From contig CADAUA010000006.1 of NCBI GenBank assembly GCA_902791035.1, positions 144,457 through 201,340 of the forward strand: a stretch of DNA of 56,884 bases, in the 5' to 3' direction. Shown here one piece after another: positions 1 to 56,884 of this stretch (its first letter is position 1; the number at the start of each line of letters is the position of its first letter). The stretch comes from an uncultured Coriobacteriaceae bacterium (GTDB taxonomy: Bacteria; Actinomycetota; Coriobacteriia; Coriobacteriales; Atopobiaceae). Under the pieces are notes generated by a model, which ran no database searches, was not told where the DNA came from, and saw only the letters and a list, made by a program, of their open reading frames with translations. Made by a program: the position numbers and the translations under genes.

Positions 1-1
1 G

Positions 2-205
2 GCCATGTTCGTCTCGCCGCAGCCAGCAAAGCTCCCGCTCTTCATCCTGTGGATCGTCTCGATCCTGGTCTTCTGCGCCGCGATCATCGTTACGGAGTAC
101 CTCTACGACTCGCTGCAGCGACGCAAGTCCATGCTGGGCCTTACCCGCGACCAGATGGTGGAGCTCATGGGCCGCCAGCTCGACCGAGAGGAGAACGCAC
201 GATGA
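2..205 (+). CDS. C-terminal end of a membrane protein (partial)
   Basis: The frame is open to the left edge, so this is probably the end of a longer gene. It shows one hydrophobic helix (about residues 11-30, rich in L, I, V, F) followed by a charged cytoplasmic tail of about 35 residues ending in EENAR. Its TGA overlaps the ATG of the following YhgE/Pip gene (ATGA), so the two are translationally coupled. YhgE/Pip proteins often occur in tandem pairs, so this could be the end of the first member, but the fragment alone does not prove that. The family is not recognised from the sequence. Confidence 0.45.
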   Translation, partial: AMFVSPQPAKLPLFILWIVSILVFCAAIIVTEYLYDSLQRRKSMLGLTRDQMVELMGRQLDREENAR

Positions 206-2385
206 GGAAGATCTGGCGCATATTCCTTCAGGATGCCCGCAACGCCACCAGGAACCCCATCGCGCTCGTGGTGTGCGTGGGCCTGGTGATCATCCCCTCG
301 CTCTACGCCTGGTTCAACATCGCGGGCGGCTGGGACCCCTACGGCAACACCAGGGAGCTCAAGGTGGCCGTGGCCAACTGCGACGAGGGCTACACCTCAT
401 CCCACCTGCCCATGAGGCTCGACCTAGGTGAGGACGTGGCCCAGAAGCTCCGGCAGAACGAGAAGATCGGCTACACCATTACCTCGCGCGAGGACGCCGA
501 GGAGGGCGTCCGCTCGGGCAAGTACTACGCGGCCATCATCATCCCCGAGGACTTCACGCGCAGCCTCCTCTCCGTGGCGTCGGCGGACGTGCACCCCGCC
601 ACGCTGGTCTACGAGACCAACGAGAAGGAGAACGCCATCGCCCCCATCGTGACCGACAAGGCCGTGACTGCCGTGCAGTCCGACATCCAGGAGACCTTCG
701 CCCAGACCGTGGGCGAGGTGGGCGCGGGCGCCCTGGCGAGCCTCCAGGACTACCTCTCCGACGACGAGGTCCTGAGCCTGGCCGGCTCGCTCGACAAGTC
801 CCTGGGCGACGGCGCGACCGACCTGCGCACGGTGGCCAGCCACGTGGACGCCTACTCCAAGCTCGTGAGCTCCGCGGCGGGCATCGTGGAGAGCTCCGAT
901 TCGCTCCTGCAGACCTCGGGCGACGTGACGGGCTCCGCCACGGACGCCCTCACGACCTCGGCCACGAGCATCCGCGAGATGGGCCAGGCCATGGACGGGG
1001 CGGCGGACGCCATCGACTCCGCCCTGGCCACGAGCTCGCAGAGCCTGGACTCCGTGGATGCCGCGGTGGACCAGGCCTTCGACGCAGCGGCCACCTCCGC
1101 CGGCCACTCCTCGGGCGAGCTGCGCGACGTGGCAAGCAAGGTCGATGGGGTCCGGGCCTCCTACGAGGAGCTTGAGGACGGCCTGCGGGAGGTGCGCGAC
1201 CTCCTGGAGCCCGTGGGGCGCCGCCTGCTCGACCCGGCGATCGCCCAGGTGCGCGCCGTGGAGACCCGCCTGGCCACCCTGCGCGACCACCTGAACACCG
1301 CCGCCGACAACATCGACCGAGGCGTGTCCGACGTGGCCTCCGACCGAGCCGCCGCCCATACGCTCGTGAGCGAGGGGCGCCGGGAGATCAGCTCCCTCCA
1401 GAGCACCTACCGCAACGACGTGAGCGGTACCGTGTCCAAGCTGGCCGACAAGGTCGACGACGCCGCGGCCAGCTCCTCCGAGGTGGGTGACCTTCTCGAC
1501 AGCACGGTGAGCGACCTGCGGGAGACCTCCACCATGGCCACCGACGACCTGCGCAACGTGCAGGCGACGCTGGACGACGTGTCGGGCCAGGTGAGCTCCA
1601 CGGCAGACGACATCGACGAGCTGCGCGAGTCGCTCGAGGCAGCCCTTGCCTCCAAGGACGCCGCCCAGGTGCGCACGATCCTCTCCGCCGGCCCCGAGGC
1701 CCTGGCCAAGTTCATCTCCTCACCCGTGACGGTGGATCGCCAGGCCGTCTACCCCATCGAGAACAACGGCTCCGCCATGGCAGGCTTCTACACCACCCTC
1801 TCGCTCTGGGTGGGCGCCATCGTGCTCGTGGCCATGATGCGGGTGGACGTGAGCGACGCCGAGGCCGAGCGGGCCGGAGGGGCGGCACCGCGCCACCGCT
1901 ACCTGGGGCGCCTGGGGGTCTACCTGGTGCTGGGCGTCCTCCAGGCCACGCTGTGCGCCCTGGGAGACCTCTTCTACCTGGGGATCCAGTGCGTGGACCC
2001 CTGGGGCTTCCTCGTGACATGCTGGATCAGCTCTATCGTGTTCGTGAATATCATGTACGCCTTTACCGTGAGCTTCGGCGACGTGGGCAAGGCCATCTGC
2101 GTCTTCCTGTTGGTGATCCAGGTGGCGGGTTCGGGAGGGACCTTCCCCAAGGAGATGCTGCCCGCCGGCTTCCAGGCGGCCTATCCCTACCTGCCCTTCG
2201 TGCACTCGATCGCGGCCATGCACGAGTGCATCGGCGGCTACTACGGCACCACCTGGGTGGCCGCGCAGGGGGCGCTCCTGGGGTTCCTCGCAGGGTCGCT
2301 GGTCCTGGGCCTTGCCCTGCGCAAGCCGGTCGTGCGGCTCAACCGCTGGATCATAGAGAAGCTCGAGGACACGCGGATCATGTAG
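202..2385 (+). CDS. YhgE/Pip domain-containing membrane protein
   Basis: A 727-residue protein with the YhgE/Pip layout: an N-terminal transmembrane helix (about residues 15-40, LVVCVGLVIIPSLYAWFNI), a long extracytoplasmic region full of Ala, Ser, Asp and Leu with coiled-coil character (about 200-530), then five or six C-terminal membrane segments (about 530-715). This is the architecture of phage-infection protein (Pip) and the ABC-2-like membrane half of secretion systems. The ATG at 202 is preferred over the in-frame start at 49 because the first 50 residues read from 49 are a frame shadow of the upstream gene and because ATG 202 couples to its stop. Function in this organism is unknown; a role in export or as a phage receptor is family knowledge only. 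Confidence 0.85.
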   Translation: MRKIWRIFLQDARNATRNPIALVVCVGLVIIPSLYAWFNIAGGWDPYGNTRELKVAVANCDEGYTSSHLPMRLDLGEDVAQKLRQNEKIGYTITSREDAEEGVRSGKYYAAIIIPEDFTRSLLSVASADVHPATLVYETNEKENAIAPIVTDKAVTAVQSDIQETFAQTVGEVGAGALASLQDYLSDDEVLSLAGSLDKSLGDGATDLRTVASHVDAYSKLVSSAAGIVESSDSLLQTSGDVTGSATDALTTSATSIREMGQAMDGAADAIDSALATSSQSLDSVDAAVDQAFDAAATSAGHSSGELRDVASKVDGVRASYEELEDGLREVRDLLEPVGRRLLDPAIAQVRAVETRLATLRDHLNTAADNIDRGVSDVASDRAAAHTLVSEGRREISSLQSTYRNDVSGTVSKLADKVDDAAASSSEVGDLLDSTVSDLRETSTMATDDLRNVQATLDDVSGQVSSTADDIDELRESLEAALASKDAAQVRTILSAGPEALAKFISSPVTVDRQAVYPIENNGSAMAGFYTTLSLWVGAIVLVAMMRVDVSDAEAERAGGAAPRHRYLGRLGVYLVLGVLQATLCALGDLFYLGIQCVDPWGFLVTCWISSIVFVNIMYAFTVSFGDVGKAICVFLLVIQVAGSGGTFPKEMLPAGFQAAYPYLPFVHSIAAMHECIGGYYGTTWVAAQGALLGFLAGSLVLGLALRKPVVRLNRWIIEKLEDTRIM

Positions 2386-2388
2386 GGC

Positions 2389-2482
2389 CGCGGGACGGGG
2401 TCGGAGGTCGTGTCACGCGCCGCGCGGGACGGGGTCGGAGGTCGTGTCACGCGCGGGACGGGGTCGGAGGTCGTGTCACGCG
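2389..2482. repeat. Three tandem GC-rich repeats (GGGGTCGGAGGTCGTGTCAC)
   Basis: The 20-nt core GGGGTCGGAGGTCGTGTCAC occurs at 2397, 2431 and 2460, directly after the YhgE/Pip stop codon. The first and second are 34 bp apart, the second and third 29 bp. A closely related repeat (GGTCGGAGCTCGTGTCACGC) occurs three times at 13369-13436, again directly after a stop codon. Function unknown. Confidence 0.85.
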
Positions 2483-2542
2483 CGGCGGCACGCACTTTTC
2501 GTCCACGCCACGTCCGCGGCGACCCCAGGCGAGCGAGCCGTC

Positions 2543-2548
2543 TATACT
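2543..2548 (+). promoter_or_regulatory. Probable -10 box of gltX
   Basis: TATACT lies 62 nt upstream of the gltX start in an otherwise very GC-rich stretch. No good -35 hexamer is visible at the expected spacing, and no T-box leader is seen between it and the gene. Confidence 0.45.
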
Positions 2549-2610
2549 GGGGGAGCTAAAACGACACTTGGCACTGGCGCCCCTGCGACGCCGCGATCGA
2601 TTGGAGCACC

Positions 2611-4098
2611 ATGGCAAACGACCAGAGCGTGCGCGTGCGCTTTGCCCCCAGCCCCACGGGCAAGCTGCACGTGGGCGGCGCCCGCACCGCCATCTACAAC
2701 TGGGCCTTCGCCCGCGCGAACGGCGGCACCTTCATCCTGCGCATCGACGACACCGACCCCACCCGCTCCACCGAGGAGAACACCCAGATCATCCTGCGCG
2801 CCATGCGCTGGCTGGGCCTCGACTGGGATGAGGGCCCCGACGTGGGCGGCCCTTACGGCCCCTACAAGCAGACCGACCGCATGGACCTCTACCGCGAGGC
2901 GGCCGAGCGCCTGGTGGCAGAGGGCAAGGCCTACTACTGCTTCTGCTCGCCCGAGAAGCTCGCCGCCGACAAGGCCGCAGCGGAGGCCCGCCACGACCCC
3001 TTCCAGGGCTACCAGCGCACCTGCCGCAACATCGACCCCGCCGAGGCCCAGGCGCGCGTGGATGCCGGCGAGTCCCACACCATCCGCATCAAGGTGCCTC
3101 TGGACCGCGGCGACGTGGTGATCCACGACGCGGTGCACGGCGAGGTGACCTTCAACGCCAAGGAGCTGGACGACTTCATCATCTTCCGCTCCGATGGCAC
3201 CCCCACCTACAACTTCGCCACCGTGGTCGACGACGCCATGATGGGCATCACCCACGTGATCCGCGGCGACGACCACCTGTCCAACACCCCGCGCCAGGTC
3301 ATGGTCTACGAGGCCCTGGGCGCGCCCGTACCCACCTTCGCGCACATCTCCATGATCTTGGGCGCCGATGGCAAGAAGCTCTCCAAGCGCCACGGTGCCA
3401 CGAGCGTGGAGGAGTACCGCGACGCCGGTTTCCTCTCCGACGCCTTCGTCAACTACCTGGCCCTTCTCGGCTGGGCACCGGACGGCGAGACCACCATCGT
3501 GCCGCGCGACGTGCTCGCCCGGACCTTCTCACTCGAGCACGTGAGCAAGAACCCCTCGACCTTCGACCCCAAGAAGCTCGACTGGGTTCAGCAGCAATAC
3601 GTCATGACCATGAGCGACGCGGACTTCGCGCAGACGATCCTCGTGCCCGAGCTCCGGAAGGCCGGCCTCGAGGGCGAGGCCCTGTCCCACGAGGCCCATT
3701 GGTACGAGGTGTTGGCCAGCGTGCTCAAGCCCCGCACCACCATGCCCGCGGACGTTGTCGAGAAGTCCCGCTTCCTCTACGCCGGCGACGCCCTTGAGTA
3801 CGACGAGAAGTCCGTTGACAAGAACCTCCGCAAGGACTACGCGCCGGCCGCGCTCGACGCCGCCCGCGAGGCCCTGGCTGCGGTCGAGCCCTGGGAGGCC
3901 TCCGCGATCGACGGGGCCCTCGAGCCGCTGCCCGAGGCCACCGGCATCAACAAGCGCAAGTTCTACGGTGCCGTCCGCGTGGCCGAGTGCGGCAACCAGG
4001 TGTCCCCGCCCATGGGCGAGAGCCTGGAGCTCCTTGGCCGCGACCAGGTCCTGGCCCGCATCGACGCCGCCAAGGCCCTCTGCGGGACCGCGGAGTAG
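2611..4098 (+). CDS. gltX: Glutamate--tRNA ligase
   Basis: Charges tRNA-Glu with glutamate using ATP. The 495-residue length is normal. The class I signature is present as PSPTGKLHVGG near the N terminus (HIGH-type motif, residues 13-23), and the KMSKS-type loop as KKLSKRHG near residue 255. The C-terminal anticodon-binding domain follows. The genome also encodes GatCAB (40-43.4 kb), so this enzyme probably also mischarges tRNA-Gln, which the amidotransferase then corrects; that is inference, since a glutaminyl-tRNA synthetase could lie outside the window. A rho-independent terminator follows at 4169-4204. Confidence 0.97.
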   Translation: MANDQSVRVRFAPSPTGKLHVGGARTAIYNWAFARANGGTFILRIDDTDPTRSTEENTQIILRAMRWLGLDWDEGPDVGGPYGPYKQTDRMDLYREAAERLVAEGKAYYCFCSPEKLAADKAAAEARHDPFQGYQRTCRNIDPAEAQARVDAGESHTIRIKVPLDRGDVVIHDAVHGEVTFNAKELDDFIIFRSDGTPTYNFATVVDDAMMGITHVIRGDDHLSNTPRQVMVYEALGAPVPTFAHISMILGADGKKLSKRHGATSVEEYRDAGFLSDAFVNYLALLGWAPDGETTIVPRDVLARTFSLEHVSKNPSTFDPKKLDWVQQQYVMTMSDADFAQTILVPELRKAGLEGEALSHEAHWYEVLASVLKPRTTMPADVVEKSRFLYAGDALEYDEKSVDKNLRKDYAPAALDAAREALAAVEPWEASAIDGALEPLPEATGINKRKFYGAVRVAECGNQVSPPMGESLELLGRDQVLARIDAAKALCGTAE

Positions 4099-4168
4099 AC
4101 CAAGCCGGCAGTCCCACGCGCCGACAGACCCTATTGAGCGCCAAACCTCCTCCTCTCGCGAACGCGAA

Positions 4169-4204
4169 AGCGGCCCTGCACTCGCTGCGGGGCCGCTCTT
4201 CTTT
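4169..4204 (+). terminator. Rho-independent terminator after gltX
   Basis: An 8-bp GC stem (AGCGGCCC / GGGCCGCT) with a 13-nt loop is followed by TCTTCTTT. It lies 70 nt after the gltX stop codon. Confidence 0.8.
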
Positions 4205-4264
4205 GCCTACCGCTCACGCGAGCGACGCCCATTTGCCTCGCCGGCCACCGTACGGTCGACGTGC

Positions 4265-4373
4265 GTCACGAACTTCAGGTTAGTAGAGTGTGGTCCCAGA
4301 AGTCGCAATTCTCCTACCTGCTGTTATATGAATCGCAACCATTGCTCGGCTCTACTAACCTGTAGTTCGTGAC
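4265..4373. repeat. Palindromic element, left of the endonuclease gene
   Basis: A 109-bp element with 24-bp terminal inverted repeats (4265-4288 and 4350-4373; one mismatch) containing GGTTAGTAGAG / CTCTACTAACC. Between them is a 61-nt AT-richer core. Read in reverse complement, this core aligns without gaps to the 61-nt core of the element at 5766-6034 (43 of 61 positions identical by eye), including an inner hairpin GCGATTC/GAATTGC. It ends about 120 bp upstream of the endonuclease start. Not a known insertion sequence that I recognise. Confidence 0.9.
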
Positions 4374-4495
4374 TCGCGCTCGCCCGCGTGGCCACCCACC
4401 GCCCGACCGTCGGCGGATTCCATCGTCCTTCTCGCCCCGCGCCCCTCCCTGTCGGCGTATCCTCGTCGTCCCACTGACGGCGGGAGGAGGAGCTG

Positions 4496-5695
4496 ATGCC
4501 AGAGACGACCCAAGAACCGAGAAGGGCCAACCTGCACGTCGCGCAGCCGGTCGTCGTATGCTCGCGGTCGAGCGTCGAGGCCCTCGACGTGATGCGCATG
4601 GATGTGGCCCGGCGCCCACCGGCACGCGGCACGGAGCCCGTCCGCGAGGGCTCCTTCGTGGTAACACGCGAGCTCGGTTCCTGGGGCACCCAAGACGCCT
4701 CGGCGCTCGACCGGGCTGTGGCACTCCCCCGGCCCGTGCACGTCCTGGTACCTGCAGGCGGCGGGCCCAAGCCCACGGCCCTTCTCTGCCCCCACAAGTG
4801 GAAGTTCCGCAACCCCTACGACGACCTGATCCCCTTCGACGGCGGATCCCCTCGGATCCTCGTGGCTCCTCCCGAGCTCGCCCTGCTGCAGCTCGCCGCC
4901 AGGCTCGACCGGGTACACGTGGCGGGCCTCATAAACCAGCTCGTCGGTACCTATCGCGTGATCCGTCCCCAGGCCATCCCAACCTACCGACGGATCCCCC
5001 ACTCGAGCATCGAACTCTATCCGCGCGGCTCTACCGAGGACACCTGCATATCGGCCACGGTCTACGGGCTCAAGCCCCTCACCACCGTGGAGCGGGTCCG
5101 CGACTACGTACGAGCCATGCCATCCGCCCATGGGTCGCACCTGGTGGAGGGAGCGCTGCCGCTCGCCCACGACGGTCTGGCATCCCCGCTCGAGTCCCAG
5201 ACCTACATGCTCGCGTTCTGCTCACGCCGCCTGGGATCGCTCGGCCTGCCGATGCCAGACATAAACGGAGAGCTACCGCTCACTCCTCAGGCCCGCCGCT
5301 TTGCCAACAAGGACGTGATTATCCCCGACTTCTACTGGCCTGAGGGCCACGTGGCGCTCGAGACCAATGGCTGGCTCTACCACGGTAGCCCGCGCGCCAT
5401 TACCGGCACCTCCCTGCGCGACAAGGCCTATCGCGCCATGGGCATCACCTGCCTCACCCTCACCTCACCGGAGGTCCGCAGTGAGAACCTCTTTATGGCG
5501 GCGATGGAGGAACTGGCAGGCTATCTCGGCACGTCGATCCCACAAGGAACGGAGGCCTTCCGCCGCCAGCGGCAGCGGCTTCGCGACCAGATGTTCCCGC
5601 CGCGGAACGTCCCGGAACCCGAACCGGAGACCGACGAGGGCTATCTGGCCCAGCTCGACGCCTACGCAGACTCGTTAGCTGCGAGCGGGCGCTGA
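4496..5695 (+). CDS. PD-(D/E)XK endonuclease-like protein (DUF559/Vsr-type)
   Basis: A 399-residue protein. The C-terminal part (about 265-340) has the DUF559/Vsr-like nuclease pattern: an acidic residue in VIIPDFYW, then ALETNGWLYHG, which supplies E and the YH pair, then an RDK helix and a strand CLTLTS. The N-terminal two thirds resembles the extra region in coriobacterial endonuclease-domain proteins and AbiEi-like proteins (for example the segment around APPELALLQLAARL), but this is from memory of the family. RBS GGAGGAGG lies 5 nt before the ATG. The gene stands alone and is bracketed by two related palindromic elements in inverted orientation. It could be a nicking or repair-type enzyme, part of a defence system, or the mobilising enzyme of the repeats; the sequence does not decide between these. 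Confidence 0.75.
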   Translation: MPETTQEPRRANLHVAQPVVVCSRSSVEALDVMRMDVARRPPARGTEPVREGSFVVTRELGSWGTQDASALDRAVALPRPVHVLVPAGGGPKPTALLCPHKWKFRNPYDDLIPFDGGSPRILVAPPELALLQLAARLDRVHVAGLINQLVGTYRVIRPQAIPTYRRIPHSSIELYPRGSTEDTCISATVYGLKPLTTVERVRDYVRAMPSAHGSHLVEGALPLAHDGLASPLESQTYMLAFCSRRLGSLGLPMPDINGELPLTPQARRFANKDVIIPDFYWPEGHVALETNGWLYHGSPRAITGTSLRDKAYRAMGITCLTLTSPEVRSENLFMAAMEELAGYLGTSIPQGTEAFRRQRQRLRDQMFPPRNVPEPEPETDEGYLAQLDAYADSLAASGR

Positions 5696-5765
5696 TGGTT
5701 GCGGCTGGACTGGCCTTTCCCGGTGCGTGCGCCATGTGCGCGTGGGCCGGCTGCCCAGCCCCTGC

Positions 5766-6034
5766 GAGCTCCAGGTTAGTAGAGCTCTCCACCCACCCGC
5801 ACCCCACGAACTCCAGGTTAGTAGAGCTCTCCACCCACCCGCACCCCACGAACTCCAGGTTAGTAGAGCCATGCAATGATTACAATTCATATAACTGCAC
5901 GTAGATGAATTGCTACTCCGCAAGTAACACTCTACTAACCTGAAGTACGTCTGGCTACAGCATTACGGGGGCTCTACTAACCTGAAGTACGTCTGGCTAC
6001 AGCATTACGGGGGCTCTACTAACCTGAAGTTCGT
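5766..6034. repeat. Palindromic element with triplicated arms, right of the endonuclease gene
   Basis: Three copies of CCAGGTTAGTAGAG at 5771, 5813 and 5855, then a 61-nt core (5869-5929), then three copies of CTCTACTAACCTGAAG at 5930, 5972 and 6014. The copy spacing is exactly 42 bp in both arms. The two 28-nt spacers within the left arm are identical to each other, as are the two 26-nt spacers in the right arm, but left and right spacers are unrelated. The core carries an inner inverted repeat CAATTC (5883-5888) / GAATTG (5907-5912). The core matches the one at 4289-4349 in reverse complement. Confidence 0.92.
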
Positions 6035-6089
6035 GCGGCTCGCCCGCCACGGCCCCGCGCGTCCGTGCCGACCCCATGTCACGCCCCCG

Positions 6090-6695
6090 CTAGCCCAGCG
6101 CGGCCTCGAGCGCCACCGTGACCCCGCGCACCGCGAGCTCCAGCGGCACAGACGCCACCCGACCGCCCTTCTGGGCCGCCTGCTCGGGTAGGAAGGGCAC
6201 GTGCGTGAAGCCGCCGCGCGCACCCGGGAACTCCGCTGCCAGCAGGTGGAGGAGCTCGTAGAGCACGTCGTTGCACACGAAGGTTCCCGCCGTGTACGAG
6301 ACGCTCGCCGGCACGCCCGCCGCGCACATGGCGTCGGCCATGGCCTGCACGGGCAGGGTGGAGAAGTACGCGTCCGGTCCCTCGGGCAGGATCCTCTCCC
6401 CCGCCGGCTGGTCTCCGTCGTTGTCGGGCGCGGCGGCGCGCCGCCAGTTGATCCCCACGAACTCGGGCGTCACCGCCGTTCGGCCGCCCGCCTGCCCCAG
6501 ACACAAGACGAGGTCCGGCGCCTCCGCACGTACGGCCTCGGCAACGGCCGCCGGCCCGCGCCGATAGGACGTGGGCACCTGCACGCGCACGACCTCAGCA
6601 CCGCCGACCCGCGCCGGCAGCGCCCGGGCGACCTCCCAGGCCGGATTGACCTTCTCGCCGCCAAAGGGGTCGAAACCCGTGACCAGCACCTTCAT
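6090..6695 (-). CDS. pcp: Pyroglutamyl-peptidase I
   Basis: Removes N-terminal pyroglutamate from peptides (peptidase family C15). The 201-residue length fits. The N-terminal motif VTGFDPFGG, the region with the catalytic Glu (TPEFVGIN), the nucleophile Cys in TFVCNDVLY and the His in FTHVPFLP are all present. ATG 6695 is preferred over the GTG two codons upstream because it lies 6 nt from GGGAGG. It is transcribed away from the serine deaminase gene. It fits a peptide-fermenting lifestyle together with the two PepC genes. Confidence 0.93.
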   Translation of the reverse strand: MKVLVTGFDPFGGEKVNPAWEVARALPARVGGAEVVRVQVPTSYRRGPAAVAEAVRAEAPDLVLCLGQAGGRTAVTPEFVGINWRRAAAPDNDGDQPAGERILPEGPDAYFSTLPVQAMADAMCAAGVPASVSYTAGTFVCNDVLYELLHLLAAEFPGARGGFTHVPFLPEQAAQKGGRVASVPLELAVRGVTVALEAALG

Positions 6696-6805
6696 GCGCA
6701 CCCTCCCAAGCCGCAGCCGCTCTTAGCCCATCGAGCATACACCGCCCGCGCGGCCGCGACTATGATGTGACGGTCAGGCACCAACGCGTCCACGAGGAGA
6801 AGCAC

Positions 6806-8392
6806 ATGGTCACGATGTCCGCCTTCGAGGTCCTGGGGCCCATCATGGTGGGGCCTTCCTCCAGCCACACGGCCGGTGCCCTGCGCATCGCGCTCGTGGC
6901 GCGCTCGCTCGCGCCCCAGCCCCTGGCCAGCGTGGACTTCACGCTCTACAACTCCTTCTCGCGCACGCACAGGGGCCATGGCACCGACCTGGCGCTCGTG
7001 GCCGGCATCCTGGGTCTCGCCCCCGACGACCCGCACGTGCGGGACTCCTTCCACCTGGCCCACGACGCGGGTCTGGACTTCTCCCTCACGGAGGGTGGCG
7101 AGGACGACCGCCTGCACCCCAACACGGTGGCCATCCTCATGCGATCGGCTCAGGGGGAAGACGTCCGCGTGACGGGCGAGTCCCTCGGCGGGGGCCGTGT
7201 GCGCATCTCCTCCATCGACGGTGTTCCAGTGCAGGTCACGGGCGAGCTGCCCACCGTCTTCGTGGCGCATGCAGACAAGCCCGGCGTGCTCGCAGCCCTC
7301 ACGCGCGAGCTCTCGGACCGGCAGGTCAACATCGCCACCATGCGCACCTTCCGCAGCGAGCCAGGAGGCGCGGCCTACACCGTCTTCGAGGTGGACGAGC
7401 CCGTGGGCGGGGAGCTCCTGGCCCGCCTGCGCCGGGTGGGGCACGTGGGCTTCGTTGCCATGGTCGACGTGCCCGGCGCCTCCGCCCCGACTCCCTCGCG
7501 TGAGGAGGGCGTGTCCTTCTCCACGGGAGCTGACCTCCTGCGGCTCTGCGAAGGCCGCAAGGTCACGATCGGCCAGCTCATGCGCGAGCGCGAGGCCGCG
7601 CTCCGCCCTTCCGCGGACGCCAGCGCGGATCCCGACGCCCAGATGGCCCGCGTGCTCGCCACCATGCGCGACGAGGTCACCGACACGCTCACCCACCCGC
7701 GTCGCTCCCTTGGCGGCTACCTCGACGGCCAGGCTGCGGACGTGGGGGCATCGGCTGCGTCGCTCGCTGCGCCCCTCATGGGCGAAACCCTCACCCGGGC
7801 CGTGGCCTATGCCATGGCCGTGCTCGAGCGCTCGGCCACCATGGGCGTGATCGTGGCCGCTCCGACCGCCGGGTCGGCCGGCGTCGTCCCGGGGGCGGTA
7901 CTCGCCGTGGGTGGGTCGGTGGACGCAGGCGACAAGGCCCTCCAGCTGGCACTCTGGAACGCCGCCGCCATTGGTGCCATCCTCTCCACGAACGCGAGCG
8001 TCGCGGGGGCCGAGGGCGGCTGCCAGGCCGAGGTCGGCTCAGCGGCCGCCATGGCGGCCTCAGCCCTCGTGGAGCTCCTGGGAGGCACACCGGCACAGTG
8101 CCTGGACGCCGCGGGCCTAGCCATCACCAACCTGCTGGGGCTCGTGTGCGACCCCGTGCGCGGCATGGTGGAGGTGCCCTGCCAGGCCAGGAACGCGATC
8201 GGCGTATCCGACGCCGTGAGCGCTGCCCAGCTCGCGCTCTCGGGCGTGCGGTCCCCCATCCCCTTCGACGAGGTGGTGGGCGCCATGGCCGAGGTGGGCC
8301 ACGCCCTGCCCGCCAGCCTGCGCGAGACTGCCCGCGGGGGCCTGGCCGCAACGCCGAGCGCCTGTGCGAGCTGCGCTGGATGTGGCCTCTGA
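6806..8392 (+). CDS. sdaA: L-serine ammonia-lyase, iron-sulfur-dependent, single chain
   Basis: Deaminates L-serine to pyruvate and ammonia with a [4Fe-4S] cluster. The 528-residue chain fuses the beta domain (starts FEVLGPIMVGPSSSHTAG), an ACT-like segment (about 135-205, HADKPGVLAALTREL) and the catalytic alpha domain (about 240-520). Candidate cluster cysteines are in GGCQAE, VCDPVRG, VPCQARN and the C-terminal CASCAGCGL. The ATG at 6806 is chosen because GAGGAG sits 6 nt upstream; a GTG at 6767 lacks an RBS. A TATGAT at 6761-6766 could be a -10 box. It links serine catabolism to pyruvate fermentation and depends on the Suf system encoded further right. Confidence 0.94.
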   Translation: MVTMSAFEVLGPIMVGPSSSHTAGALRIALVARSLAPQPLASVDFTLYNSFSRTHRGHGTDLALVAGILGLAPDDPHVRDSFHLAHDAGLDFSLTEGGEDDRLHPNTVAILMRSAQGEDVRVTGESLGGGRVRISSIDGVPVQVTGELPTVFVAHADKPGVLAALTRELSDRQVNIATMRTFRSEPGGAAYTVFEVDEPVGGELLARLRRVGHVGFVAMVDVPGASAPTPSREEGVSFSTGADLLRLCEGRKVTIGQLMREREAALRPSADASADPDAQMARVLATMRDEVTDTLTHPRRSLGGYLDGQAADVGASAASLAAPLMGETLTRAVAYAMAVLERSATMGVIVAAPTAGSAGVVPGAVLAVGGSVDAGDKALQLALWNAAAIGAILSTNASVAGAEGGCQAEVGSAAAMAASALVELLGGTPAQCLDAAGLAITNLLGLVCDPVRGMVEVPCQARNAIGVSDAVSAAQLALSGVRSPIPFDEVVGAMAEVGHALPASLRETARGGLAATPSACASCAGCGL

Positions 8393-8433
8393 CCTGCGGG
8401 TTTGCGAGGGCAAAAAAATTTTGAGATTCTCGC

Positions 8434-8461
8434 TTGCAATATTTCCGGGTTCCTGTATAGT
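8434..8461 (+). promoter_or_regulatory. Promoter of the tRNA-Gln/tRNA-Glu unit
   Basis: TTGCAA (8434-8439), 16-bp spacer, TATAGT (8456-8461). It lies 34 nt upstream of tRNA-Gln in a locally AT-rich stretch. Confidence 0.75.
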
Positions 8462-8495
8462 TACTTCTCGCGTTGAGGCACAGGACATCAGCAAT

Positions 8496-8569
8496 TGGGA
8501 TGTCGTCTAGTGGTAGGACAGCGGATTCTGGTTCCGTCAACGGGAGTTCGACTCTCTCCATCCCAGCCA
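8496..8569 (+). tRNA. tRNA-Gln (CTG)
   Basis: Cloverleaf visible: acceptor TGGGATG/CATCCCA, starting with U as is typical for tRNA-Gln, a D arm with TAGTGGTAGGA, anticodon stem GCGGA/TCCGT with loop TTCTGGT (anticodon CTG at 8528-8530), T loop GTTCGACTC, discriminator G and encoded CCA. Confidence 0.95.
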
Positions 8570-8589
8570 CGTCCTGCCAAACTGAATAT

Positions 8590-8666
8590 GGCCCGTTCGT
8601 CTAGCGGCCTAGGACGCCGCCCTCTCAAGGCGGAGATCAGCAGTTCGAATCTGCTACGGGCTACCA
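8590..8666 (+). tRNA. tRNA-Glu (CTC)
   Basis: Acceptor GGCCCGT/ACGGGCT, anticodon stem CCGCC/GGCGG with loop CTCTCAA (anticodon CTC at 8624-8626), T loop AGTTCGAATCT and encoded CCA. It lies 20 nt after tRNA-Gln and is probably co-transcribed with it. Confidence 0.95.
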
Positions 8667-8675
8667 AATTCCAGG

Positions 8676-8703
8676 AGGTCACCTTTGTGGTGGCCTTTTT
8701 TGT
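8676..8703 (+). terminator. Terminator of the tRNA unit
   Basis: Stem GGTCACC/GGTGGCC with a short TTTGT loop followed by a run of six T, starting 10 nt after tRNA-Glu. Confidence 0.8.
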
Positions 8704-8865
8704 GTGCCGGGCCCTTAGAATTGCTTTCTTCCCCTATCTTCTTTCGGGTTCACGATAAGTATGCTGGTATGTCTTATTGGTTATTATCGTTTTGTACCAC
8801 GAGACAGCAGGTACGCACCGGCGGGAACCCCTCGTACCGAAGCCAGAAGGGCCATGGCGCTTGGA

Positions 8866-10257
8866 TCACTCCCCAACCGCCATCCAGGCCAGAAGGGCCT
8901 CCCGGTCGTTCTCCAGCTCGCCCGCCACCACAGCCGCGAGGAGCTGTCGCTGGACCATGCCGATCCCCGGCCCCGGGGCGATCCCGCACGCACGCACGAT
9001 GTCGCGCCCGTCCACGGCCAGGTCGCGAACGGTGAGCACACTGCCGCGGGCCAGCTCCCGGCGAAGCTCCCGCGTGACGCCGTCGAGCTCGGTGGCGTAG
9101 TACCAGCACTTCCGGGCCTTGCCCATGGCATCCGCCCGCTTGAGGTCCAGCAGCTGGAAGGCAAGCGCCCTCCCCTGACCGGGGGCGTTGCGCTCCAGCT
9201 CCACCAGCATGCGACGCACGGAGTGGGTGGTCTTGTCGACCGGCCAGTCGTGCAGGCGCACCAGTGCCACGGCCCCCTCCACGACCTCCTGGGGGATGGC
9301 CATGCGGCCCATGACCTGCCGGGCCACGCGCGCCCCGGCCTCCGGATGGCCGAAGAAGTGCCCGCAACCTGCCACGTCCAGGCTGAAGGTGGCCGGCTTG
9401 GCCACGTCGTGCAGGAGGGCTGCCCACCTGAGGGTGCGCGGGCACTCCCCGCCCGCGAACTCCTCCACAGCCGCGCAGACCCGCGCCGTGTGCTCCAGCA
9501 CGTCGAAGGCGTGGTAGGTGCTCCGCTGGTCGAAGCCAGCCATGGGGGCGAGCTCCGGCACGGCGGCCGCCATGACAGCGAACTCGTTGCGGAGCGCCCA
9601 GGCCACGCGTCCGGAGGCCAGGATCCCGTCCAGCTCCTGGCCGATGCGCTCCTGTGCTATGTGGTCGAGCTCCGGTGCCGCGGCCAAGAGCGCCGCCTGC
9701 GTGGCAGGCTCTATGGAGAAGCCCATCCGCACGGCAAAGCGCACGGCACGCAGGACCCGCAGGGCATCCTCGCCAAAGCGTCGCGCAGGCTCGCCCACGC
9801 AGCGGATGACCCCTGCCGCCAGGTCCTTCTCGCCCCCGAAGGGGTCGAGAAGGCCGCGCTCGGGATGGAAGGCCATGGCGTTGATCGTAAAGTCGCGCCG
9901 AGCCAGGTCCTCCCGCACGTCCGTGACGAAGCGCACCTCGTCGGGATGTCGGAGGTCGGAGTAGGCGCCCTCCACGCGGTAGGTGGTCGTCTCCACGGGC
10001 ACCCCGTGCCACACGGCGGTCACCGTCCCGTGGGCCGTGCCCGTCTCGTGCACGGCCAGTCCCGCCGCCGCCAGCACGCGCTCCGTCTCCTGCCAGGGGG
10101 CGGAGGTGGTCACGTCCACGTCGTGCCCCGGCAGGCCGCGCAGGGCGTCGCGCACCCAGCCACCCACGACCCAGGCCTCAAAGCCGGCGTCCTCCAGGGC
10201 CCCCACGACCACGCGGGCAGCCTCAGGCAACTGCGACGCCAGCTCTTGAGTTTTCAT
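8866..10257 (-). CDS. cca: CCA-adding tRNA nucleotidyltransferase with HD domain
   Basis: Adds or repairs the 3' CCA of tRNAs. The 463-residue class II enzyme starts with the nucleotidyltransferase motif VVGGWVRDALRG and the metal-binding pair in HDVDVTTS, followed by the RRDFTINAMA motif and the neck region RFGEDALRVLRAVRFA. The C-terminal half has an HD phosphohydrolase segment (LLHDVAKP, residues about 265-272), as in CCA enzymes that also trim tRNA ends. The ATG at 10257 has GGGGAGG upstream; the longer in-frame reading is not supported. Both tRNAs here already encode CCA, so the enzyme would act in repair for them. Confidence 0.93.
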   Translation of the reverse strand: MKTQELASQLPEAARVVVGALEDAGFEAWVVGGWVRDALRGLPGHDVDVTTSAPWQETERVLAAAGLAVHETGTAHGTVTAVWHGVPVETTTYRVEGAYSDLRHPDEVRFVTDVREDLARRDFTINAMAFHPERGLLDPFGGEKDLAAGVIRCVGEPARRFGEDALRVLRAVRFAVRMGFSIEPATQAALLAAAPELDHIAQERIGQELDGILASGRVAWALRNEFAVMAAAVPELAPMAGFDQRSTYHAFDVLEHTARVCAAVEEFAGGECPRTLRWAALLHDVAKPATFSLDVAGCGHFFGHPEAGARVARQVMGRMAIPQEVVEGAVALVRLHDWPVDKTTHSVRRMLVELERNAPGQGRALAFQLLDLKRADAMGKARKCWYYATELDGVTRELRRELARGSVLTVRDLAVDGRDIVRACGIAPGPGIGMVQRQLLAAVVAGELENDREALLAWMAVGE

Positions 10258-10399
10258 GGGCGCCTCCCCAGGACCCAGACCGTGGCAGAAGTCTACCACC
10301 ACCCGCATGGGCGGTCCCGGCCGCGACGCCCGTCCCGCCAGTCCCGCGCCCGGTCGGTCCGGCATCCCCCGCCGACTCCGTCGCGTAACACACCGTAGT

Positions 10400-10405
10400 T
10401 ATACT
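10400..10405 (+). promoter_or_regulatory. Probable -10 box of the first pepC
   Basis: TATACT, 35 nt upstream of the start codon. No clear -35 hexamer is seen. Confidence 0.4.
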
Positions 10406-10440
10406 CATCTAAGAACGCCATCCCCAACCTAAGGAGAACC

Positions 10441-11799
10441 ATGGACGACATGCGCAGCGTCACCGCGGAGGGCTTCGAGCAGGTCCGCGACGAGTTCCTG
10501 GCCAGCAGGGCAAACGTCATAGCAAAGAACGCCGTCACCGCGAACGGCATCGCCAAGGCGGCCCGTGTGCCCGAGGGCGTGGCCGCGAATCCCCTGACCT
10601 TCGACGTCGAGGTCACCCAGGGCGACCGCTGCAACCAGGAGCACTCCGGCCGTTGCTGGATGTTCGCCAGCCTCAACACCATGCGCTACCGCACCATAAA
10701 GAAGTACGACCTGCGCACCTTCGAGCTATCCCAGGCCTATCCCCTCTTCTGGGACAAGCTGGAGAAGTCCAACTGGTTCCTGGAGAACATCCTGGACACC
10801 CTCGACGAGCCGCTCGACGGCCGCCTGGTGGCCTACCTGCTCTCAGACCCCATCGGCGACGGCGGCCAGTGGGACATGTTCAAGAGCCTCGTGAAGAAGT
10901 ATGGCGTGGTACCCAAGGAGGCCATGCCCGAGACCGCCTGCTCCTCCAACACCCGCGGCATGGACACCTACCTCACCCGCTACCTGCGCGGCGCAGCCAA
11001 GCGCCTGCGCCAGACCCACGAGGCTGGCGAGGACATGGGGAGCCTGCGCGCCATGAAGGCCGAGATGATGTGCGAGGTCGAGTCCTTCCTCATCACCTGC
11101 CTGGGCGTGCCGCCCACGTCCTTCTCCGTCCGTCTGCGCAACAAGGACGGCGAGCTCGCGCTCTCGGGCACCTTCACGCCGCAGGAGTTCTTCGCGGAGG
11201 CGGTGGGCATGGAGCTCGACGACTACGTGAGCCTGATCTCCGCTCCCACGACCGACAAGCCCTTCTTCCACACCTACACCGTGAGCCGGCTGGGCAACGT
11301 GGTGGAGGACGGCGGCGTGCGCTACCTCAACCTGCCCATCAGCGAGCTCAAGCGCGTGGCCATAGCCCAGCTGCGCGACGACCTGCCCGTGTGGTTCGGC
11401 TGCGACGTGGCCCAGAGCTACCTGCGCGAGGAGGGCATCATGGACACGGCGGCCCTGCAGCTCGACGAGCTCTTCGGTTTCCCGGTGGAGGGCTGCATGG
11501 ACCGCGCCGAGCGCCTGGACTACGGCGAGTCCCTCATGACCCATGCCATGGTGCTCGAGGGCGTGAACCTGGACGAAGCGGGCGCACCCACCCTCTGGAA
11601 GGTTGAGAACTCCTGGGGCAAGGACCACGGCCGCGACGGCTTCGACACCATGTCGGACCCCTGGTTCGACGAGTACGTCTACCAGGTCGTGGTAGACAAG
11701 AAGTACCTGACGGACGACGAGCGCCACGTCTTTGAGACCGAGGAGCCCAAGGTCCTCGCTCCCTGGGACCCCATGGGGTCGCTCGCCCTCGCCCGCTAG
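10441..11799 (+). CDS. pepC: C1B cysteine aminopeptidase (PepC/bleomycin hydrolase family), copy 1
   Basis: A cytoplasmic papain-like aminopeptidase that trims peptides after uptake. Its 452 residues carry the three catalytic positions in order: Cys in SGRCWMFASLN (about residue 72), His in LMTHAMVLEG (about 366) and Asn in KVENSWGKDHG (about 387). The N terminus (EGFEQVRDEF, the Asn-rich AKNAVTANG segment) is typical of PepC. RBS AAGGAG precedes the ATG. A paralogue follows at 11912. The pair suggests heavy peptide use. Confidence 0.94.
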   Translation: MDDMRSVTAEGFEQVRDEFLASRANVIAKNAVTANGIAKAARVPEGVAANPLTFDVEVTQGDRCNQEHSGRCWMFASLNTMRYRTIKKYDLRTFELSQAYPLFWDKLEKSNWFLENILDTLDEPLDGRLVAYLLSDPIGDGGQWDMFKSLVKKYGVVPKEAMPETACSSNTRGMDTYLTRYLRGAAKRLRQTHEAGEDMGSLRAMKAEMMCEVESFLITCLGVPPTSFSVRLRNKDGELALSGTFTPQEFFAEAVGMELDDYVSLISAPTTDKPFFHTYTVSRLGNVVEDGGVRYLNLPISELKRVAIAQLRDDLPVWFGCDVAQSYLREEGIMDTAALQLDELFGFPVEGCMDRAERLDYGESLMTHAMVLEGVNLDEAGAPTLWKVENSWGKDHGRDGFDTMSDPWFDEYVYQVVVDKKYLTDDERHVFETEEPKVLAPWDPMGSLALAR

Positions 11800-11818
11800 C
11801 GGGCCCCGAGCACTTGGT

Positions 11819-11852
11819 GGGCACCAGGGGGCACGCCCCTGGTGCCCGTTTG
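11819..11852. terminator. Hairpin of the GGGCACCAGGGG repeat family, likely terminator
   Basis: A 12-bp stem (GGGCACCAGGGG / CCCCTGGTGCCC) 20 nt after the pepC stop, followed by GTTTGTG. The same stem sequence recurs in several intergenic regions of this window. Confidence 0.65.
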
Positions 11853-11883
11853 TGTCACAGAAGTGTCAGACACTTCTGTGACA
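11853..11883. repeat. 31-bp perfect palindrome (TGTCACAGAAGTGTC arms)
   Basis: Arms TGTCACAGAAGTGTC and GACACTTCTGTGACA are separated by one base. It lies between the two pepC genes, 28 nt before the second start codon. It is a member of a recurrent family with copies at 33697, 37886, 52679, 53812 and 54802. Confidence 0.9.
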
Positions 11884-11911
11884 TCCTGTCCACAACCCAC
11901 GAAAGGAACCC

Positions 11912-13360
11912 ATGAGCACCGGAGCCATCGAGCCCACCTGGGCAGACGCCCAGCGCGAGGCCTTCGTCGCCAGCCGCGCCAACCGCGTGGCCCGAAACGC
12001 CGTCACGTCCGACAACGTCTGGAAGGCCGCGCGCGACGTCTCGCACATGCGGGCCTACCACGACACCTTCAGCGTCAGCCGGCCGCGCACGGGAGCCGTG
12101 ACCAACCAGCGCCACTCCGGCCGCTGCTGGATGTTCTCGTCCTTCAACGTGGCGCGCGCCGCCACGATCGACCTTCTCGACGTGGACGACTTCGAGTTCT
12201 CCCAGACCTTCGGCATGTTCTGGGACAAGCTCGAGAAGGCCAACATGCTGCTCGAGAACGTCATCGCCCGCATCGACCGCCCCTTCGACGACCGCGAGCT
12301 GCAGTTCGTGCTGGCGAACGGCCTGGGCGACGGCGGCTACTACCCCGGTGCCATGAACATCATCAGGAAGTACGGGCTTGTCCCCAAGGACGCCATGCCC
12401 GAGACCGCCTGCACCAAGGACTCCTCGCAGATGAACCCGCAGCTGGAGCGCCTGGCCCGCAGGGACGCCGCCCAGCTCTTCCACATGCGCGCGGCCGGCG
12501 CCAGCGTGGACGAGCTTCGCGCCGAGAAGGGCCGCATGCTGGAGGGCTTCTACCGCATGCTGGCCGTCTGCCTGGGCGAGCCGCCCGCGACCTTCGACCT
12601 GGAGGTGGCGGTGGGCCCCAAGGCCAAGGTGCCCGCCGATAAGCTCGTGGAGCAGGAGGGCGGCCCTGCACCCGACCCCACCGACAAGGACGCCAAGCCC
12701 CGCAGGATCCTACGCGACCGCGGCATCACCCCGCGGGAGTTCGCCGAGCGCTACGTGCCCTTCGACCCCACGGACTATGTGCAGCTCGTGTCCTGCCCCG
12801 GCGCCACGCGGCCCTTCGGCCACGCCTACCACCTCTGCCTCATGGACACCTTCGTGGGCGGGACGCCCCTGCGCTTCCTCAACGTGGAGCCCGAGGTCAT
12901 CGACACCGCCGCCGTGGCGTCGCTGCGCGCCGGCGTACCCGTGGAGATGGGCTGCGACGTGATGCAGCAGTTCCCGCGGCACATCGACGACTTCCCCGGC
13001 GTGCTGGCGCTGGACACCATGGACTACGAGGGGCTCTTCGACGTGGACCTGTCCATGGGCAGGGAGGACCTCTGGGACCTGGGCGAGACCGCCTTCACGC
13101 ACGCCATGACCTTCCAGGGCGTTGAGCTGGACGACGACGGCAAGCCCGTGGCCTGGCGGGTCGAGAACTCCTGGGGCAAGGAGAACTGCAAGGATGGCTA
13201 CCTGGTGATGAGCGCCGACTGGTTCCACCTCTACGGCGGCGAGGTATGCGTGCGGCGCGAGTTCGTGCCTGCCGAGGTGCTCGAGCTCTGGGACACGCTG
13301 CCCGCCGAGGACGTCATGCCCTGGTCCGGCATGGGCCGCGCCCTCGCCCCCATGTCCTAG
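11912..13360 (+). CDS. C1B cysteine aminopeptidase (PepC family), copy 2
   Basis: A 482-residue paralogue of the preceding gene. The catalytic Cys is in SGRCWMFSSFN, the His in FTHAMTFQG and the Asn in RVENSWGKENC. It is about 30 residues longer than copy 1, mostly through an insertion around residues 235-275 rich in K, P and D (PTDKDAKPRR). RBS AAAGGAA lies upstream of the ATG. Tandem divergence suggests different peptide specificity, which is inference. Confidence 0.93.
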   Translation: MSTGAIEPTWADAQREAFVASRANRVARNAVTSDNVWKAARDVSHMRAYHDTFSVSRPRTGAVTNQRHSGRCWMFSSFNVARAATIDLLDVDDFEFSQTFGMFWDKLEKANMLLENVIARIDRPFDDRELQFVLANGLGDGGYYPGAMNIIRKYGLVPKDAMPETACTKDSSQMNPQLERLARRDAAQLFHMRAAGASVDELRAEKGRMLEGFYRMLAVCLGEPPATFDLEVAVGPKAKVPADKLVEQEGGPAPDPTDKDAKPRRILRDRGITPREFAERYVPFDPTDYVQLVSCPGATRPFGHAYHLCLMDTFVGGTPLRFLNVEPEVIDTAAVASLRAGVPVEMGCDVMQQFPRHIDDFPGVLALDTMDYEGLFDVDLSMGREDLWDLGETAFTHAMTFQGVELDDDGKPVAWRVENSWGKENCKDGYLVMSADWFHLYGGEVCVRREFVPAEVLELWDTLPAEDVMPWSGMGRALAPMS

Positions 13361-13365
13361 CCCAG

Positions 13366-13436
13366 TGACGCGGGGTCGGAGCTCGTGTCACGCGGGGTCG
13401 GAGCTCGTGTCACGCGGGGTCGGAGCTCGTGTCACG
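13366..13436. repeat. Three tandem 22-bp repeats (GGTCGGAGCTCGTGTCACGC)
   Basis: Copies begin at 13369, 13391 and 13413 with an exact 22-bp period, starting 9 nt after the second pepC stop codon. They are related to the repeats at 2389-2482. A degraded extension (TTGTCACGCC) follows near 13450. Confidence 0.88.
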
Positions 13437-13550
13437 CCCCAAGGCGCCCCTTGTCACGCCCTCCCGTCTGCCAAGATTTCTGGGGCCCCGGTTCCACCCG
13501 GGGCCCTATCCTTGTGTGAAGGCAGCTGTCACAGCGACACAGGAGGAAAC

Positions 13551-14171
13551 ATGGCACAGAGCGTCCAAATCGTGCGCAACCTGGTCTTCGACATGGGTGG
13601 CGTGCTCATGGACTTCGATCCCTCGATCTTCGCCCACCTATACGTGGACTCCGACACGGACGCCAGGCTCATCGAGGACGCGCTCTACCGCGGCGCCTCC
13701 TGGCCCCTGCTCGATGCCGGCGTGGTCAGCGAGTCCACGATCGAGTACCTGGCCCAGTGCAAGGTCCCGGAGCGCCTCTGGGAGCCCATGCACCGCGGCT
13801 TCCTGGAGTGGGAGCAGCACCAGCCCGTCCTCCAGGAGATGAACGACGTGGTCGTCCGTCTCTCCGAGTCCGGCTACGGCTGCTACCTGCTCTCCAACGC
13901 GGGCACCCGCTGGTGGAAGCAGAAGGACCGCATCCCCTGCATGCGCGTGATGAGGGGCTTCGTGGTCTCGGCCTTCGAGCGCATGATGAAGCCCGACCCC
14001 CTGATCTACACCACGCTTTGCGAGCGCTACCAGCTGGAGCCTGCCACCTGCCTCTTCGTGGACGACAACCTCGACAACTGCCGCGGTGCCGAGCGTGCGG
14101 GCATGCGGTCCTACCACTACGACGGAGACCCCGCCAAGTTCGAACGCTACGTCAGCGAGGGGCTAGCCTAG
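13551..14171 (+). CDS. HAD-family hydrolase
   Basis: A 206-residue haloacid dehalogenase-superfamily phosphatase. Motif I is VFDMGGVLMDFDP, with the nucleophile Asp, though the usual second catalytic Asp two positions later is Gly here (DMGGV), as in many FMN/YihX-like members. Motif II is LLSNAG, motif III is the K of MMKPDPLIY and motif IV is CLFVDDNLDNC. RBS AGGAGG precedes the ATG. It probably acts on a small phosphorylated metabolite; substrate unknown. Confidence 0.88.
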   Translation: MAQSVQIVRNLVFDMGGVLMDFDPSIFAHLYVDSDTDARLIEDALYRGASWPLLDAGVVSESTIEYLAQCKVPERLWEPMHRGFLEWEQHQPVLQEMNDVVVRLSESGYGCYLLSNAGTRWWKQKDRIPCMRVMRGFVVSAFERMMKPDPLIYTTLCERYQLEPATCLFVDDNLDNCRGAERAGMRSYHYDGDPAKFERYVSEGLA

Positions 14172-14224
14172 CGCCCAACGCCTGGGGCACCGGCCCCCGC
14201 CCTCGGCCCCACCCACCACACGGG

Positions 14225-14866
14225 CTACAGCTCCGAGAAGGACGCCTCGCCCACGCGGCAGAGGTTCTCTCCTGCCGCGTACTCGCGCAGGGCCTCCACG
14301 AAGGCCCGTTCCTCGCCTGCCCGGAAGGCACAGGTCAGCTGCACGTCCTCTGCAAAGACCGAGTCGCGTACACGGCCGCCAGCATCCGCCACCATGCGCC
14401 GCACCCTCTCGTAGGCCGAGTAGGGCACCTGCGCCACCACAGGCACGACCAGGGTCATCTCACGTACCATGCCCTTGCTGCCAGCAGCAGCCACCGCGGC
14501 CTGCGTGGCCGCGGTATAGGCGCGTACGAGCCCTCCCGGCCCCAGGAGCGTTCCCCCGAAGTAGCGCGTGACCACGCAGCACACGTCCATGAGACCGGCC
14601 CCGTGCAGGACGTCCAGCACCGGCTGGCCGGCGGTGCCTTGGGGCTCGCCGTCGTCCGAGCGCTTCTCGCGCCCGTCCGCCAGCACCCAGGCCGGCACGT
14701 TGTGCCGCGCGTCATGGTGGCGAGCCCGCACCGTAGTGAGAAACTCGTCCGCCTGGGACTCGCTCTCCACGTGCACGAGCTGCGCTATGAAGCGGCTCCG
14801 CCGGTCCTCGAACTCCCCGACCGCCTCCTCGCCATCCGCCAGCGTCAGATAGCCCGTAGGCGTCAT
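14225..14866 (-). CDS. yigZ: IMPACT/YigZ family protein
   Basis: A 213-residue member of the UPF0029/IMPACT family, with the RSRFIAQL and EVHHDARHNVPAW-type N-terminal elements, the SDDGEPQGTAGQPVL signature and VVTRYFGGTLLG. Family members bind the translation machinery or nucleic acid, but the bacterial role is not settled. ATG 14866 overlaps the stop of the small upstream gene (ATGA), placing it last in a three-gene operon with a PTS IIA gene. Confidence 0.92.
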   Translation of the reverse strand: MTPTGYLTLADGEEAVGEFEDRRSRFIAQLVHVESESQADEFLTTVRARHHDARHNVPAWVLADGREKRSDDGEPQGTAGQPVLDVLHGAGLMDVCCVVTRYFGGTLLGPGGLVRAYTAATQAAVAAAGSKGMVREMTLVVPVVAQVPYSAYERVRRMVADAGGRVRDSVFAEDVQLTCAFRAGEERAFVEALREYAAGENLCRVGEASFSEL

Positions 14867-15045
14867 GCGCGCCCCTGCTCCCTGGCAAGGGTGTCGCGCG
14901 CCTGCGCCGCAACGTAAGCGTCCTGGTCGAGCTTGCCCGGGCCCATGCCCTGGAGCAGGGTCCACCCGTAGGAGAGTCCGTAATAGACCACCACACCGCC
15001 CGCTACCGCGAGCAGCACCTTAAGTACCTTCTTGCTCAAAGTCAC
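14863..15045 (-). CDS. Small single-helix membrane protein
   Basis: A 60-residue protein starting at GTG (VTLSKKVLKVLL) with one membrane helix (about residues 7-27) and a polar Gln/Ala/Asp-rich tail. GTG overlaps the stop of the PTS IIA gene (GTGA) and its own stop overlaps the start of yigZ (ATGA), so all three are translationally coupled. Function unknown; the coupling is the main reason to call it real. Confidence 0.7.
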   Translation of the reverse strand: MTLSKKVLKVLLAVAGGVVVYYGLSYGWTLLQGMGPGKLDQDAYVAAQARDTLAREQGRA

Positions 15046-15608
15046 TCCCCTCGCTCCGAGGTCCCCTCTCCCGTGACGACCCGCAGGAGCGCCTCTCCCA
15101 CAACCGCACGCTCGCCGCACACCACCTGGGTCTTCCCGGCGGGCAGGTTGGGACAGGCCACCATGACCGTATCGTCAAGCCCGCGCGCCTCGACGCCCTC
15201 CCGGTCGAAGGCGATGAGCGGCTGGCCGCACTCCACGCGATCACCCTTCCTCGCGAGGCAGGTAAAGCCCGCACCGCGGAGGTCGACCGTGTCCACCCCC
15301 ACGTGCACAAGAACCTCGAGGCCGTCGTCACGGAGCACGTCGACCGCATGCCCGGTCGACACGGTGGCAAAGACCGTCCCCGCGCAGGGTGCGTACACCA
15401 CGCCGCCCTCGGGTCGGATGGCCGCGCCTGGGCCCATCATGCCCTGCGAGAAGACCGGGTCGGCCGTGTCCTCCAGCGCCATGACCAAACCCGAGACCGG
15501 CGCGGCCACCTCATCCGGACGCACGCGGCACTCCACAGGGACCGGGCCCAGTGTCGTTCCCCCCGCGACGCTGCCTCCCCTCCTGGGAAGAAGGTCCCAA
15601 AGCCCCAT
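15042..15608 (-). CDS. crr: PTS glucose-type EIIA component
   Basis: Phosphocarrier of the PEP-dependent sugar phosphotransferase system. The 188 residues match the EIIA-Glc fold: PVSGLVMALEDTADPVFSQGMMGPG, VYAPCAGTV, the first active-site-region His in STGHAVDVL and the phosphorylated His in VLVHVGVDTVDL. Downstream PTS partners (EIIBC) are not in the window. It may be a free-standing EIIA with regulatory functions or serve a permease encoded elsewhere. Confidence 0.9.
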   Translation of the reverse strand: MGLWDLLPRRGGSVAGGTTLGPVPVECRVRPDEVAAPVSGLVMALEDTADPVFSQGMMGPGAAIRPEGGVVYAPCAGTVFATVSTGHAVDVLRDDGLEVLVHVGVDTVDLRGAGFTCLARKGDRVECGQPLIAFDREGVEARGLDDTVMVACPNLPAGKTQVVCGERAVVGEALLRVVTGEGTSERGE

Positions 15609-15998
15609 GGGTCACCCCTTGATCAATCGTGTCGAACCGTTCATGCCGAAACGTTCGAGTTCCTCGATTCCGTCCCTCCAGTCTACGGCACCGCGGCGTG
15701 CCTGCGGGGCCACACCCGCCCCACAAGTCGTGGAAACTCGCATTCGCCGCAGGTTCGGCCGAAACTTGGTTCACCCGAACGGCTCATGGGACGGCGGTCA
15801 GCGAGCAGCGTCCGCCCAGTCAGCGCGACAGTCCACCGGCCCCACGCTGCAGGCTCGGGTCGGACAGGGGCACCACACCGCGGGCCCATCCCGGAATGAC
15901 GAGGTACCTTCCCGCCCACAGGCAGTAGGGCCCTGTCCTTGTCCGCGTTTTGCGAACCCACACCACGTGCACGCGCGCCGTGCTACAATCACCCCCGC
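15609..15998. other. Intergenic region between crr and rnpB
   Basis: About 390 bp without a supported gene. The longer open frames here are short, lack RBSs and read across rnpB or crr. The only clear signal is TACAAT at 15984-15989, a likely -10 box for rnpB. Confidence 0.6.
15984..15989 (+). promoter_or_regulatory. Probable -10 box of rnpB
   Basis: TACAAT sits 9 nt before the first paired nucleotide of the RNase P RNA, at the right place for a transcription start. No convincing -35 element is visible. Confidence 0.6.
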
Positions 15999-16314
15999 GA
16001 AGTGGGCCAGACGACCGCGGGGCTCGAGGCGACGCCGAGAGCCATGAGGAAAGTCCGGGCTCCACAGGGCAGGAAGCAGGCTAACGGCCTGGCGGGGTGA
16101 CCCGACGGAAAGCGCCGCAGAAAAGAAGACTCCCGCTGCCAGCGCGAGCTGGTGAGAGAAAAGCTGAAACGGTGGGGTAAGAGCCCACCAGCGTCGTGGC
16201 AACACGGCGGCTTGGCAAGCCCCTTCCGGAGCAAACGCAAATCTTGAGGCCTGCGGTGACGCAGGTCCTAGATAAATGGCCGTCCACGACAGAACCCGGC
16301 TCATAGGCCCACTT
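15999..16314 (+). ncRNA. rnpB: RNase P RNA (type A)
   Basis: The catalytic RNA that matures tRNA 5' ends. The termini pair (GAAGTGGGCC / GGCCCACTTC, helix P1). Conserved regions are present in order: GAGGAAAGTCCGGGCTCC (CR I), ACGGCCTGGCG, a GAAAGCGCCGCAGAAAAG segment, GTAAGAGCCCACCAGC (CR III region), GGCAAGCCCCTTCCGGAGCA and the CR V segment AGATAAATGGCCGTC with ACAGAACCCGGCT. It is 316 nt, shorter than E. coli's. Confidence 0.97.
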
Positions 16315-16418
16315 CGCATCCTTTTCTTCCAAGAACACTTGTTTGTCATCGTGCTCTGTGCTACTCTCGCAGGAACATGAGTTCCTGCCAAACGGTACGG
16401 ACGGAGGCGAACAAGGTC

Positions 16419-17903
16419 ATGGACACGCTGGACAAGCTCGGGATACTCGCCGAGGCAGCCCGCTTCGACGCCGCCTGCACCTCGTCCGGGTCCGACCGCG
16501 CGCCCAAGGCCGGCGCCCTGGGTGCCACGACCCCCTCGGGCATCTGCCACTCCTTTACCCAGGACGGGCGCTGCATCACGCTGCTCAAGGTCCTCATGTC
16601 CAACGCCTGCAGCTACGACTGCGCCTACTGCGTGAACCGCCGGTCGGCATCGGTGCCGCGAGCGACCTTCTCGCCACGAGAGCTCGCCGAGCTCACGGTG
16701 GACTTCTACAAGCGCAACTACATCGAGGGCCTCTTCCTCTCCTCAGGAGTCCTGGGCACGCCCGACGCCACGTGCGAGCGCATGATAGAGTGCCTCCGCA
16801 TCCTCCGCGACGATCTGCAGTTCCGCGGCTACGTACACGCCAAGGTGATCCCTGGCACCTCCGCCGACCTCATAGACGCGGTGGGCCGCCTGGCGGACCG
16901 CCTGTCGGTGAACCTGGAGCTCCCCAGCTCCCACTCGCTCCAGCTCCTCTGTCCCGACAAGGACGCCAAGGGGGTCCTAGCGCCCATGGGCCAGATCAAG
17001 CGGGAGCGCGACGGGGAGGAGCAGCGGCTGCTCGAGGAGTCCCCCAGGGGCTCGCGCAGGCTGAGGGCGCGTGCTGCCATCGCAGACAAGCCCCTCGGCC
17101 CCGGGGCCGACCTCGCCATGGATAGCCTCGCCGTGGGTGACCTCGCCGCGACCGCCCCGCCGTCCGCGACCCTACGGCAGGCCTCCTCGCCGAGAGGCGC
17201 CGCGCCCCTCTTCAGCAACGCCGCCAAGCTCACTGCCACGCAGCACTCCCGGGTGGCCACCTCCAGGCGCACCTTCGCGCCGGCCGGCCAGTCAACCCAG
17301 CTCATCGTGGGTGCCTCCGATGAGGACGACAACCACATCCTGCAGCTCTCGCAGTCCCTCTACCGCAAGTTCGACCTCAAGCGCGTGTTCTTCTCGGCCT
17401 ACATGCCGGAGCTCGATGACCCCCGCCTGCCCGAGCCTGGCACACCTGTGCCCCTACGCCGAGAGCACAGGCTCTACCAGGCCGACTGGCTCATGCGCTA
17501 CTACGCCTTCTCGCCAGACGAGCTCGTGACCCCGCAGGAGCCCTGGCTCGACCTCGACGTGGACCCCAAGCTGGCCTGGGCCCTGCGGCACATGGACCTC
17601 TTCCCCGTGGAGGTCATGGACGCCCCGCTCGACGTGCTCGTGCGCGTGCCGGGCATAGGGGTGGTGGGCGCCCGCCGCATCACCTACGCCAGGCGGACCA
17701 AGCGTCTGGCCTTCGACGACCTCAGGGCCCTCCACATCACCCTCAAGCGGGCGCGGCACTTCATCACCTGCTCCGGCCAGCGCGACCCCCTCTGCCCGCT
17801 CGACCCAGAGCTCATACGGGAGAGGGTGATCCAGGATGCCCAGGCAAGCTCCTATGCCAAAGCTCGCAGAGAGCGCGAGGACGGCCAGCTTCGCCTCTTC
17901 TAG
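16419..17903 (+). CDS. Radical SAM protein, putative DNA modification/repair (TIGR03916-like)
   Basis: A 494-residue radical SAM protein. The cluster motif is CSYDCAYC (CxxxCxxC, about residues 67-74). A C-terminal helix-hairpin-helix (VRVPGIGVVGARRI, about 410-423) suggests nucleic-acid binding. It is adjacent to, and overlaps, a TIGR03915-like gene, the usual partner of this family. ATG 16419 is chosen because GGAGG lies upstream and the family typically begins MDxLxKLxILA; an in-frame ATG at 16377 is weaker. A low-complexity insert of about 90 residues (roughly 190-285, rich in Ala, Pro, Arg) separates the core from the C-terminal part. The reaction is unknown. Confidence 0.88.
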   Translation: MDTLDKLGILAEAARFDAACTSSGSDRAPKAGALGATTPSGICHSFTQDGRCITLLKVLMSNACSYDCAYCVNRRSASVPRATFSPRELAELTVDFYKRNYIEGLFLSSGVLGTPDATCERMIECLRILRDDLQFRGYVHAKVIPGTSADLIDAVGRLADRLSVNLELPSSHSLQLLCPDKDAKGVLAPMGQIKRERDGEEQRLLEESPRGSRRLRARAAIADKPLGPGADLAMDSLAVGDLAATAPPSATLRQASSPRGAAPLFSNAAKLTATQHSRVATSRRTFAPAGQSTQLIVGASDEDDNHILQLSQSLYRKFDLKRVFFSAYMPELDDPRLPEPGTPVPLRREHRLYQADWLMRYYAFSPDELVTPQEPWLDLDVDPKLAWALRHMDLFPVEVMDAPLDVLVRVPGIGVVGARRITYARRTKRLAFDDLRALHITLKRARHFITCSGQRDPLCPLDPELIRERVIQDAQASSYAKARREREDGQLRLF

Positions 17904-18906
17904 GGGCATCCCACCCCACACTGAGGCCCGAGTCACCCCACCTGTCCGTGTTGCCGCAACGGCAAACTCAGAGCCACTCATCAGCAACAAGGACGTGGAG
18001 CACGAGCTGCCTGCCCTAGGCCAGCTCCGCGAGGCCTTGGCAGGCGGCAGGTACGCCATCCTGGCCTGCGAACCCACGTTGGAAGGGGTCCTCTGCGCCG
18101 TGGGACTCTCCTATCTGGCCCACGCCGCAGAGGGCCAAGTCCGCCTGGCCCGAGCCGATGCCTGCCAGCCCTCCCTGGCGGAGGCCGTCATCGCCATCCC
18201 GGGCTCCGAATGCGATGCGGCGGTCCTTCTCGCTCGGCGCGTCTGGCAGGGCTACCTCCGAGCAATCGAGGCCAGGCCACGCGAGGAGTTCCCCCACCGC
18301 CTGGTATACGCCGCGGCATCGGACTCGCCCGACATGCCGGAGCTGGTCCACCGCTACCTCAGGCTCTGCTTCGCGCGCGGTGCGGAGGTCCGTCTGATGA
18401 CGGCCGACCCCGCCGTCATCGCCCTGGACGACCTCGCGCGCCAGGTGTCCAACGAGTGCGAGAAGACCCGCCAGTTCGTGCGCTTCTCGCACCTGGCCGA
18501 CGGCTCCTACGCCGCAAGCTTCCGACCCAGGGCGGACACCGTACCCCTCGTGGCGCAGCACTTCTGCCGGCGCATGGGCACCGAGCGCTTCTATCTCCTG
18601 GACCCCGGCCATCGTGTGGTGGCGCTCCACGAGGCCGGCGAGCGCCGATGCAGCCTCGTGCGTCTGGAAGAGGCCACCGCCCACGACCTCTGCGACCTAG
18701 GGGAGCTCGCGGATGACGAGCGCTACGTGCGGGCCATGTGGAAGCGGCTCTACGACGCCCTCACGCTCGAGGGCCGCGGACCCGCGGAGCGAGGCTACGA
18801 CCTTCGTCTCCACTTCATGCCCAGGCGCCTCTGGGAGGGCCTGACCGAGCTCGACCCACGCTCGGACGACCCGGGGGTCGTCACACCCGAACGCTACCGC
18901 GGCTGA
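17836..18906 (+). CDS. TIGR03915/DUF4130-like putative DNA repair protein
   Basis: A protein of up to 356 residues that accompanies the radical SAM gene. The domain begins around YAILACEPTLEGVLCAV and continues through EKTRQFVRFSHL and FYLLDPGHRVVALH to FMPRRLWEGLTEL, as in the DUF4130 family. The start is uncertain: ATG 17836 overlaps the upstream gene by 68 nt and gives a poorly conserved N terminus, while GTG 17995 (in frame, weak AAGG upstream) removes most of it. Family members are linked to uracil-DNA-glycosylase-like proteins; function is not established. Confidence 0.8.
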   Translation: MPRQAPMPKLAESARTASFASSRGIPPHTEARVTPPVRVAATANSEPLISNKDVEHELPALGQLREALAGGRYAILACEPTLEGVLCAVGLSYLAHAAEGQVRLARADACQPSLAEAVIAIPGSECDAAVLLARRVWQGYLRAIEARPREEFPHRLVYAAASDSPDMPELVHRYLRLCFARGAEVRLMTADPAVIALDDLARQVSNECEKTRQFVRFSHLADGSYAASFRPRADTVPLVAQHFCRRMGTERFYLLDPGHRVVALHEAGERRCSLVRLEEATAHDLCDLGELADDERYVRAMWKRLYDALTLEGRGPAERGYDLRLHFMPRRLWEGLTELDPRSDDPGVVTPERYRG

Positions 18907-18968
18907 CACGCCCCCCGGCTGATGCCCACCGACGTAGCGTCCGGCCGTATTGTCATGCCACACAAGAA

Positions 18969-18992
18969 GGCCCCGCCCATGCGGGCGGGGCC
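18969..18992. terminator. Bidirectional terminator hairpin
   Basis: A perfect 10-bp stem GGCCCCGCCC / GGGCGGGGCC with an ATGC loop lies between the converging DUF4130-like and divIVA genes. The minus-strand side is followed by TTCTTGTG. Confidence 0.75.
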
Positions 18993-19067
18993 TAGGATCT
19001 CGTTTTGCGGAAGGGCTTTGCCGAGATGGTCTGCAGGCTTCGCAGTCGCCCGGCCGCCCGCCCGGCG

Positions 19068-19745
19068 CTAGTCCAGGTCGCCGAAGTCGGCCGCAGGGGC
19101 GGACTGGGGCGTGCTCACCGGACGGGAGGTGCCGGCCACCGAGCGGGCAACGGAGCCGGTCGGGGTGGTCGTGGGCAGCGTCTGCTGCGGGAAGACGGAG
19201 TCCGCGTCGTCGATGAAGTGCTGGAGGAGCTTCTTGTACTCGGAGCGGAACTCCTCGCGGGACTGCTTGAGGCGGTCGATCTCGTCGAGCTCGTTCTGCT
19301 TCTCGGCCAGGGCCTGGCGGATGACCTCGCGGGCCTTCTGGTCGGCCTCGTTGCGGATGCGCTCGGCGTTGGCGCGGGCGTCGTCCACGAGCTTGTCGGC
19401 GGACTGCTGGGCCACGATGAGGACGCGGGAAATCTGCTCCTCGGAGGCATTGAGACCGGAGGAGACGGGCTGCGGGACCACGACGGGCGCCGGCGCCTGG
19501 ACGGTCTCCGCGGAGACGGCCGGCATCTCCTGGAGCTGCTGCTCCAGGCTCGCGACCTGGGCCTGGGAGGCGGCGAGCTGCTGCTCGGTGGTGTTGAGGC
19601 GACCCTTGAGGTCAGCGATCTTCTTGATCATCGCGTCGACCTCGCCGCTCAGCTGCTCGAGGAAGTTGTCGACCTCCTCGGTGTCATAGCCATGCTTCGA
19701 GGGAGAGAAGGTCTGCTCTTCGATGTCCTGTGGTGTGATTGCCAT
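19068..19745 (-). CDS. divIVA: DivIVA domain protein
   Basis: A 225-residue pole- and septum-targeting coiled-coil protein. The N-terminal membrane/curvature-sensing domain is MAITPQDIEEQTFSPSKHGYD followed by EVDNFLEQL. A first coiled coil spans about 30-75, a Pro/Val-rich linker follows (about 78-95), and a second coiled coil about 100-185. The C terminus is Thr/Pro/Ser rich. It is last in the ftsZ-to-divIVA cluster and is likely to recruit growth or septum machinery, as in other actinobacteria. Confidence 0.93.
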   Translation of the reverse strand: MAITPQDIEEQTFSPSKHGYDTEEVDNFLEQLSGEVDAMIKKIADLKGRLNTTEQQLAASQAQVASLEQQLQEMPAVSAETVQAPAPVVVPQPVSSGLNASEEQISRVLIVAQQSADKLVDDARANAERIRNEADQKAREVIRQALAEKQNELDEIDRLKQSREEFRSEYKKLLQHFIDDADSVFPQQTLPTTTPTGSVARSVAGTSRPVSTPQSAPAADFGDLD

Positions 19746-19811
19746 TCCGATTCCCTTTCGTCATTCCAACCGAGCGCGGGCCGACGCCGCGCACACGATG
19801 CGCAGGTACGG

Positions 19812-20072
19812 CTACAAAAGTATATTAATTACGAGCCGCCGGATGCCATCCAACACAAACATAGCAATTATGGGCGAGAAGTCCACCCCGCCCAGCGGCG
19901 GGATGATCCGGCGGAAGACCGAGAGGTAGGGCTCCACGAGCGCCCCTATCGCGCCGCGGAGGTCGTCTATGAAGCCACCTGCGGGAATCCAGCTGAGGAT
20001 GCACCAGATGAGCACCAGCAGGTTGTAGATGTTGAAGAGCTGGTTGACCAGCCTCGCGATCGTGTAGGCCAA
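19812..20072 (-). CDS. yggT: YggT family membrane protein
   Basis: An 86-residue protein with two hydrophobic segments, IYNLLVLIWCILSWIP and a C-terminal IIPPLGGVDFSPIIAMFVLD followed by GIRRLVINILL, the standard YggT pattern. The start is uncertain: TTG 20072, with AAAGG 8 nt upstream, gives the usual length. A longer in-frame reading runs into a repetitive 5' region and looks non-coding. It lies between proC and divIVA, the conserved place for yggT near sepF. Confidence 0.85.
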   Translation of the reverse strand: MAYTIARLVNQLFNIYNLLVLIWCILSWIPAGGFIDDLRGAIGALVEPYLSVFRRIIPPLGGVDFSPIIAMFVLDGIRRLVINILL

Positions 20073-20192
20073 AGCACGCCTTTCTTCCGGGCCTTGCCGG
20101 CCCCGTCTTCCGATACCTGTCCTGCCGGCCGTTGTCCCTGCCGGCCAATGCCCTGCCTGCGGTAAACCTGCCTGCGGCAAGCCTGCCGGCCC
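20073..20192 (-). repeat. Short degenerate repeats between proC and yggT
   Basis: The 120-bp gap holds repeated units such as CCTGCCGGCC (three copies) and CCTGCCTGCGG (two copies). It is likely a slippage-prone spacer rather than a gene. Confidence 0.55.
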
Positions 20193-21011
20193 CTAGCCCT
20201 TCTTGCCCGCGAGCTCGGCCGTGCGCTCGAGCCCCGCGTCCACGGCCTCGCCCACCGCGAAGAACATCTGGGTCTCCATGGCCTTGAGCGCCGCCGCCGT
20301 GGTGCCGCCGGGCGAGGTGACCTTCTCCATGTAGGCGCGCGGATGCTCGCCGGAGGCCAGGAGCTGGTCGCAGGTGCCCCGCATGGTGGTGAGCACCATC
20401 TCGCGACAGTCCGCGGCGGGCAGGCCGTGCTCCACGCCCGCGCGCGTGAGGTAGTCCACGAAGAGGGCCACGAAGGCCGGCTCGCAGCCCACGACCACAC
20501 TCTCCGTGTCCAGCTGGTCCTCGCGCATGAGCTTGGCCGACCCCAGCGCCCCGAAGATACGCAGGGCCAGGTCGACGTCTGCCGGCGTGGCACTGGCTCC
20601 CGCGCAGACGGCCGTAGCACCGGAGAGCGCCTGGACCGGCAGGCAGGGCATGGCGCGCACCACGCGGGCGCCCGGCATGAGGGCCTCCAGCGTGGAGAGG
20701 CTGAGCCCCGCGGCGATGGAGATCACGCACCGGCCGGCCAGGAGCCCTGCGAGCTCGCGGGCCACACCGGGGAGCACCTGGGGCTTGACGGCCAGGACCA
20801 CGGCGTCCGGCCCCTGGGCCAGCATCTGGGCGCTGTCGGTGTAGCAGGCGATGCCCAGCTCGCGCAGGGGCGCCATCTTGGCCTCGTGGGGGTTGGACAC
20901 GCTCACCTGCGCGGCCTCCGCCACGCCCGAGCGCACGAGCCCCGCCGCCACGGCACCGCCCATGGAGCCGGCCCCGACGACCGCGACCCTCTCCGTCACA
21001 GGCTCCCCCAT
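20193..21011 (-). CDS. proC: Pyrroline-5-carboxylate reductase
   Basis: The last step of proline synthesis (NAD(P)H-dependent reduction of P5C). Its 272 residues include the Rossmann motif VAVVGAGSMGGAVAAGLV at the N terminus, VVLAVKPQVLPGV, and a C-terminal dimerisation segment with SPGGTTAAALKAME. The usual MPNTP-like motif reads MPCLP here. It overlaps no neighbour but sits 4 nt from sepF, as commonly seen in actinobacterial and firmicute sepF clusters. Confidence 0.95.
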   Translation of the reverse strand: MGEPVTERVAVVGAGSMGGAVAAGLVRSGVAEAAQVSVSNPHEAKMAPLRELGIACYTDSAQMLAQGPDAVVLAVKPQVLPGVARELAGLLAGRCVISIAAGLSLSTLEALMPGARVVRAMPCLPVQALSGATAVCAGASATPADVDLALRIFGALGSAKLMREDQLDTESVVVGCEPAFVALFVDYLTRAGVEHGLPAADCREMVLTTMRGTCDQLLASGEHPRAYMEKVTSPGGTTAAALKAMETQMFFAVGEAVDAGLERTAELAGKKG

Positions 21012-21015
21012 GGCG

Positions 21016-21663
21016 CTACCTCACCAGGTCGCCGTCGGCAACGAGCTTGTCTACGTCGGACTGGGAGAGCGAGATGCCCTCCGGCAGGACCACGAAGACC
21101 TTGTCGCCCAGGGCATCCACCGAGCCGTTGACGCCCGCGGCGAAGCCCAGGGAGAAGTCGAAGATGCGCTTGGCCGTCTCGATGTTCGTGTTGCGGAACA
21201 CGAGGACCACCGGCTGGTTGGTTCGCACGCGGTGGACGACCATCTGCACGTCGTCATAGGAGACCGGGCGCAGCACGTAGGGCGGCAGCTGGCCCGATGT
21301 CACGCGGCGCGGCGCGGGAGCAGCGTCCATGGGGTCCATGGAGCGGGTGGTGTCGGCGTAGCGGCGCTCGTAGGAGGGGGCGTAGCCCGTGTCCTGCGAG
21401 GCATAGGAGTCGCGCGCGGAGGGCTGCGGGGTGGGCGCGTAGTCCGCGGCGGGGTTGGACGTCACGGGACGGCCGGAGCGGGTGTAGACCGAGACGGACT
21501 CAGCCTCGGGACGGGAGGGGTTGTCGAGCAGCCTCGGCGCGGAGCCGGGGTCGCGACGGCCCGAGGAGCGCTGCTGCGGCTCGTCGTCGTAGTACTCGTC
21601 GTCGTCATAGTAGTCGTCGTCGTTCTTGGAGAACTTGTCCCTCAGCGAGTCAAGGAAGCCCAT
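21016..21663 (-). CDS. sepF: Cell division protein SepF
   Basis: Membrane anchor for FtsZ. A short N-terminal amphipathic helix (MGFLDSLRDKF) is followed by an acidic Asp/Tyr-rich linker, then the SepF domain (about 125-213) with YVLRPVSYDDVQMVV, QPVVLVF, RIFDFSLGFAAGVNGSV and FVVLPEGISL. The 215-residue length is typical. Actinobacteria often lack FtsA, which makes SepF the main anchor. Confidence 0.96.
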   Translation of the reverse strand: MGFLDSLRDKFSKNDDDYYDDDEYYDDEPQQRSSGRRDPGSAPRLLDNPSRPEAESVSVYTRSGRPVTSNPAADYAPTPQPSARDSYASQDTGYAPSYERRYADTTRSMDPMDAAPAPRRVTSGQLPPYVLRPVSYDDVQMVVHRVRTNQPVVLVFRNTNIETAKRIFDFSLGFAAGVNGSVDALGDKVFVVLPEGISLSQSDVDKLVADGDLVR

Positions 21664-21709
21664 GGTGTCTCTCTTCTCTCGTCGTGCCCCGTAGGGTCAC
21701 GTACCCAAC

Positions 21710-22435
21710 CTAAGCCATCACGTACTTTGGATCAAAGACAATCCGTCCAAGCCTCACGACCGTGGAGCCCTCCTCCACGGCTATGGGGTAGTCGTCGGAC
21801 ATGCCACAGGAGAGCGTGGGGAGGCTGAGCCCGGTTCGGGCCCGAAGGTCCTCCGCCAGCTCGCGCAGGCCACAGAAGGTGCGCCGGGCCACGTCCGGCT
21901 GGCCCGCGGGGGCCATGGTCATGAGGCCCTGCACCCGGATGCCCGGCAGAGCCACCACGCGCTCCGCCGCCTCGCGCGCCTCGTCCGGCGAGAAGCCCGA
22001 CTTGGACTCCTCGCCCGACACGTTGACCTCCAGGAGCACGTCGCTCACCACGTCGTGCGTGAGCGAGCGCTGCGAGACCTCGCGCGCCAGCTCCTCGGAG
22101 CGAATCGAGTGGATGAGCGCCACACGACCCACCACCTGGTTGATCTTGTTCTTCTGGAGGTTGCCGATCATGTCGAAGCGAGCGCCCGCCATCTGGGGGT
22201 AGGCCTTGGCACCCTCCAGCTTGCGGTTGAGCTCCTGGGGGCGGTTCTCGCCAAAGGCGCGGTAGCCGGCCTCCCAGGCCAGGGCCACCTCCTCGGGCCC
22301 CACGGTCTTGGAGACCGCGAGCAGGGTCACCTCGGCGGGATCGCGCCCCGCGCGGGCGGCGGCGTCAGCCAGGCGCGAGAGGATCCGCTCCCTCCGCTCG
22401 GCCACGAACGCCCTGTAGCTCTCCGCATCCTCCAT
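21710..22435 (-). CDS. yggS: YggS family PLP-binding protein
   Basis: A 241-residue PLP homeostasis protein (COG0325). The PLP-binding Lys is in TLLAVSKTV, followed by FGENRPQELNRKLE, DMIGNLQKNK (usually HFIGxLQxNK), the VLLEVNVSGEESKSGF segment, GLMTMAP and LSCGMSDDYPIAVEEGSTVVRLG. ATG 22435 is chosen; the much longer in-frame reading is a shadow of pgeF. It sits between pgeF and sepF in the usual order. Confidence 0.93.
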   Translation of the reverse strand: MEDAESYRAFVAERRERILSRLADAAARAGRDPAEVTLLAVSKTVGPEEVALAWEAGYRAFGENRPQELNRKLEGAKAYPQMAGARFDMIGNLQKNKINQVVGRVALIHSIRSEELAREVSQRSLTHDVVSDVLLEVNVSGEESKSGFSPDEAREAAERVVALPGIRVQGLMTMAPAGQPDVARRTFCGLRELAEDLRARTGLSLPTLSCGMSDDYPIAVEEGSTVVRLGRIVFDPKYVMA

Positions 22436-22452
22436 CAAAGGTCTCTCCCCTG

Positions 22453-23265
22453 TCACTCCTCGTAAAGCCTGCCGTGCATCACGGCCACGGCGGCGTGCCT
22501 GCCGGTGTGCCCGCCCTCGGCGCGATGCGAGAAGAACCTCTCCGTCGCGCTGGCCGTGGAGACGCCGGCATCCACGATCGACCCCGCAGGCACCCCCACG
22601 TCCTCGAGCGCCTCGCGCACGCAGGCCCCCAGGTCCAGATGGCGCTCCGAGAAGCGCGCACGGGACCCGAACTCGGCCTCGAAGCGGGCGAGAAGCTCGC
22701 CCGAGACCTCGTAGTCCGCGCCGCCTATGTGGGGTCCCACATAGGCCCGCACGTCCTCGGGCCCGCACCCGCACTCCCGGCAGAGGACCAGGGTCGCCTT
22801 GGCGGAGATCCGCGCGAGCGTGCCCCGCCATCCCGAGTGTGCGACCACGAAGCCGCCCGGGGCCACGAGCACCACGGGCACGCAGTCCGCGAAGCACAGG
22901 AGCACGGGCACGTCGACCGCCGTGCAGCACACGGCGTCCGCCCCGGCCTCCGCCTCCGCACGGGCCGCGGCAAGGCCCTTCCCTCCTGCCTCGCGCACCA
23001 CGACCACGTGGTCGCCGTGCACCTGGCGGGGGGACACGAGCCGGTCGGCGCACCCCTCGGCCCCCAGGGCCGAGAGCACCCGCCTGCGGTTCTCGGCCAC
23101 GCACGTCGGGTCGTCCCCGCAGCGGCTCCCCAGGTTGAGGGAGGCATACTCCCCCGCCGAGACGCCGCCCGTGCGCTCCGTGAATGCGAACGTGACCCCG
23201 CAGGGAGGCTCGAGGTCTCCCAGCAGGGTCACGCCACCGACGCTATGTCGCTCGAGCGTCGGCAT
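22453..23265 (-). CDS. pgeF: Peptidoglycan editing factor PgeF (YlmD, copper-oxidase-like fold)
   Basis: Corrects misincorporated residues in peptidoglycan precursors (family knowledge). Its 270 residues show the metal and substrate motifs: RQVHGDHV (His), LLCFADCVPVVL (Cys), VVAHSGWRGTLARI (His) and VGPHIGGADYEV. It lies 7 nt downstream of ftsZ and is probably co-transcribed. Confidence 0.93.
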   Translation of the reverse strand: MPTLERHSVGGVTLLGDLEPPCGVTFAFTERTGGVSAGEYASLNLGSRCGDDPTCVAENRRRVLSALGAEGCADRLVSPRQVHGDHVVVVREAGGKGLAAARAEAEAGADAVCCTAVDVPVLLCFADCVPVVLVAPGGFVVAHSGWRGTLARISAKATLVLCRECGCGPEDVRAYVGPHIGGADYEVSGELLARFEAEFGSRARFSERHLDLGACVREALEDVGVPAGSIVDAGVSTASATERFFSHRAEGGHTGRHAAVAVMHGRLYEE

Positions 23266-23272
23266 CAGTCAC

Positions 23273-24381
23273 CTAGATGCGGCTGCGCTTGAGGAAGTCG
23301 GGGATGTCGAACTCCTTGTCGGCGGACGACGAGGAACCGCGGCTGGGCGCGGGCGCCTGCGACTGGTAGGACACGCGCTGCTGCTGGGACGCCGCGGCGC
23401 CGGTGGGCTTGCCGGGGTTGGTCGGACGGGCAGGCTTGGTGCTCATGGTGGGCAGGGTCTGCTGCACGTTGGAGTCGTTGAAGCCGGTGGCGATCACGGT
23501 CACGCGCACCTGGTCGCCCAGGGACTCGTCCACGACCGTGCCGAAGATGATGTTGGCCTCGGGATCCACGTTCTTGGCCACCAGGTCGGCGGCGTCGTTG
23601 ATCTCCTGGATGCCCAGGTCCTTGTTGCCCGCGATGGAGAGAAGGACGCGCGTGGCGCCGTCGATGGAGCTCTCGAGCAGGCGGCTGGAGATGGCCTCCT
23701 CGGCAGCGTCGGTGGCGCGGTTGTCGCCGGAGGCGGTGCCGATGCCCATCATGGCGGTACCAGCACCCTTCATGATGGTGCAGACGTCGGCGAAGTCGAG
23801 GTTGATCAGGCCGGGCACGGTGATGAGGTCCGTGATGCCCTGGGTGCCCTGGCACAGCACGTCGTCGGCCATGCGGAAGGCCTCGAGCATGGTGGTCTTC
23901 TTCTCGGAGAGGTCGGGGCCTTGATGCCCTCGGTGGCGTTGTTGAAGCGCTTGCGGCCCTCGAAGGTGAAGGGCTTGGTCACGACGCCCACGGTGAGCGC
24001 GCCCACGTCGTTCTTGGCGATGTCTGCGACCACGGGGGCGGCGCCGGTGCCGGTACCGCCGCCCTCGCCGGCGGTGATGAAGACCATGTCGGACCCGGCC
24101 AGGGCCTGCTTGATCTCGTCGCGGGAGTCCTCGGCGGCCTCCTTGCCGACCTCGGGCACGGCGCCAGCGCCCAGACCCTTGGTGATGTCGGCGCCGATGT
24201 GGACCTTGATGTCCGCGTCGGAGATGGCGAGCGCCTGGGCGTCGGTGTTCACGGCAACGAACTCGACCCCGCGGATGCCCTCCTCGATCATGCGGTTCAC
24301 GGCGTTGGTGCCGCCGCCGCCCACGCCCACGACCTTGATGACAGCAAGGTAGTTGCTGAGGGTGTCGGTGTCCTTGATCAT
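23273..24381 (-). pseudogene. ftsZ: Cell division protein FtsZ, reading frame broken by a short deletion
   Basis: Tubulin-like GTPase that forms the division ring. The 5' part reads MIKDTDTL, then [18 protein letters not shown], the GTP signature [15 protein letters not shown] and [19 protein letters not shown]. After that the frame is lost near 23913-23920 and resumes in another frame with [20 protein letters not shown], the T7-loop region and the normal C-terminal peptide ending DIPDFLKRSRI. The segment that should lie between, including the conserved IPNDRL strand, is absent; by comparison with remembered FtsZ sequences about 50 nt are missing. As ftsZ is normally essential, an assembly or sequencing error is likely. 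RBS GAGGAGGAAACG precedes the ATG. Confidence 0.93.
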
Positions 24382-24552
24382 CGTTTCCTCCTCCGTCGGC
24401 GCGCCCCAGGTGCGGCGCCTGTCGCTCGTCTCCCGCTCCCTGGCGGGCACTTTCCGTGTGTGGAACGTTTCTCGTACGTGGTAGCGCACCTGTAGAACCG
24501 CAGGTAAACCCTAAAGTTCAAGTTAAGCCCGACGCTTCTTACAAAGCGACGT

Positions 24553-24581
24553 ATATTTGCACATGCGTCGACTTGAGTCAA
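24553..24581 (-). promoter_or_regulatory. Promoter upstream of ftsZ
   Basis: On the minus strand TTGACT (24576-24581), a 17-bp spacer, then AAATAT (24553-24558). It lies about 170 nt before the ftsZ start in a conspicuously AT-rich stretch, which leaves a long 5' leader. Confidence 0.65.
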
Positions 24582-24630
24582 CCAAAATGGAGAAAAGATG
24601 TAAGCCGCAGGTAGATGCGGCAATGACGCG

Positions 24631-24676
24631 CAAGACAAACCCTCCACGAACCCTCAGGTAGAGGCTTCGTGGAGGG
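24631..24676 (-). terminator. Terminator after ftsQ
   Basis: An 11-bp stem CCCTCCACGAA / TTCGTGGAGGG; on the minus strand it is followed by TTTGTCTTG. It separates the murC-murB-ftsQ transcript from the ftsZ promoter. Confidence 0.75.
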
Positions 24677-24699
24677 CGGCACGCTATCAAAGTCTCATG

Positions 24700-25980
24700 T
24701 CACTGGCCGGAGGAGGTCCCGCTACCCGCGGAGGACCCGGAGCTGCCGGTGGAGCCGGTCCCCTGGTTCGAGGTCCCGCTGCCAGTCGTCGAGGTAGCGG
24801 TCCCAGAGGAGCCGGTGCCCGTCGTACTGGTCCCCGTGGTGCCCGAGCCCGCGCCCCCGTCCGATCCGGTGCCTGTCTCCCCGCCCTCGCCAGAGCCGGT
24901 CCCGCCGCCCACGACCACCGAGTCGCTCGCGGCGTTGCCGGCGGCACCCGTGCCAGCCTGCACCTGGTCGCTGGATATCCTGCGATAGGAGGGGTTGGAG
25001 GGCACCCGGACGTTGATGTAGGTGAGCTCGTCCGCATAGCGCGAGATGAGCTCCTTGGCCACGGTCTCCTTGGAGGAGATGCTCGTGGGCGAACCCAGGG
25101 AGATCTCCACGCCGCTTGCCAGCGTGCAGGTCACGTTGTCGGCGCTGGCGGCAGAGTAGCTCACGATCTGCGACGAGAAGTCCGCCGAGAAGCCGTCGCG
25201 GAACTCCTGGACGGCACCCAGCTCCGCGTCCGTGGCCTCGGAGCCGGAGACCGGCGAGACCGTGTCGGGCACGCCGACAATGAGGAGGGTCCCCGCATCC
25301 GAGGCCATGGCGAGGGCCGCGTCCGTCACGGACTGGCCGCTGCGGGCGCTCACCTTGGCCGGCATGATCCACACGTTGTCCTCGCCCAGGTACCACGCCA
25401 TGGAGCCCGACCCCATGAGGACGAGCGCGCCCACCTTGCGCTCGTTCACCGTCACGCGCAGCGTGCCCGGGAAGTCGCGCTCTATGGAAACCGAGGCCAC
25501 CCAGGGGTTCTTGGAGAGCTCCGCCTGGATCTGCCCCTCGTCGACGTTGAGGAGGGTCGTGCCCTCGGGCACCGTGAGGAGGTTCTGGATGTCCGCCATG
25601 GTCACGTGCTCCGTGGCCTCGGTCTCGATGCTCTGGATCTCGAAGACCGGCGCGTTCCTCAGCACCAGGTAGACCGCCCCCAGGACGGCCACCACGGCAA
25701 GAAGGACCACGAGGGCGTGCCCCAGGGAGTGGAGCCGCCTCTCGCGGGCGTGCCTCTCGCGCTTCTCGCGCCCGGTCGTGACTCCGCCCTTGGTCGCGCG
25801 GCCACGGCCGCGCTGGCCCTGCCCCTGGTCGAGGAAGGCGGGGCGAGTGCCGGATCCGGTGCCGCGGGTGGGACTGCCAGCCTGCCGGGCCTGACGGTCC
25901 CGGCGTGACCCCCGTCCGCCTACGGTCGTCCGCGTCGTGTCCCTGCGCTTGGAGGGACGCCTAGAGGAACCCGTTGCCAT
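24700..25980 (-). CDS. ftsQ: Cell division protein FtsQ-like (POTRA domain) with Ser/Gly/Thr tail
   Basis: A 426-residue divisome protein. The cytoplasmic N terminus is very basic (about 1-85), followed by one membrane helix (about 87-110, ALVVLLAVVAVLGAVYLVL), a POTRA domain (VFEIQSIETEATEHVTMADI) and the FtsQ-type region (NPWVASVSIERDFPGTLRVTVNER). The C-terminal 85 or so residues are a low-complexity Gly/Ser/Thr tail, which is unusual for FtsQ. It is 9 nt downstream of murB and forms a murC-murB-ftsQ operon. Confidence 0.9.
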   Translation of the reverse strand: MATGSSRRPSKRRDTTRTTVGGRGSRRDRQARQAGSPTRGTGSGTRPAFLDQGQGQRGRGRATKGGVTTGREKRERHARERRLHSLGHALVVLLAVVAVLGAVYLVLRNAPVFEIQSIETEATEHVTMADIQNLLTVPEGTTLLNVDEGQIQAELSKNPWVASVSIERDFPGTLRVTVNERKVGALVLMGSGSMAWYLGEDNVWIMPAKVSARSGQSVTDAALAMASDAGTLLIVGVPDTVSPVSGSEATDAELGAVQEFRDGFSADFSSQIVSYSAASADNVTCTLASGVEISLGSPTSISSKETVAKELISRYADELTYINVRVPSNPSYRRISSDQVQAGTGAAGNAASDSVVVGGGTGSGEGGETGTGSDGGAGSGTTGTSTTGTGSSGTATSTTGSGTSNQGTGSTGSSGSSAGSGTSSGQ

Positions 25981-25989
25981 GGCAGTCCC

Positions 25990-26904
25990 CTAGGCCCCGA
26001 AGCCCACGAGCTTGACCTCGGGCCTCAGGTCCACCTTGTAGCGCTCCAGGACCGCGTCGTGCACGGTGCCCATGAGCGACACGACGTCGGCCGCCGTGGC
26101 CCCGCCGTTGTTCACGATGAAGTTGGCATGGGTGGTGGAGACCTGAGCCCCACCCTTGACCAGGCCCTTGAGCCCGCAGCCCTCCACGAGCATGCCCACG
26201 GAGCTCGTGCCCGGGTTCACGAAGACGGACCCACAGCTGGGCTTCCCCACGGGCTGGGACTGGCGGCGCCTGCGCAGGCGCGCGTCCATGTCGGCAGCGA
26301 TGGCGGCCTTCTCGGCCGGGAGCAGCGTGAAGGTTGTCTCGAGGATGATCTCGTCAGCAGGGAGGGTGCACCTGCGGTAGCCCCACTCGATCTCGCCGCC
26401 GTCGTAGCGCCGCATGCCCTCGCCGGGCCGGTAGGTCACGACGTCGTGCACCCGCTTGCCGATCCACTCGTGCCGGGTGCCCGCGTCCATGGAGACGGCA
26501 CCTCCCACGGTGCCGGGAATCCCCACGCAGGGCTCCAGGCCGGAGAGGCCATGGCGCATGGCCTCGTTCACGAGCTTGCTGAGCAGCAGGCCCGCCCCGG
26601 CGGTCACGGTACCGTCGTCGCCCACGGAGAGGCGGGCGAACTCGTCGTCCAAGGTGATGATCGCGCCTTCGAAGCCCTTGTCTGCCGCCAGGACGTTCGA
26701 GCCGCGGCCCAGGACCACCCAGGGCACGCGCTCCCTGTCCAGAACCGTGACCACGCGCGCCAGGCCCGTGTAGCCGTGCGCCACGATCCAGAGGCCCACC
26801 GGGCCGCCTACGTGGAGCGTCGTGTGGTGTGCGAGCCTCTCGCCGCGCGTCACCGTGGCGTCCGTGACACCTGAGAGGGACATGTAGGCGTTGAAGAGGC
26901 TCAC
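25990..26904 (-). CDS. murB: UDP-N-acetylenolpyruvoylglucosamine reductase
   Basis: Reduces UDP-GlcNAc-enolpyruvate to UDP-MurNAc using FAD. Its 304 residues show LAHHTTLHVGGPV, VVLGRGSNVLAADKGFEG (FAD), GLEPCVGIPGTVGGAVSMDAG, the Ser-containing QPVGKPSCGSVFVNP and C-terminal STTHANFIVNNGGATAADV. The start is the GTG at 26904 that overlaps the murC stop (GTGA); the longer in-frame reading is the murC shadow. Confidence 0.95.
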   Translation of the reverse strand: MSLFNAYMSLSGVTDATVTRGERLAHHTTLHVGGPVGLWIVAHGYTGLARVVTVLDRERVPWVVLGRGSNVLAADKGFEGAIITLDDEFARLSVGDDGTVTAGAGLLLSKLVNEAMRHGLSGLEPCVGIPGTVGGAVSMDAGTRHEWIGKRVHDVVTYRPGEGMRRYDGGEIEWGYRRCTLPADEIILETTFTLLPAEKAAIAADMDARLRRRRQSQPVGKPSCGSVFVNPGTSSVGMLVEGCGLKGLVKGGAQVSTTHANFIVNNGGATAADVVSLMGTVHDAVLERYKVDLRPEVKLVGFGA

Positions 26905-28325
26905 GCGCGCGCCTCGCCCTCGGCCTCGCGCTCGGCCATGGCCGACAGGAAGGCCGGACCCATGGCGGTCACGTCGCCCGCACCCTGCGTGATGAGAAGG
27001 TCGCCCGGCTGGCAGAGGTCGCAGAGGTTCTCCACGAGCTCGCGGCGGTTGGGCACGTAGGCCACGTCGGCCACGGTGCCAGCCTCCTCCACGGCCACGG
27101 CCACGGTCTTGCCGGACACCCCGGGGATGGGCTGCTCGCCCGCGGAGAAGACGTCCATCACCCGCAGCACGTCGGCCTTGTCGAAGGCGTGGCCGAACTG
27201 CTGGGCCAGGGCCTGCGTCCGCGAGTAGCGGTGCGGCTGGAAGCACACGACGATGCGCTTGAAGCCGAGCTCCTTGGCGGCCGTGAGCGTGGCCGCGATC
27301 TCGGTGGGGTGGTGGCCGTAGTCGTCCACCACCGTGACACCCGCGACGTCGCCCACGTGGGTGAAGCGCCGGTGGGCCCCGGCAAAGGTGGAGAGGGCCT
27401 CGGCAGCGGCGGCGAGGTCCGCTCCCAGGACGCCCGCCACCGCTATGGACGCCGTGGCGTTGGCCATGTTGTGGCGGCCGGGGTTGGCCTTGATGGTCAC
27501 GGGCACCAGGGCGCCGTCGGGGCATCGCACCTCGAAGTGGCTGGCCAGGCCCTCGTGGCCGTGCGGCACGCACACGTAGTCGCAGGAGGCGTCGAAGCCG
27601 TAGGTCACGAACTTGCGGCCCGTGGAGCGCGCCAGCTCCACGTAGTGGGGCACGTCGCCGTTGATCACCACCGTGCCGGCGTCTCCCACGAGGCCCATGA
27701 ACTCACAGAAGGTCTTCTCGATGTTCTCGAGCGTGCCGTAGTGGTCCAGGTGGTCCGCCTCGATGTTCGTGATCACCGCGACCGTGGGGTTGAGGTACAG
27801 GAAGGAACCGTCGGACTCGTCGGCCTCGCACACGAAGTAGCCGCCCTCGCCATTGCGGCCGTTGGTGCCGTACTCCTCCACCACGCCGCCGATGAGGAAG
27901 GAGGGATCCCAGCCCAGGTGGTCCAGCATGGTGGCGACCATGGACGACGTGGTGGTCTTGCCATGCGTGCCGGCCACGGCCACCGTGAGGGCGCTGCCGG
28001 AGAGGTAGGAGAGCATCTTTGCGCGCGGCCAGATGGGGATGCGAAGCTCGCGGGCGCGCACGACCTCGGGGTTGGTCTCGGGGATGGCCGAGGAGGTCAC
28101 GACCACCTGCGGCATCACGCGGTCGATGGTGGCCGCCTCGTGCCCGATGGAGACCTTGATGCCGGCCGCCTCGAGCTCGCGAACGTAGTGGGAGCTCTTG
28201 AGGTCGGAGCCCGTGACCTTGCACCCGCGCTCGTGGAGCACGAGGGCTATGCCGCTCATGCCCGCTCCGCCGATGCCGATGAAGTGCGCACTCTCGATGC
28301 AGGTGTCTGCGAGGGATTCCGTCAT
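26901..28325 (-). CDS. murC: UDP-N-acetylmuramate--L-alanine ligase
   Basis: Adds L-Ala to UDP-MurNAc. Its 474 residues have the N-terminal FIGIGGAGMSGIA, the ATP-binding loop VAGTHGKTTTSSMV, ITNIEADHLDHY, RRFTHVGDVAGVTVVDDYGHHPTEI and a C-terminal ligase domain ending with GAGDV. It is the first gene of the murC-murB-ftsQ operon; the usual upstream mur/ftsW genes are absent here. Confidence 0.96.
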   Translation of the reverse strand: MTESLADTCIESAHFIGIGGAGMSGIALVLHERGCKVTGSDLKSSHYVRELEAAGIKVSIGHEAATIDRVMPQVVVTSSAIPETNPEVVRARELRIPIWPRAKMLSYLSGSALTVAVAGTHGKTTTSSMVATMLDHLGWDPSFLIGGVVEEYGTNGRNGEGGYFVCEADESDGSFLYLNPTVAVITNIEADHLDHYGTLENIEKTFCEFMGLVGDAGTVVINGDVPHYVELARSTGRKFVTYGFDASCDYVCVPHGHEGLASHFEVRCPDGALVPVTIKANPGRHNMANATASIAVAGVLGADLAAAAEALSTFAGAHRRFTHVGDVAGVTVVDDYGHHPTEIAATLTAAKELGFKRIVVCFQPHRYSRTQALAQQFGHAFDKADVLRVMDVFSAGEQPIPGVSGKTVAVAVEEAGTVADVAYVPNRRELVENLCDLCQPGDLLITQGAGDVTAMGPAFLSAMAEREAEGEARA

Positions 28326-28533
28326 GTTCGATGCCTCTCTAGGATTGCCAAGGCTTCATATGCGCAAATCACTCTACTCGAAAAACGGGCCCTCGCGCAG
28401 GCCGCGAGACAGAAACCATCCGTCAAGCATGAGGTGGCCGGGCGGCTCTCGCCGTCCGGCCCCTCCCCCAGAACCCGCTTTCGCGGCGGACTGGCAGCGT
28501 TGCACCGGGGTCACGCCATCCCATCCCCGGCAT

Positions 28534-28567
28534 ACAAGAAAGGCGGGCGACCACTCGATCGCCCGCC
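28534..28567 (-). terminator. Terminator of an unassigned minus-strand transcript
   Basis: A perfect stem GGCGGGCGA / TCGCCCGCC followed on the minus strand by CTTTCTTGT. No annotated gene ends just upstream, so it implies a transcript from the region 28570-28970. Confidence 0.7.
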
Positions 28568-28964
28568 GGCTACTCAGAACTTTGGACTCACCCTCTCGGA
28601 CATATGACGGAGTCTTGCAAGTCCACGTGATGCTCTCGTTACGGAGCGCTTGTCGCTTTCTCTTAGACGCCAGCAGACGGTCGGTCGGTTCCTCGCCGAC
28701 ACCCTTCCGTTACCTGCCCTTGGAGTCCTGAAGTTCGCTACCTCGTGTAGCTGATTCGCGATGCGACCTGTCGTCTTTGAAGTTGCGGCGGTTCCGACAT
28801 CGCCTCGGAGTAGATCAGGCGCTCCTGGGCAGGAACGTGTTCGAATTCTCTTCCTCGCCCATCGGAACGCCACCTCCTTCGTCCGTCGCCCTCTCCTGAG
28901 TGCGACCTTTTTTCTTACTGCCATAATACCCAAGGAGGAATCGTCCCAACGCCCGAACCGCCAA
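28568..28964 (-). other. Unassigned terminated minus-strand region; candidate ncRNA or leader
   Basis: About 400 bp upstream of the terminator at 28534 has no recognised gene. It is less GC-rich than its neighbours, with purine-rich stretches and several inverted repeats (for example GGACT / AGTCC around 28582-28625). A structured RNA or a short mRNA with a small ORF both fit. I recognise no known RNA family. Confidence 0.35.
28815..28964 (-). CDS. Possible small basic protein (49 aa)
   Basis: A TTG-started frame with GGGAG 7 nt upstream encodes 49 residues beginning LAVRALGRFLLGYYGSKKKG, positively charged at the N terminus and acidic near the end. An internal ATG (28859) has a strong AAGGAGGTG 7 nt upstream and would give a 15-residue peptide, MGEEENSNTFLPRSA. 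Neither is recognised. It is listed because of the RBSs and the downstream terminator. Confidence 0.3.
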   Translation of the reverse strand: MAVRALGRFLLGYYGSKKKGRTQERATDEGGGVPMGEEENSNTFLPRSA

Positions 28965-29016
28965 ACGGTAGCTCCCGGCCGGCGGACGAGAACTGCCCGC
29001 GAGCGTAACGATTTTG

Positions 29017-29046
29017 CCGCCGAACGGACTCAATCCGTTCGGGCGG
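29017..29046. repeat. Inverted repeat CCGCCGAACGGA / TCCGTTCGGGCGG
   Basis: A near-perfect 12-bp stem with a 5-nt loop, between the esterase 3' end and the unassigned transcript. It has no T tract, so its role as a terminator is uncertain. Confidence 0.55.
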
Positions 29047-29063
29047 TGGCTGTGGGCAGAAAG

Positions 29064-29092
29064 GGGCAGAAAGGGAGTACCCCCTGCTGCCC
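29064..29092. repeat. GGGCA...GTACCCCC palindrome
   Basis: GGGCAGAAAGGGAGTACCCC followed by CTGCTGCCC, a member of the intergenic palindrome family also found at 11819, 31694, 32710 and 46848. It lies just downstream of the esterase gene. Confidence 0.7.
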
Positions 29093-29097
29093 ACCCC

Positions 29098-29772
29098 CTA
29101 CCGCTCACGTACCGTGAGCCACGCAGCCAGCTGCCCCAGGAGTCGCTCCTGTCGGCCGGCCACGTCCGTGAAGTGCCCGCCAGGTTCCGGAGAGAAGGTC
29201 GTGAGCGCGTGGTGGGAGGCAAGCTCCTCCCGCGTGCGCCGGGTGCCCTCCCTGACCTGCGCCATCGTGGGGTTTCTGACGTGGCTCTCCTTGGACCCCA
29301 GAGAGAAGGCAAAGAGGTGGCCAGCCAAGTCTCTCTGGCCGAACCCTTCGTGGAGCCAGTCCAGCCAGCCCTGGTACCAATACGATCCCGAACCCGACGC
29401 AGACGCCAGGAAGATCTCCGGGTGCAGCACGTGCGCATATGTGGAGAAGAGCCCGCCGAGGGAGTAGCCCTCGATGGCGCGTGCCGTGGGAGCGAGGCCG
29501 TGGGCCTCCTCCACCTCGAAGATCCTGGCGACCAGGCCCTCCAGCGTCTGAGGCGCACCGCCGGCGAAGGCCGGCACGCGGGGATCGCGCGGCCAGGCGC
29601 TGGGCGCCGGCCATGGGGAGAGGCTGGCGTACCAGTCACCCACGCCCACCGTGAGCACGTGGCAGCCCACGGCAGCCTGGGGGTCGGGGTCCTCGCCCTC
29701 CCCCTCGCCAGCGATGACGACCACGAGCGGGGCCCGTGCACCACCCTCGCACATACGTAGCTCTGCCTTCAC
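29098..29772 (-). CDS. Alpha/beta hydrolase, esterase D/IroE-like
   Basis: A 224-residue hydrolase. The nucleophile elbow is EGYSLGGLFSTYA (Gly-x-Ser-x-Gly-type), the acid is probably in the SKESHVRNP region and the His in PGGHFTDV. This is the layout of IroE/YbbA-type esterases that act on siderophore or small esters. The GTG at 29772 has GAGGGGA upstream; the longer in-frame reading overlaps the divergent thpR. No siderophore genes are nearby, so the substrate is open. Confidence 0.8.
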   Translation of the reverse strand: MKAELRMCEGGARAPLVVVIAGEGEGEDPDPQAAVGCHVLTVGVGDWYASLSPWPAPSAWPRDPRVPAFAGGAPQTLEGLVARIFEVEEAHGLAPTARAIEGYSLGGLFSTYAHVLHPEIFLASASGSGSYWYQGWLDWLHEGFGQRDLAGHLFAFSLGSKESHVRNPTMAQVREGTRRTREELASHHALTTFSPEPGGHFTDVAGRQERLLGQLAAWLTVRER

Positions 29773-29892
29773 GCGGCACTCCCCTCGAAACACGGACGCC
29801 GGCGTCTGGACGCCGGCGGAAGGCCCATCCTTCGCGCTAGAGTAGCGCAGACGGGATCTGTCGGCGAGCTGACGAAAGGCGGGAGGTGCCGC

Positions 29893-30486
29893 ATGACGAG
29901 GAGGCTCTTCTGCGCGCTGACCTTCGACGAGGCCACGCGGTCCGAACTCGCACGAACGCAGGGGCTCGTGATGGCCGGCCTGCGCGCAGGCAGTCCGACG
30001 GCACGCAGCAACCTGCACCTCACGCTCGTGTTCCTGGGCGAGGTCGACGACGCCGGGGAGGCAGCCTGCCGGGATGCGCTGGCTGAGGCATGCGCCCAGA
30101 CGGCACCCTTCGACCTGGAGCTTGCCGGCGTGGGAAGCTTCGACAAGCGCCGCGCGTCCGTGGTCTGGTGCGGTGTCCTACCGGACGCACGAGGCACGCA
30201 AACCCTGCGTACACTCCAAGCATCACTCGCGGACGGGCTTGTCGCCCGCGGCGTGCCCTTCGAGCGGCGCCCCTACGTGCCACACGTGACGCTCGTGCGC
30301 GGTGCTCGTGCGCGGGTGCGGCCCGACGGTACGACGCCGCAGGTGGCAGAGGCCTGCGAGGCGGCGTCTGCGCAGCTTTCGCCCGTTCGGTGCAGGGTGC
30401 AGACGGCCCACCTCATGTGGAGCCATCATCCGGAGGGCGGCGCGCTCACGTACACGCCGGTCTTCTCGGCGCCGCTGGGCAGGTAG
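29893..30486 (+). CDS. thpR: RNA 2',3'-cyclic phosphodiesterase (2H family)
   Basis: A 197-residue LigT/ThpR-type 2H phosphoesterase. Its two HxTx motifs are HLTL (about residue 41) and HVTL (about 134), with the N-terminal RLFCALTFDEATR. It opens 2',3'-cyclic phosphates in RNA; the physiological substrate is unknown. Confidence 0.9.
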   Translation: MTRRLFCALTFDEATRSELARTQGLVMAGLRAGSPTARSNLHLTLVFLGEVDDAGEAACRDALAEACAQTAPFDLELAGVGSFDKRRASVVWCGVLPDARGTQTLRTLQASLADGLVARGVPFERRPYVPHVTLVRGARARVRPDGTTPQVAEACEAASAQLSPVRCRVQTAHLMWSHHPEGGALTYTPVFSAPLGR

Positions 30487-30627
30487 TCGGCTCCGCAAGC
30501 GTGGAGCGGCACCGGGCACGCACCACCGCAGGCCCAGCCCGAACCGCTCGTATGCCGACGGACCGCCACATCCGCCGCCCCGCGTGTCACACTGCAGGCA
30601 AAGACACCACGGGAAAGGGGATGCACC

Positions 30628-31668
30628 ATGGCAGAGCACCTCATCCAGACGCAGGGACCGCTCCTCGATGACACCGGTCGGCTCCGTGAGCCCGGCTACG
30701 CCTTCCGGCCGCCCTTCTACTACAACCGCAACCAGATAGCCACCACACCCCTGCGCATCAAGGAGTGGGACTACTACCTGGCCAACGACGACCACTACGC
30801 CCTGGCCCTCACGATCTCCGACCTGGGCTTCGCGGGGCTTGTCTCGGCGGCGGTCGTGGACCTGGCGGAGCGCACCTCCAAGACCACGTCGGAGATCGTC
30901 CCGCTCACGCTGGGCCGCATGAACCTGCCTCGGAGCTCGGACCTGGGCGACATCTCGTGGTCAAACGAGCGCTGCCGGGTCAGGTACTCTCACGTCAGGG
31001 GTTGCAGACGGCTTTCATTCTACATGGCCCGTTTCGACGGCGCGGGCGACCTCGAGGCCGAGCTCCTGCTGGACCAGGAGCCGCGCGACTCCATGGTCAT
31101 CGCCACGCCCTGGGCCGACGATCCCACGGCCTTCTACTACAACCGCAAGATTGTGGGCATGCGGGCCCGCGGCGGATTCCGCGTGGGCGCCCTCTTCCAC
31201 GAGTTCGAGCCAAGCGACTCGCTTGCCCTCCTGGACTGGGGCCGCGGCGTCTGGACCTACGACAACACCTGGTACTGGGCCTTTGCCCAAGGTCATCAGG
31301 CCGGACACGTGGTTGCCCTCAACCTGGGCTACGGCTTTGGCGACACCTCGGCCGCCAGCGAGAACATGGTCTTCGTGGACGGGGTGGCATCCAAGCTGGG
31401 TCGCGTGGGCTTCGGCATACCCAAGGCCGACGACGGCACCTGCCGCTACCTCGACCCCTGGCACATCGTGGACGACGGGGACCGTCTGAGCCTGACCTTC
31501 GAGCCCGAGCTGGACCGGGCGGACGCCTTCGACATCGCCGGCGTGATCACGAGCGACCAGCACCAGGTGTTCGGGCGCCTGTCGGGTTGGGCGGTGCTGG
31601 ACGACGGATCCCGTCTGGAGGTCGAGGGCCTGCGCGGTGCCGCCGAGCACGTCCACAACCGCTACTAG
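30628..31668 (+). CDS. DUF2804 family protein
   Basis: A 346-residue protein of the DUF2804 family: N-terminal GPLLDDTGRLREPGYA, NRNQIATTPLRIKEWDYY, the middle ALLDWGRGVWTYDNTWYWA and LNLGYGFGDTSAASENMVFVDG, and C-terminal LSLTFEPELDRA. No signal peptide or membrane segment is seen. Function is unknown; the aromatic-rich beta strands suggest a lipocalin-like or lipid-related fold, which is inference. Confidence 0.85.
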   Translation: MAEHLIQTQGPLLDDTGRLREPGYAFRPPFYYNRNQIATTPLRIKEWDYYLANDDHYALALTISDLGFAGLVSAAVVDLAERTSKTTSEIVPLTLGRMNLPRSSDLGDISWSNERCRVRYSHVRGCRRLSFYMARFDGAGDLEAELLLDQEPRDSMVIATPWADDPTAFYYNRKIVGMRARGGFRVGALFHEFEPSDSLALLDWGRGVWTYDNTWYWAFAQGHQAGHVVALNLGYGFGDTSAASENMVFVDGVASKLGRVGFGIPKADDGTCRYLDPWHIVDDGDRLSLTFEPELDRADAFDIAGVITSDQHQVFGRLSGWAVLDDGSRLEVEGLRGAAEHVHNRY

Positions 31669-31693
31669 CGGCCGCAGACGCCAAGGGCTGACC

Positions 31694-31760
31694 GCCAGGG
31701 GTACTCCCCTGGCGCCCGATGGGGCCATAGAGGGCAGAAGGGGGGTACCCCCTAATGCCC
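31694..31760. repeat. Pair of GGGGTACTCCCC-type palindromes
   Basis: First hairpin GCCAGGGGTACTCCCCTGGC (31694-31713); second begins GGGCAGAAGG at 31733 and ends with TAATGCCC at 31760. It lies between the converging DUF2804 and EamA genes and probably acts as a terminator pair. Confidence 0.75.
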
Positions 31761-31761
31761 G

Positions 31762-32628
31762 CTAGCGGAAGACGGCCATGGCCAGGGTCGACGCCACGAT
31801 GAGACCCAGGCCCGAGAGCGAGCGCGCCGTATAGCGCTCGTGGAAGGCCGCGGCCGAGAAGGCCATGGAGACCATGATCGAGAGCTTGTCGATAGGTACG
31901 ACTATGCTCACGACGCCCGCCTGGATGGCGTAGTAGTAGCAGAGCCAGCTTGCGCCCGTGGCCACGCCGGAGAGGCAGATGAAGAGGAGCTCGCGCCCCT
32001 CTATGTGGCGCGCCTCGCCCGCCTTGCCACGTGCGAGCACGATTCCCCACGAGAAGGCAAGCACCACGAGCGTGCGTACGGCCGTGGCCAGGTTGGACTC
32101 CACGCCCTCGATGCCCATCTTGGCCAGGATCGAGGTGAGCGCCGCGAAGACGGCCGACCCCACGGCATACCACATCCAGGAGCGGCCCTCCACGGCATGG
32201 TCCTGCGCCCGGCGCTCCAGCATGAGGAGGGTGCCCGCCAGGATCCCCGCGCAACCTATCAGCTTGACGACCAGCGCGTCCGTCTCGCCGAAGAGCACGA
32301 TGGCAAGAAGGACGGTGAGGACGGTAGAGCACTTGTCGATGGGCACGACCTTGTTCACGTCGCCCTGGGAGAGGGCGCGGAAGTAGCAGAGCCAGCTCGC
32401 GCCGGTGGCCAGGCCCGAGAGCACCAGGAACAGGTAGGAGTGGGGCGTGATGCTGCCGAGCGATCCCACGGACCCCACGATTGCCGCCATGAGCCACGCA
32501 AAGGCCGCCACCACGACGGTGCGCACCGCCGTGGCCACGTCGGAGTCCGTGTCGCGGATGCCGCACTTGGCCAGAATCGAGGTGATGCCCGCGAATACCG
32601 CCGAGCCTGCCGCCGCCAGAAGCCACAT
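31762..32628 (-). CDS. EamA/DMT family transporter
   Basis: A 288-residue inner-membrane protein with about ten helices and an internal duplication. The halves share SAVFAGITSILAK / SAVFAALTSILAK, GLATGASWLCY / GVATGASWLCYYYAI and VVPIDK in both, the hallmark of the EamA drug/metabolite family. It probably exports or imports a small metabolite; the substrate cannot be inferred. Confidence 0.92.
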   Translation of the reverse strand: MWLLAAAGSAVFAGITSILAKCGIRDTDSDVATAVRTVVVAAFAWLMAAIVGSVGSLGSITPHSYLFLVLSGLATGASWLCYFRALSQGDVNKVVPIDKCSTVLTVLLAIVLFGETDALVVKLIGCAGILAGTLLMLERRAQDHAVEGRSWMWYAVGSAVFAALTSILAKMGIEGVESNLATAVRTLVVLAFSWGIVLARGKAGEARHIEGRELLFICLSGVATGASWLCYYYAIQAGVVSIVVPIDKLSIMVSMAFSAAAFHERYTARSLSGLGLIVASTLAMAVFR

Positions 32629-32709
32629 GGAGAAGCCCCCTCAGGTCCACACGCGTCGCATTGCACGACGGCCAGTGTGACACGTCCGAATGGGCTTGTG
32701 AAGACCGGT

Positions 32710-32773
32710 GGGCACTAGGGGGTACTCCTCTGGTGCCCGAAAACGGGCAGAAAGGGGTACTCCCCTAGTGCCC
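32710..32773. repeat. Pair of GGGCAC...GTACTCC palindromes
   Basis: First copy 32710-32738 (GGGCACTAGGGGGTACTCC then TCTGGTGCCC), second 32745-32773 (GGGCAGAAAGGGGTACTCCC then CTAGTGCCC). The copies are 35 bp apart, immediately downstream of the PPK2 gene. Confidence 0.8.
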
Positions 32774-32774
32774 A

Positions 32775-33650
32775 CTACTCCCCCGCAAGCTCCTGGCGGC
32801 AGCGGTCGAGGTCGGCCTTGGCCTCGGGCGACACCTCTGGATAGCGCGGGTCGCAGGCCTCGAGCACCCTCACCATGGCCTCCGAGACCAGCCAGCGGGC
32901 AAACCACTTCTGGTCGGCCGGGACCACGTACCAGGGGGCGTGGCGCGAGGCGGTCTTGCGGATGCACTTGTCGTAGGCGTCCATGTACTGGGGCCAGAGG
33001 TCGCGCTCCTTGAGGTCGCCCGAGGAGAACTTCCAGTTCTTGGACTCGTCGTCGATGCGCTCCAGGAAGCGCTTGCGCTGCTCGTCGCGCCCCACGTTGA
33101 GGAAGACCTTGAGCACGCGGTAGCCGTTCTCCCAGAGGTACTCCTCGAAGTCGCGGATCTGCCGGTAGCGGCGGTCGAAGAACTCGTCCTCGGGCTCGTC
33201 CACGCAGCGCTTGGGCATGGCATAGCCGTGCTGCATCTGGTGGACGCGCACCACCAGCACGTCCTCGTAGTAGCTACGGTTGAAGAGCTCGATGTGCCCG
33301 CGGCGGGGCAGGTGGGTGACGGCGCGCCAGAGGTAGTCGTGCGAGAGCTCCTCGGCGCTGGGCTGCTTGAAGGAGTAGACGCTCACGCCCTGGGGGTTGA
33401 GGCCGCTCATCACGCGCTTGATGGTGGAGTCCTTGCCGGCGGCGTCCATGGCCTGGAACATGGCGACCACGCCCTCGCGGGCGTCGGCGTAGAGTTTGTC
33501 CTGCAGCTCGGCCATGCGACGGGTGTTCCCAGCTGTCAGGAGCTCGTAGCGCTCGCGCTCCCCCGCGTCCACGTGGGCGTTCGTGGGATAGTCCTTGAGG
33601 TCGAAGCCGCCCTCGCCGTCGTACGCAAAGTCCTTGAGGTCCAGACCCAT
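32775..33650 (-). CDS. ppk2: Polyphosphate kinase 2 family protein
   Basis: Transfers phosphate between polyphosphate and nucleotides. Its 291 residues have the Walker A VAMFQAMDAAGKDSTIKRVM, the lid arginine region KQPSAEELSHDYLWR, the Walker B-like RGHIELFNRSYYEDVLVVRVH and KVFLNVGRDEQRKRF. The class (NDP or NMP preference) cannot be decided by eye. Confidence 0.93.
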   Translation of the reverse strand: MGLDLKDFAYDGEGGFDLKDYPTNAHVDAGERERYELLTAGNTRRMAELQDKLYADAREGVVAMFQAMDAAGKDSTIKRVMSGLNPQGVSVYSFKQPSAEELSHDYLWRAVTHLPRRGHIELFNRSYYEDVLVVRVHQMQHGYAMPKRCVDEPEDEFFDRRYRQIRDFEEYLWENGYRVLKVFLNVGRDEQRKRFLERIDDESKNWKFSSGDLKERDLWPQYMDAYDKCIRKTASRHAPWYVVPADQKWFARWLVSEAMVRVLEACDPRYPEVSPEAKADLDRCRQELAGE

Positions 33651-33696
33651 GCCAAGCTCCCCTCGTTGCAGCCGATGTCTTCATGGTGCCCCAAAC

Positions 33697-33727
33697 CGTG
33701 CTAAAAGTGTCTGACACTTTTAGCACG
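33697..33727. repeat. 31-bp palindrome (CGTGCTAAAAGTGTC arms)
   Basis: Perfect arms CGTGCTAAAAGTGTC / GACACTTTTAGCACG around a single base. It shares the AAGTGTC-n-GACACTT centre with the copies at 11853 and 37886 but has different ends. It lies between divergent ppk2 and the CoA ligase gene. Confidence 0.88.
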
Positions 33728-33803
33728 AAACACCGCGCGCGGCAGGGCTGGGCGCGCTTATTATTAGAGAACTTGCCCGCACCCGAAGGGAGAAACAGGA
33801 CCG

Positions 33804-35438
33804 ATGACCATCGTGGACATGCTGCGCCAGAACGCGCGGCAATACCCGAACGAGGTGGCGCTCGTGGAGGTAAACCCCCAGCGCCACGAGAACCGCCACA
33901 TAACCTGGCGCGACTACGACCTCGTGGAGACCACGGACGACCAGCCCTTCCGTCGCGAGATCACCTGGAGCGTCTTCGACGAGAAGGCCAACCGCTTTGC
34001 CAACCTCCTGCTCTCGCGCGGGGTCCGCAAGGACGACAAGGTGGCCATCCTCCTCTACAACTGCATCGAGTGGCTGCCGCTCTACTTCGGCGTGCTCAAG
34101 ACCGGGGCCACCGTGGTGCCGCTCAACTTCCGCTACACCGCGGAGGAGATCGAGTACTGCCTGGAGAAGTCCGACGCCAACGTCCTGGCCTTCGGCCCCG
34201 AGTTCATAGGCCGCGTGGAGGACATCGTGGACCGCATCCAGGCGGGGCGCCTCCTCTTCTACGTGGGCGACGACTGCCCCACCTGGGCCGAGCCCTACCA
34301 GGAGCTCTCGGCGCTCTGCTCCTCGAGCGACCCGCAGGTCCCGCTCTCTGAGGACGACGACGCGGCCATCTACTTCTCCTCCGGCACCACGGGCTTCCCC
34401 AAGGCCATCCTGCACCACCACCTGTCGCTCCTTCAGTCGGCGCAGATGGAGCAGAAGCACCACGGGCAGACCCACGACGACGTCTTTCTCTGCATCCCAC
34501 CCCTCTACCACACGGGCGCCAAGATGCACTGGTTCGGCAGCCTGGCCTCCGGGTCGCGCGCGGTGCTCCTGCGCGGCGTGAGCCCCAAGACCATCCTGGA
34601 GACGGTCTCGTCCGAGCGCTGCACCATCGTGTGGCTGCTCGTGCCTTGGGCCCAGGACATCCTGACCGCCATTGAGAACGGCACCGTGAGCCTGGGCGAC
34701 TACGAGCTGCGCCAGTGGCGCCTCATGCACATCGGCGCCCAGCCCGTGCCCAAGAGCCTGATCCGGCGCTGGCTGGCCATCTTCCCCTGGCAGCAGTACG
34801 ACACCAACTACGGCCTCTCCGAGTCCACCGGCCCGGGCTGCGTGCACCTGGGCGTGGAGAACGTGGACCACGTGGGCGCCATCGGCGTGCCCGGCTACCG
34901 CTGGCAGTGCCGGATCATCGACGAGGGGGGCACCGATGTGGCGCCCGGGCAGGTAGGCGAGCTCTGCGTGAAGGGCCCGGGCGTCATGGAGTGCTACTAC
35001 AAGGACCCCAAGGCCACGGCCGAGACCATCATCGACGGCTGGCTCCACACGGGTGACATGGCGCGTCAGGACGAGGACGGCTTCTACTGGCTCGTGGACC
35101 GCAAGAAGGACGTCATCGTCATGGGTGGCGAGAACCTCTATCCCGTCCAGATCGAGGACTTCCTGGCGGCCAACGACGCCATCCAGGACGTGGCCGTGAT
35201 CGGCCTGCCCGACGACCGCCTGGGCGAGATCCCCGCCGCGATCATCCAGGTAAAGGAAGGCCACACCCTCACCGAGGACCAGGTCAACAAGTTCTGCCTG
35301 GGACTGCCGCGCTACAAGCGCCCGCGCAAGGTAATCTTCGCCAAGGTACCGCGCAACCCCACGGGCAAGATCGAGAAGCCCGCGCTGCGCGCCAAGTACG
35401 GGGCGCTCGACATCGTGGACAAGGAGAACCGCCGCTAG
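33804..35438 (+). CDS. AMP-forming acyl-CoA synthetase
   Basis: A 544-residue adenylate-forming ligase. The phosphate-binding loop is IYFSSGTTGFPKAILHH; the ATP motif is YDTNYGLSESTGPG; hinge region is GWLHTGDMARQDEDGFYWLVDRKKDVI; the C-terminal catalytic Lys is in NPTGKIEKP. It precedes iorA by 80 nt on the same strand. Together they suggest activation of aryl- or branched acids formed from amino acids, or the reverse ATP-yielding step, though energy-conserving ligases are usually of the ADP-forming type. A TATTAT near 33759 may be the -10 box. Confidence 0.9.
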   Translation: MTIVDMLRQNARQYPNEVALVEVNPQRHENRHITWRDYDLVETTDDQPFRREITWSVFDEKANRFANLLLSRGVRKDDKVAILLYNCIEWLPLYFGVLKTGATVVPLNFRYTAEEIEYCLEKSDANVLAFGPEFIGRVEDIVDRIQAGRLLFYVGDDCPTWAEPYQELSALCSSSDPQVPLSEDDDAAIYFSSGTTGFPKAILHHHLSLLQSAQMEQKHHGQTHDDVFLCIPPLYHTGAKMHWFGSLASGSRAVLLRGVSPKTILETVSSERCTIVWLLVPWAQDILTAIENGTVSLGDYELRQWRLMHIGAQPVPKSLIRRWLAIFPWQQYDTNYGLSESTGPGCVHLGVENVDHVGAIGVPGYRWQCRIIDEGGTDVAPGQVGELCVKGPGVMECYYKDPKATAETIIDGWLHTGDMARQDEDGFYWLVDRKKDVIVMGGENLYPVQIEDFLAANDAIQDVAVIGLPDDRLGEIPAAIIQVKEGHTLTEDQVNKFCLGLPRYKRPRKVIFAKVPRNPTGKIEKPALRAKYGALDIVDKENRR

Positions 35439-35519
35439 CGGCGTGCACGGAAGAGATGACAGAGGGCCAGACCCCGGTGGCAGGGGGTCAGGCCCCACGT
35501 CGGGAGGAAAGGAGAGACG

Positions 35520-37304
35520 ATGACGAGGCGACTGCTTTCGGGCAACGAGGCCATCGCCGAGGGGGCTTGGGAGGCTGGCGTGCGCGTGGGCGTGGGCTAC
35601 CCCGGCACCCCCTCGACCGAGACCCTGGAGTCGCTGGTCAGGCACGAGGACGTCCACTGCGAGTGGTCGCCCAACGAGAAGGTCGCCCTGGAGGTGGGCC
35701 TAGGCGCTGCCATGGGTGGCGTACGCTCGCTCGTAACCATGAAGCACGTGGGCGTGAACGTGGCGGCAGACCCCCTCATGTCGGCTTGCAACACGGGCGT
35801 GAACGCCGGCCTCGTGATCCTGGCGGCCGACGACCCCTCCTGCTACTCCAGCCAGAACGAGCAGGACTCGCGCTTCTACGCGGCCTTCGCCCGCATCCCC
35901 TGCCTGGACCCGGCAGACTCCGCGGAGGCGCTGGACTTCTCGCGGCGCGCGTTCGAGATTTCAGAGCGCTTCGACACGCCCGTCATGCTCCACGAGACCA
36001 TGCGCATCGCCCACACCCGCACCATGGTGGAGGTCGACGGCACCCGCGCGGACGACGCCCCTCGTGACTATGCGGACAACATCGGCAAGTTCGTGATGAT
36101 GCCGGCAAACGCCGTCCGCCGCCGTGCCGTGGTGGACGAGCGCACGGCCGAGCTCGAGGCCTGGGCCGAGGACTGCGGCCTCAACCAGGTGGAGATGCGC
36201 GACAAGGGCGTCGGCGTGATCTGCGCCGGTGCCGTCTACCAGCACGTGCGCGAGGCCCTGCCCGAGGCCTCCACCTTCAAGCTGGGCCTCACCTGGCCCC
36301 TGCCGGCGCAGGCGCTCGCCGCCTTTGCCACCAGCGTTGACAAGTGCTACGTGGTGGAGGAGGCCAGCGACTACCTGAGCCTGCGCGTGCGCGCCATGGG
36401 GATCCAGCTGGCCACGCCGCCCGCAGCCCCCATCCCCGTGGCTGGCGAGCTCAACCCCGCCCTTGTCCGCGCCTCCTTTGGCGTGGAGGAGCCGGCCCAC
36501 CAGCCGGCCGCCAAGGACCTGCCGCCCCGGCCGCCCGCCTTCTGCCCCGGCTGCCCGCACCGTCTGGTCTACGTGGAGCTCCGCCGGCTCAAGGCCGTGG
36601 TCACGGGCGACATCGGCTGCTACACCCTGGGTGCCGTGGCCCCCTACCGAGCCGTCCACTCCGTGATCGACATGGGCGCCTCGCTCTCCATGGCGCACGG
36701 CATGGAGCTAGCCGGCGTGACCGAGCGCACGGGCCGACCCGTGGTGGGCGTGATTGGCGACTCGACCTTTGCCCACTCCGGCATCACCAGCCTCCTGGGC
36801 ACCGTGTACAACGGCGGCGTGGGCACCCTCTGCATCCTCGACAACCGCACCACGGCCATGACCGGAACCCAGGGCAACCCCGTGAACGGCGTGACCCTCA
36901 CCGACTCCTCGCACAAGATAGGCCCGCTGGACAACCCCACCGGCAAGGCCCTGGACCTACCCGTGCTGCTGCGCGCCCTCGGCGTGGAGGACGTGGCCGA
37001 GGTGGACGCCCAGGACCAGAAGGCCATACGTGCCGCCCTCAAGGCCGCCGTGGCAAACGCGGACCAGCTCTCCGTGATCATCTTCAAGTCGCCCTGCCGC
37101 CTGGTGGACCGTCGCACCAAGCCCGCGCCGCAGATCAAGGACTGCCGCAAGTGCGGCACCTGCATCCAGATCGGCTGCCCGGCGCTCGGTCGCGCGGCCG
37201 ACGGGAGCGCCGTGATCGACCCCACGCTCTGCGTTGGCTGCACCCAGTGCCAGCAGGCCTGCCCCTTCGGCTGCATCAGCCCCGTCGCCCCTAAGGAGGC
37301 CTAA
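35520..37304 (+). CDS. iorA: Indolepyruvate:ferredoxin oxidoreductase, alpha subunit
   Basis: Oxidises arylpyruvates (from Trp, Phe, Tyr transamination) to aryl-acyl-CoA with reduction of ferredoxin. Its 594 residues begin LLSGNEAIAEGAWEAGV and GYPGTPSTE, contain the thiamine-pyrophosphate domain (GDIGCYTLG, VVGVIGDSTFAHSGI, ILDNRTTAMTG) and end in two ferredoxin-like cysteine sets (CRKCGTCIQIGCPALG and CVGCTQCQQACPFGC) that hold [4Fe-4S] clusters. iorB follows 2 nt later. Confidence 0.96.
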   Translation: MTRRLLSGNEAIAEGAWEAGVRVGVGYPGTPSTETLESLVRHEDVHCEWSPNEKVALEVGLGAAMGGVRSLVTMKHVGVNVAADPLMSACNTGVNAGLVILAADDPSCYSSQNEQDSRFYAAFARIPCLDPADSAEALDFSRRAFEISERFDTPVMLHETMRIAHTRTMVEVDGTRADDAPRDYADNIGKFVMMPANAVRRRAVVDERTAELEAWAEDCGLNQVEMRDKGVGVICAGAVYQHVREALPEASTFKLGLTWPLPAQALAAFATSVDKCYVVEEASDYLSLRVRAMGIQLATPPAAPIPVAGELNPALVRASFGVEEPAHQPAAKDLPPRPPAFCPGCPHRLVYVELRRLKAVVTGDIGCYTLGAVAPYRAVHSVIDMGASLSMAHGMELAGVTERTGRPVVGVIGDSTFAHSGITSLLGTVYNGGVGTLCILDNRTTAMTGTQGNPVNGVTLTDSSHKIGPLDNPTGKALDLPVLLRALGVEDVAEVDAQDQKAIRAALKAAVANADQLSVIIFKSPCRLVDRRTKPAPQIKDCRKCGTCIQIGCPALGRAADGSAVIDPTLCVGCTQCQQACPFGCISPVAPKEA

Positions 37305-37306
37305 GC

Positions 37307-37885
37307 ATGGAGACAAAGACCATCCTCCTGGTTGGCGTGGGCGGCCAGGGCACCATCCTGGCGGGCCACCTCCTGGCCGACGTCGCTGCCCGCGCCGGGC
37401 TCGACGTCAAGGTGTCCGAGATCCACGGCATGTCGCAGCGCGGCGGCTCGGTGAGCACCGTGGTGCGCGTGGGCGACCACGTGTCGTCCATGATCTGCGA
37501 TCCCGGTTGCGCCGACGTGATAGTGGCCTTCGAGGCCGTGGAGGCCCTGCGCGCCCAGCAGTTCCTCAAGGCCGGCGGCGCCATGTTCGTCAACCGCGAG
37601 ACCATCACGCCCGTCTCGGTGAACATCGGCAACTTCACCATGCCACAGAACGTGCGCGCCCGCCTGACGGGAATGGGTGCCAAGCTGATCCCGGCCGGCC
37701 GCATCGCGCGCGACCTGGGAAGCCCCAAGTCCACGAACGTGGTGCTGGTGGGCGCCCTCTCCACGGCGCTGGACTTCGACGCCGACCTCTGGCGCACGAC
37801 GGTGCGGGAGGGCGTGCCAAAGAAGACCATCGATGCCAACCTGGCCGCCTTCGAGGCCGGTCGCGCCGCTGCGCTCGAAGCGTGA
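37307..37885 (+). CDS. iorB: Indolepyruvate:ferredoxin oxidoreductase, beta subunit
   Basis: Partner of iorA; the 192-residue gamma-type pyruvate-oxidoreductase domain starts LLVGVGGQGTILAGHLLADVA and has SEIHGMSQRGGSVSTVVR and ADVIVAFEAVEALR. Its stop codon abuts a 31-bp palindrome and a terminator. Confidence 0.95.
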   Translation: METKTILLVGVGGQGTILAGHLLADVAARAGLDVKVSEIHGMSQRGGSVSTVVRVGDHVSSMICDPGCADVIVAFEAVEALRAQQFLKAGGAMFVNRETITPVSVNIGNFTMPQNVRARLTGMGAKLIPAGRIARDLGSPKSTNVVLVGALSTALDFDADLWRTTVREGVPKKTIDANLAAFEAGRAAALEA

Positions 37886-37916
37886 TGTCACAGAAGTGTC
37901 TGACACTTCTGTGACA
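37886..37916. repeat. 31-bp perfect palindrome (TGTCACAGAAGTGTC arms)
   Basis: Identical arms to the copy at 11853, differing only in the central base. It begins at the first base after the iorB stop codon. Confidence 0.9.
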
Positions 37917-37918
37917 CA

Positions 37919-37956
37919 GGGGCGCACGACCTTCTTGGCCGTGCGCCCCGCTTTTT
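37919..37956 (+). terminator. Terminator of the iorAB transcript
   Basis: A perfect 10-bp stem GGGGCGCACG / CGTGCGCCCC followed by GCTTTTT. Confidence 0.9.
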
Positions 37957-38563
37957 GCAGCTAGTCCCATGAACAGCGGGAAAGTTGCAGCCAATACCAC
38001 CCGCAAGAAGCTCCTTCTGCCCAACATGGCCCACCTCCACATCAACGTGAAATTGCACACCAAGTGAACGGAAAGGCCCTGTGTGAGGGACATTATCACA
38101 CCCACATGCCATGCCTTGGCCCTCTTGCGCTGCTCCTGCAGCTCATCTCCAGGCGCAGGCGCGCTTGGAAAGCTGCGTTGCGTCAAGATGATGCACTTGA
38201 TCACACCATTTATGCATCCACAGTCCAAGGCTACTCAGAGGGGCCGCAACCAATCATGCACTCAGTGCATTCTTCGATAGTTCAGGTTTGTATAATACCA
38301 GCTACTCAATTGGCACATTTGAAATAGTAGATGCTGCGTGCGTGATTATTCTGTGCCATCCCAAGTATCGCATGCATGAGCTACCCCCCTAGCACCTCAT
38401 ATGCCTCTATCAAGAGCGGCCATCACGCATCCAGGGCAACTGTGCAGTTGCCGCCTGGGGAAAGCCAGCCGCCGTTCGCCCTGCTAGACCGTTTGGTCTT
38501 GTCACATATAGGAAACATACAAGTCCAAGGACCCAGAAGCCACGAATCTCGGAGGGGGATCGC
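37957..38563. other. Intergenic, lower-GC stretch
   Basis: About 600 bp, visibly less GC-rich than the surroundings. It contains a possible 32-codon Lys-rich frame (37969-38067, no RBS), a consensus TATAAT at 38291-38296, and no recognised gene. The last 60 bp carry the RBS (GGAGGGGG) of the next gene. It may be a decayed insertion or a site of transfer. Confidence 0.45.
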
Positions 38564-38938
38564 ATGGGACAGTACGTAGTGAACGAGAAGGATGGGAAGT
38601 ACCTCTTCAACCTGGCCGGTAGCAACGGCCACATCCTGGCGACGTCGATGGTCTTCCCGTCGCGTGACGACTGCCTGGCCGCCATCGGCAAGGTCAAGAC
38701 ATCCGCCGCGGGCGCCGGCATCGAGGACACGACGGTCGACCCCATGGTCGTGGTCCCGGGCGCCAAGTATCGCATCTTCCAGACCCTCACGGGCAACTAC
38801 TTCTTCCGCTTCTATCCCGCCGAGGGCGAGGACGTGGTACAGTCGCACACCTACCCGCACAAGGACAGCCTGCTGCGCCGCATCGAGCGCATGCGCGTGG
38901 AGGGTGACTCCTCCATTGCCGAGGAGACGGACTACTAG
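38564..38938 (+). CDS. YegP/DUF1508-type protein with two repeats
   Basis: A 124-residue protein with two copies of the YegP-like unit: GKYLFNLAGSNGHILATSM followed by FPSRDDCLAAIGKVKTSA and IEDTTV, then AKYRIFQTLTGNYFFRFYPA with SHTYPHKDSLLRRIERMR. Small domain of unknown function. A stem of CGAGGGGGCG/CGCCCCCTCG follows at 38967-39000. Confidence 0.78.
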   Translation: MGQYVVNEKDGKYLFNLAGSNGHILATSMVFPSRDDCLAAIGKVKTSAAGAGIEDTTVDPMVVVPGAKYRIFQTLTGNYFFRFYPAEGEDVVQSHTYPHKDSLLRRIERMRVEGDSSIAEETDY

Positions 38939-38966
38939 CTCGAGGCAAGAGTCCCCAGTTTGAAAT

Positions 38967-39000
38967 CGAGGGGGCGGCCGCCGACGCGGTCGCCCCCTCG
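38967..39000. terminator. Hairpin after the YegP-like gene
   Basis: A perfect 10-bp stem CGAGGGGGCG / CGCCCCCTCG with a GC-rich loop and no T tract. Confidence 0.5.
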
Positions 39001-39073
39001 TGTGCAGCGCGCGGTCGCTTGAGGACCTTCCCCCTAGCAAATGCGGCGCATGCCAAGGCCGGCCGAGCCCAAC

Positions 39074-39460
39074 CTACAGCAAGGCACGCTCCCACTCCGC
39101 CTCGCGGAAGCCCACGAGCACGACGCCCTCCCCCACCACGAGTGGCCGCTTTACCAGCATGCCGTCAGTAGCAAGAAGGTCGAGTGCCTCGTCATCCGTC
39201 ACCCCGCCGTCCAGCCGCACCTTGACGCCCAGCTCCCTATAGAGGCGACCGCTCGTATTGAAGAAGCGCCGCACGGGAAGCCCGCTCGTACTCATCCATA
39301 CCGAAAGCTCCTCGCGCGTGGGATGCTCGACCGCGATGTCGCGCTTCTCGTAGGCCACTCCGTGTGCATCCAACCACGCGAGAGCCTTCCTGCAGGTGGA
39401 GCACTTGGGATAGCAAAGGACCAGCAAGCCCTTCTTGGCAGTTCGATCGCTTTCGGTCAT
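39074..39460 (-). CDS. ArsC/Spx family protein
   Basis: A 128-residue thioredoxin-fold protein. The CxxC-type motif is CYPKCSTCRKALAWL; the remaining ArsC-family elements are present: EKRDIAVEHPTREEL, GLPVRRFFNTSGRLYRELG, and LVKRPLVVGEGVVLVGF. It resembles YffB/Spx-like reductases more than a dedicated arsenate reductase; no ars operon is nearby. ATG 39460 is chosen with GGGGG upstream; the longer frame crosses the hairpin array. Confidence 0.85.
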   Translation of the reverse strand: MTESDRTAKKGLLVLCYPKCSTCRKALAWLDAHGVAYEKRDIAVEHPTREELSVWMSTSGLPVRRFFNTSGRLYRELGVKVRLDGGVTDDEALDLLATDGMLVKRPLVVGEGVVLVGFREAEWERALL

Positions 39461-39578
39461 GATCGTCCCCCCTGATGTTAGGACGTCCAGATGTTGGGCC
39501 GTCATTGCGCTCTTTACAACCGTAGCAGGAGTCGGCTTGCCGGACTCCCCGGGAGGACCGTCCTCTCCATGGGGAAAA

Positions 39579-39954
39579 GGTAGACCCCCGCAGGGGACCA
39601 CCAACCGGGCCGATGGGGGTAGACCCCTACGGAGGACCACCCCTCCTGGCCACTGTAATCGAACACCCCATCTACCTGCGTAAACTCAACGATACCCCAC
39701 CGCATCAAAAGTGGGTGGTCCTCCCGAGGGGACCACCACCGCCACAATGGAGGGGTGGCCCTCCCGAGGGGGCCACCAACCAATCCGGCAGAGAGGTAGA
39801 CCTCCCGAGAGGACCACCATCTCCCCCACAAGATCCGGCCACTCCACCTACCAGCAGAAACGTAGCAGGGTCCCATAACATCAAATGTGGGTGACCCTCC
39901 CAAGAGGACCACCATCCTCCCCGCCCGAAGGGTGGCCCTCCCGAGGGGACCACT
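39579..39954. repeat. Array of 24-nt hairpin repeats with 39-41-bp spacing
   Basis: Seven clear 24-nt imperfect palindromes (core CCTCCCGAGGGG flanked by GGTGG and ACCACC) start at 39579, 39618, 39714, 39754, 39795, 39890 and 39931, with a possible degraded eighth near 39542. Within groups the spacing is 39-41 bp. Two longer gaps (39642-39713 and 39819-39889) hold related ~72-nt cores, both ending in ATCAAA followed by GTGGG. No coding function is seen. Confidence 0.9.
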
Positions 39955-40096
39955 GGCGACAAGAGCTCCGACAAGAACCCGAACTCGGCGCAGCCGCGCG
40001 CGCCAAGCGAATGCCTTCTCCTGACACGCGCCCACTAGTAGCGGGCCGGACACCAACATGGCATCCGGCCCGCCAGCCCGCCACAAGCGAGAAGTC

Positions 40097-41643
40097 CTAC
40101 CCCTCGAGCCTCTCCGTCAGCATCTTGTTGAAGAGCTTGGGGTTGCCGGCGGCGCCCGAGGCCTTGGCCGCCTTCATGCACTGGCCCACCAAGAAGCCCA
40201 CAACCTTCTTGTTGCCACCCTTGTACTGCTCGACCTGCGCCGTGCAGCGGCCGAGAACCTCGTCCACGATGGGTGCGAGCTCGTCGGTGCTCGTGGCCTG
40301 GCGCCAGCCGCGCTCATCCACGAACCTGACCGGGTCCTCGTCCGTGCCGTTCACAGCGTCAAGCACCTCTCGCGCCTGGGCGAAGGTGATGGCGTCCTCA
40401 GCGAGAAGCCCGGCGAGGCCGCGAACCTGCGCCGGCGTCACGGCATCGTGGCCGGGCAGGAGGTTCACCACCACGTTGGCCACGGTGGGCACGACCTTCT
40501 CTCCCGCGCCGTCGGCCGCCGCCTCGAAGATGCGCGCCACGTCGGGGTCGCCGGCGATCTGGACCGCGTCCTTGCGCTTGAGGCCGAGCTCTGCCACGTA
40601 GCGGTCGCGCTTGGCATCCGGCAGCTCGGGAATCCGCGCGCGGGCCTCGTCGATGAACTCGTCCGTGAGGTCGAAGGGCGCCAGGTCCGGATCGGGGAAG
40701 AGCCGGTAGTCGTCCGCCGTCTCCTTGACGCGCATGACCACGGTGCGCTTGCGGCTGGGCTCCCAATGGCGGGTCTCCTGGTAGATGACGCCGCCCTCCT
40801 CGAGCACCTCGGCCTGACGGCAGATCTCGTACTCCAGGCCGTCATGCAGGCTCTTGAAGGAGTTGATGTTCTTGAGCTCGGTCTTTGTGCCCAGCTTGGT
40901 GGTACCGCGCCGGCGCAGGCTCACGTTGCCGTCGCAGCGCATGGAGCCCATCTCCAGCGAGCAGTCCGAGATGCCCAGCGTACGGAAGGTCTGCTGGAGC
41001 TTCTCCATGAAGAGCCGGGCCTCCTCGGGCGTGCGCAGGTCGGGCTCGGTGACGAGCTCGATGAGGGGCGTGCCGCAGCGGTTGTAGTCGATGAGGGACT
41101 CGGTCGCCGACGCGATGCGGCCCTCCTCGCCGCCCACGTGCACCATCTTGGCGGCGTCCTCCTCCATCAGGATTCGGATGGGCACCGTGTAGGAGCCGTC
41201 GGCGGCCTTGTCGACCACAACGGGCGCCGCCTGGTCGTGGGCGGCCACCACGTCCGTGCCCGTGGCCACGTGGTCCGGACGCTCCGCCGCACCCTCGCCA
41301 GCCACCTCCAGGTCCAGGTGGCCATACATGCAGAAGGCCACAGGCCCCTGCGTGGTCTGGAAGTTCTTGGCCATGTCGGGATAGAAGTAGTGCTTGCGGT
41401 AGAACATGTCTGGCAGTTGGTGGCCAGGCCCGCCATCACGATGGCCTGGATGGCCTTGCGGTTGGGCACCGGCAGCGCGCCAGGCATGCCCAGACACACG
41501 GGGCAGACGTTGGTGTTGGGCGCATCGTCGTGGCTCAGGCGGCAGTTGCAGAACATCTTGGTGTCGAGCGCGGTGAGCTCGGTGTGCACCTCGAGGCCGA
41601 TCACGGCCTCCCAGTCCTTGAGGACCTCCTGGAGCTTCTTCAT
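40097..41643 (-). pseudogene. gatB: Aspartyl/glutamyl-tRNA amidotransferase subunit B, frame broken
   Basis: GatB activates mischarged Glu-tRNA-Gln or Asp-tRNA-Asn for amidation. The 5' part (MKKLQEVLKDWEAVIGLEVH, LSHDDAPNTNVCPVCLGMPG) and 3' part (FYRKHYFYPDMAKNFQTTQGP, NYNRCGTPLIELVTEPD-like segment, and the YqeY-like tail ending in LFNKMLTERLEG) are both clear but lie in different frames. The switch is near 41406-41415; by comparison with remembered GatB sequences a short run of roughly 10-15 nt is missing between LATNCQ and MFYRKH. The gene is normally essential in organisms relying on GatCAB. Confidence 0.9.
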
Positions 41644-43098
41644 GCGAGCTCACCCCCCTTCCCGGCAAAGCCGGGCGCGAGCGTGGTGGCGCCGGCGGCG
41701 CGCTCTACGGCACGGGCGAAGGTGAGCAGGCTCCGGTCCTTGAAGGCCGGTCCCTGGAGCTGCACGGACACGGGAAGCCCAGTCGTTGCCGGCGATGTTG
41801 TTCGAGATGGTGAAGAGGTCGCTCGCGTACATCTGCGTGGGGTCGCTTATCTCGCCGAACCTGAAGGCCGTGCGCGGGCTCGCGGGCAGCACGATCACGT
41901 CGCACTTCTCGTAGGCGCGCTTGTAGTCGTTGGTGATGAGGGTACGGACCTGCTGGGCCGGGTAGTAGTACTTGTCGTAGACACCGGAGGACAGGAGGTA
42001 GGCGCCCAGCATCTGGCGGCGCTTGGCCTCCTCGCCAAAGCCGTGCGCACGCGACAAGGACGACTGCTCCGCAAGCGTGGCACAGCCAGGCTCCTGGTAG
42101 CCGTAGCGCACACCGTCGAAGCGGGCAAGGTTGGAGAAGGCCTCGCAGGGGGCTATCACGTAGTAGGCAGCGATGGCGGAGGCGATGTTTGGAAGCTCCA
42201 CCTCCACGAGCTCGGCACCCTGGTCGGTCAGCATGCGGCAGGCGCCCTCGATGGCGCGGCGCATCTCGGGCGTGAGGCCCTCGGCCTCCATGAGCTGGGG
42301 CACCACACCCACGCGACGGCCCTCTACCGGATCCTCCAGGTGCTCGAGGAAGTCGACCGGGCAGTCCTGGCTGGTGGAGTCGTAGGGGTCGCGGCCGGCG
42401 CCTGTGAGGGCGTTCATGGCAAGGGCTACGTCGGCCACGTTCCGGCCGAAGGGGCCCACCTGGTCGAGCGAGGACCCGAAGGCCACCACGCCGTAGCGGG
42501 ACACGGCGCCGTAGGTGGGCTTCATGCCCACCACGCCGCAGAGGCTGGCCGGTTGGCGGATCGAGCCGCCGGTGTCGGACCCGAGCGCCACAGTCACCTC
42601 GCCCGCGGCCACCGCAGCCGCCGACCCGCCCGAGGAGCCGCCGGGCACGCGCTCGGTGTCCCAGGGGTTGTTGGTGCGGTGGAAGGCCGAGGACTCGGTG
42701 GAGGAGCCAAAGGCGAACTCGTCCATGTTTGCCTTGCCCATGGGGGTGGCGCCTGCGTCCAGCATGCGCTGCACGCAGGTGGCCGTGAACTCGCTCTCGT
42801 AGTTTGCGAGCATCTTTGATGCACAGGTGGTGCGGGTGCCCAGGAGGTGCATGTTGTCCTTGAAGGCCACGGGCACGCCCGCGAGCGGCCCGAGCTTTTC
42901 GCCAGCGGCGCGGCGCTGGTCGGTCTTCTCCGCGGCGGCAAGCGCCAGGTCGGCGCTCACCTGCAGGAAGGCCTGGACCTCTCCGTCGCGCTTGCTTATG
43001 GCGTCGAGCGAGGCCTTGGCCACCTCCACGGCCGAGAAGTCCCCGGCCGCGACGCCAGCCGCCACCTGGGCGGCCGTGAGCTCATCGATGTTTGCCAT
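41640..43098 (-). pseudogene. gatA: Aspartyl/glutamyl-tRNA amidotransferase subunit A, frame broken
   Basis: GatA is the amidase subunit. The main frame shows the amidase signature VPGGSSGGSAAAVAAGEV with the Ser/Lys catalytic region (KDNMHLLG, DTGGSIRQPA). Near 41778-41784 it leaves frame after NNIAGN; the other frame then reads GLPVSVQLQGPAFKDRSLL through APGFAGKGGEL to a stop at 41640 that overlaps the gatB ATG (ATGA). The normal segment containing the GMSVPVG-like strand is missing (a few tens of nt). It follows gatC with an ATGA overlap. Confidence 0.9.
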
Positions 43099-43415
43099 CA
43101 GCGGTCCCCCTCGTCGGTTCCCAGGATGGACGGGACGCGGAAGTAGCGGTCGCGGCTCGCACCGGCGTTGGAGAGTGCCACGTCTATGGGCAGGTGGCGC
43201 TCGGAGTCGTCCACCACGTCCTCGCCCATCACGTTGGAGAGGTCTCCGATGGGGTGGAAGGTGGGCTCCACGCCCTCCAGGTCGTACTCGCGGATGGGCT
43301 CCACGAGGTCCACCGCGTTGTTCATGTAGGTGGTCATCTCGTCGAGCTCCTCCGGCGTGAGCGCTATGCGCGCGTAGTCGGCGATGCCCGCCACGTCTTG
43401 CTTGGTGAGAGCCAT
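43098..43415 (-). CDS. gatC: Aspartyl/glutamyl-tRNA amidotransferase subunit C
   Basis: A 105-residue small subunit beginning MALTKQDVAGIADYARIAL and with the ELDEMTTYMNNAVDLVEPI helix pair, typical of GatC. ATG 43415 is chosen over the upstream in-frame start. Its stop overlaps the gatA ATG. First gene of gatCAB. Confidence 0.93.
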   Translation of the reverse strand: MALTKQDVAGIADYARIALTPEELDEMTTYMNNAVDLVEPIREYDLEGVEPTFHPIGDLSNVMGEDVVDDSERHLPIDVALSNAGASRDRYFRVPSILGTDEGDR

Positions 43416-43471
43416 GCGCCCTCCTTGTCTCGCAGAATGTAACGGGGACATTCTACGGCACGTGGGGCCAC

Positions 43472-43524
43472 GGGCGGGCGGCGACGTTGCGCCGGCTACG
43501 CCCCGGCAACATTGCGCCCCGCCC
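43472..43524. repeat. Imperfect inverted repeat between gatC and the AEC transporter gene
   Basis: GGGCGGGCGGCGACGTTGCG pairs imperfectly with a downstream CGGCAACATTGCGCCCCGCC. It may act as a terminator for the transporter operon, which ends at 43553. Confidence 0.45.
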
Positions 43525-43552
43525 GCATCCAGGCTCCGCGGCCTTCGCGCGG

Positions 43553-44461
43553 CTACAGGATGGGAAGCGCCACGGCTGTTACCAGCGGCAACGTGACCAT
43601 GGAGAAGATCGTGGACACGGACACAAGCCCCGCCGCATAGCGGTAGTCGCCCCCGTAGAGGCGCGAGAGCATGGCCGCCAGGGCCCCCGTGGGTGCCGCG
43701 GCGCCTATGAGCATGACCAGCCGCACCTCCGTGGAAAGGGGAAAGAGCGAGAGCAGCAAGGCCGAGGCCAGCGGCACCACGATGAGGCGCAGGAAGCAGG
43801 TGTAGTAGATGCGACGGTCACGCAGGAGGCTGCGCACGTCCGTCTGGGCAACGTAGGCGCCCAGGACCACCATGGCAAGGCCCGTGTTGAGGTTGCCCAT
43901 TGCAGTGAGGGCGCCGGAGAGCCAGACGGGCAACGTGATGGGTGCCACAAAGAGCACAAGCCCCAGGATGATGGCTATGACGTTGGGGTTTGCCAGCACC
44001 TTGCAAAGCGAGACCTGACTCATGTCGGAGCTCACCAGCCACACGCCGTAGGTCCATATGGCAAAGACATTCACGGCAATGGCCACCGAGATGAAGAAGA
44101 CGTAGTCCTGTCCCAGCACGCTCTGCACTATGGGGATGCCGATGAAGCCCACGTTGGTGAACACCACGCCAAACTGGCCCAGGCGGTCGCGCGGCAGGAG
44201 CACCAGCGCCACCACCGCCGAGGCCACGGTTATCAGGGCAAAGGCCAGGCTGCCCACGCCCCCGTCAACAAGCCGCTGCAGGTCGAAGTCGCGCGCAAAG
44301 GACAGCATGACCACACTGGGCGATGCCACAAAGAGCACGACGTTGCTTATCTGCGCCACTCCGTCGTTGTCAACGAGCCTGCGCCGGTAGAGGACAAACC
44401 CCACCGCCATCATGGCCGTCATCGATACGACCGTCTGCACCAGCGTTCCCATGACGTCCAT
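43553..44461 (-). CDS. AEC family transporter
   Basis: A 302-residue protein with about ten membrane helices, the auxin-efflux-carrier fold: VVSMTAMMAVGFVLYRRRLV, NVVLFVASPSVVML, VVFTNVGFIGIPIVQSVLG and the conserved AAAPTGALAAMLS. It likely transports a dicarboxylate or amino-acid derivative. It follows the MFS gene by about 20 nt in a three-gene transport operon. Confidence 0.9.
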   Translation of the reverse strand: MDVMGTLVQTVVSMTAMMAVGFVLYRRRLVDNDGVAQISNVVLFVASPSVVMLSFARDFDLQRLVDGGVGSLAFALITVASAVVALVLLPRDRLGQFGVVFTNVGFIGIPIVQSVLGQDYVFFISVAIAVNVFAIWTYGVWLVSSDMSQVSLCKVLANPNVIAIILGLVLFVAPITLPVWLSGALTAMGNLNTGLAMVVLGAYVAQTDVRSLLRDRRIYYTCFLRLIVVPLASALLLSLFPLSTEVRLVMLIGAAAPTGALAAMLSRLYGGDYRYAAGLVSVSTIFSMVTLPLVTAVALPIL

Positions 44462-44480
44462 TTCGTCCCGCCTCCCTGCG

Positions 44481-45782
44481 TCAGCCCCGCGGATGGCGAC
44501 GCGCGTACGCCATGAAGCCGAAGCCCAGCACGGCCACGACGGCGGACGCCGAGAAGAGCACCGGCTGCACGCCCACCGCCTTCGCAACGAAGGGCGCCAC
44601 CAGCAAGGGCACCGTGCCTGCGCTCGTGAGGGCTATCCGCATGACGGCGGAGACCCTGCCCAGATAGGACTTCTCGCTGTAGTCCTGCACCAGCGTGGTG
44701 CGCACGGGGCCGATGGCGCCCCAGCCCACGCCGGTTACGAACTGGCCGATCGCGGTTATCAGCAGCGAGCTCGTGCCCACGTAGATCATGGAGCCCACGC
44801 CCGTGATGGCCAGGAGGAAGGCCATGAGGGCGATGGTGTAGTGCCGCGAGGGGACGCGCGTGGCGATGAAGGAACCAAGGAGGCCACCCACGCCCACGAT
44901 GGTGCCCATCCAGCCCATCCACTCCGCGTCTGCGTGCAGGACGTCGCGATAGAAGAGCGACTCCAGCGAGTCGAAGGCCCCATAGGCAAAGAAGGCCAGG
45001 AAGGCCATGACCAGGATCACCCGCAGTGCCGGATGGGCAAAGGAGTAGTGGGCCCCGTCGGCCGCCTCGCGCAGAAAGCCATGCGAGGCGGGGACATGGG
45101 CCTCAGCGTCGTCCTCGGCGCCCGTGTCGTCCTCGGCGCCCGCGGCATCAACCCCCTCGGCAACGTCCTCCCCCACCGCAGCGAGCCCCCGCATGCTGGC
45201 GATGAGCGCGATCGAGGGCAGCGGCGAGAGGAAGAGCAGCCAGAAGACATCCTTGGTGGCAAAGCAGCGCGTCACCAGCCCCGCCAGTGCCGGCCCCACC
45301 ACCACAGAGACGGACATGACGATGTTCATTACACCATTGATGCGCGCGAGCCCAGCGCGACTGCGCACGATGTAGCGCGGGAAGGCCTCGTTCGTGGTGG
45401 CGCACATGCCAAAGGTAAGGCCCTGGGTCACCGCGACCATCACGAGCGAGGCGTAGGTCAGCGGCACCAGCAGGATGAAGAGGCCCGACACGGCGAGGAG
45501 GACCAACGAGACGACCATGGTCTGGCGGGGGCCGCGTCGGTCCACGAAGACGCCCGCCACCATGGTGCCCACGATCTGCAGGGCGTCGATGAGGAAGACG
45601 AGCAGGCTCACGCCCGCGGCGTCCAGCCCCAGGTCGTAGGTGGCGCAGCCGATCACACCCACGAAGTAGGTGGACTGGAAGGCCAGCTCGAAGAAGAAGC
45701 ACGCCGCGGTAAGGCGCCAGGCCAGCGAGCGCTGGCGCGGGGTCAGGGTGTCCTTGTTCTGCCCCATGCCATTGTTGCTCAC
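44481..45782 (-). CDS. MFS transporter
   Basis: A 433-residue major facilitator with about 12 helices and the loop signature GVFVDRRGPRQTMVVSLVLL between helices 2 and 3. A hydrophilic, Asp/Glu-rich loop (about residues 210-240) separates the halves. Its start overlaps the upstream gene (ATGA). Substrate unknown. Confidence 0.9.
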   Translation of the reverse strand: MSNNGMGQNKDTLTPRQRSLAWRLTAACFFFELAFQSTYFVGVIGCATYDLGLDAAGVSLLVFLIDALQIVGTMVAGVFVDRRGPRQTMVVSLVLLAVSGLFILLVPLTYASLVMVAVTQGLTFGMCATTNEAFPRYIVRSRAGLARINGVMNIVMSVSVVVGPALAGLVTRCFATKDVFWLLFLSPLPSIALIASMRGLAAVGEDVAEGVDAAGAEDDTGAEDDAEAHVPASHGFLREAADGAHYSFAHPALRVILVMAFLAFFAYGAFDSLESLFYRDVLHADAEWMGWMGTIVGVGGLLGSFIATRVPSRHYTIALMAFLLAITGVGSMIYVGTSSLLITAIGQFVTGVGWGAIGPVRTTLVQDYSEKSYLGRVSAVMRIALTSAGTVPLLVAPFVAKAVGVQPVLFSASAVVAVLGFGFMAYARRHPRG

Positions 45783-46750
45783 GCGGTCTCCTCGGGATCC
45801 TCACCCTCGCCCGCCGGGAATGCCCAGCCTACCACGTTGCCAAAGGCTGTGGCCAGGAGCTCCTGGAAGAGCGTGCCCATCATGACGGGAAACATGACGC
45901 CGGGCGAGAAGTACTGGCCCGCTATGACGGCACCGGCGCTGATGTTTCGCAGGCCGCAGTCGAAGGCGAGGGTGACCGCCTGGTCGTGCGGCAGGCGCAG
46001 GGTCTTGGCGAGGACGACCCCCAGCACGAAGCACAAGGCCGAGAAGACCCCCACGAAGGCCATGGTCGCCGCCAGGGCGGGCGTGAGGTGCCGCATGGCA
46101 TCGGAGATCGAGGTCGAGTTCGTGGTGATGATGAGCAGCATGAGGAGGCGGGCGGCCGGCGCCAGTGTGGGCGAGAGCTCGCGGGCCGCCCAGGCGCGGG
46201 TGAGCGTGTTCGTCAGCATGCCGGCGAGGGCGGGCAGGGCGATCATGAGGAGCATGCCCTGCATCATGGATGCCGCGTCCACGCTCACCTGCGCACCCAC
46301 CAGAAGCTGGAGCATAAGGGGAATGGTGAGCGGCGAGAGCAGGGTGGACACCACGAGGGTGGCAAGCCCGCAGGCAAGGTCACCGTCAAAGAGGCCGATC
46401 CACATGGTGGAGATGACGGCGATGGGCACGCAGTACTCGAGCGTGATGCCCACCACCGTGTCGCCCGGGCCAAAGAGGGCCGTGGCCACGAGGCAGGCCG
46501 CCGTGGGCGCAACAAGGGTGGAGACCGCGAGCGCGAGCAGCATGCGGCCCGGGTGGCGGAAGACGCGCGCGACCTGCGGCAGGCTCACGCCCAAGGAGTT
46601 CTGGAAGGTGATGAAGGCGAAGAGCGGTGACACGGCCGGCTTGAGGGGAAGGAAGGGCTGCGGGAAGAAGATCCCCAGCACCAGGCATATGGGCACCAGG
46701 AAGACCATGTGCCCGCCTACGAAGACCCCTATCTGCCGCCACGTGCGCAT
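45779..46750 (-). CDS. Bile acid:sodium symporter family protein
   Basis: A 323-residue protein with about nine membrane helices of the SBF/ACR3-like fold, for example VFLVPICLVLGIFFP, LALAVSTLVAPTAACLVATA, LEYCVPIAVISTMWIGLF and DCGLRNISAGAVIAGQYF. ATG 46750 has GGGGAGAGG upstream. The family imports bile acids or other organic anions; in a gut or oral organism this would be plausible but is inference. Confidence 0.85.
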   Translation of the reverse strand: MRTWRQIGVFVGGHMVFLVPICLVLGIFFPQPFLPLKPAVSPLFAFITFQNSLGVSLPQVARVFRHPGRMLLALAVSTLVAPTAACLVATALFGPGDTVVGITLEYCVPIAVISTMWIGLFDGDLACGLATLVVSTLLSPLTIPLMLQLLVGAQVSVDAASMMQGMLLMIALPALAGMLTNTLTRAWAARELSPTLAPAARLLMLLIITTNSTSISDAMRHLTPALAATMAFVGVFSALCFVLGVVLAKTLRLPHDQAVTLAFDCGLRNISAGAVIAGQYFSPGVMFPVMMGTLFQELLATAFGNVVGWAFPAGEGEDPEETA

Positions 46751-46847
46751 GCGCCTCTCCCCTCTCGACGGTGGGCCATGGTAGCAGAGGGGGACGTGGA
46801 CGTTGGAGACGGCCGGTCTTCTTAACTCAGAGGTTAAACGGCCGGTA

Positions 46848-46910
46848 GGGGGTACTCCCCTGGTGCCCGCGGGAAACCACCGGGCACCAGGGGAGTACCC
46901 CCTACAGCCC
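46848..46910. repeat. Inverted pair of GGGGGTACTCCCCTGG palindromes
   Basis: Copy one GGGGGTACTCCCCTGGTGCC (46848-46867), copy two in inverse orientation CGGGCACCAGGGGAGTACCC (46881-46900, followed by CCTACAGCCC). It lies between the symporter gene and the suf promoter. Confidence 0.78.
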
Positions 46911-46922
46911 GCTATCGCCACG

Positions 46923-46987
46923 AATTCCCATAGGATTCCTTGGAATTATCACTTGCATCCCATTTCCTACTAATTACTATGAATTAG
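46923..46987 (+). promoter_or_regulatory. suf promoter with palindromic operator
   Basis: TTGCAT (46953-46958), 16-bp spacer, TACTAT (46975-46980). The -10 box lies inside an 18-bp perfect palindrome CTAATT-ACTATG-AATTAG (46970-46987), a likely repressor site. A second inverted repeat AATTCC / GGAATT (46923-46947) sits upstream. The Rrf2 regulator at the end of this operon is the natural candidate to bind; this is inference. Confidence 0.65.
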
Positions 46988-47036
46988 GCGACTCAACGCC
47001 CCCGGCACACGGGGGCACAGACACATAGGAGACCGC

Positions 47037-47816
47037 ATGTCAGAACAGCTTCTTACCGTGAGCGACCTCAGCGCCGGCACCGACGACAAGCCCATCCTGC
47101 ACGGCGTCAGCCTGACGGTCGGCGCGGGCGAGACCCACGTCCTCATGGGCCCCAACGGCGCGGGCAAGTCCACGCTGGGCCACGTGATCATGGGCGACCC
47201 CACCTATAGGGTCACCTCCGGTAGCATCACCTTCGACGGCCAGGACGTCACCGACCTCACTGCCGACAAGCGCTCGCTCGCCGGTATCTTCCTTTCCTAC
47301 CAGGCGCCCGTGGAGGTTCCCGGCGTGCCCCTCTACAGCTTCCTGCGCACCATCTGCCAGAAGCGCCCCGAGCTCAAGACCACCGCGCGCAAGTTCCGCA
47401 CCCGCGTGGGCCAGATCGCCGAGCAGCTGGACCTCGACCAGTCCTTCCTCATGCGCGAGCTCAACGTGGGCTTCTCCGGCGGCGAGAAGAAGAAGATCGA
47501 GATGCTCCAGCTCCTCCTGCTCGAGCCCAAGCTGGCCATCCTCGACGAGACCGACTCCGGCCTGGACGTGGACGCCCTCTCCGTGGTGTCCCGCGGCATC
47601 GAGGCCTACCGCCAGAACGTGGGTGGCGCCCTCCTGGTGATCACCCACAACACCCGCATCCTCGAGCGCCTAACCGTGGACCGCACGCACGTGATGGTCA
47701 AGGGCCACCTGGTGGCCGAGGGCCCTGCCTCCCTCATCGACGAGATCGACCGCGAGGGCTTCTCGCGCTTCGAGCAGCCGGGAGTTGCCGCCGTGGGCGA
47801 GAAGGCCGAGGCCTAG
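47037..47816 (+). CDS. sufC: Fe-S cluster assembly ATPase SufC
   Basis: ABC-type ATPase of the SufBCD scaffold. Its 259 residues include Walker A GPNGAGKSTLG, the ABC signature SGGEKKKIEMLQ, and Walker B LAILDETDSGLDVD. It is the first gene of the suf operon, 50 nt downstream of the operator. sufB follows after 1 nt. Confidence 0.96.
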   Translation: MSEQLLTVSDLSAGTDDKPILHGVSLTVGAGETHVLMGPNGAGKSTLGHVIMGDPTYRVTSGSITFDGQDVTDLTADKRSLAGIFLSYQAPVEVPGVPLYSFLRTICQKRPELKTTARKFRTRVGQIAEQLDLDQSFLMRELNVGFSGGEKKKIEMLQLLLLEPKLAILDETDSGLDVDALSVVSRGIEAYRQNVGGALLVITHNTRILERLTVDRTHVMVKGHLVAEGPASLIDEIDREGFSRFEQPGVAAVGEKAEA

Positions 47817-47817
47817 C

Positions 47818-49296
47818 ATGGCGGACGACAAGACCCTGACCCCAGGAGGGGCCCCGAGCGGCAGCGAGCCCCTGACCCCCGAGGAGCGCAAGCGCGCCCA
47901 GGTCCAGGACGTGGACCGCTCGCTCTACGACTTCGTCAAGTCCGAGGAGGGCTACGAGCGCTACGAGGACGGCCTCACGCCGGAGATCGTGCGCTCCATC
48001 TCAGCCCGCAAGGACGAGCCCGATTGGATGCTCCAGATGCGCCTGGACGCGCTCGACGAGTACCACCGCCGCCCCATGGCCACCAACTGGGGTCCCTCCA
48101 TCGCCGGCCTCGACCTGGACCACATCTCCACCTACGTGAGCCCCAAGACCAAGCAGGCCCGCGACTGGAACGACGTGCCCAAGGACATCAAGGACACCTT
48201 CGACCGCCTGGGCATCCCCCAGGCAGAGCGCGAGAGCCTGGCCGGCGTGGGCGCCCAATACGACTCCGAGATCGTCTACCACAACATGCGCGAGGAGGTG
48301 GCCAAGCAGGGCGTGGTGTACACCACCATCGAGGACGCCCTCCACGACCCCCAGTGGGAGCCCGTGGTGCACCAGTACTTCGGCCACCTGATCCCCATGA
48401 CGGACCACAAGTTCGCCGCCCTCCACTATGCCGTGTGGTCGGGCGGGTCCTTCGTGTACGTGCCCGAGGGCGTCACGCTCGACTACCCCCTGCAGAGCTA
48501 CTTCCGCCTGAACGCCGCGGGCGCCGGCCAGTTCGAGCACACGCTCATTATCGTGGAGCCGGGTGCGGACCTGCACTTTATCGAGGGCTGCTCGGCCCCC
48601 AAGTACTACGAGGCCAACCTCCACGCCGGCGCCGTGGAGCTCTTCGTGAAGGACCACGCGCGCCTGCGCTACTCCACCATAGAGAACTGGTCCAAGAACA
48701 TGTACAACCTCAACACCAAGCGCGCCACGGTGGGCGCCGACGCCAAGATGGAGTGGGTGTCCGGCTCCTTTGGCAGCCACGTGAGCTACCTCTACCCCAC
48801 CACTATCCTGGCCGGCGACCGCGGTAGCTGCGAGTTCACGGGCATCACCTTCAGTGGTGCCACCCAGGACCTTGACACCGGCTGCAAGGTCATCATGAAC
48901 GGCGCCGACACCACGGCCTCAGTGCAGACCAAGTCCATCTCCAAGGACGGCGGCATCAACACCTTCCGTTCCTCCGTGGTGGTGGGTCGCCATGCCGACC
49001 GCGCCCGCTGCTCCGTGAGCTGCCAGTCCCTCATGCTGGACGACATCTCCCGCTCCGACACCATCCCCGCCATGGACGTGCGCAACCCCACCGCCCAGGT
49101 GGGCCACGAGGCCACGATCGGCCGCATCTCCGACGACACGATCCTCTACCTCATGAGCCGCGGCTGCTCCGAGGCCGAGGCTCGCACGCTCGTGGTCAAC
49201 GGATTTGCCAACCCCGTCTCCAAGGAGCTTCCCATGGAGTACGCGGTGGAGATGAACAACCTCATCAAGCTCGAGATGGAAGGGGCGATCGGCTGA
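47818..49296 (+). CDS. sufB: Fe-S cluster assembly protein SufB
   Basis: Scaffold subunit. The 492 residues contain GVGAQYDSEIVYHNMREE, the beta-helix core with GCSAPKYYEANLHAG and the Cys of RARCSVSCQSLMLDDISRSD. ATG 47818 directly follows the sufC stop. The N terminus has an extra 30-residue Pro/Glu-rich stretch. Confidence 0.95.
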   Translation: MADDKTLTPGGAPSGSEPLTPEERKRAQVQDVDRSLYDFVKSEEGYERYEDGLTPEIVRSISARKDEPDWMLQMRLDALDEYHRRPMATNWGPSIAGLDLDHISTYVSPKTKQARDWNDVPKDIKDTFDRLGIPQAERESLAGVGAQYDSEIVYHNMREEVAKQGVVYTTIEDALHDPQWEPVVHQYFGHLIPMTDHKFAALHYAVWSGGSFVYVPEGVTLDYPLQSYFRLNAAGAGQFEHTLIIVEPGADLHFIEGCSAPKYYEANLHAGAVELFVKDHARLRYSTIENWSKNMYNLNTKRATVGADAKMEWVSGSFGSHVSYLYPTTILAGDRGSCEFTGITFSGATQDLDTGCKVIMNGADTTASVQTKSISKDGGINTFRSSVVVGRHADRARCSVSCQSLMLDDISRSDTIPAMDVRNPTAQVGHEATIGRISDDTILYLMSRGCSEAEARTLVVNGFANPVSKELPMEYAVEMNNLIKLEMEGAIG

Positions 49297-50486
49297 TGGC
49301 AGCAGCACAGAACGTCATGGAGGCCGAGGCCGAGAAGCCCGTGGCCCCTGTCGCTCCCACGGTGGACCTGGGGCAGGTCAACCTGCCCCCCGCGCAGACC
49401 TGGAACCGCCTGCGCGCCAACGGCATCGACCTCACGGTGCCCCAGCTCTCCCGCAAGGGTGACGTCTACTTCGCCCTACCCCGCCTTTTCGACCGGGTGG
49501 AGTGTGGCATGGGCCAGGCCGTGACCGACTGGGTGACCTCCCAGGCGGCTGACTCCACCTACGTGGAGGTCAAGGCCCACACGCGCCGCACGGAGCCCAT
49601 CGTGGTGGCCATCGACGCCGATGCGGGCCAGGTGGCCGACGCCGGTGTCATGGTGCGCACCGGGGCCGAGGCCACCATCGTCGTGGCCGTGCGCGGAGGC
49701 GCCGAGGCCGCAACGACCTCGGGTGCCCTTGTCCGCGTGATCGCGGAGGCGGGCTCCCACGTACGCCTGGTGGAGGTCGTGGGCGTGGGCGCAGCCCAGC
49801 AGCACCTGGAGAGCGTGGGCATCGACGCCGACGACGACGCCGTGGTGGAGGTCTCCCAGTACCTGCTGGGTGGCGGCACCGTGGCGGACGGCCTGGCCGT
49901 GAACCTGGCCGGCGACCGCGCGCGGCTGGACCTGACCACCCACTACTACGCCGGCGGCCATGACCGCCTGGACATCAACCACGTGGCCCGTCAGCGTGGC
50001 CACAGCACCCGGGCCCAGATCCGCGAGTCCGGCGTGCTTGACGGCGCGGCCGAGAAGAGCCTGCGCGCCACCATCGACCTCGTGCACGGCAGCGACGGCT
50101 CCGTGGGCAACGAGGCCGAGACCGTCCTCGTGACCGGCGACGACGTGGTAAACAAGACCATGCCAGTGATCCTCTGCGACGAGGAGAACGTCCAGGGCAA
50201 CCATGGCGCCACCATCGGCTCCGCCAGCCCCGAGCAGCTGGACTACCTCTGCGACCGCGGCCTCTCCCGCCGCGAGGCCGAGGAGCTCTTCGTGCGCGCC
50301 ATCTTCGAGCACGCCATCATCAACGCGCCGACGGCCGAGGCCCACGCCGTGGCCGTGGCCCAGGCCGAGCGCGTGCTCGGTACCGAGGTGGCCCACGACT
50401 TCGACGACGCGGCCGCGCTTGTCGACGGCGAGGCATCGCTCGACACCGAGGCGTCGCTCGACCCGTCCTGTCCGGAGGAGGAATAG
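49296..50486 (+). CDS. sufD: Fe-S cluster assembly protein SufD
   Basis: Scaffold partner of SufB. The 396-residue protein overlaps sufB by one base (TGATG). The SufD core has RQRGHSTRAQIRESGVLDG and GNEAETVLVTGDDVVNKTMP, and HGATIGSASPEQLDYLCDRGLS near the C terminus. The C-terminal tail is acidic. Confidence 0.94.
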   Translation: MAAAQNVMEAEAEKPVAPVAPTVDLGQVNLPPAQTWNRLRANGIDLTVPQLSRKGDVYFALPRLFDRVECGMGQAVTDWVTSQAADSTYVEVKAHTRRTEPIVVAIDADAGQVADAGVMVRTGAEATIVVAVRGGAEAATTSGALVRVIAEAGSHVRLVEVVGVGAAQQHLESVGIDADDDAVVEVSQYLLGGGTVADGLAVNLAGDRARLDLTTHYYAGGHDRLDINHVARQRGHSTRAQIRESGVLDGAAEKSLRATIDLVHGSDGSVGNEAETVLVTGDDVVNKTMPVILCDEENVQGNHGATIGSASPEQLDYLCDRGLSRREAEELFVRAIFEHAIINAPTAEAHAVAVAQAERVLGTEVAHDFDDAAALVDGEASLDTEASLDPSCPEEE

Positions 50487-50487
50487 G

Positions 50488-51759
50488 ATGCTCACGTCAG
50501 AAGAGCTCGACCTTATCACCCAGAGCCCCTACAAGCAGGACTTCCCCCTGCTGGCGGCCAACCCCGGCCTGGCCTACCTTGACTCCGCGGCCACCGCGCA
50601 GCGGCCGGCCGCGGTGCTGGACGCCCAGCGCCGCTTCTACGAGACCATGAACGCCAACCCACTCCGTGGCCTCTACCAGCTCTCCGTGGAGGCGACGGCC
50701 GCCATCGACGCCGCGCGCAAGCACATCGCGGGCTTCATCGGCGCCGTGGACGAGAAGGGCAAGCCCCAGGGCAACCAGATCGTCTTCACCCGCAACGCCT
50801 CCGAGTCGCTCAACCTGGTGGCCAAGACCCTGGGCGCGCAGGTGCTGGGCCCCGGCGACCAGGTGGTCATCTCCATCATGGAGCACCACTCCAACATCAT
50901 CCCCTGGCAGCAGGTCTGCGCCCAGACCGGCGCCGAGCTCGTCTACCTGCGGCTGGACGACCGCTACGAGATCACGCCCCAGGAAATCGAGGACAAGATC
51001 GGCCCTCGGGCCAAGATCGTCTCCGTGACCCACGTGTCCAACGTGCTGGGAGTGGAGAACGACGTGGCCGCCATCGCGCGGCGTGCCCACCAGATGGGCG
51101 CCTACATGGTGGTGGACGGCGCCCAGTCCGTGCCACACGTGAAGGTTGACGTGCGCCAGCTGGGCTGTGATCTTTTGGCTTTCAGCGCCCACAAGCTGGG
51201 CGGTCCCATGGGCATCGGCGTGCTCTGGGGCAGGAAGGACCTGCTCGATGCCATGCCGCCCTTCCTCACCGGCGGCGAGATGATCGACTCCGTCACCGAG
51301 ACCGGCGCCGTCTGGGCCCCCGTGCCGCAGAAGTTCGAGGCCGGCACCCAGGACGCCGCCGGCTCCTACGCCTTCGACGCGGACATCGCGTACCTCGAGG
51401 GCAAGGGCTTCGACGCCCTGGAGAGCCGCGAGCGCCTGCTGGCCCGCTACCTCTGCGAGCAGCTGCAGGCCCTGCCCTTCGTGGACGTCATCGGCCCCGC
51501 AGAGCCCGAGCGCCACGTGGGGGCCGTCTCCTTCAACGTGCGAGGGGTTCACCCGCACGACGTGGCCTCAATCCTGGACATGAGCCAGGTCTGCATCCGC
51601 GCCGGCCACCACTGCGCGCAGCCCCTCCTGGCCTACCTGGACGTGGAGAACGGCGCCACCTGCCGCGCCTCCGTGGCCTTCTACAACGACAAGTCGGACG
51701 TCGACCGCCTGGTCGTCGCCCTCGAGCAGGTTTGGAAGATCTTCCATGGCAACGACTGA
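50488..51759 (+). CDS. sufS: SufS cysteine desulfurase
   Basis: Supplies sulfur from cysteine (PLP enzyme). The 423-residue protein has the PLP Lys in LLAFSAHKLGGPMGIG, the substrate-site HHSN (MEHHSNIIPW) and the active Cys in CIRAGHHCAQP. It overlaps sufU by 14 nt. Confidence 0.96.
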   Translation: MLTSEELDLITQSPYKQDFPLLAANPGLAYLDSAATAQRPAAVLDAQRRFYETMNANPLRGLYQLSVEATAAIDAARKHIAGFIGAVDEKGKPQGNQIVFTRNASESLNLVAKTLGAQVLGPGDQVVISIMEHHSNIIPWQQVCAQTGAELVYLRLDDRYEITPQEIEDKIGPRAKIVSVTHVSNVLGVENDVAAIARRAHQMGAYMVVDGAQSVPHVKVDVRQLGCDLLAFSAHKLGGPMGIGVLWGRKDLLDAMPPFLTGGEMIDSVTETGAVWAPVPQKFEAGTQDAAGSYAFDADIAYLEGKGFDALESRERLLARYLCEQLQALPFVDVIGPAEPERHVGAVSFNVRGVHPHDVASILDMSQVCIRAGHHCAQPLLAYLDVENGATCRASVAFYNDKSDVDRLVVALEQVWKIFHGND

Positions 51760-52225
51760 CATCTACAACGCTGAGTTCATGGACCACGTGGCCCATCCGG
51801 ACTACAAGTACCAGATGGACGATCCCACCTACACCCACGAGGGCGTGAACCCCTCCTGCGGAGACGAGCTGAACTTCTCCGTGCGCATGGCCGACGACGG
51901 AACCATAGACGAGGCCGCCTTCACGGGCCACGGCTGCGCCATCAGTCAGGCCTCGGCCGACATCATGAGCGACCTCATGGTAGGCAAGACCCCCGAGGAG
52001 GCCGTGCGGCTCTGCAAGCTCTTCGGCCAGATGGTCCGCGGCGAGGAGACGGACGACGACGTGCTCGAGCAGCTGGAGGACGCCACCGTGCTCAAGGACA
52101 TCGCCCACATGCCGGCGCGCGTCAAGTGCGCCGAACTGGCCTGGCGGACCCTCGAGGAGATGCTCGAGGCGCATGGCACGACCGCAGGCGGCTCGGGCAC
52201 GGGCCAGGCTTCCGGGGAGGCGTAG
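51746..52225 (+). CDS. sufU: SufU-type sulfur acceptor/scaffold
   Basis: Zinc-dependent sulfur transfer partner of SufS. The 159 residues hold the three Cys of the family: NPSCGDEL, GHGCAISQAS and RVKCAELAWRTL, plus the Asp near the first. A SufS-SufU pair is typical for Gram-positive Suf systems. Confidence 0.94.
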   Translation: MATTDIYNAEFMDHVAHPDYKYQMDDPTYTHEGVNPSCGDELNFSVRMADDGTIDEAAFTGHGCAISQASADIMSDLMVGKTPEEAVRLCKLFGQMVRGEETDDDVLEQLEDATVLKDIAHMPARVKCAELAWRTLEEMLEAHGTTAGGSGTGQASGEA

Positions 52226-52230
52226 GCAGG

Positions 52231-52665
52231 ATGGGGATGTTCTCGACCAAGGGTCTCTACGCGCTGCGCGCGATGGCTGACCTCGCGTCGCACCCGGGCT
52301 GGGTCTCGCTCGGCGACGTGGCCAAGCGCCAGAACATCTCGCGCAAGTACCTGGAGCAGGTCATCGCCCTCATGCACAGGGCCGGCTACGTGGAGAGCCT
52401 GCGCGGCAAGGGCGGTGGCTATCGCCTGTCCAAGCCGGCCGACCAGTACACCCTGGGCCAGATCCTGCGCGCGGCCGAGGGGTCGCTCGCGCCAGTGGCC
52501 TGCCTCAACTGCTCAAACATCGACGAGGTCTGTCCCATCATGGACACCTGCTCCACGGTGGGCGTGTGGCGCGACCTAGGCAAGGTGACCTCGGCCTACC
52601 TGGACAGCAAGACCCTGGCCGACATAGCGCAGGGCGAGCCTGATGCCTCGGCGCCCCAAGACTAG
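52231..52665 (+). CDS. Rrf2/IscR family regulator
   Basis: A 144-residue winged-helix regulator: MGMFSTKGLYALRAM, then SLGDVAKRQNISRKYLEQV with the recognition helix, and a Cys-rich segment CLNCSNIDEVCPIMDTCS that could hold an Fe-S cluster. It is the last gene of the suf operon and is likely to feed back on the palindrome at 46970-46987. ATG 52231 is preferred to the longer frame. Confidence 0.9.
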   Translation: MGMFSTKGLYALRAMADLASHPGWVSLGDVAKRQNISRKYLEQVIALMHRAGYVESLRGKGGGYRLSKPADQYTLGQILRAAEGSLAPVACLNCSNIDEVCPIMDTCSTVGVWRDLGKVTSAYLDSKTLADIAQGEPDASAPQD

Positions 52666-52678
52666 GTACTCCCGCGCC

Positions 52679-52707
52679 GTGACAAGAGCGTCAGACGCTC
52701 TTGGCAC
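52679..52707. repeat. Palindrome GTGACAAGAGCGTC / GACGCTCTTGGCAC
   Basis: A 29-nt near-perfect palindrome (one mismatch) directly before the DUF3810 start codon, related to the 31-bp family by its GTC-n-GAC centre. Confidence 0.75.
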
Positions 52708-52711
52708 CCGG

Positions 52712-53803
52712 ATGAGGGTCTTCGTGCGCGTGGTGGCAAGTCTGGCCATCCTGGGTGTGTCCGCCATGGCCATGATGGCCTTCAGGCTCTTTGGAGACGA
52801 CTTCTTCCCGGCCTACCGCGACTGGTCCAAGGCCGTGGAGGGTGCGCTCGCTGCGGCTGCGTCCCTCTCGCCTGTGGCGGTGTGGGACTGGGCGGCCGTG
52901 GCGCTCGCCCTCTGGGCCGTGGTCTCGCTCGTGCGCGACGCGCGGCGGCACCACCTGGGCCGATGGGTCTCGGGCGTGCTGCTCGTGGCATCCGTGCTGG
53001 CGGGGACCTTCGTGACCGGCTGGGGGCTCAACCACTACGCCCCGCCGCTCGCGGACGAGCTGGGTCTCAAGGTCACGCAGTACAGCGAGGACCAGCTGGC
53101 TGACGCCATGGCCTACTACCTGGACCAGGCGGCGACCCGCGCCCCACAGGTACCGCGCGACGCAAACGGCCACCTTGCCCGCCAGGACTTCCAAGAGCTG
53201 GCGAGAATGGCCGGCAGCTCCTACGTCGGCCTTGCCGACAAGTACGCCATCTTTGCCGGCTCCACCGTACCCGTCAAGGAGCTTGTCCTCTTTGGCGAGC
53301 CCCTCCTGGCAAGCGGCCACACGGGCATGTTCTTCTCCCCCACCGGTGAGTCTACGGTGCCGGCAAACGTGGCCATAGCCGAGGAGCCCTTCACCATGTG
53401 CCACGAGGCGGCGCACCGCCTGGGCCTGGCGCGCGAGAACGAGGCCAACTTCGCCGCCTTCCTGGCCTGCACCGAGGGAGCGGCCAGTGCGGACGTGCGC
53501 TTTTCCTACGCAGGCTACTACAACGCCTTCTGCTACTGCCTCAACGCGCTCTGGTCGGTCGACTCCGACCGCGCGCAACAGATCGTGACCGACGCGGCTG
53601 TCGGGGAGCACGGCGAGGGTGTGCGCCTGGTGGTTGCCGACCGCAACGACACCATCGACCACTACCAGGCCTACAAGGGCGAGTTCCAGAAGGTTGGCCG
53701 CACCGTCAACGACACCTACCTCAAGAGCTTTGGCAACAGCACGGGCATCCGCTCCTACGGCCTGGTGGTCGACTACCTCATTGCCTGGCACCAGCGCATG
53801 TGA
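52712..53803 (+). CDS. DUF3810 membrane protein with HEAAH motif
   Basis: A 363-residue protein with three N-terminal membrane helices (about 5-25, 52-75, 87-108) and an extracytoplasmic or C-terminal domain. A zinc-metalloprotease-like HEAAH (HExxH) at about residues 231-235 is followed by RENEANFAAF, with a candidate third ligand Glu. Family DUF3810. Function unknown; if active, a membrane metallopeptidase. ATG 52712 follows a palindrome. Confidence 0.8.
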   Translation: MRVFVRVVASLAILGVSAMAMMAFRLFGDDFFPAYRDWSKAVEGALAAAASLSPVAVWDWAAVALALWAVVSLVRDARRHHLGRWVSGVLLVASVLAGTFVTGWGLNHYAPPLADELGLKVTQYSEDQLADAMAYYLDQAATRAPQVPRDANGHLARQDFQELARMAGSSYVGLADKYAIFAGSTVPVKELVLFGEPLLASGHTGMFFSPTGESTVPANVAIAEEPFTMCHEAAHRLGLARENEANFAAFLACTEGAASADVRFSYAGYYNAFCYCLNALWSVDSDRAQQIVTDAAVGEHGEGVRLVVADRNDTIDHYQAYKGEFQKVGRTVNDTYLKSFGNSTGIRSYGLVVDYLIAWHQRM

Positions 53804-53811
53804 CAAAAGCA

Positions 53812-53842
53812 TGTGACAAAAGTGACAGCCACTTTTGTCACA
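53812..53842. repeat. 31-bp palindrome (TGTGACAAAAGTG arms)
   Basis: Perfect 13-bp arms TGTGACAAAAGTG / CACTTTTGTCACA with a 5-nt centre (ACAGC), 9 nt after the DUF3810 stop. Variant of the same family. Confidence 0.85.
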
Positions 53843-53881
53843 CCTAGAATGTCCGTAAGCACGCGAGCGTTAGGAGCCCCC

Positions 53882-54478
53882 ATGAGCACGCTTATCGTCT
53901 ACTGCCACCCCTACGACAAGAGCTTCTGCCATGCCGTCATGGAGGCGGTCGCAGTCCGCGCCAGACGTGCGGGCGATGCCGTGGTGGTGCAGGACCTCTA
54001 CGCGGACGGCTTCAGCCCCGCCATGACCACGGAGGAGCTTGCGGACTACGGCTCGGGCAAGCCCCACGACCTCCTAGTGGCCCGCTACGTTGACGAGCTC
54101 TGCGCCGCCGACCACCTGGCGCTAGTCTTTCCCGTGTGGTGGAACGACGCCCCCGCCATGCTGCGGGGCTGGCTCGACCGAGTGCTGCTGATTGGCCGCA
54201 CGTGGGAGGCGGGCCCGCAGGGGCTTGTTGGCCTCTTGGGCCGCATACGGGAAGTAACCCTCTACACCACCTCTGACAACCCCACGAGCTTTCTGGAGAC
54301 CACAACCGGCAATGGCATCCGTCGCACCCTCCTGGACGGCACCTTCATGCAGCTGGGCATCGAGCGCCGCGTATGGCACAACTTTGGCTGCTGCAGCACG
54401 TCCACAAAGGAAGAGCGCCTGGCGTGGCTCGAGGGCGTAGAGAAGGACACCCTGCCCCAAGCCGAGCCCAAGGTATAG
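53882..54478 (+). CDS. NAD(P)H-dependent oxidoreductase, flavodoxin-like fold
   Basis: A 198-residue flavoprotein of the NQO/MdaB family: MSTLIVYCHPYDKSFCHAV, LVFPVWWNDAPAMLRGWLDRV, and TTSDNPTSFLETTTGNGI. It reduces quinones or related electron acceptors using FAD/FMN. ATG 53882 has TAGGAG upstream. Confidence 0.9.
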   Translation: MSTLIVYCHPYDKSFCHAVMEAVAVRARRAGDAVVVQDLYADGFSPAMTTEELADYGSGKPHDLLVARYVDELCAADHLALVFPVWWNDAPAMLRGWLDRVLLIGRTWEAGPQGLVGLLGRIREVTLYTTSDNPTSFLETTTGNGIRRTLLDGTFMQLGIERRVWHNFGCCSTSTKEERLAWLEGVEKDTLPQAEPKV

Positions 54479-54825
54479 AGAAACCCAAAGGTGCAGAACA
54501 CTGCCGCACCCGCAAAGTTCACTAGCAGGTCCTTCATGGTGTCGATGACACCCAGGTCAAGGTAGCCGCCGTCCACCACGTAGGTGGTACCGTCCTCGCA
54601 CTCGATGACGGTGCGCTCCACGCCACGCACGTGCACGGACTTCTGCTCCCCCGTGGGGTCAAGGCTCACGGAGCCAAAGTCCTGCACCACAAAGTCCTTC
54701 TGCATGTCCGCCTGAAAGGTGCTGTCCACGCCAAACTCCACGAACTCCCAGAGCACCCCTATGGTCATGGAGAAGCAGAAGGCCACGATGGCCAGAAATG
54801 CTGTCACAAAGGTGTCAGACACCAT
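54466..54825 (-). pseudogene. Remnant of a YjdF-like (DUF2238-type) membrane protein
   Basis: The frame begins inside the palindrome at 54802-54832 and has one membrane helix, then GVLWEFVEFGVDSTFQADMQ and DLGVIDTMKDLLVNFAG followed by a second helix ending TFGFLY. These match the C-terminal half of a family of integral membrane proteins, but the N-terminal half is missing. The frame runs on into the antisense of the oxidoreductase gene (to 54262), so its native C terminus is also gone. The palindrome may have been the breakpoint. Confidence 0.55.
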
Positions 54826-54832
54826 TGTGACA
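54802..54832. repeat. 31-bp palindrome (TGTCACAAAGGTGTC arms)
   Basis: Arms TGTCACAAAGGTGTC / GACACCATTGTGACA (one mismatch). It forms the 5' end of the truncated membrane-protein frame. Confidence 0.8.
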
Positions 54833-54840
54833 GACGCGGA

Positions 54841-55143
54841 CTAGGAAGCCTCCTCTAGGGGATCCGGCACCACCACGCCCTTCTCATAGGTAGTCATGGG
54901 GTCCAAGTCTATGCATTGCGTGGCATCGCGGTCCCCCGTCACGTCCCAGGCGACCGCCCCGTTCATGACAGTTAGACGCCCGCGGAAGAAGTCCTTGTCG
55001 CGCAGTTGTGCGAATACGCCGCCCATCTCCACCAAATGGGACACGTCATACTTGCGCACCGTCCCATCAGAGAAGTATGCATAGACAGAGTTGCCGTCCC
55101 CGGGGATTGCTTGGATGACCTTCGGAATATATTGCACGGCCAA
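54841..55143 (-). CDS. DUF2442 domain protein
   Basis: A 100-residue protein with the DUF2442 pattern: YFSDGTVRKYDVSHLVEMGG, FRGRLTVMNGAVAWDVTGD and CIDLDPMTTYE. It lies just downstream of a broken DUF4160 gene; the two families often occur as a pair with a suspected toxin-antitoxin role, which is family association and not shown here. Confidence 0.82.
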   Translation of the reverse strand: MAVQYIPKVIQAIPGDGNSVYAYFSDGTVRKYDVSHLVEMGGVFAQLRDKDFFRGRLTVMNGAVAWDVTGDRDATQCIDLDPMTTYEKGVVVPDPLEEAS

Positions 55144-55150
55144 TCGCCAC

Positions 55151-55411
55151 CTACGTCAAAGGGTCTATGTGTGCGAGCTTCTTTCCCTGACGTGCACGCT
55201 CCCAGTTGCCAAGAAGCTCCTCCTGGTGGATATCCGCCCACGCCAAGATGTACTTGAGCTGTCGCGCAGGGAGCATACCGGTCATCACGCAACCATCCCG
55301 GAAGTCAATGGAGGCCTCATGCTCGCCATACGCCGCATGGAAGTGGGGAGGATTGTGATCGTCATATTACATGGTTATGCGGATGCCAAAGAAGTTTGCG
55401 ATTTCGGGCAC
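55151..55411 (-). pseudogene. DUF4160 domain protein with one nonsense codon
   Basis: Read from GTG 55411 the frame gives VPEIANFFGIRITM, then TAA (55367-55369), then YDDHNPPHFHAAYGEH, EASIDFRDGCVMTGMLP and a normal end near KLAHIDPLT. Apart from the TAA it is a complete 86-codon DUF4160 gene; the family usually has two aromatic residues in MYYDDHNPPH, so a Tyr codon likely became TAA. It lies 7 nt upstream of the DUF2442 gene. Confidence 0.85.
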
Positions 55412-55543
55412 GTGCCCTCACCTCCAAACGCTCGATGTCTAGAAGTATACCCGCCCGCATGTCATGGATGGCATCTTGCCCTTGGGGCACCCTGGGGCTT
55501 ATGCCACACCCCAACTCGATAGCAAGCTGGATTGGAGATCATC

Positions 55544-56439
55544 ATGCGCATCGTCACCATCGAGCATCCCGGCGAAGCCCACGTGCACGACGATCAGCTC
55601 GTTGTCGAGCAAGAGACCGGCACAGCCAGCATCCTCGTGGAGCAGGTTGAGCTTCTCGTCACCTACGGTCCATCAATACGCGTCTCCACCATGGCCCAAG
55701 CCATACTCGCGCAGGCAGGGTCGTCACCATCCTCTCCGGCTGCAATCACCTGCCAGCGGCGATGGTCATTCCCATGGTGGCAAACGCCCGCATGGCTCGC
55801 GTCGCGGCCGCGCAGGTAGCGCTGCCGCAGGACGTGGCAGACGAGCTCTGGGCCGTCATCATACGCGCCAAAATCCAGAACCAGGCACGGACGCTGGAGC
55901 TCTTGGGCACAAATGGAGCCGAAGACCTTCGCTCCTTCGCGAATCAGGTCGCGCCCGGTGACAAGGACAACGTGGAGGGACAGGCTGCACGCCCCTACTT
56001 CCAGTGTCTGCATCCCGGTCTCAACCGCCGATGCGAAGACCCCTTCAACAGCGTGCTCAACTACGGCTATGCCATCGTGCGCGGCGCGCTGGCCCGCGCG
56101 CTAGTGACCACAGGCTTTGTGCCCGCGTTGGGCATCCACCATAGCTGGCTCAACGCCTTCAATCTCACAGACGACCTTATCGAGCCGTTTAGGCCGTGCG
56201 TAGACTTGATCGTGCCGAGCATCGTGACGGCATCAGCCAGGCTTAGCACGCAGCAGAGACACGCGTTGAGGGACGTGCTGTTCATGCAGGTCAGGATGGG
56301 CAAACGCAAAGTCACCGTCTCACAGGCCGTAGAAGAAGTGGCCGATTCGCTGGCCCGAGCAACGCGGGATAAGGGCCCAAGGTTGTTGCGATTGCCCACG
56401 GCGATTGCCACGGAGTATGACTTTGATATCAGGGACTGA
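55544..56439 (+). pseudogene. cas1: CRISPR-associated integrase Cas1 (type II), frameshifted
   Basis: Spacer-integration endonuclease. The 5' part reads MRIVTIEHPGEAHVHDDQLV and AQAILAQAG up to about 55717-55720; a one-base loss in the GGG run moves the frame, after which VVTILSGCNHLPAAMVIPMV continues to the end. Catalytic positions are kept: Glu in VEGQAARPYF, His in GIHHSWLNAF and Asp in NLTDDLIEPF. GGAG lies 6 nt before the ATG. A type II assignment rests on the NLTDDLIEPFRP block. No cas9 is seen upstream: the 130 bp before it lead into the DUF4160 pseudogene. Confidence 0.85.
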
Positions 56440-56444
56440 CGGGG

Positions 56445-56750
56445 ATGCGCATATTCGTGATGCTCGCGCCGACCAATGCAAGAGGGACAAAGACCGCATA
56501 CACCAAGTTCCGCAAGCTGCTCGTGCCGCAGGGGTTCGTGATGTTGCAGGCGGAGGTATACATGAAGGTGGTGCCTAATCGGGAGGTTGCTGCCACCCAA
56601 TTGGAGACGGTCGCAAAGTCTGCGCCGCCCACAGGCACGATTCGCTCCTTCACGATGACCGAGCGGCAATTTGCGACCATGCGCTACTTGGCAGGTGGCC
56701 CAGACTACCAGGAACGCACGGTGGGCGCCAAGCGGCAGGTAGAACTATAG
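56445..56750 (+). CDS. cas2: CRISPR-associated Cas2 (type II)
   Basis: A 101-residue small ferredoxin-fold subunit that pairs with Cas1. The type II Cas2 pattern is clear: YTKFRKLLVPQGFVMLQAEVY, PPTGTIRSFTMTERQFATM. At the usual FDLP site the sequence reads VMLAPTN, so the conserved Asp is not visible. Five nt after cas1. Confidence 0.88.
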   Translation: MRIFVMLAPTNARGTKTAYTKFRKLLVPQGFVMLQAEVYMKVVPNREVAATQLETVAKSAPPTGTIRSFTMTERQFATMRYLAGGPDYQERTVGAKRQVEL

Positions 56751-56786
56751 GTTGAACGACCCTGCCAAACGGCAGGGTCGTTCAAC
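56751..56786 (+). terminator. Hairpin after cas2
   Basis: A perfect 16-bp stem starting GTTGAACGACCCTGCC with an AAAC loop, immediately after the cas2 stop codon. The last ~100 bp of the window after it show no gene or CRISPR repeat. Confidence 0.85.
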
Positions 56787-56884
56787 TTGTGGCGCTTCGT
56801 CGCTTGGGTCGGGCACGAAATGGGGTCTCGCGCCGCCAATCGGTACCAGTCGATTCTGGAGAATCCAATCTATGCCTCGGCGCG

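What the first reader, a model, noticed from the sequence alone, without database searches (positions are those of the whole stretch)
4265..6034. Endonuclease gene bracketed by two related palindromic elements
The DUF559/Vsr-like endonuclease gene (4496-5695) lies alone between two elements that share 24-bp-type GGTTAGTAGAG arms and a 61-nt core, placed in opposite orientation. The same arms are not seen elsewhere in the window. Known REPIN systems pair palindromic repeats with a flanking RAYT transposase; here the enzyme has a PD-(D/E)XK nuclease pattern instead. If the nuclease acts on or mobilises the repeats, this would be a new type of repeat-enzyme partnership. A simpler reading is that the gene is a defence or repair enzyme and the repeats are unrelated passengers.
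Basis: partly seen in the sequence, partly recalled or inferred. Interest (0 to 1): 0.82.

Follow-up and report, generated by a model that had tools for sequence, protein, structure and literature searches.

The report
Nucleases bracketed by private palindromes
In a bacterium of the same family as an Olsenella, a gene for a predicted DNA-cutting enzyme sits between two palindromes whose arms recur in nine other elements of the genome, and dozens of related genes lie between matching repeats of their own, so these enzymes likely recognise, and would spread, their own private repeats.

Summary
Two palindromic elements (4267-4371; 5763-6034, the second with 3+3 arms) bracket ORF 4496-5695 in opposite orientation. 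It is not a local oddity: the arms form 11 elements in the genome, nine away from the gene. A core motif shared by these elements has 49 genome hits (control 2), 33 of them between inverted arms of several types. Three arm types bracket three different paralogues; a fourth lies on one side of a fourth. In 15 genomes, 37 of 79 family genes share 16 nt or more between their two flanks, against 1 of 598 mismatched pairs and 4 of 82 other ORFs; 20 held-out genes gave 7, against 0 of 380. The C-terminal domain has the Vsr/I-Bth0305I endonuclease fold with invariant catalytic-type residues. It is not a RAYT, and RAYT-type genes were not found in four of the genomes. My reading: a REPIN/RAYT-like partnership built on an unrelated enzyme, with arms as private address and core as common part. 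Association is shown; recognition and mobilisation are inferred. Against: over half the genes show no bracket, the core is detectable in only 8 of 19 bracketed loci elsewhere, no target duplications, no clean empty site.

The parts
4260..4288 (+). left arm of element 1 (inner 12 nt AGGTTAGTAGAG)
   Evidence: (I2)
4289..4349 (-). 61-nt core of element 1; model R1 match 4305-4342 on the - strand
4350..4378 (-). right arm of element 1
   Evidence: I2
4496..5695 (+). 399-aa protein; residues 229-346 predicted Vsr/EDxHD-type endonuclease fold; S230 P231 E233 D278 E289 H296 R308 invariant in 16 of 16 aligned family members
5763..5868 (+). three tandem left arms of element 2 at 42-nt spacing
   Evidence: D2, D3
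5869..5929 (+). 61-nt core of element 2; model R1 match 5876-5913 on the + strand
5930..6034 (-). three tandem right arms of element 2 at 42-nt spacing
   Evidence: D1

Best explanation
The gene encodes a predicted Vsr-fold endonuclease that likely recognises the arm sequence of the two palindromic elements on either side of it and probably drives the slow spread of that element through the genome, as RAYT proteins are thought to do for REPINs but with an unrelated enzyme. Shown: the gene belongs to a multi-copy family, about half of the examined members in its taxonomic family are bracketed by gene-specific paired repeats (in 24 of 80 loci clear palindromes on both sides), the arms recur in other intergenic elements of the same genome, and elements with different arms share a core motif. 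Inferred: the variable N-terminal part binds the arms (private address), the C-terminal nuclease nicks or cuts at or near the element (the core may be the common processing site), repair or replication then makes new copies, and gene duplication followed by divergence of specificity gives each paralogue its own arm type.
Against: No binding, cutting or movement has been shown. 42 of 79 genes, 13 of 20 held-out and 8 of 10 further loci, nine of these ten from other families, show no shared flank at this threshold. The core is not detectable in 11 of 19 bracketed loci outside G000. The main dispersed arm type of G044 has no partner among the 15 family loci checked there; own classes D and F have none; class C is a single dispersed element matched over 13 nt. 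No target-site duplication: 0 of 29 elements with >=5 nt at assumed borders. The one cross-species comparison tried did not give a clean empty site. Two unrelated genes (Fic and NCS2 permease by eye) are bracketed too, so bracketing is not exclusive.
Confidence: 0.5

Rival explanations
1. Operator reading: the protein is an AbiEi-like DNA-binding autoregulator, the flanking palindromes are its operators and the dispersed copies form a regulon.
Against: Elements lie downstream as well as upstream of the genes. 15 of 32 elements lie between convergent gene ends, though not significantly more often than other window gaps (6 of 22, p=0.12). The downstream neighbour of the window gene is a pyroglutamyl peptidase on the other strand, not a toxin. 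Nuclease residues are invariant. A shared core with differing arms is not expected of operators.
Confidence: 0.2
2. The elements are moved by another enzyme (a RAYT/Y1 transposase or a site-specific recombinase acting on the core) and the nuclease gene is cargo between two copies, like the Fic gene.
For: The core is shared by elements with different arms. Fic and NCS2-permease genes (named by eye) are also bracketed. Five Y1_Tnp matches exist in the window's genome.
Against: Y1_Tnp was not found in G004, G064, G075 and G028; the first three carry the core, although the G064/G075 elements lack simple arms. Cargo would not explain why each paralogue has its own arm type.
Confidence: 0.12
3. RNA reading: the elements are transcribed, the long hairpin with its conserved core is a structured RNA, and the protein processes or is controlled by that RNA.
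For: Both window elements fold far better than shuffles (z -5.0 to -7.7 over the two strands). The core is conserved where arms are not.
Against: The arms account for the folding: core-only z is +1.6 to -2.0. An inner stem and a G-U strand bias were not clearly above slid controls. No Rfam family at the elements at gathering scores.
Confidence: 0.12
4. Coincidence or passengers: the gene is an ordinary defence or repair nuclease and the repeats are unrelated.
For: Many family members have no bracket.
Against: 37 of 79 against 1 of 598 and 4 of 82; held-out 7 of 20 against 0 of 380; arm-to-gene matching within genomes.
Confidence: 0.03

Closest known systems
REPIN-RAYT systems (PMC3116915; passages seen)
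   Same: Short extragenic palindromic doublets in inverted orientation, dispersed in the genome, with related copies in the DNA flanking a protein-coding gene that is thought to act on them; private repeat family per gene.
   Different: The enzyme is a predicted Vsr-fold endonuclease, not a Y1 HUH transposase; 3 to 16 family matches per genome in the 14 genomes, many with their own arms; elements with different arms share a core.
EDxHD homing endonuclease I-Bth0305I and Vsr endonuclease
   Different: Free-standing gene with a long N-terminal part; no intron family found by Rfam in the window; bracketed by gene-specific palindromes.
AbiEi-family antitoxins (Rv2827c; PMC7319586 passages)
   Different: No toxin gene next to it; repeats on both sides and dispersed; nuclease domain attached.
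MITEs of insertion sequences (recalled)
   Same: Terminal inverted repeats, short, many solitary copies.
   Different: No target-site duplication seen in 29 elements; arms vary between types while the interior core is shared.
DUF559 / MTES_1575 proteins of other Actinobacteria
   Same: C-terminal domain (Pfam DUF559 in 3 and MTES_1575 in 4 of 16 members).
   Different: The listed matches outside the order cover mostly the C-terminal half of the profile; shared flanks in 1 of 15 loci (2 of 17 skipped for short flanks).

Membership tests
REPIN-RAYT | Partner gene is a Y1 HUH transposase (PF01797) | tested here: not met
   Window protein: no Pfam hit, Vsr-type fold. PF01797 found in 11 of 15 genomes, not in G004, G064, G075, G028.
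REPIN-RAYT | Palindromic repeats in inverted pairs, extragenic and dispersed | tested here: met
   11 class-A elements, 10 of them with exactly 61 nt between arms; 33 of 33 elements examined lie outside called genes, one without a full neighbour call.
REPIN-RAYT | Repeat family matches the flanks of its own gene | tested here: met
   33 of 43 elements in G000 at >=16 nt; 6 of 33 in other genomes.
REPIN-RAYT | GTAG- or CGTC-tag at one end of each palindrome (title and start of abstract of PMC3733652) | tested here: inconclusive
   The core contains GCAGGTAG, but not at the foot of the arms.
MITE | Target-site duplication | tested here: not met
   0 of 29 elements with >=5 nt at assumed borders.
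EDxHD homing endonuclease | Vsr-like catalytic fold | tested here: met
EDxHD homing endonuclease | Gene inside a self-splicing intron or intein | tested here: not met
   Rfam gathering scan of the window shows RNase P and two tRNAs only; complete free-standing ORF.
AbiEi antitoxin | N-terminal winged HTH plus AbiEi C-terminal domain | tested here: inconclusive
AbiEi antitoxin | Operon with a nucleotidyltransferase toxin | tested here: not met
   At the window locus the next gene downstream is a pyroglutamyl peptidase on the opposite strand.

The most novel reading that the evidence does not exclude
A family of Vsr/EDxHD-fold endonucleases in Coriobacteriales, each driving a private population of palindromic elements: a mobile or domesticated DNA partnership outside the DDE, HUH, tyrosine and serine recombinase classes, in which the arms are a fast-evolving address and the shared AAnCnGCAGGTAG core is the common processing site.
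Probability: 0.35. Interest if true: 0.93.

Novelty: categorically new. Interest (0 to 1): 0.85.

Why it matters
If the enzymes act on their own palindromes, this is an independently invented counterpart of REPIN/RAYT and shows how short repeats can persist in bacterial genomes without a known transposase. It would also give a natural series of dozens of enzyme-address pairs, a ready system for learning how a Vsr-type nuclease acquires a long DNA specificity. Even if mobilisation fails, gene-specific repeats around a large orphan nuclease family are a pattern that I did not find described; only search listings were seen for this (open-licence papers only).

Tried and rejected
Arm-pair pattern in 84,980 species genomes and in viral contigs: 0 matches, with near relatives possibly left out; core pattern in viral contigs: 0. 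Rfam: nothing at the elements at gathering scores. RAYT as common driver: disfavoured because no match was found in four of 15 genomes. Inner RNA stem and strand bias: inconclusive. Target-site duplications: none. Empty site by comparing L147 (G044) with G016: the segment holding element, permease, element and a TetR-like gene (names by eye) is missing, but the borders do not coincide with the elements, so it proves nothing. Orientation of cores in bracket pairs: mixed. Convergent placement is not significantly above window gaps (p=0.12). Protein homology search returned only 8 and 11 proteins because of its word limit. A fold of the N-terminal part alone was not obtained. A family that is not listed is not excluded by it.

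Core test: I first ran it on 25 hand-chosen loops of 44 (14 reached <=10/200 shuffles); I replaced it by all 35 loops of 24 nt or more (13 did) and quote the latter.

Rows dropped: 8 of 49 core hits were left out of the model and of later counts, for lack of arms or coding-like context; 36 of the other 41 were aligned. Locus L192 (contig end) and one locus with too little flank were left out; one own paralogue at a contig end and the two found later (L265, L266) are not among the 79. One search listed well over 100 gene hits in 14 genomes; 69 of them plus 11 own loci (80 in all) were examined first, then 20 more as held-out genes.

Full report
What is there. ORF 4496-5695 lies between element 1 (arms 4260-4288 and 4350-4378, core 4289-4349) and element 2 (5763-6034: three arms, a 61-nt core, three arms, at 42-nt spacing). 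The arm AGGTTAGTAGAG occurs eight times in the window with up to one mismatch, all in the two elements, with 0.02 expected. The elements are related and opposite in orientation.

The elements are a genome-wide family. The 13-mer CAGGTTAGTAGAG occurs 27 times in the own genome and its reversed control 0 times. These resolve into 11 elements, two at the gene and nine elsewhere; 10 of 11 have exactly 61 nt between the arms. The conserved middle of the core, TATAAYNGCAGGTAGAYGA, with up to three mismatches, gives 49 hits against 2 in the control. Of the 49, 33 lie between inverted arms scoring 13 or more, and the arms fall into several types: A (the window's), B (TGTCACTTGCAGGTG type), C (GACGTCAAATC...), E (GAAATAACGGACAGA...), and small types D and F.

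Arm types go with paralogues. The family has 14 profile matches in the genome. The closest paralogue (49% identity; L036) has type-B elements on both sides. A paralogue on contig 15 has type-C arms on one side. Type E had no partner among the first 12 paralogues; the later profile search found two more, one of which (L265) has type-E arms on both sides. Types D and F remain without partners.

It is not confined to this genome. In the Olsenella RUG161 genome the homologue (50% identity) is bracketed by two 83-nt copies, 94% identical, of a quite different palindrome, with arms at three further places. A family profile found members in 14 of 14 chosen genomes, 3 to 16 matches each. Taking 79 loci from 15 genomes, I asked for the longest exact run shared by the two 600-nt flanks of each gene: >=16 nt in 37 of 79 (the window is one of them), against 1 of 598 pairings of one gene's upstream with another gene's downstream flank in the same genome, and against 4 of 82 other ORFs, two of these four being at element-bracketed genes. 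Twenty further genes of the same taxonomic family, from genomes already in use, gave 7 of 20 against 0 of 380 mismatched pairs. Ten more loci, nine of them from other families of the order, gave 2 of 10 (both in other families), and DUF559-type loci of other Actinobacteria 1 of 15. With the stricter demand of palindromes on both sides with shared arms, 24 of 80 loci qualify. So the bracket is a strong feature of one bacterial family and not of every gene in it.

Dispersed elements match genes of their own genome. Comparing element arms (core masked) with flanks of family genes: >=16 nt shared in 33 of 43 elements of the own genome and 6 of 33 of other genomes, against 1 of 693 element-genome comparisons with other genomes. 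These rows are not independent, because elements of one type count many times; by type, four of six own types have a partner (A, B, E at >=16 nt, C at 13 nt). In G044 the main arm type has no partner among the 15 loci checked.

The core is shared across arm types. In the own genome it defines the search. Outside it, a matrix trained only on own-genome cores reaches <=10 of 200 shuffles in 13 of 35 loops (24 nt or longer) of all gene-bracketing palindromes found, in 8 of 19 loci; the other 11 loci show no detectable core. In 150 relatives, 47 have a core-model hit at E<=0.01 and 11 at E<=1e-4; 120 of 150 have the protein family at E<=1e-25. All 11 strong ones are among the 120, none among the 30 (p=0.08). 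Weak hits included, the counts are 43 of 120 and 4 of 30 (G113 counted as lacking the family by elimination, the list being cut).

How it most likely works. The arms have the properties of a private protein-binding address, and the core those of a part common to many elements. The elements lie between genes (33 of 33 examined, the window's two included; of 32 with both neighbours called, 15 convergent, 11 tandem, 6 divergent), as REPs do. The economical reading is that each nuclease recognises its own arms and that element copies arise through its activity. Binding, cutting and copying are all inferred. No target-site duplications were found, and no clean empty site.

Comparison with the known. 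REPIN/RAYT is the nearest in behaviour (abstract and passages of PMC3116915): inverted palindromic doublets, extragenic, dispersed, and repeats in the DNA flanking each RAYT. The defining enzyme is absent here and the Y1 family was not found in four of 15 genomes, so this is not a REPIN-RAYT system even if it works like one. Text searches for the obvious word combinations showed no prior description in the listings seen; subscription literature was not covered.

Noticed in passing
L047:4546-6000 (G000:C2:110544-111992): A Fic-family gene (named from its sequence by eye) is also bracketed by two class-A elements, in the same orientation.
   Followed up: partly
L147 (G044:C55:10253 and 11941): An NCS2-type permease gene (named by eye) lies between two elements; this segment plus a TetR-like gene is missing in G016.
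   Followed up: partly
G064 and G075 loci L154-L159: Core-bearing elements without simple arms, with a second GCAGGTAG-like copy upstream and a GACTCANAAGGGTCA-like motif downstream in several: an apparently separate element type.
   Followed up: no
L185, L245, L266: Gene-flanking repeats with a second shared core resembling CAACAAAAGCCCAGTTG.
   Followed up: no
L160, L178, L182: Small hairpins of the type CTACCTGCGGTT...AACCGCAGGTAG built from the core motif alone.
   Followed up: no
L036:1430-1840 and 3217-3870: Type-B arms next to the closest paralogue are multiplied in tandem and some are themselves palindromes of about 30 bp.
   Followed up: partly
window 15999-16319, 8496-8663: RNase P RNA and two tRNA genes.
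   Followed up: no
L050:4783 region (G000:C13): A class-A element sits inside a flanking inverted repeat, so that its stem is longer than in the other copies; possibly an insertion in a terminator loop.
   Followed up: no
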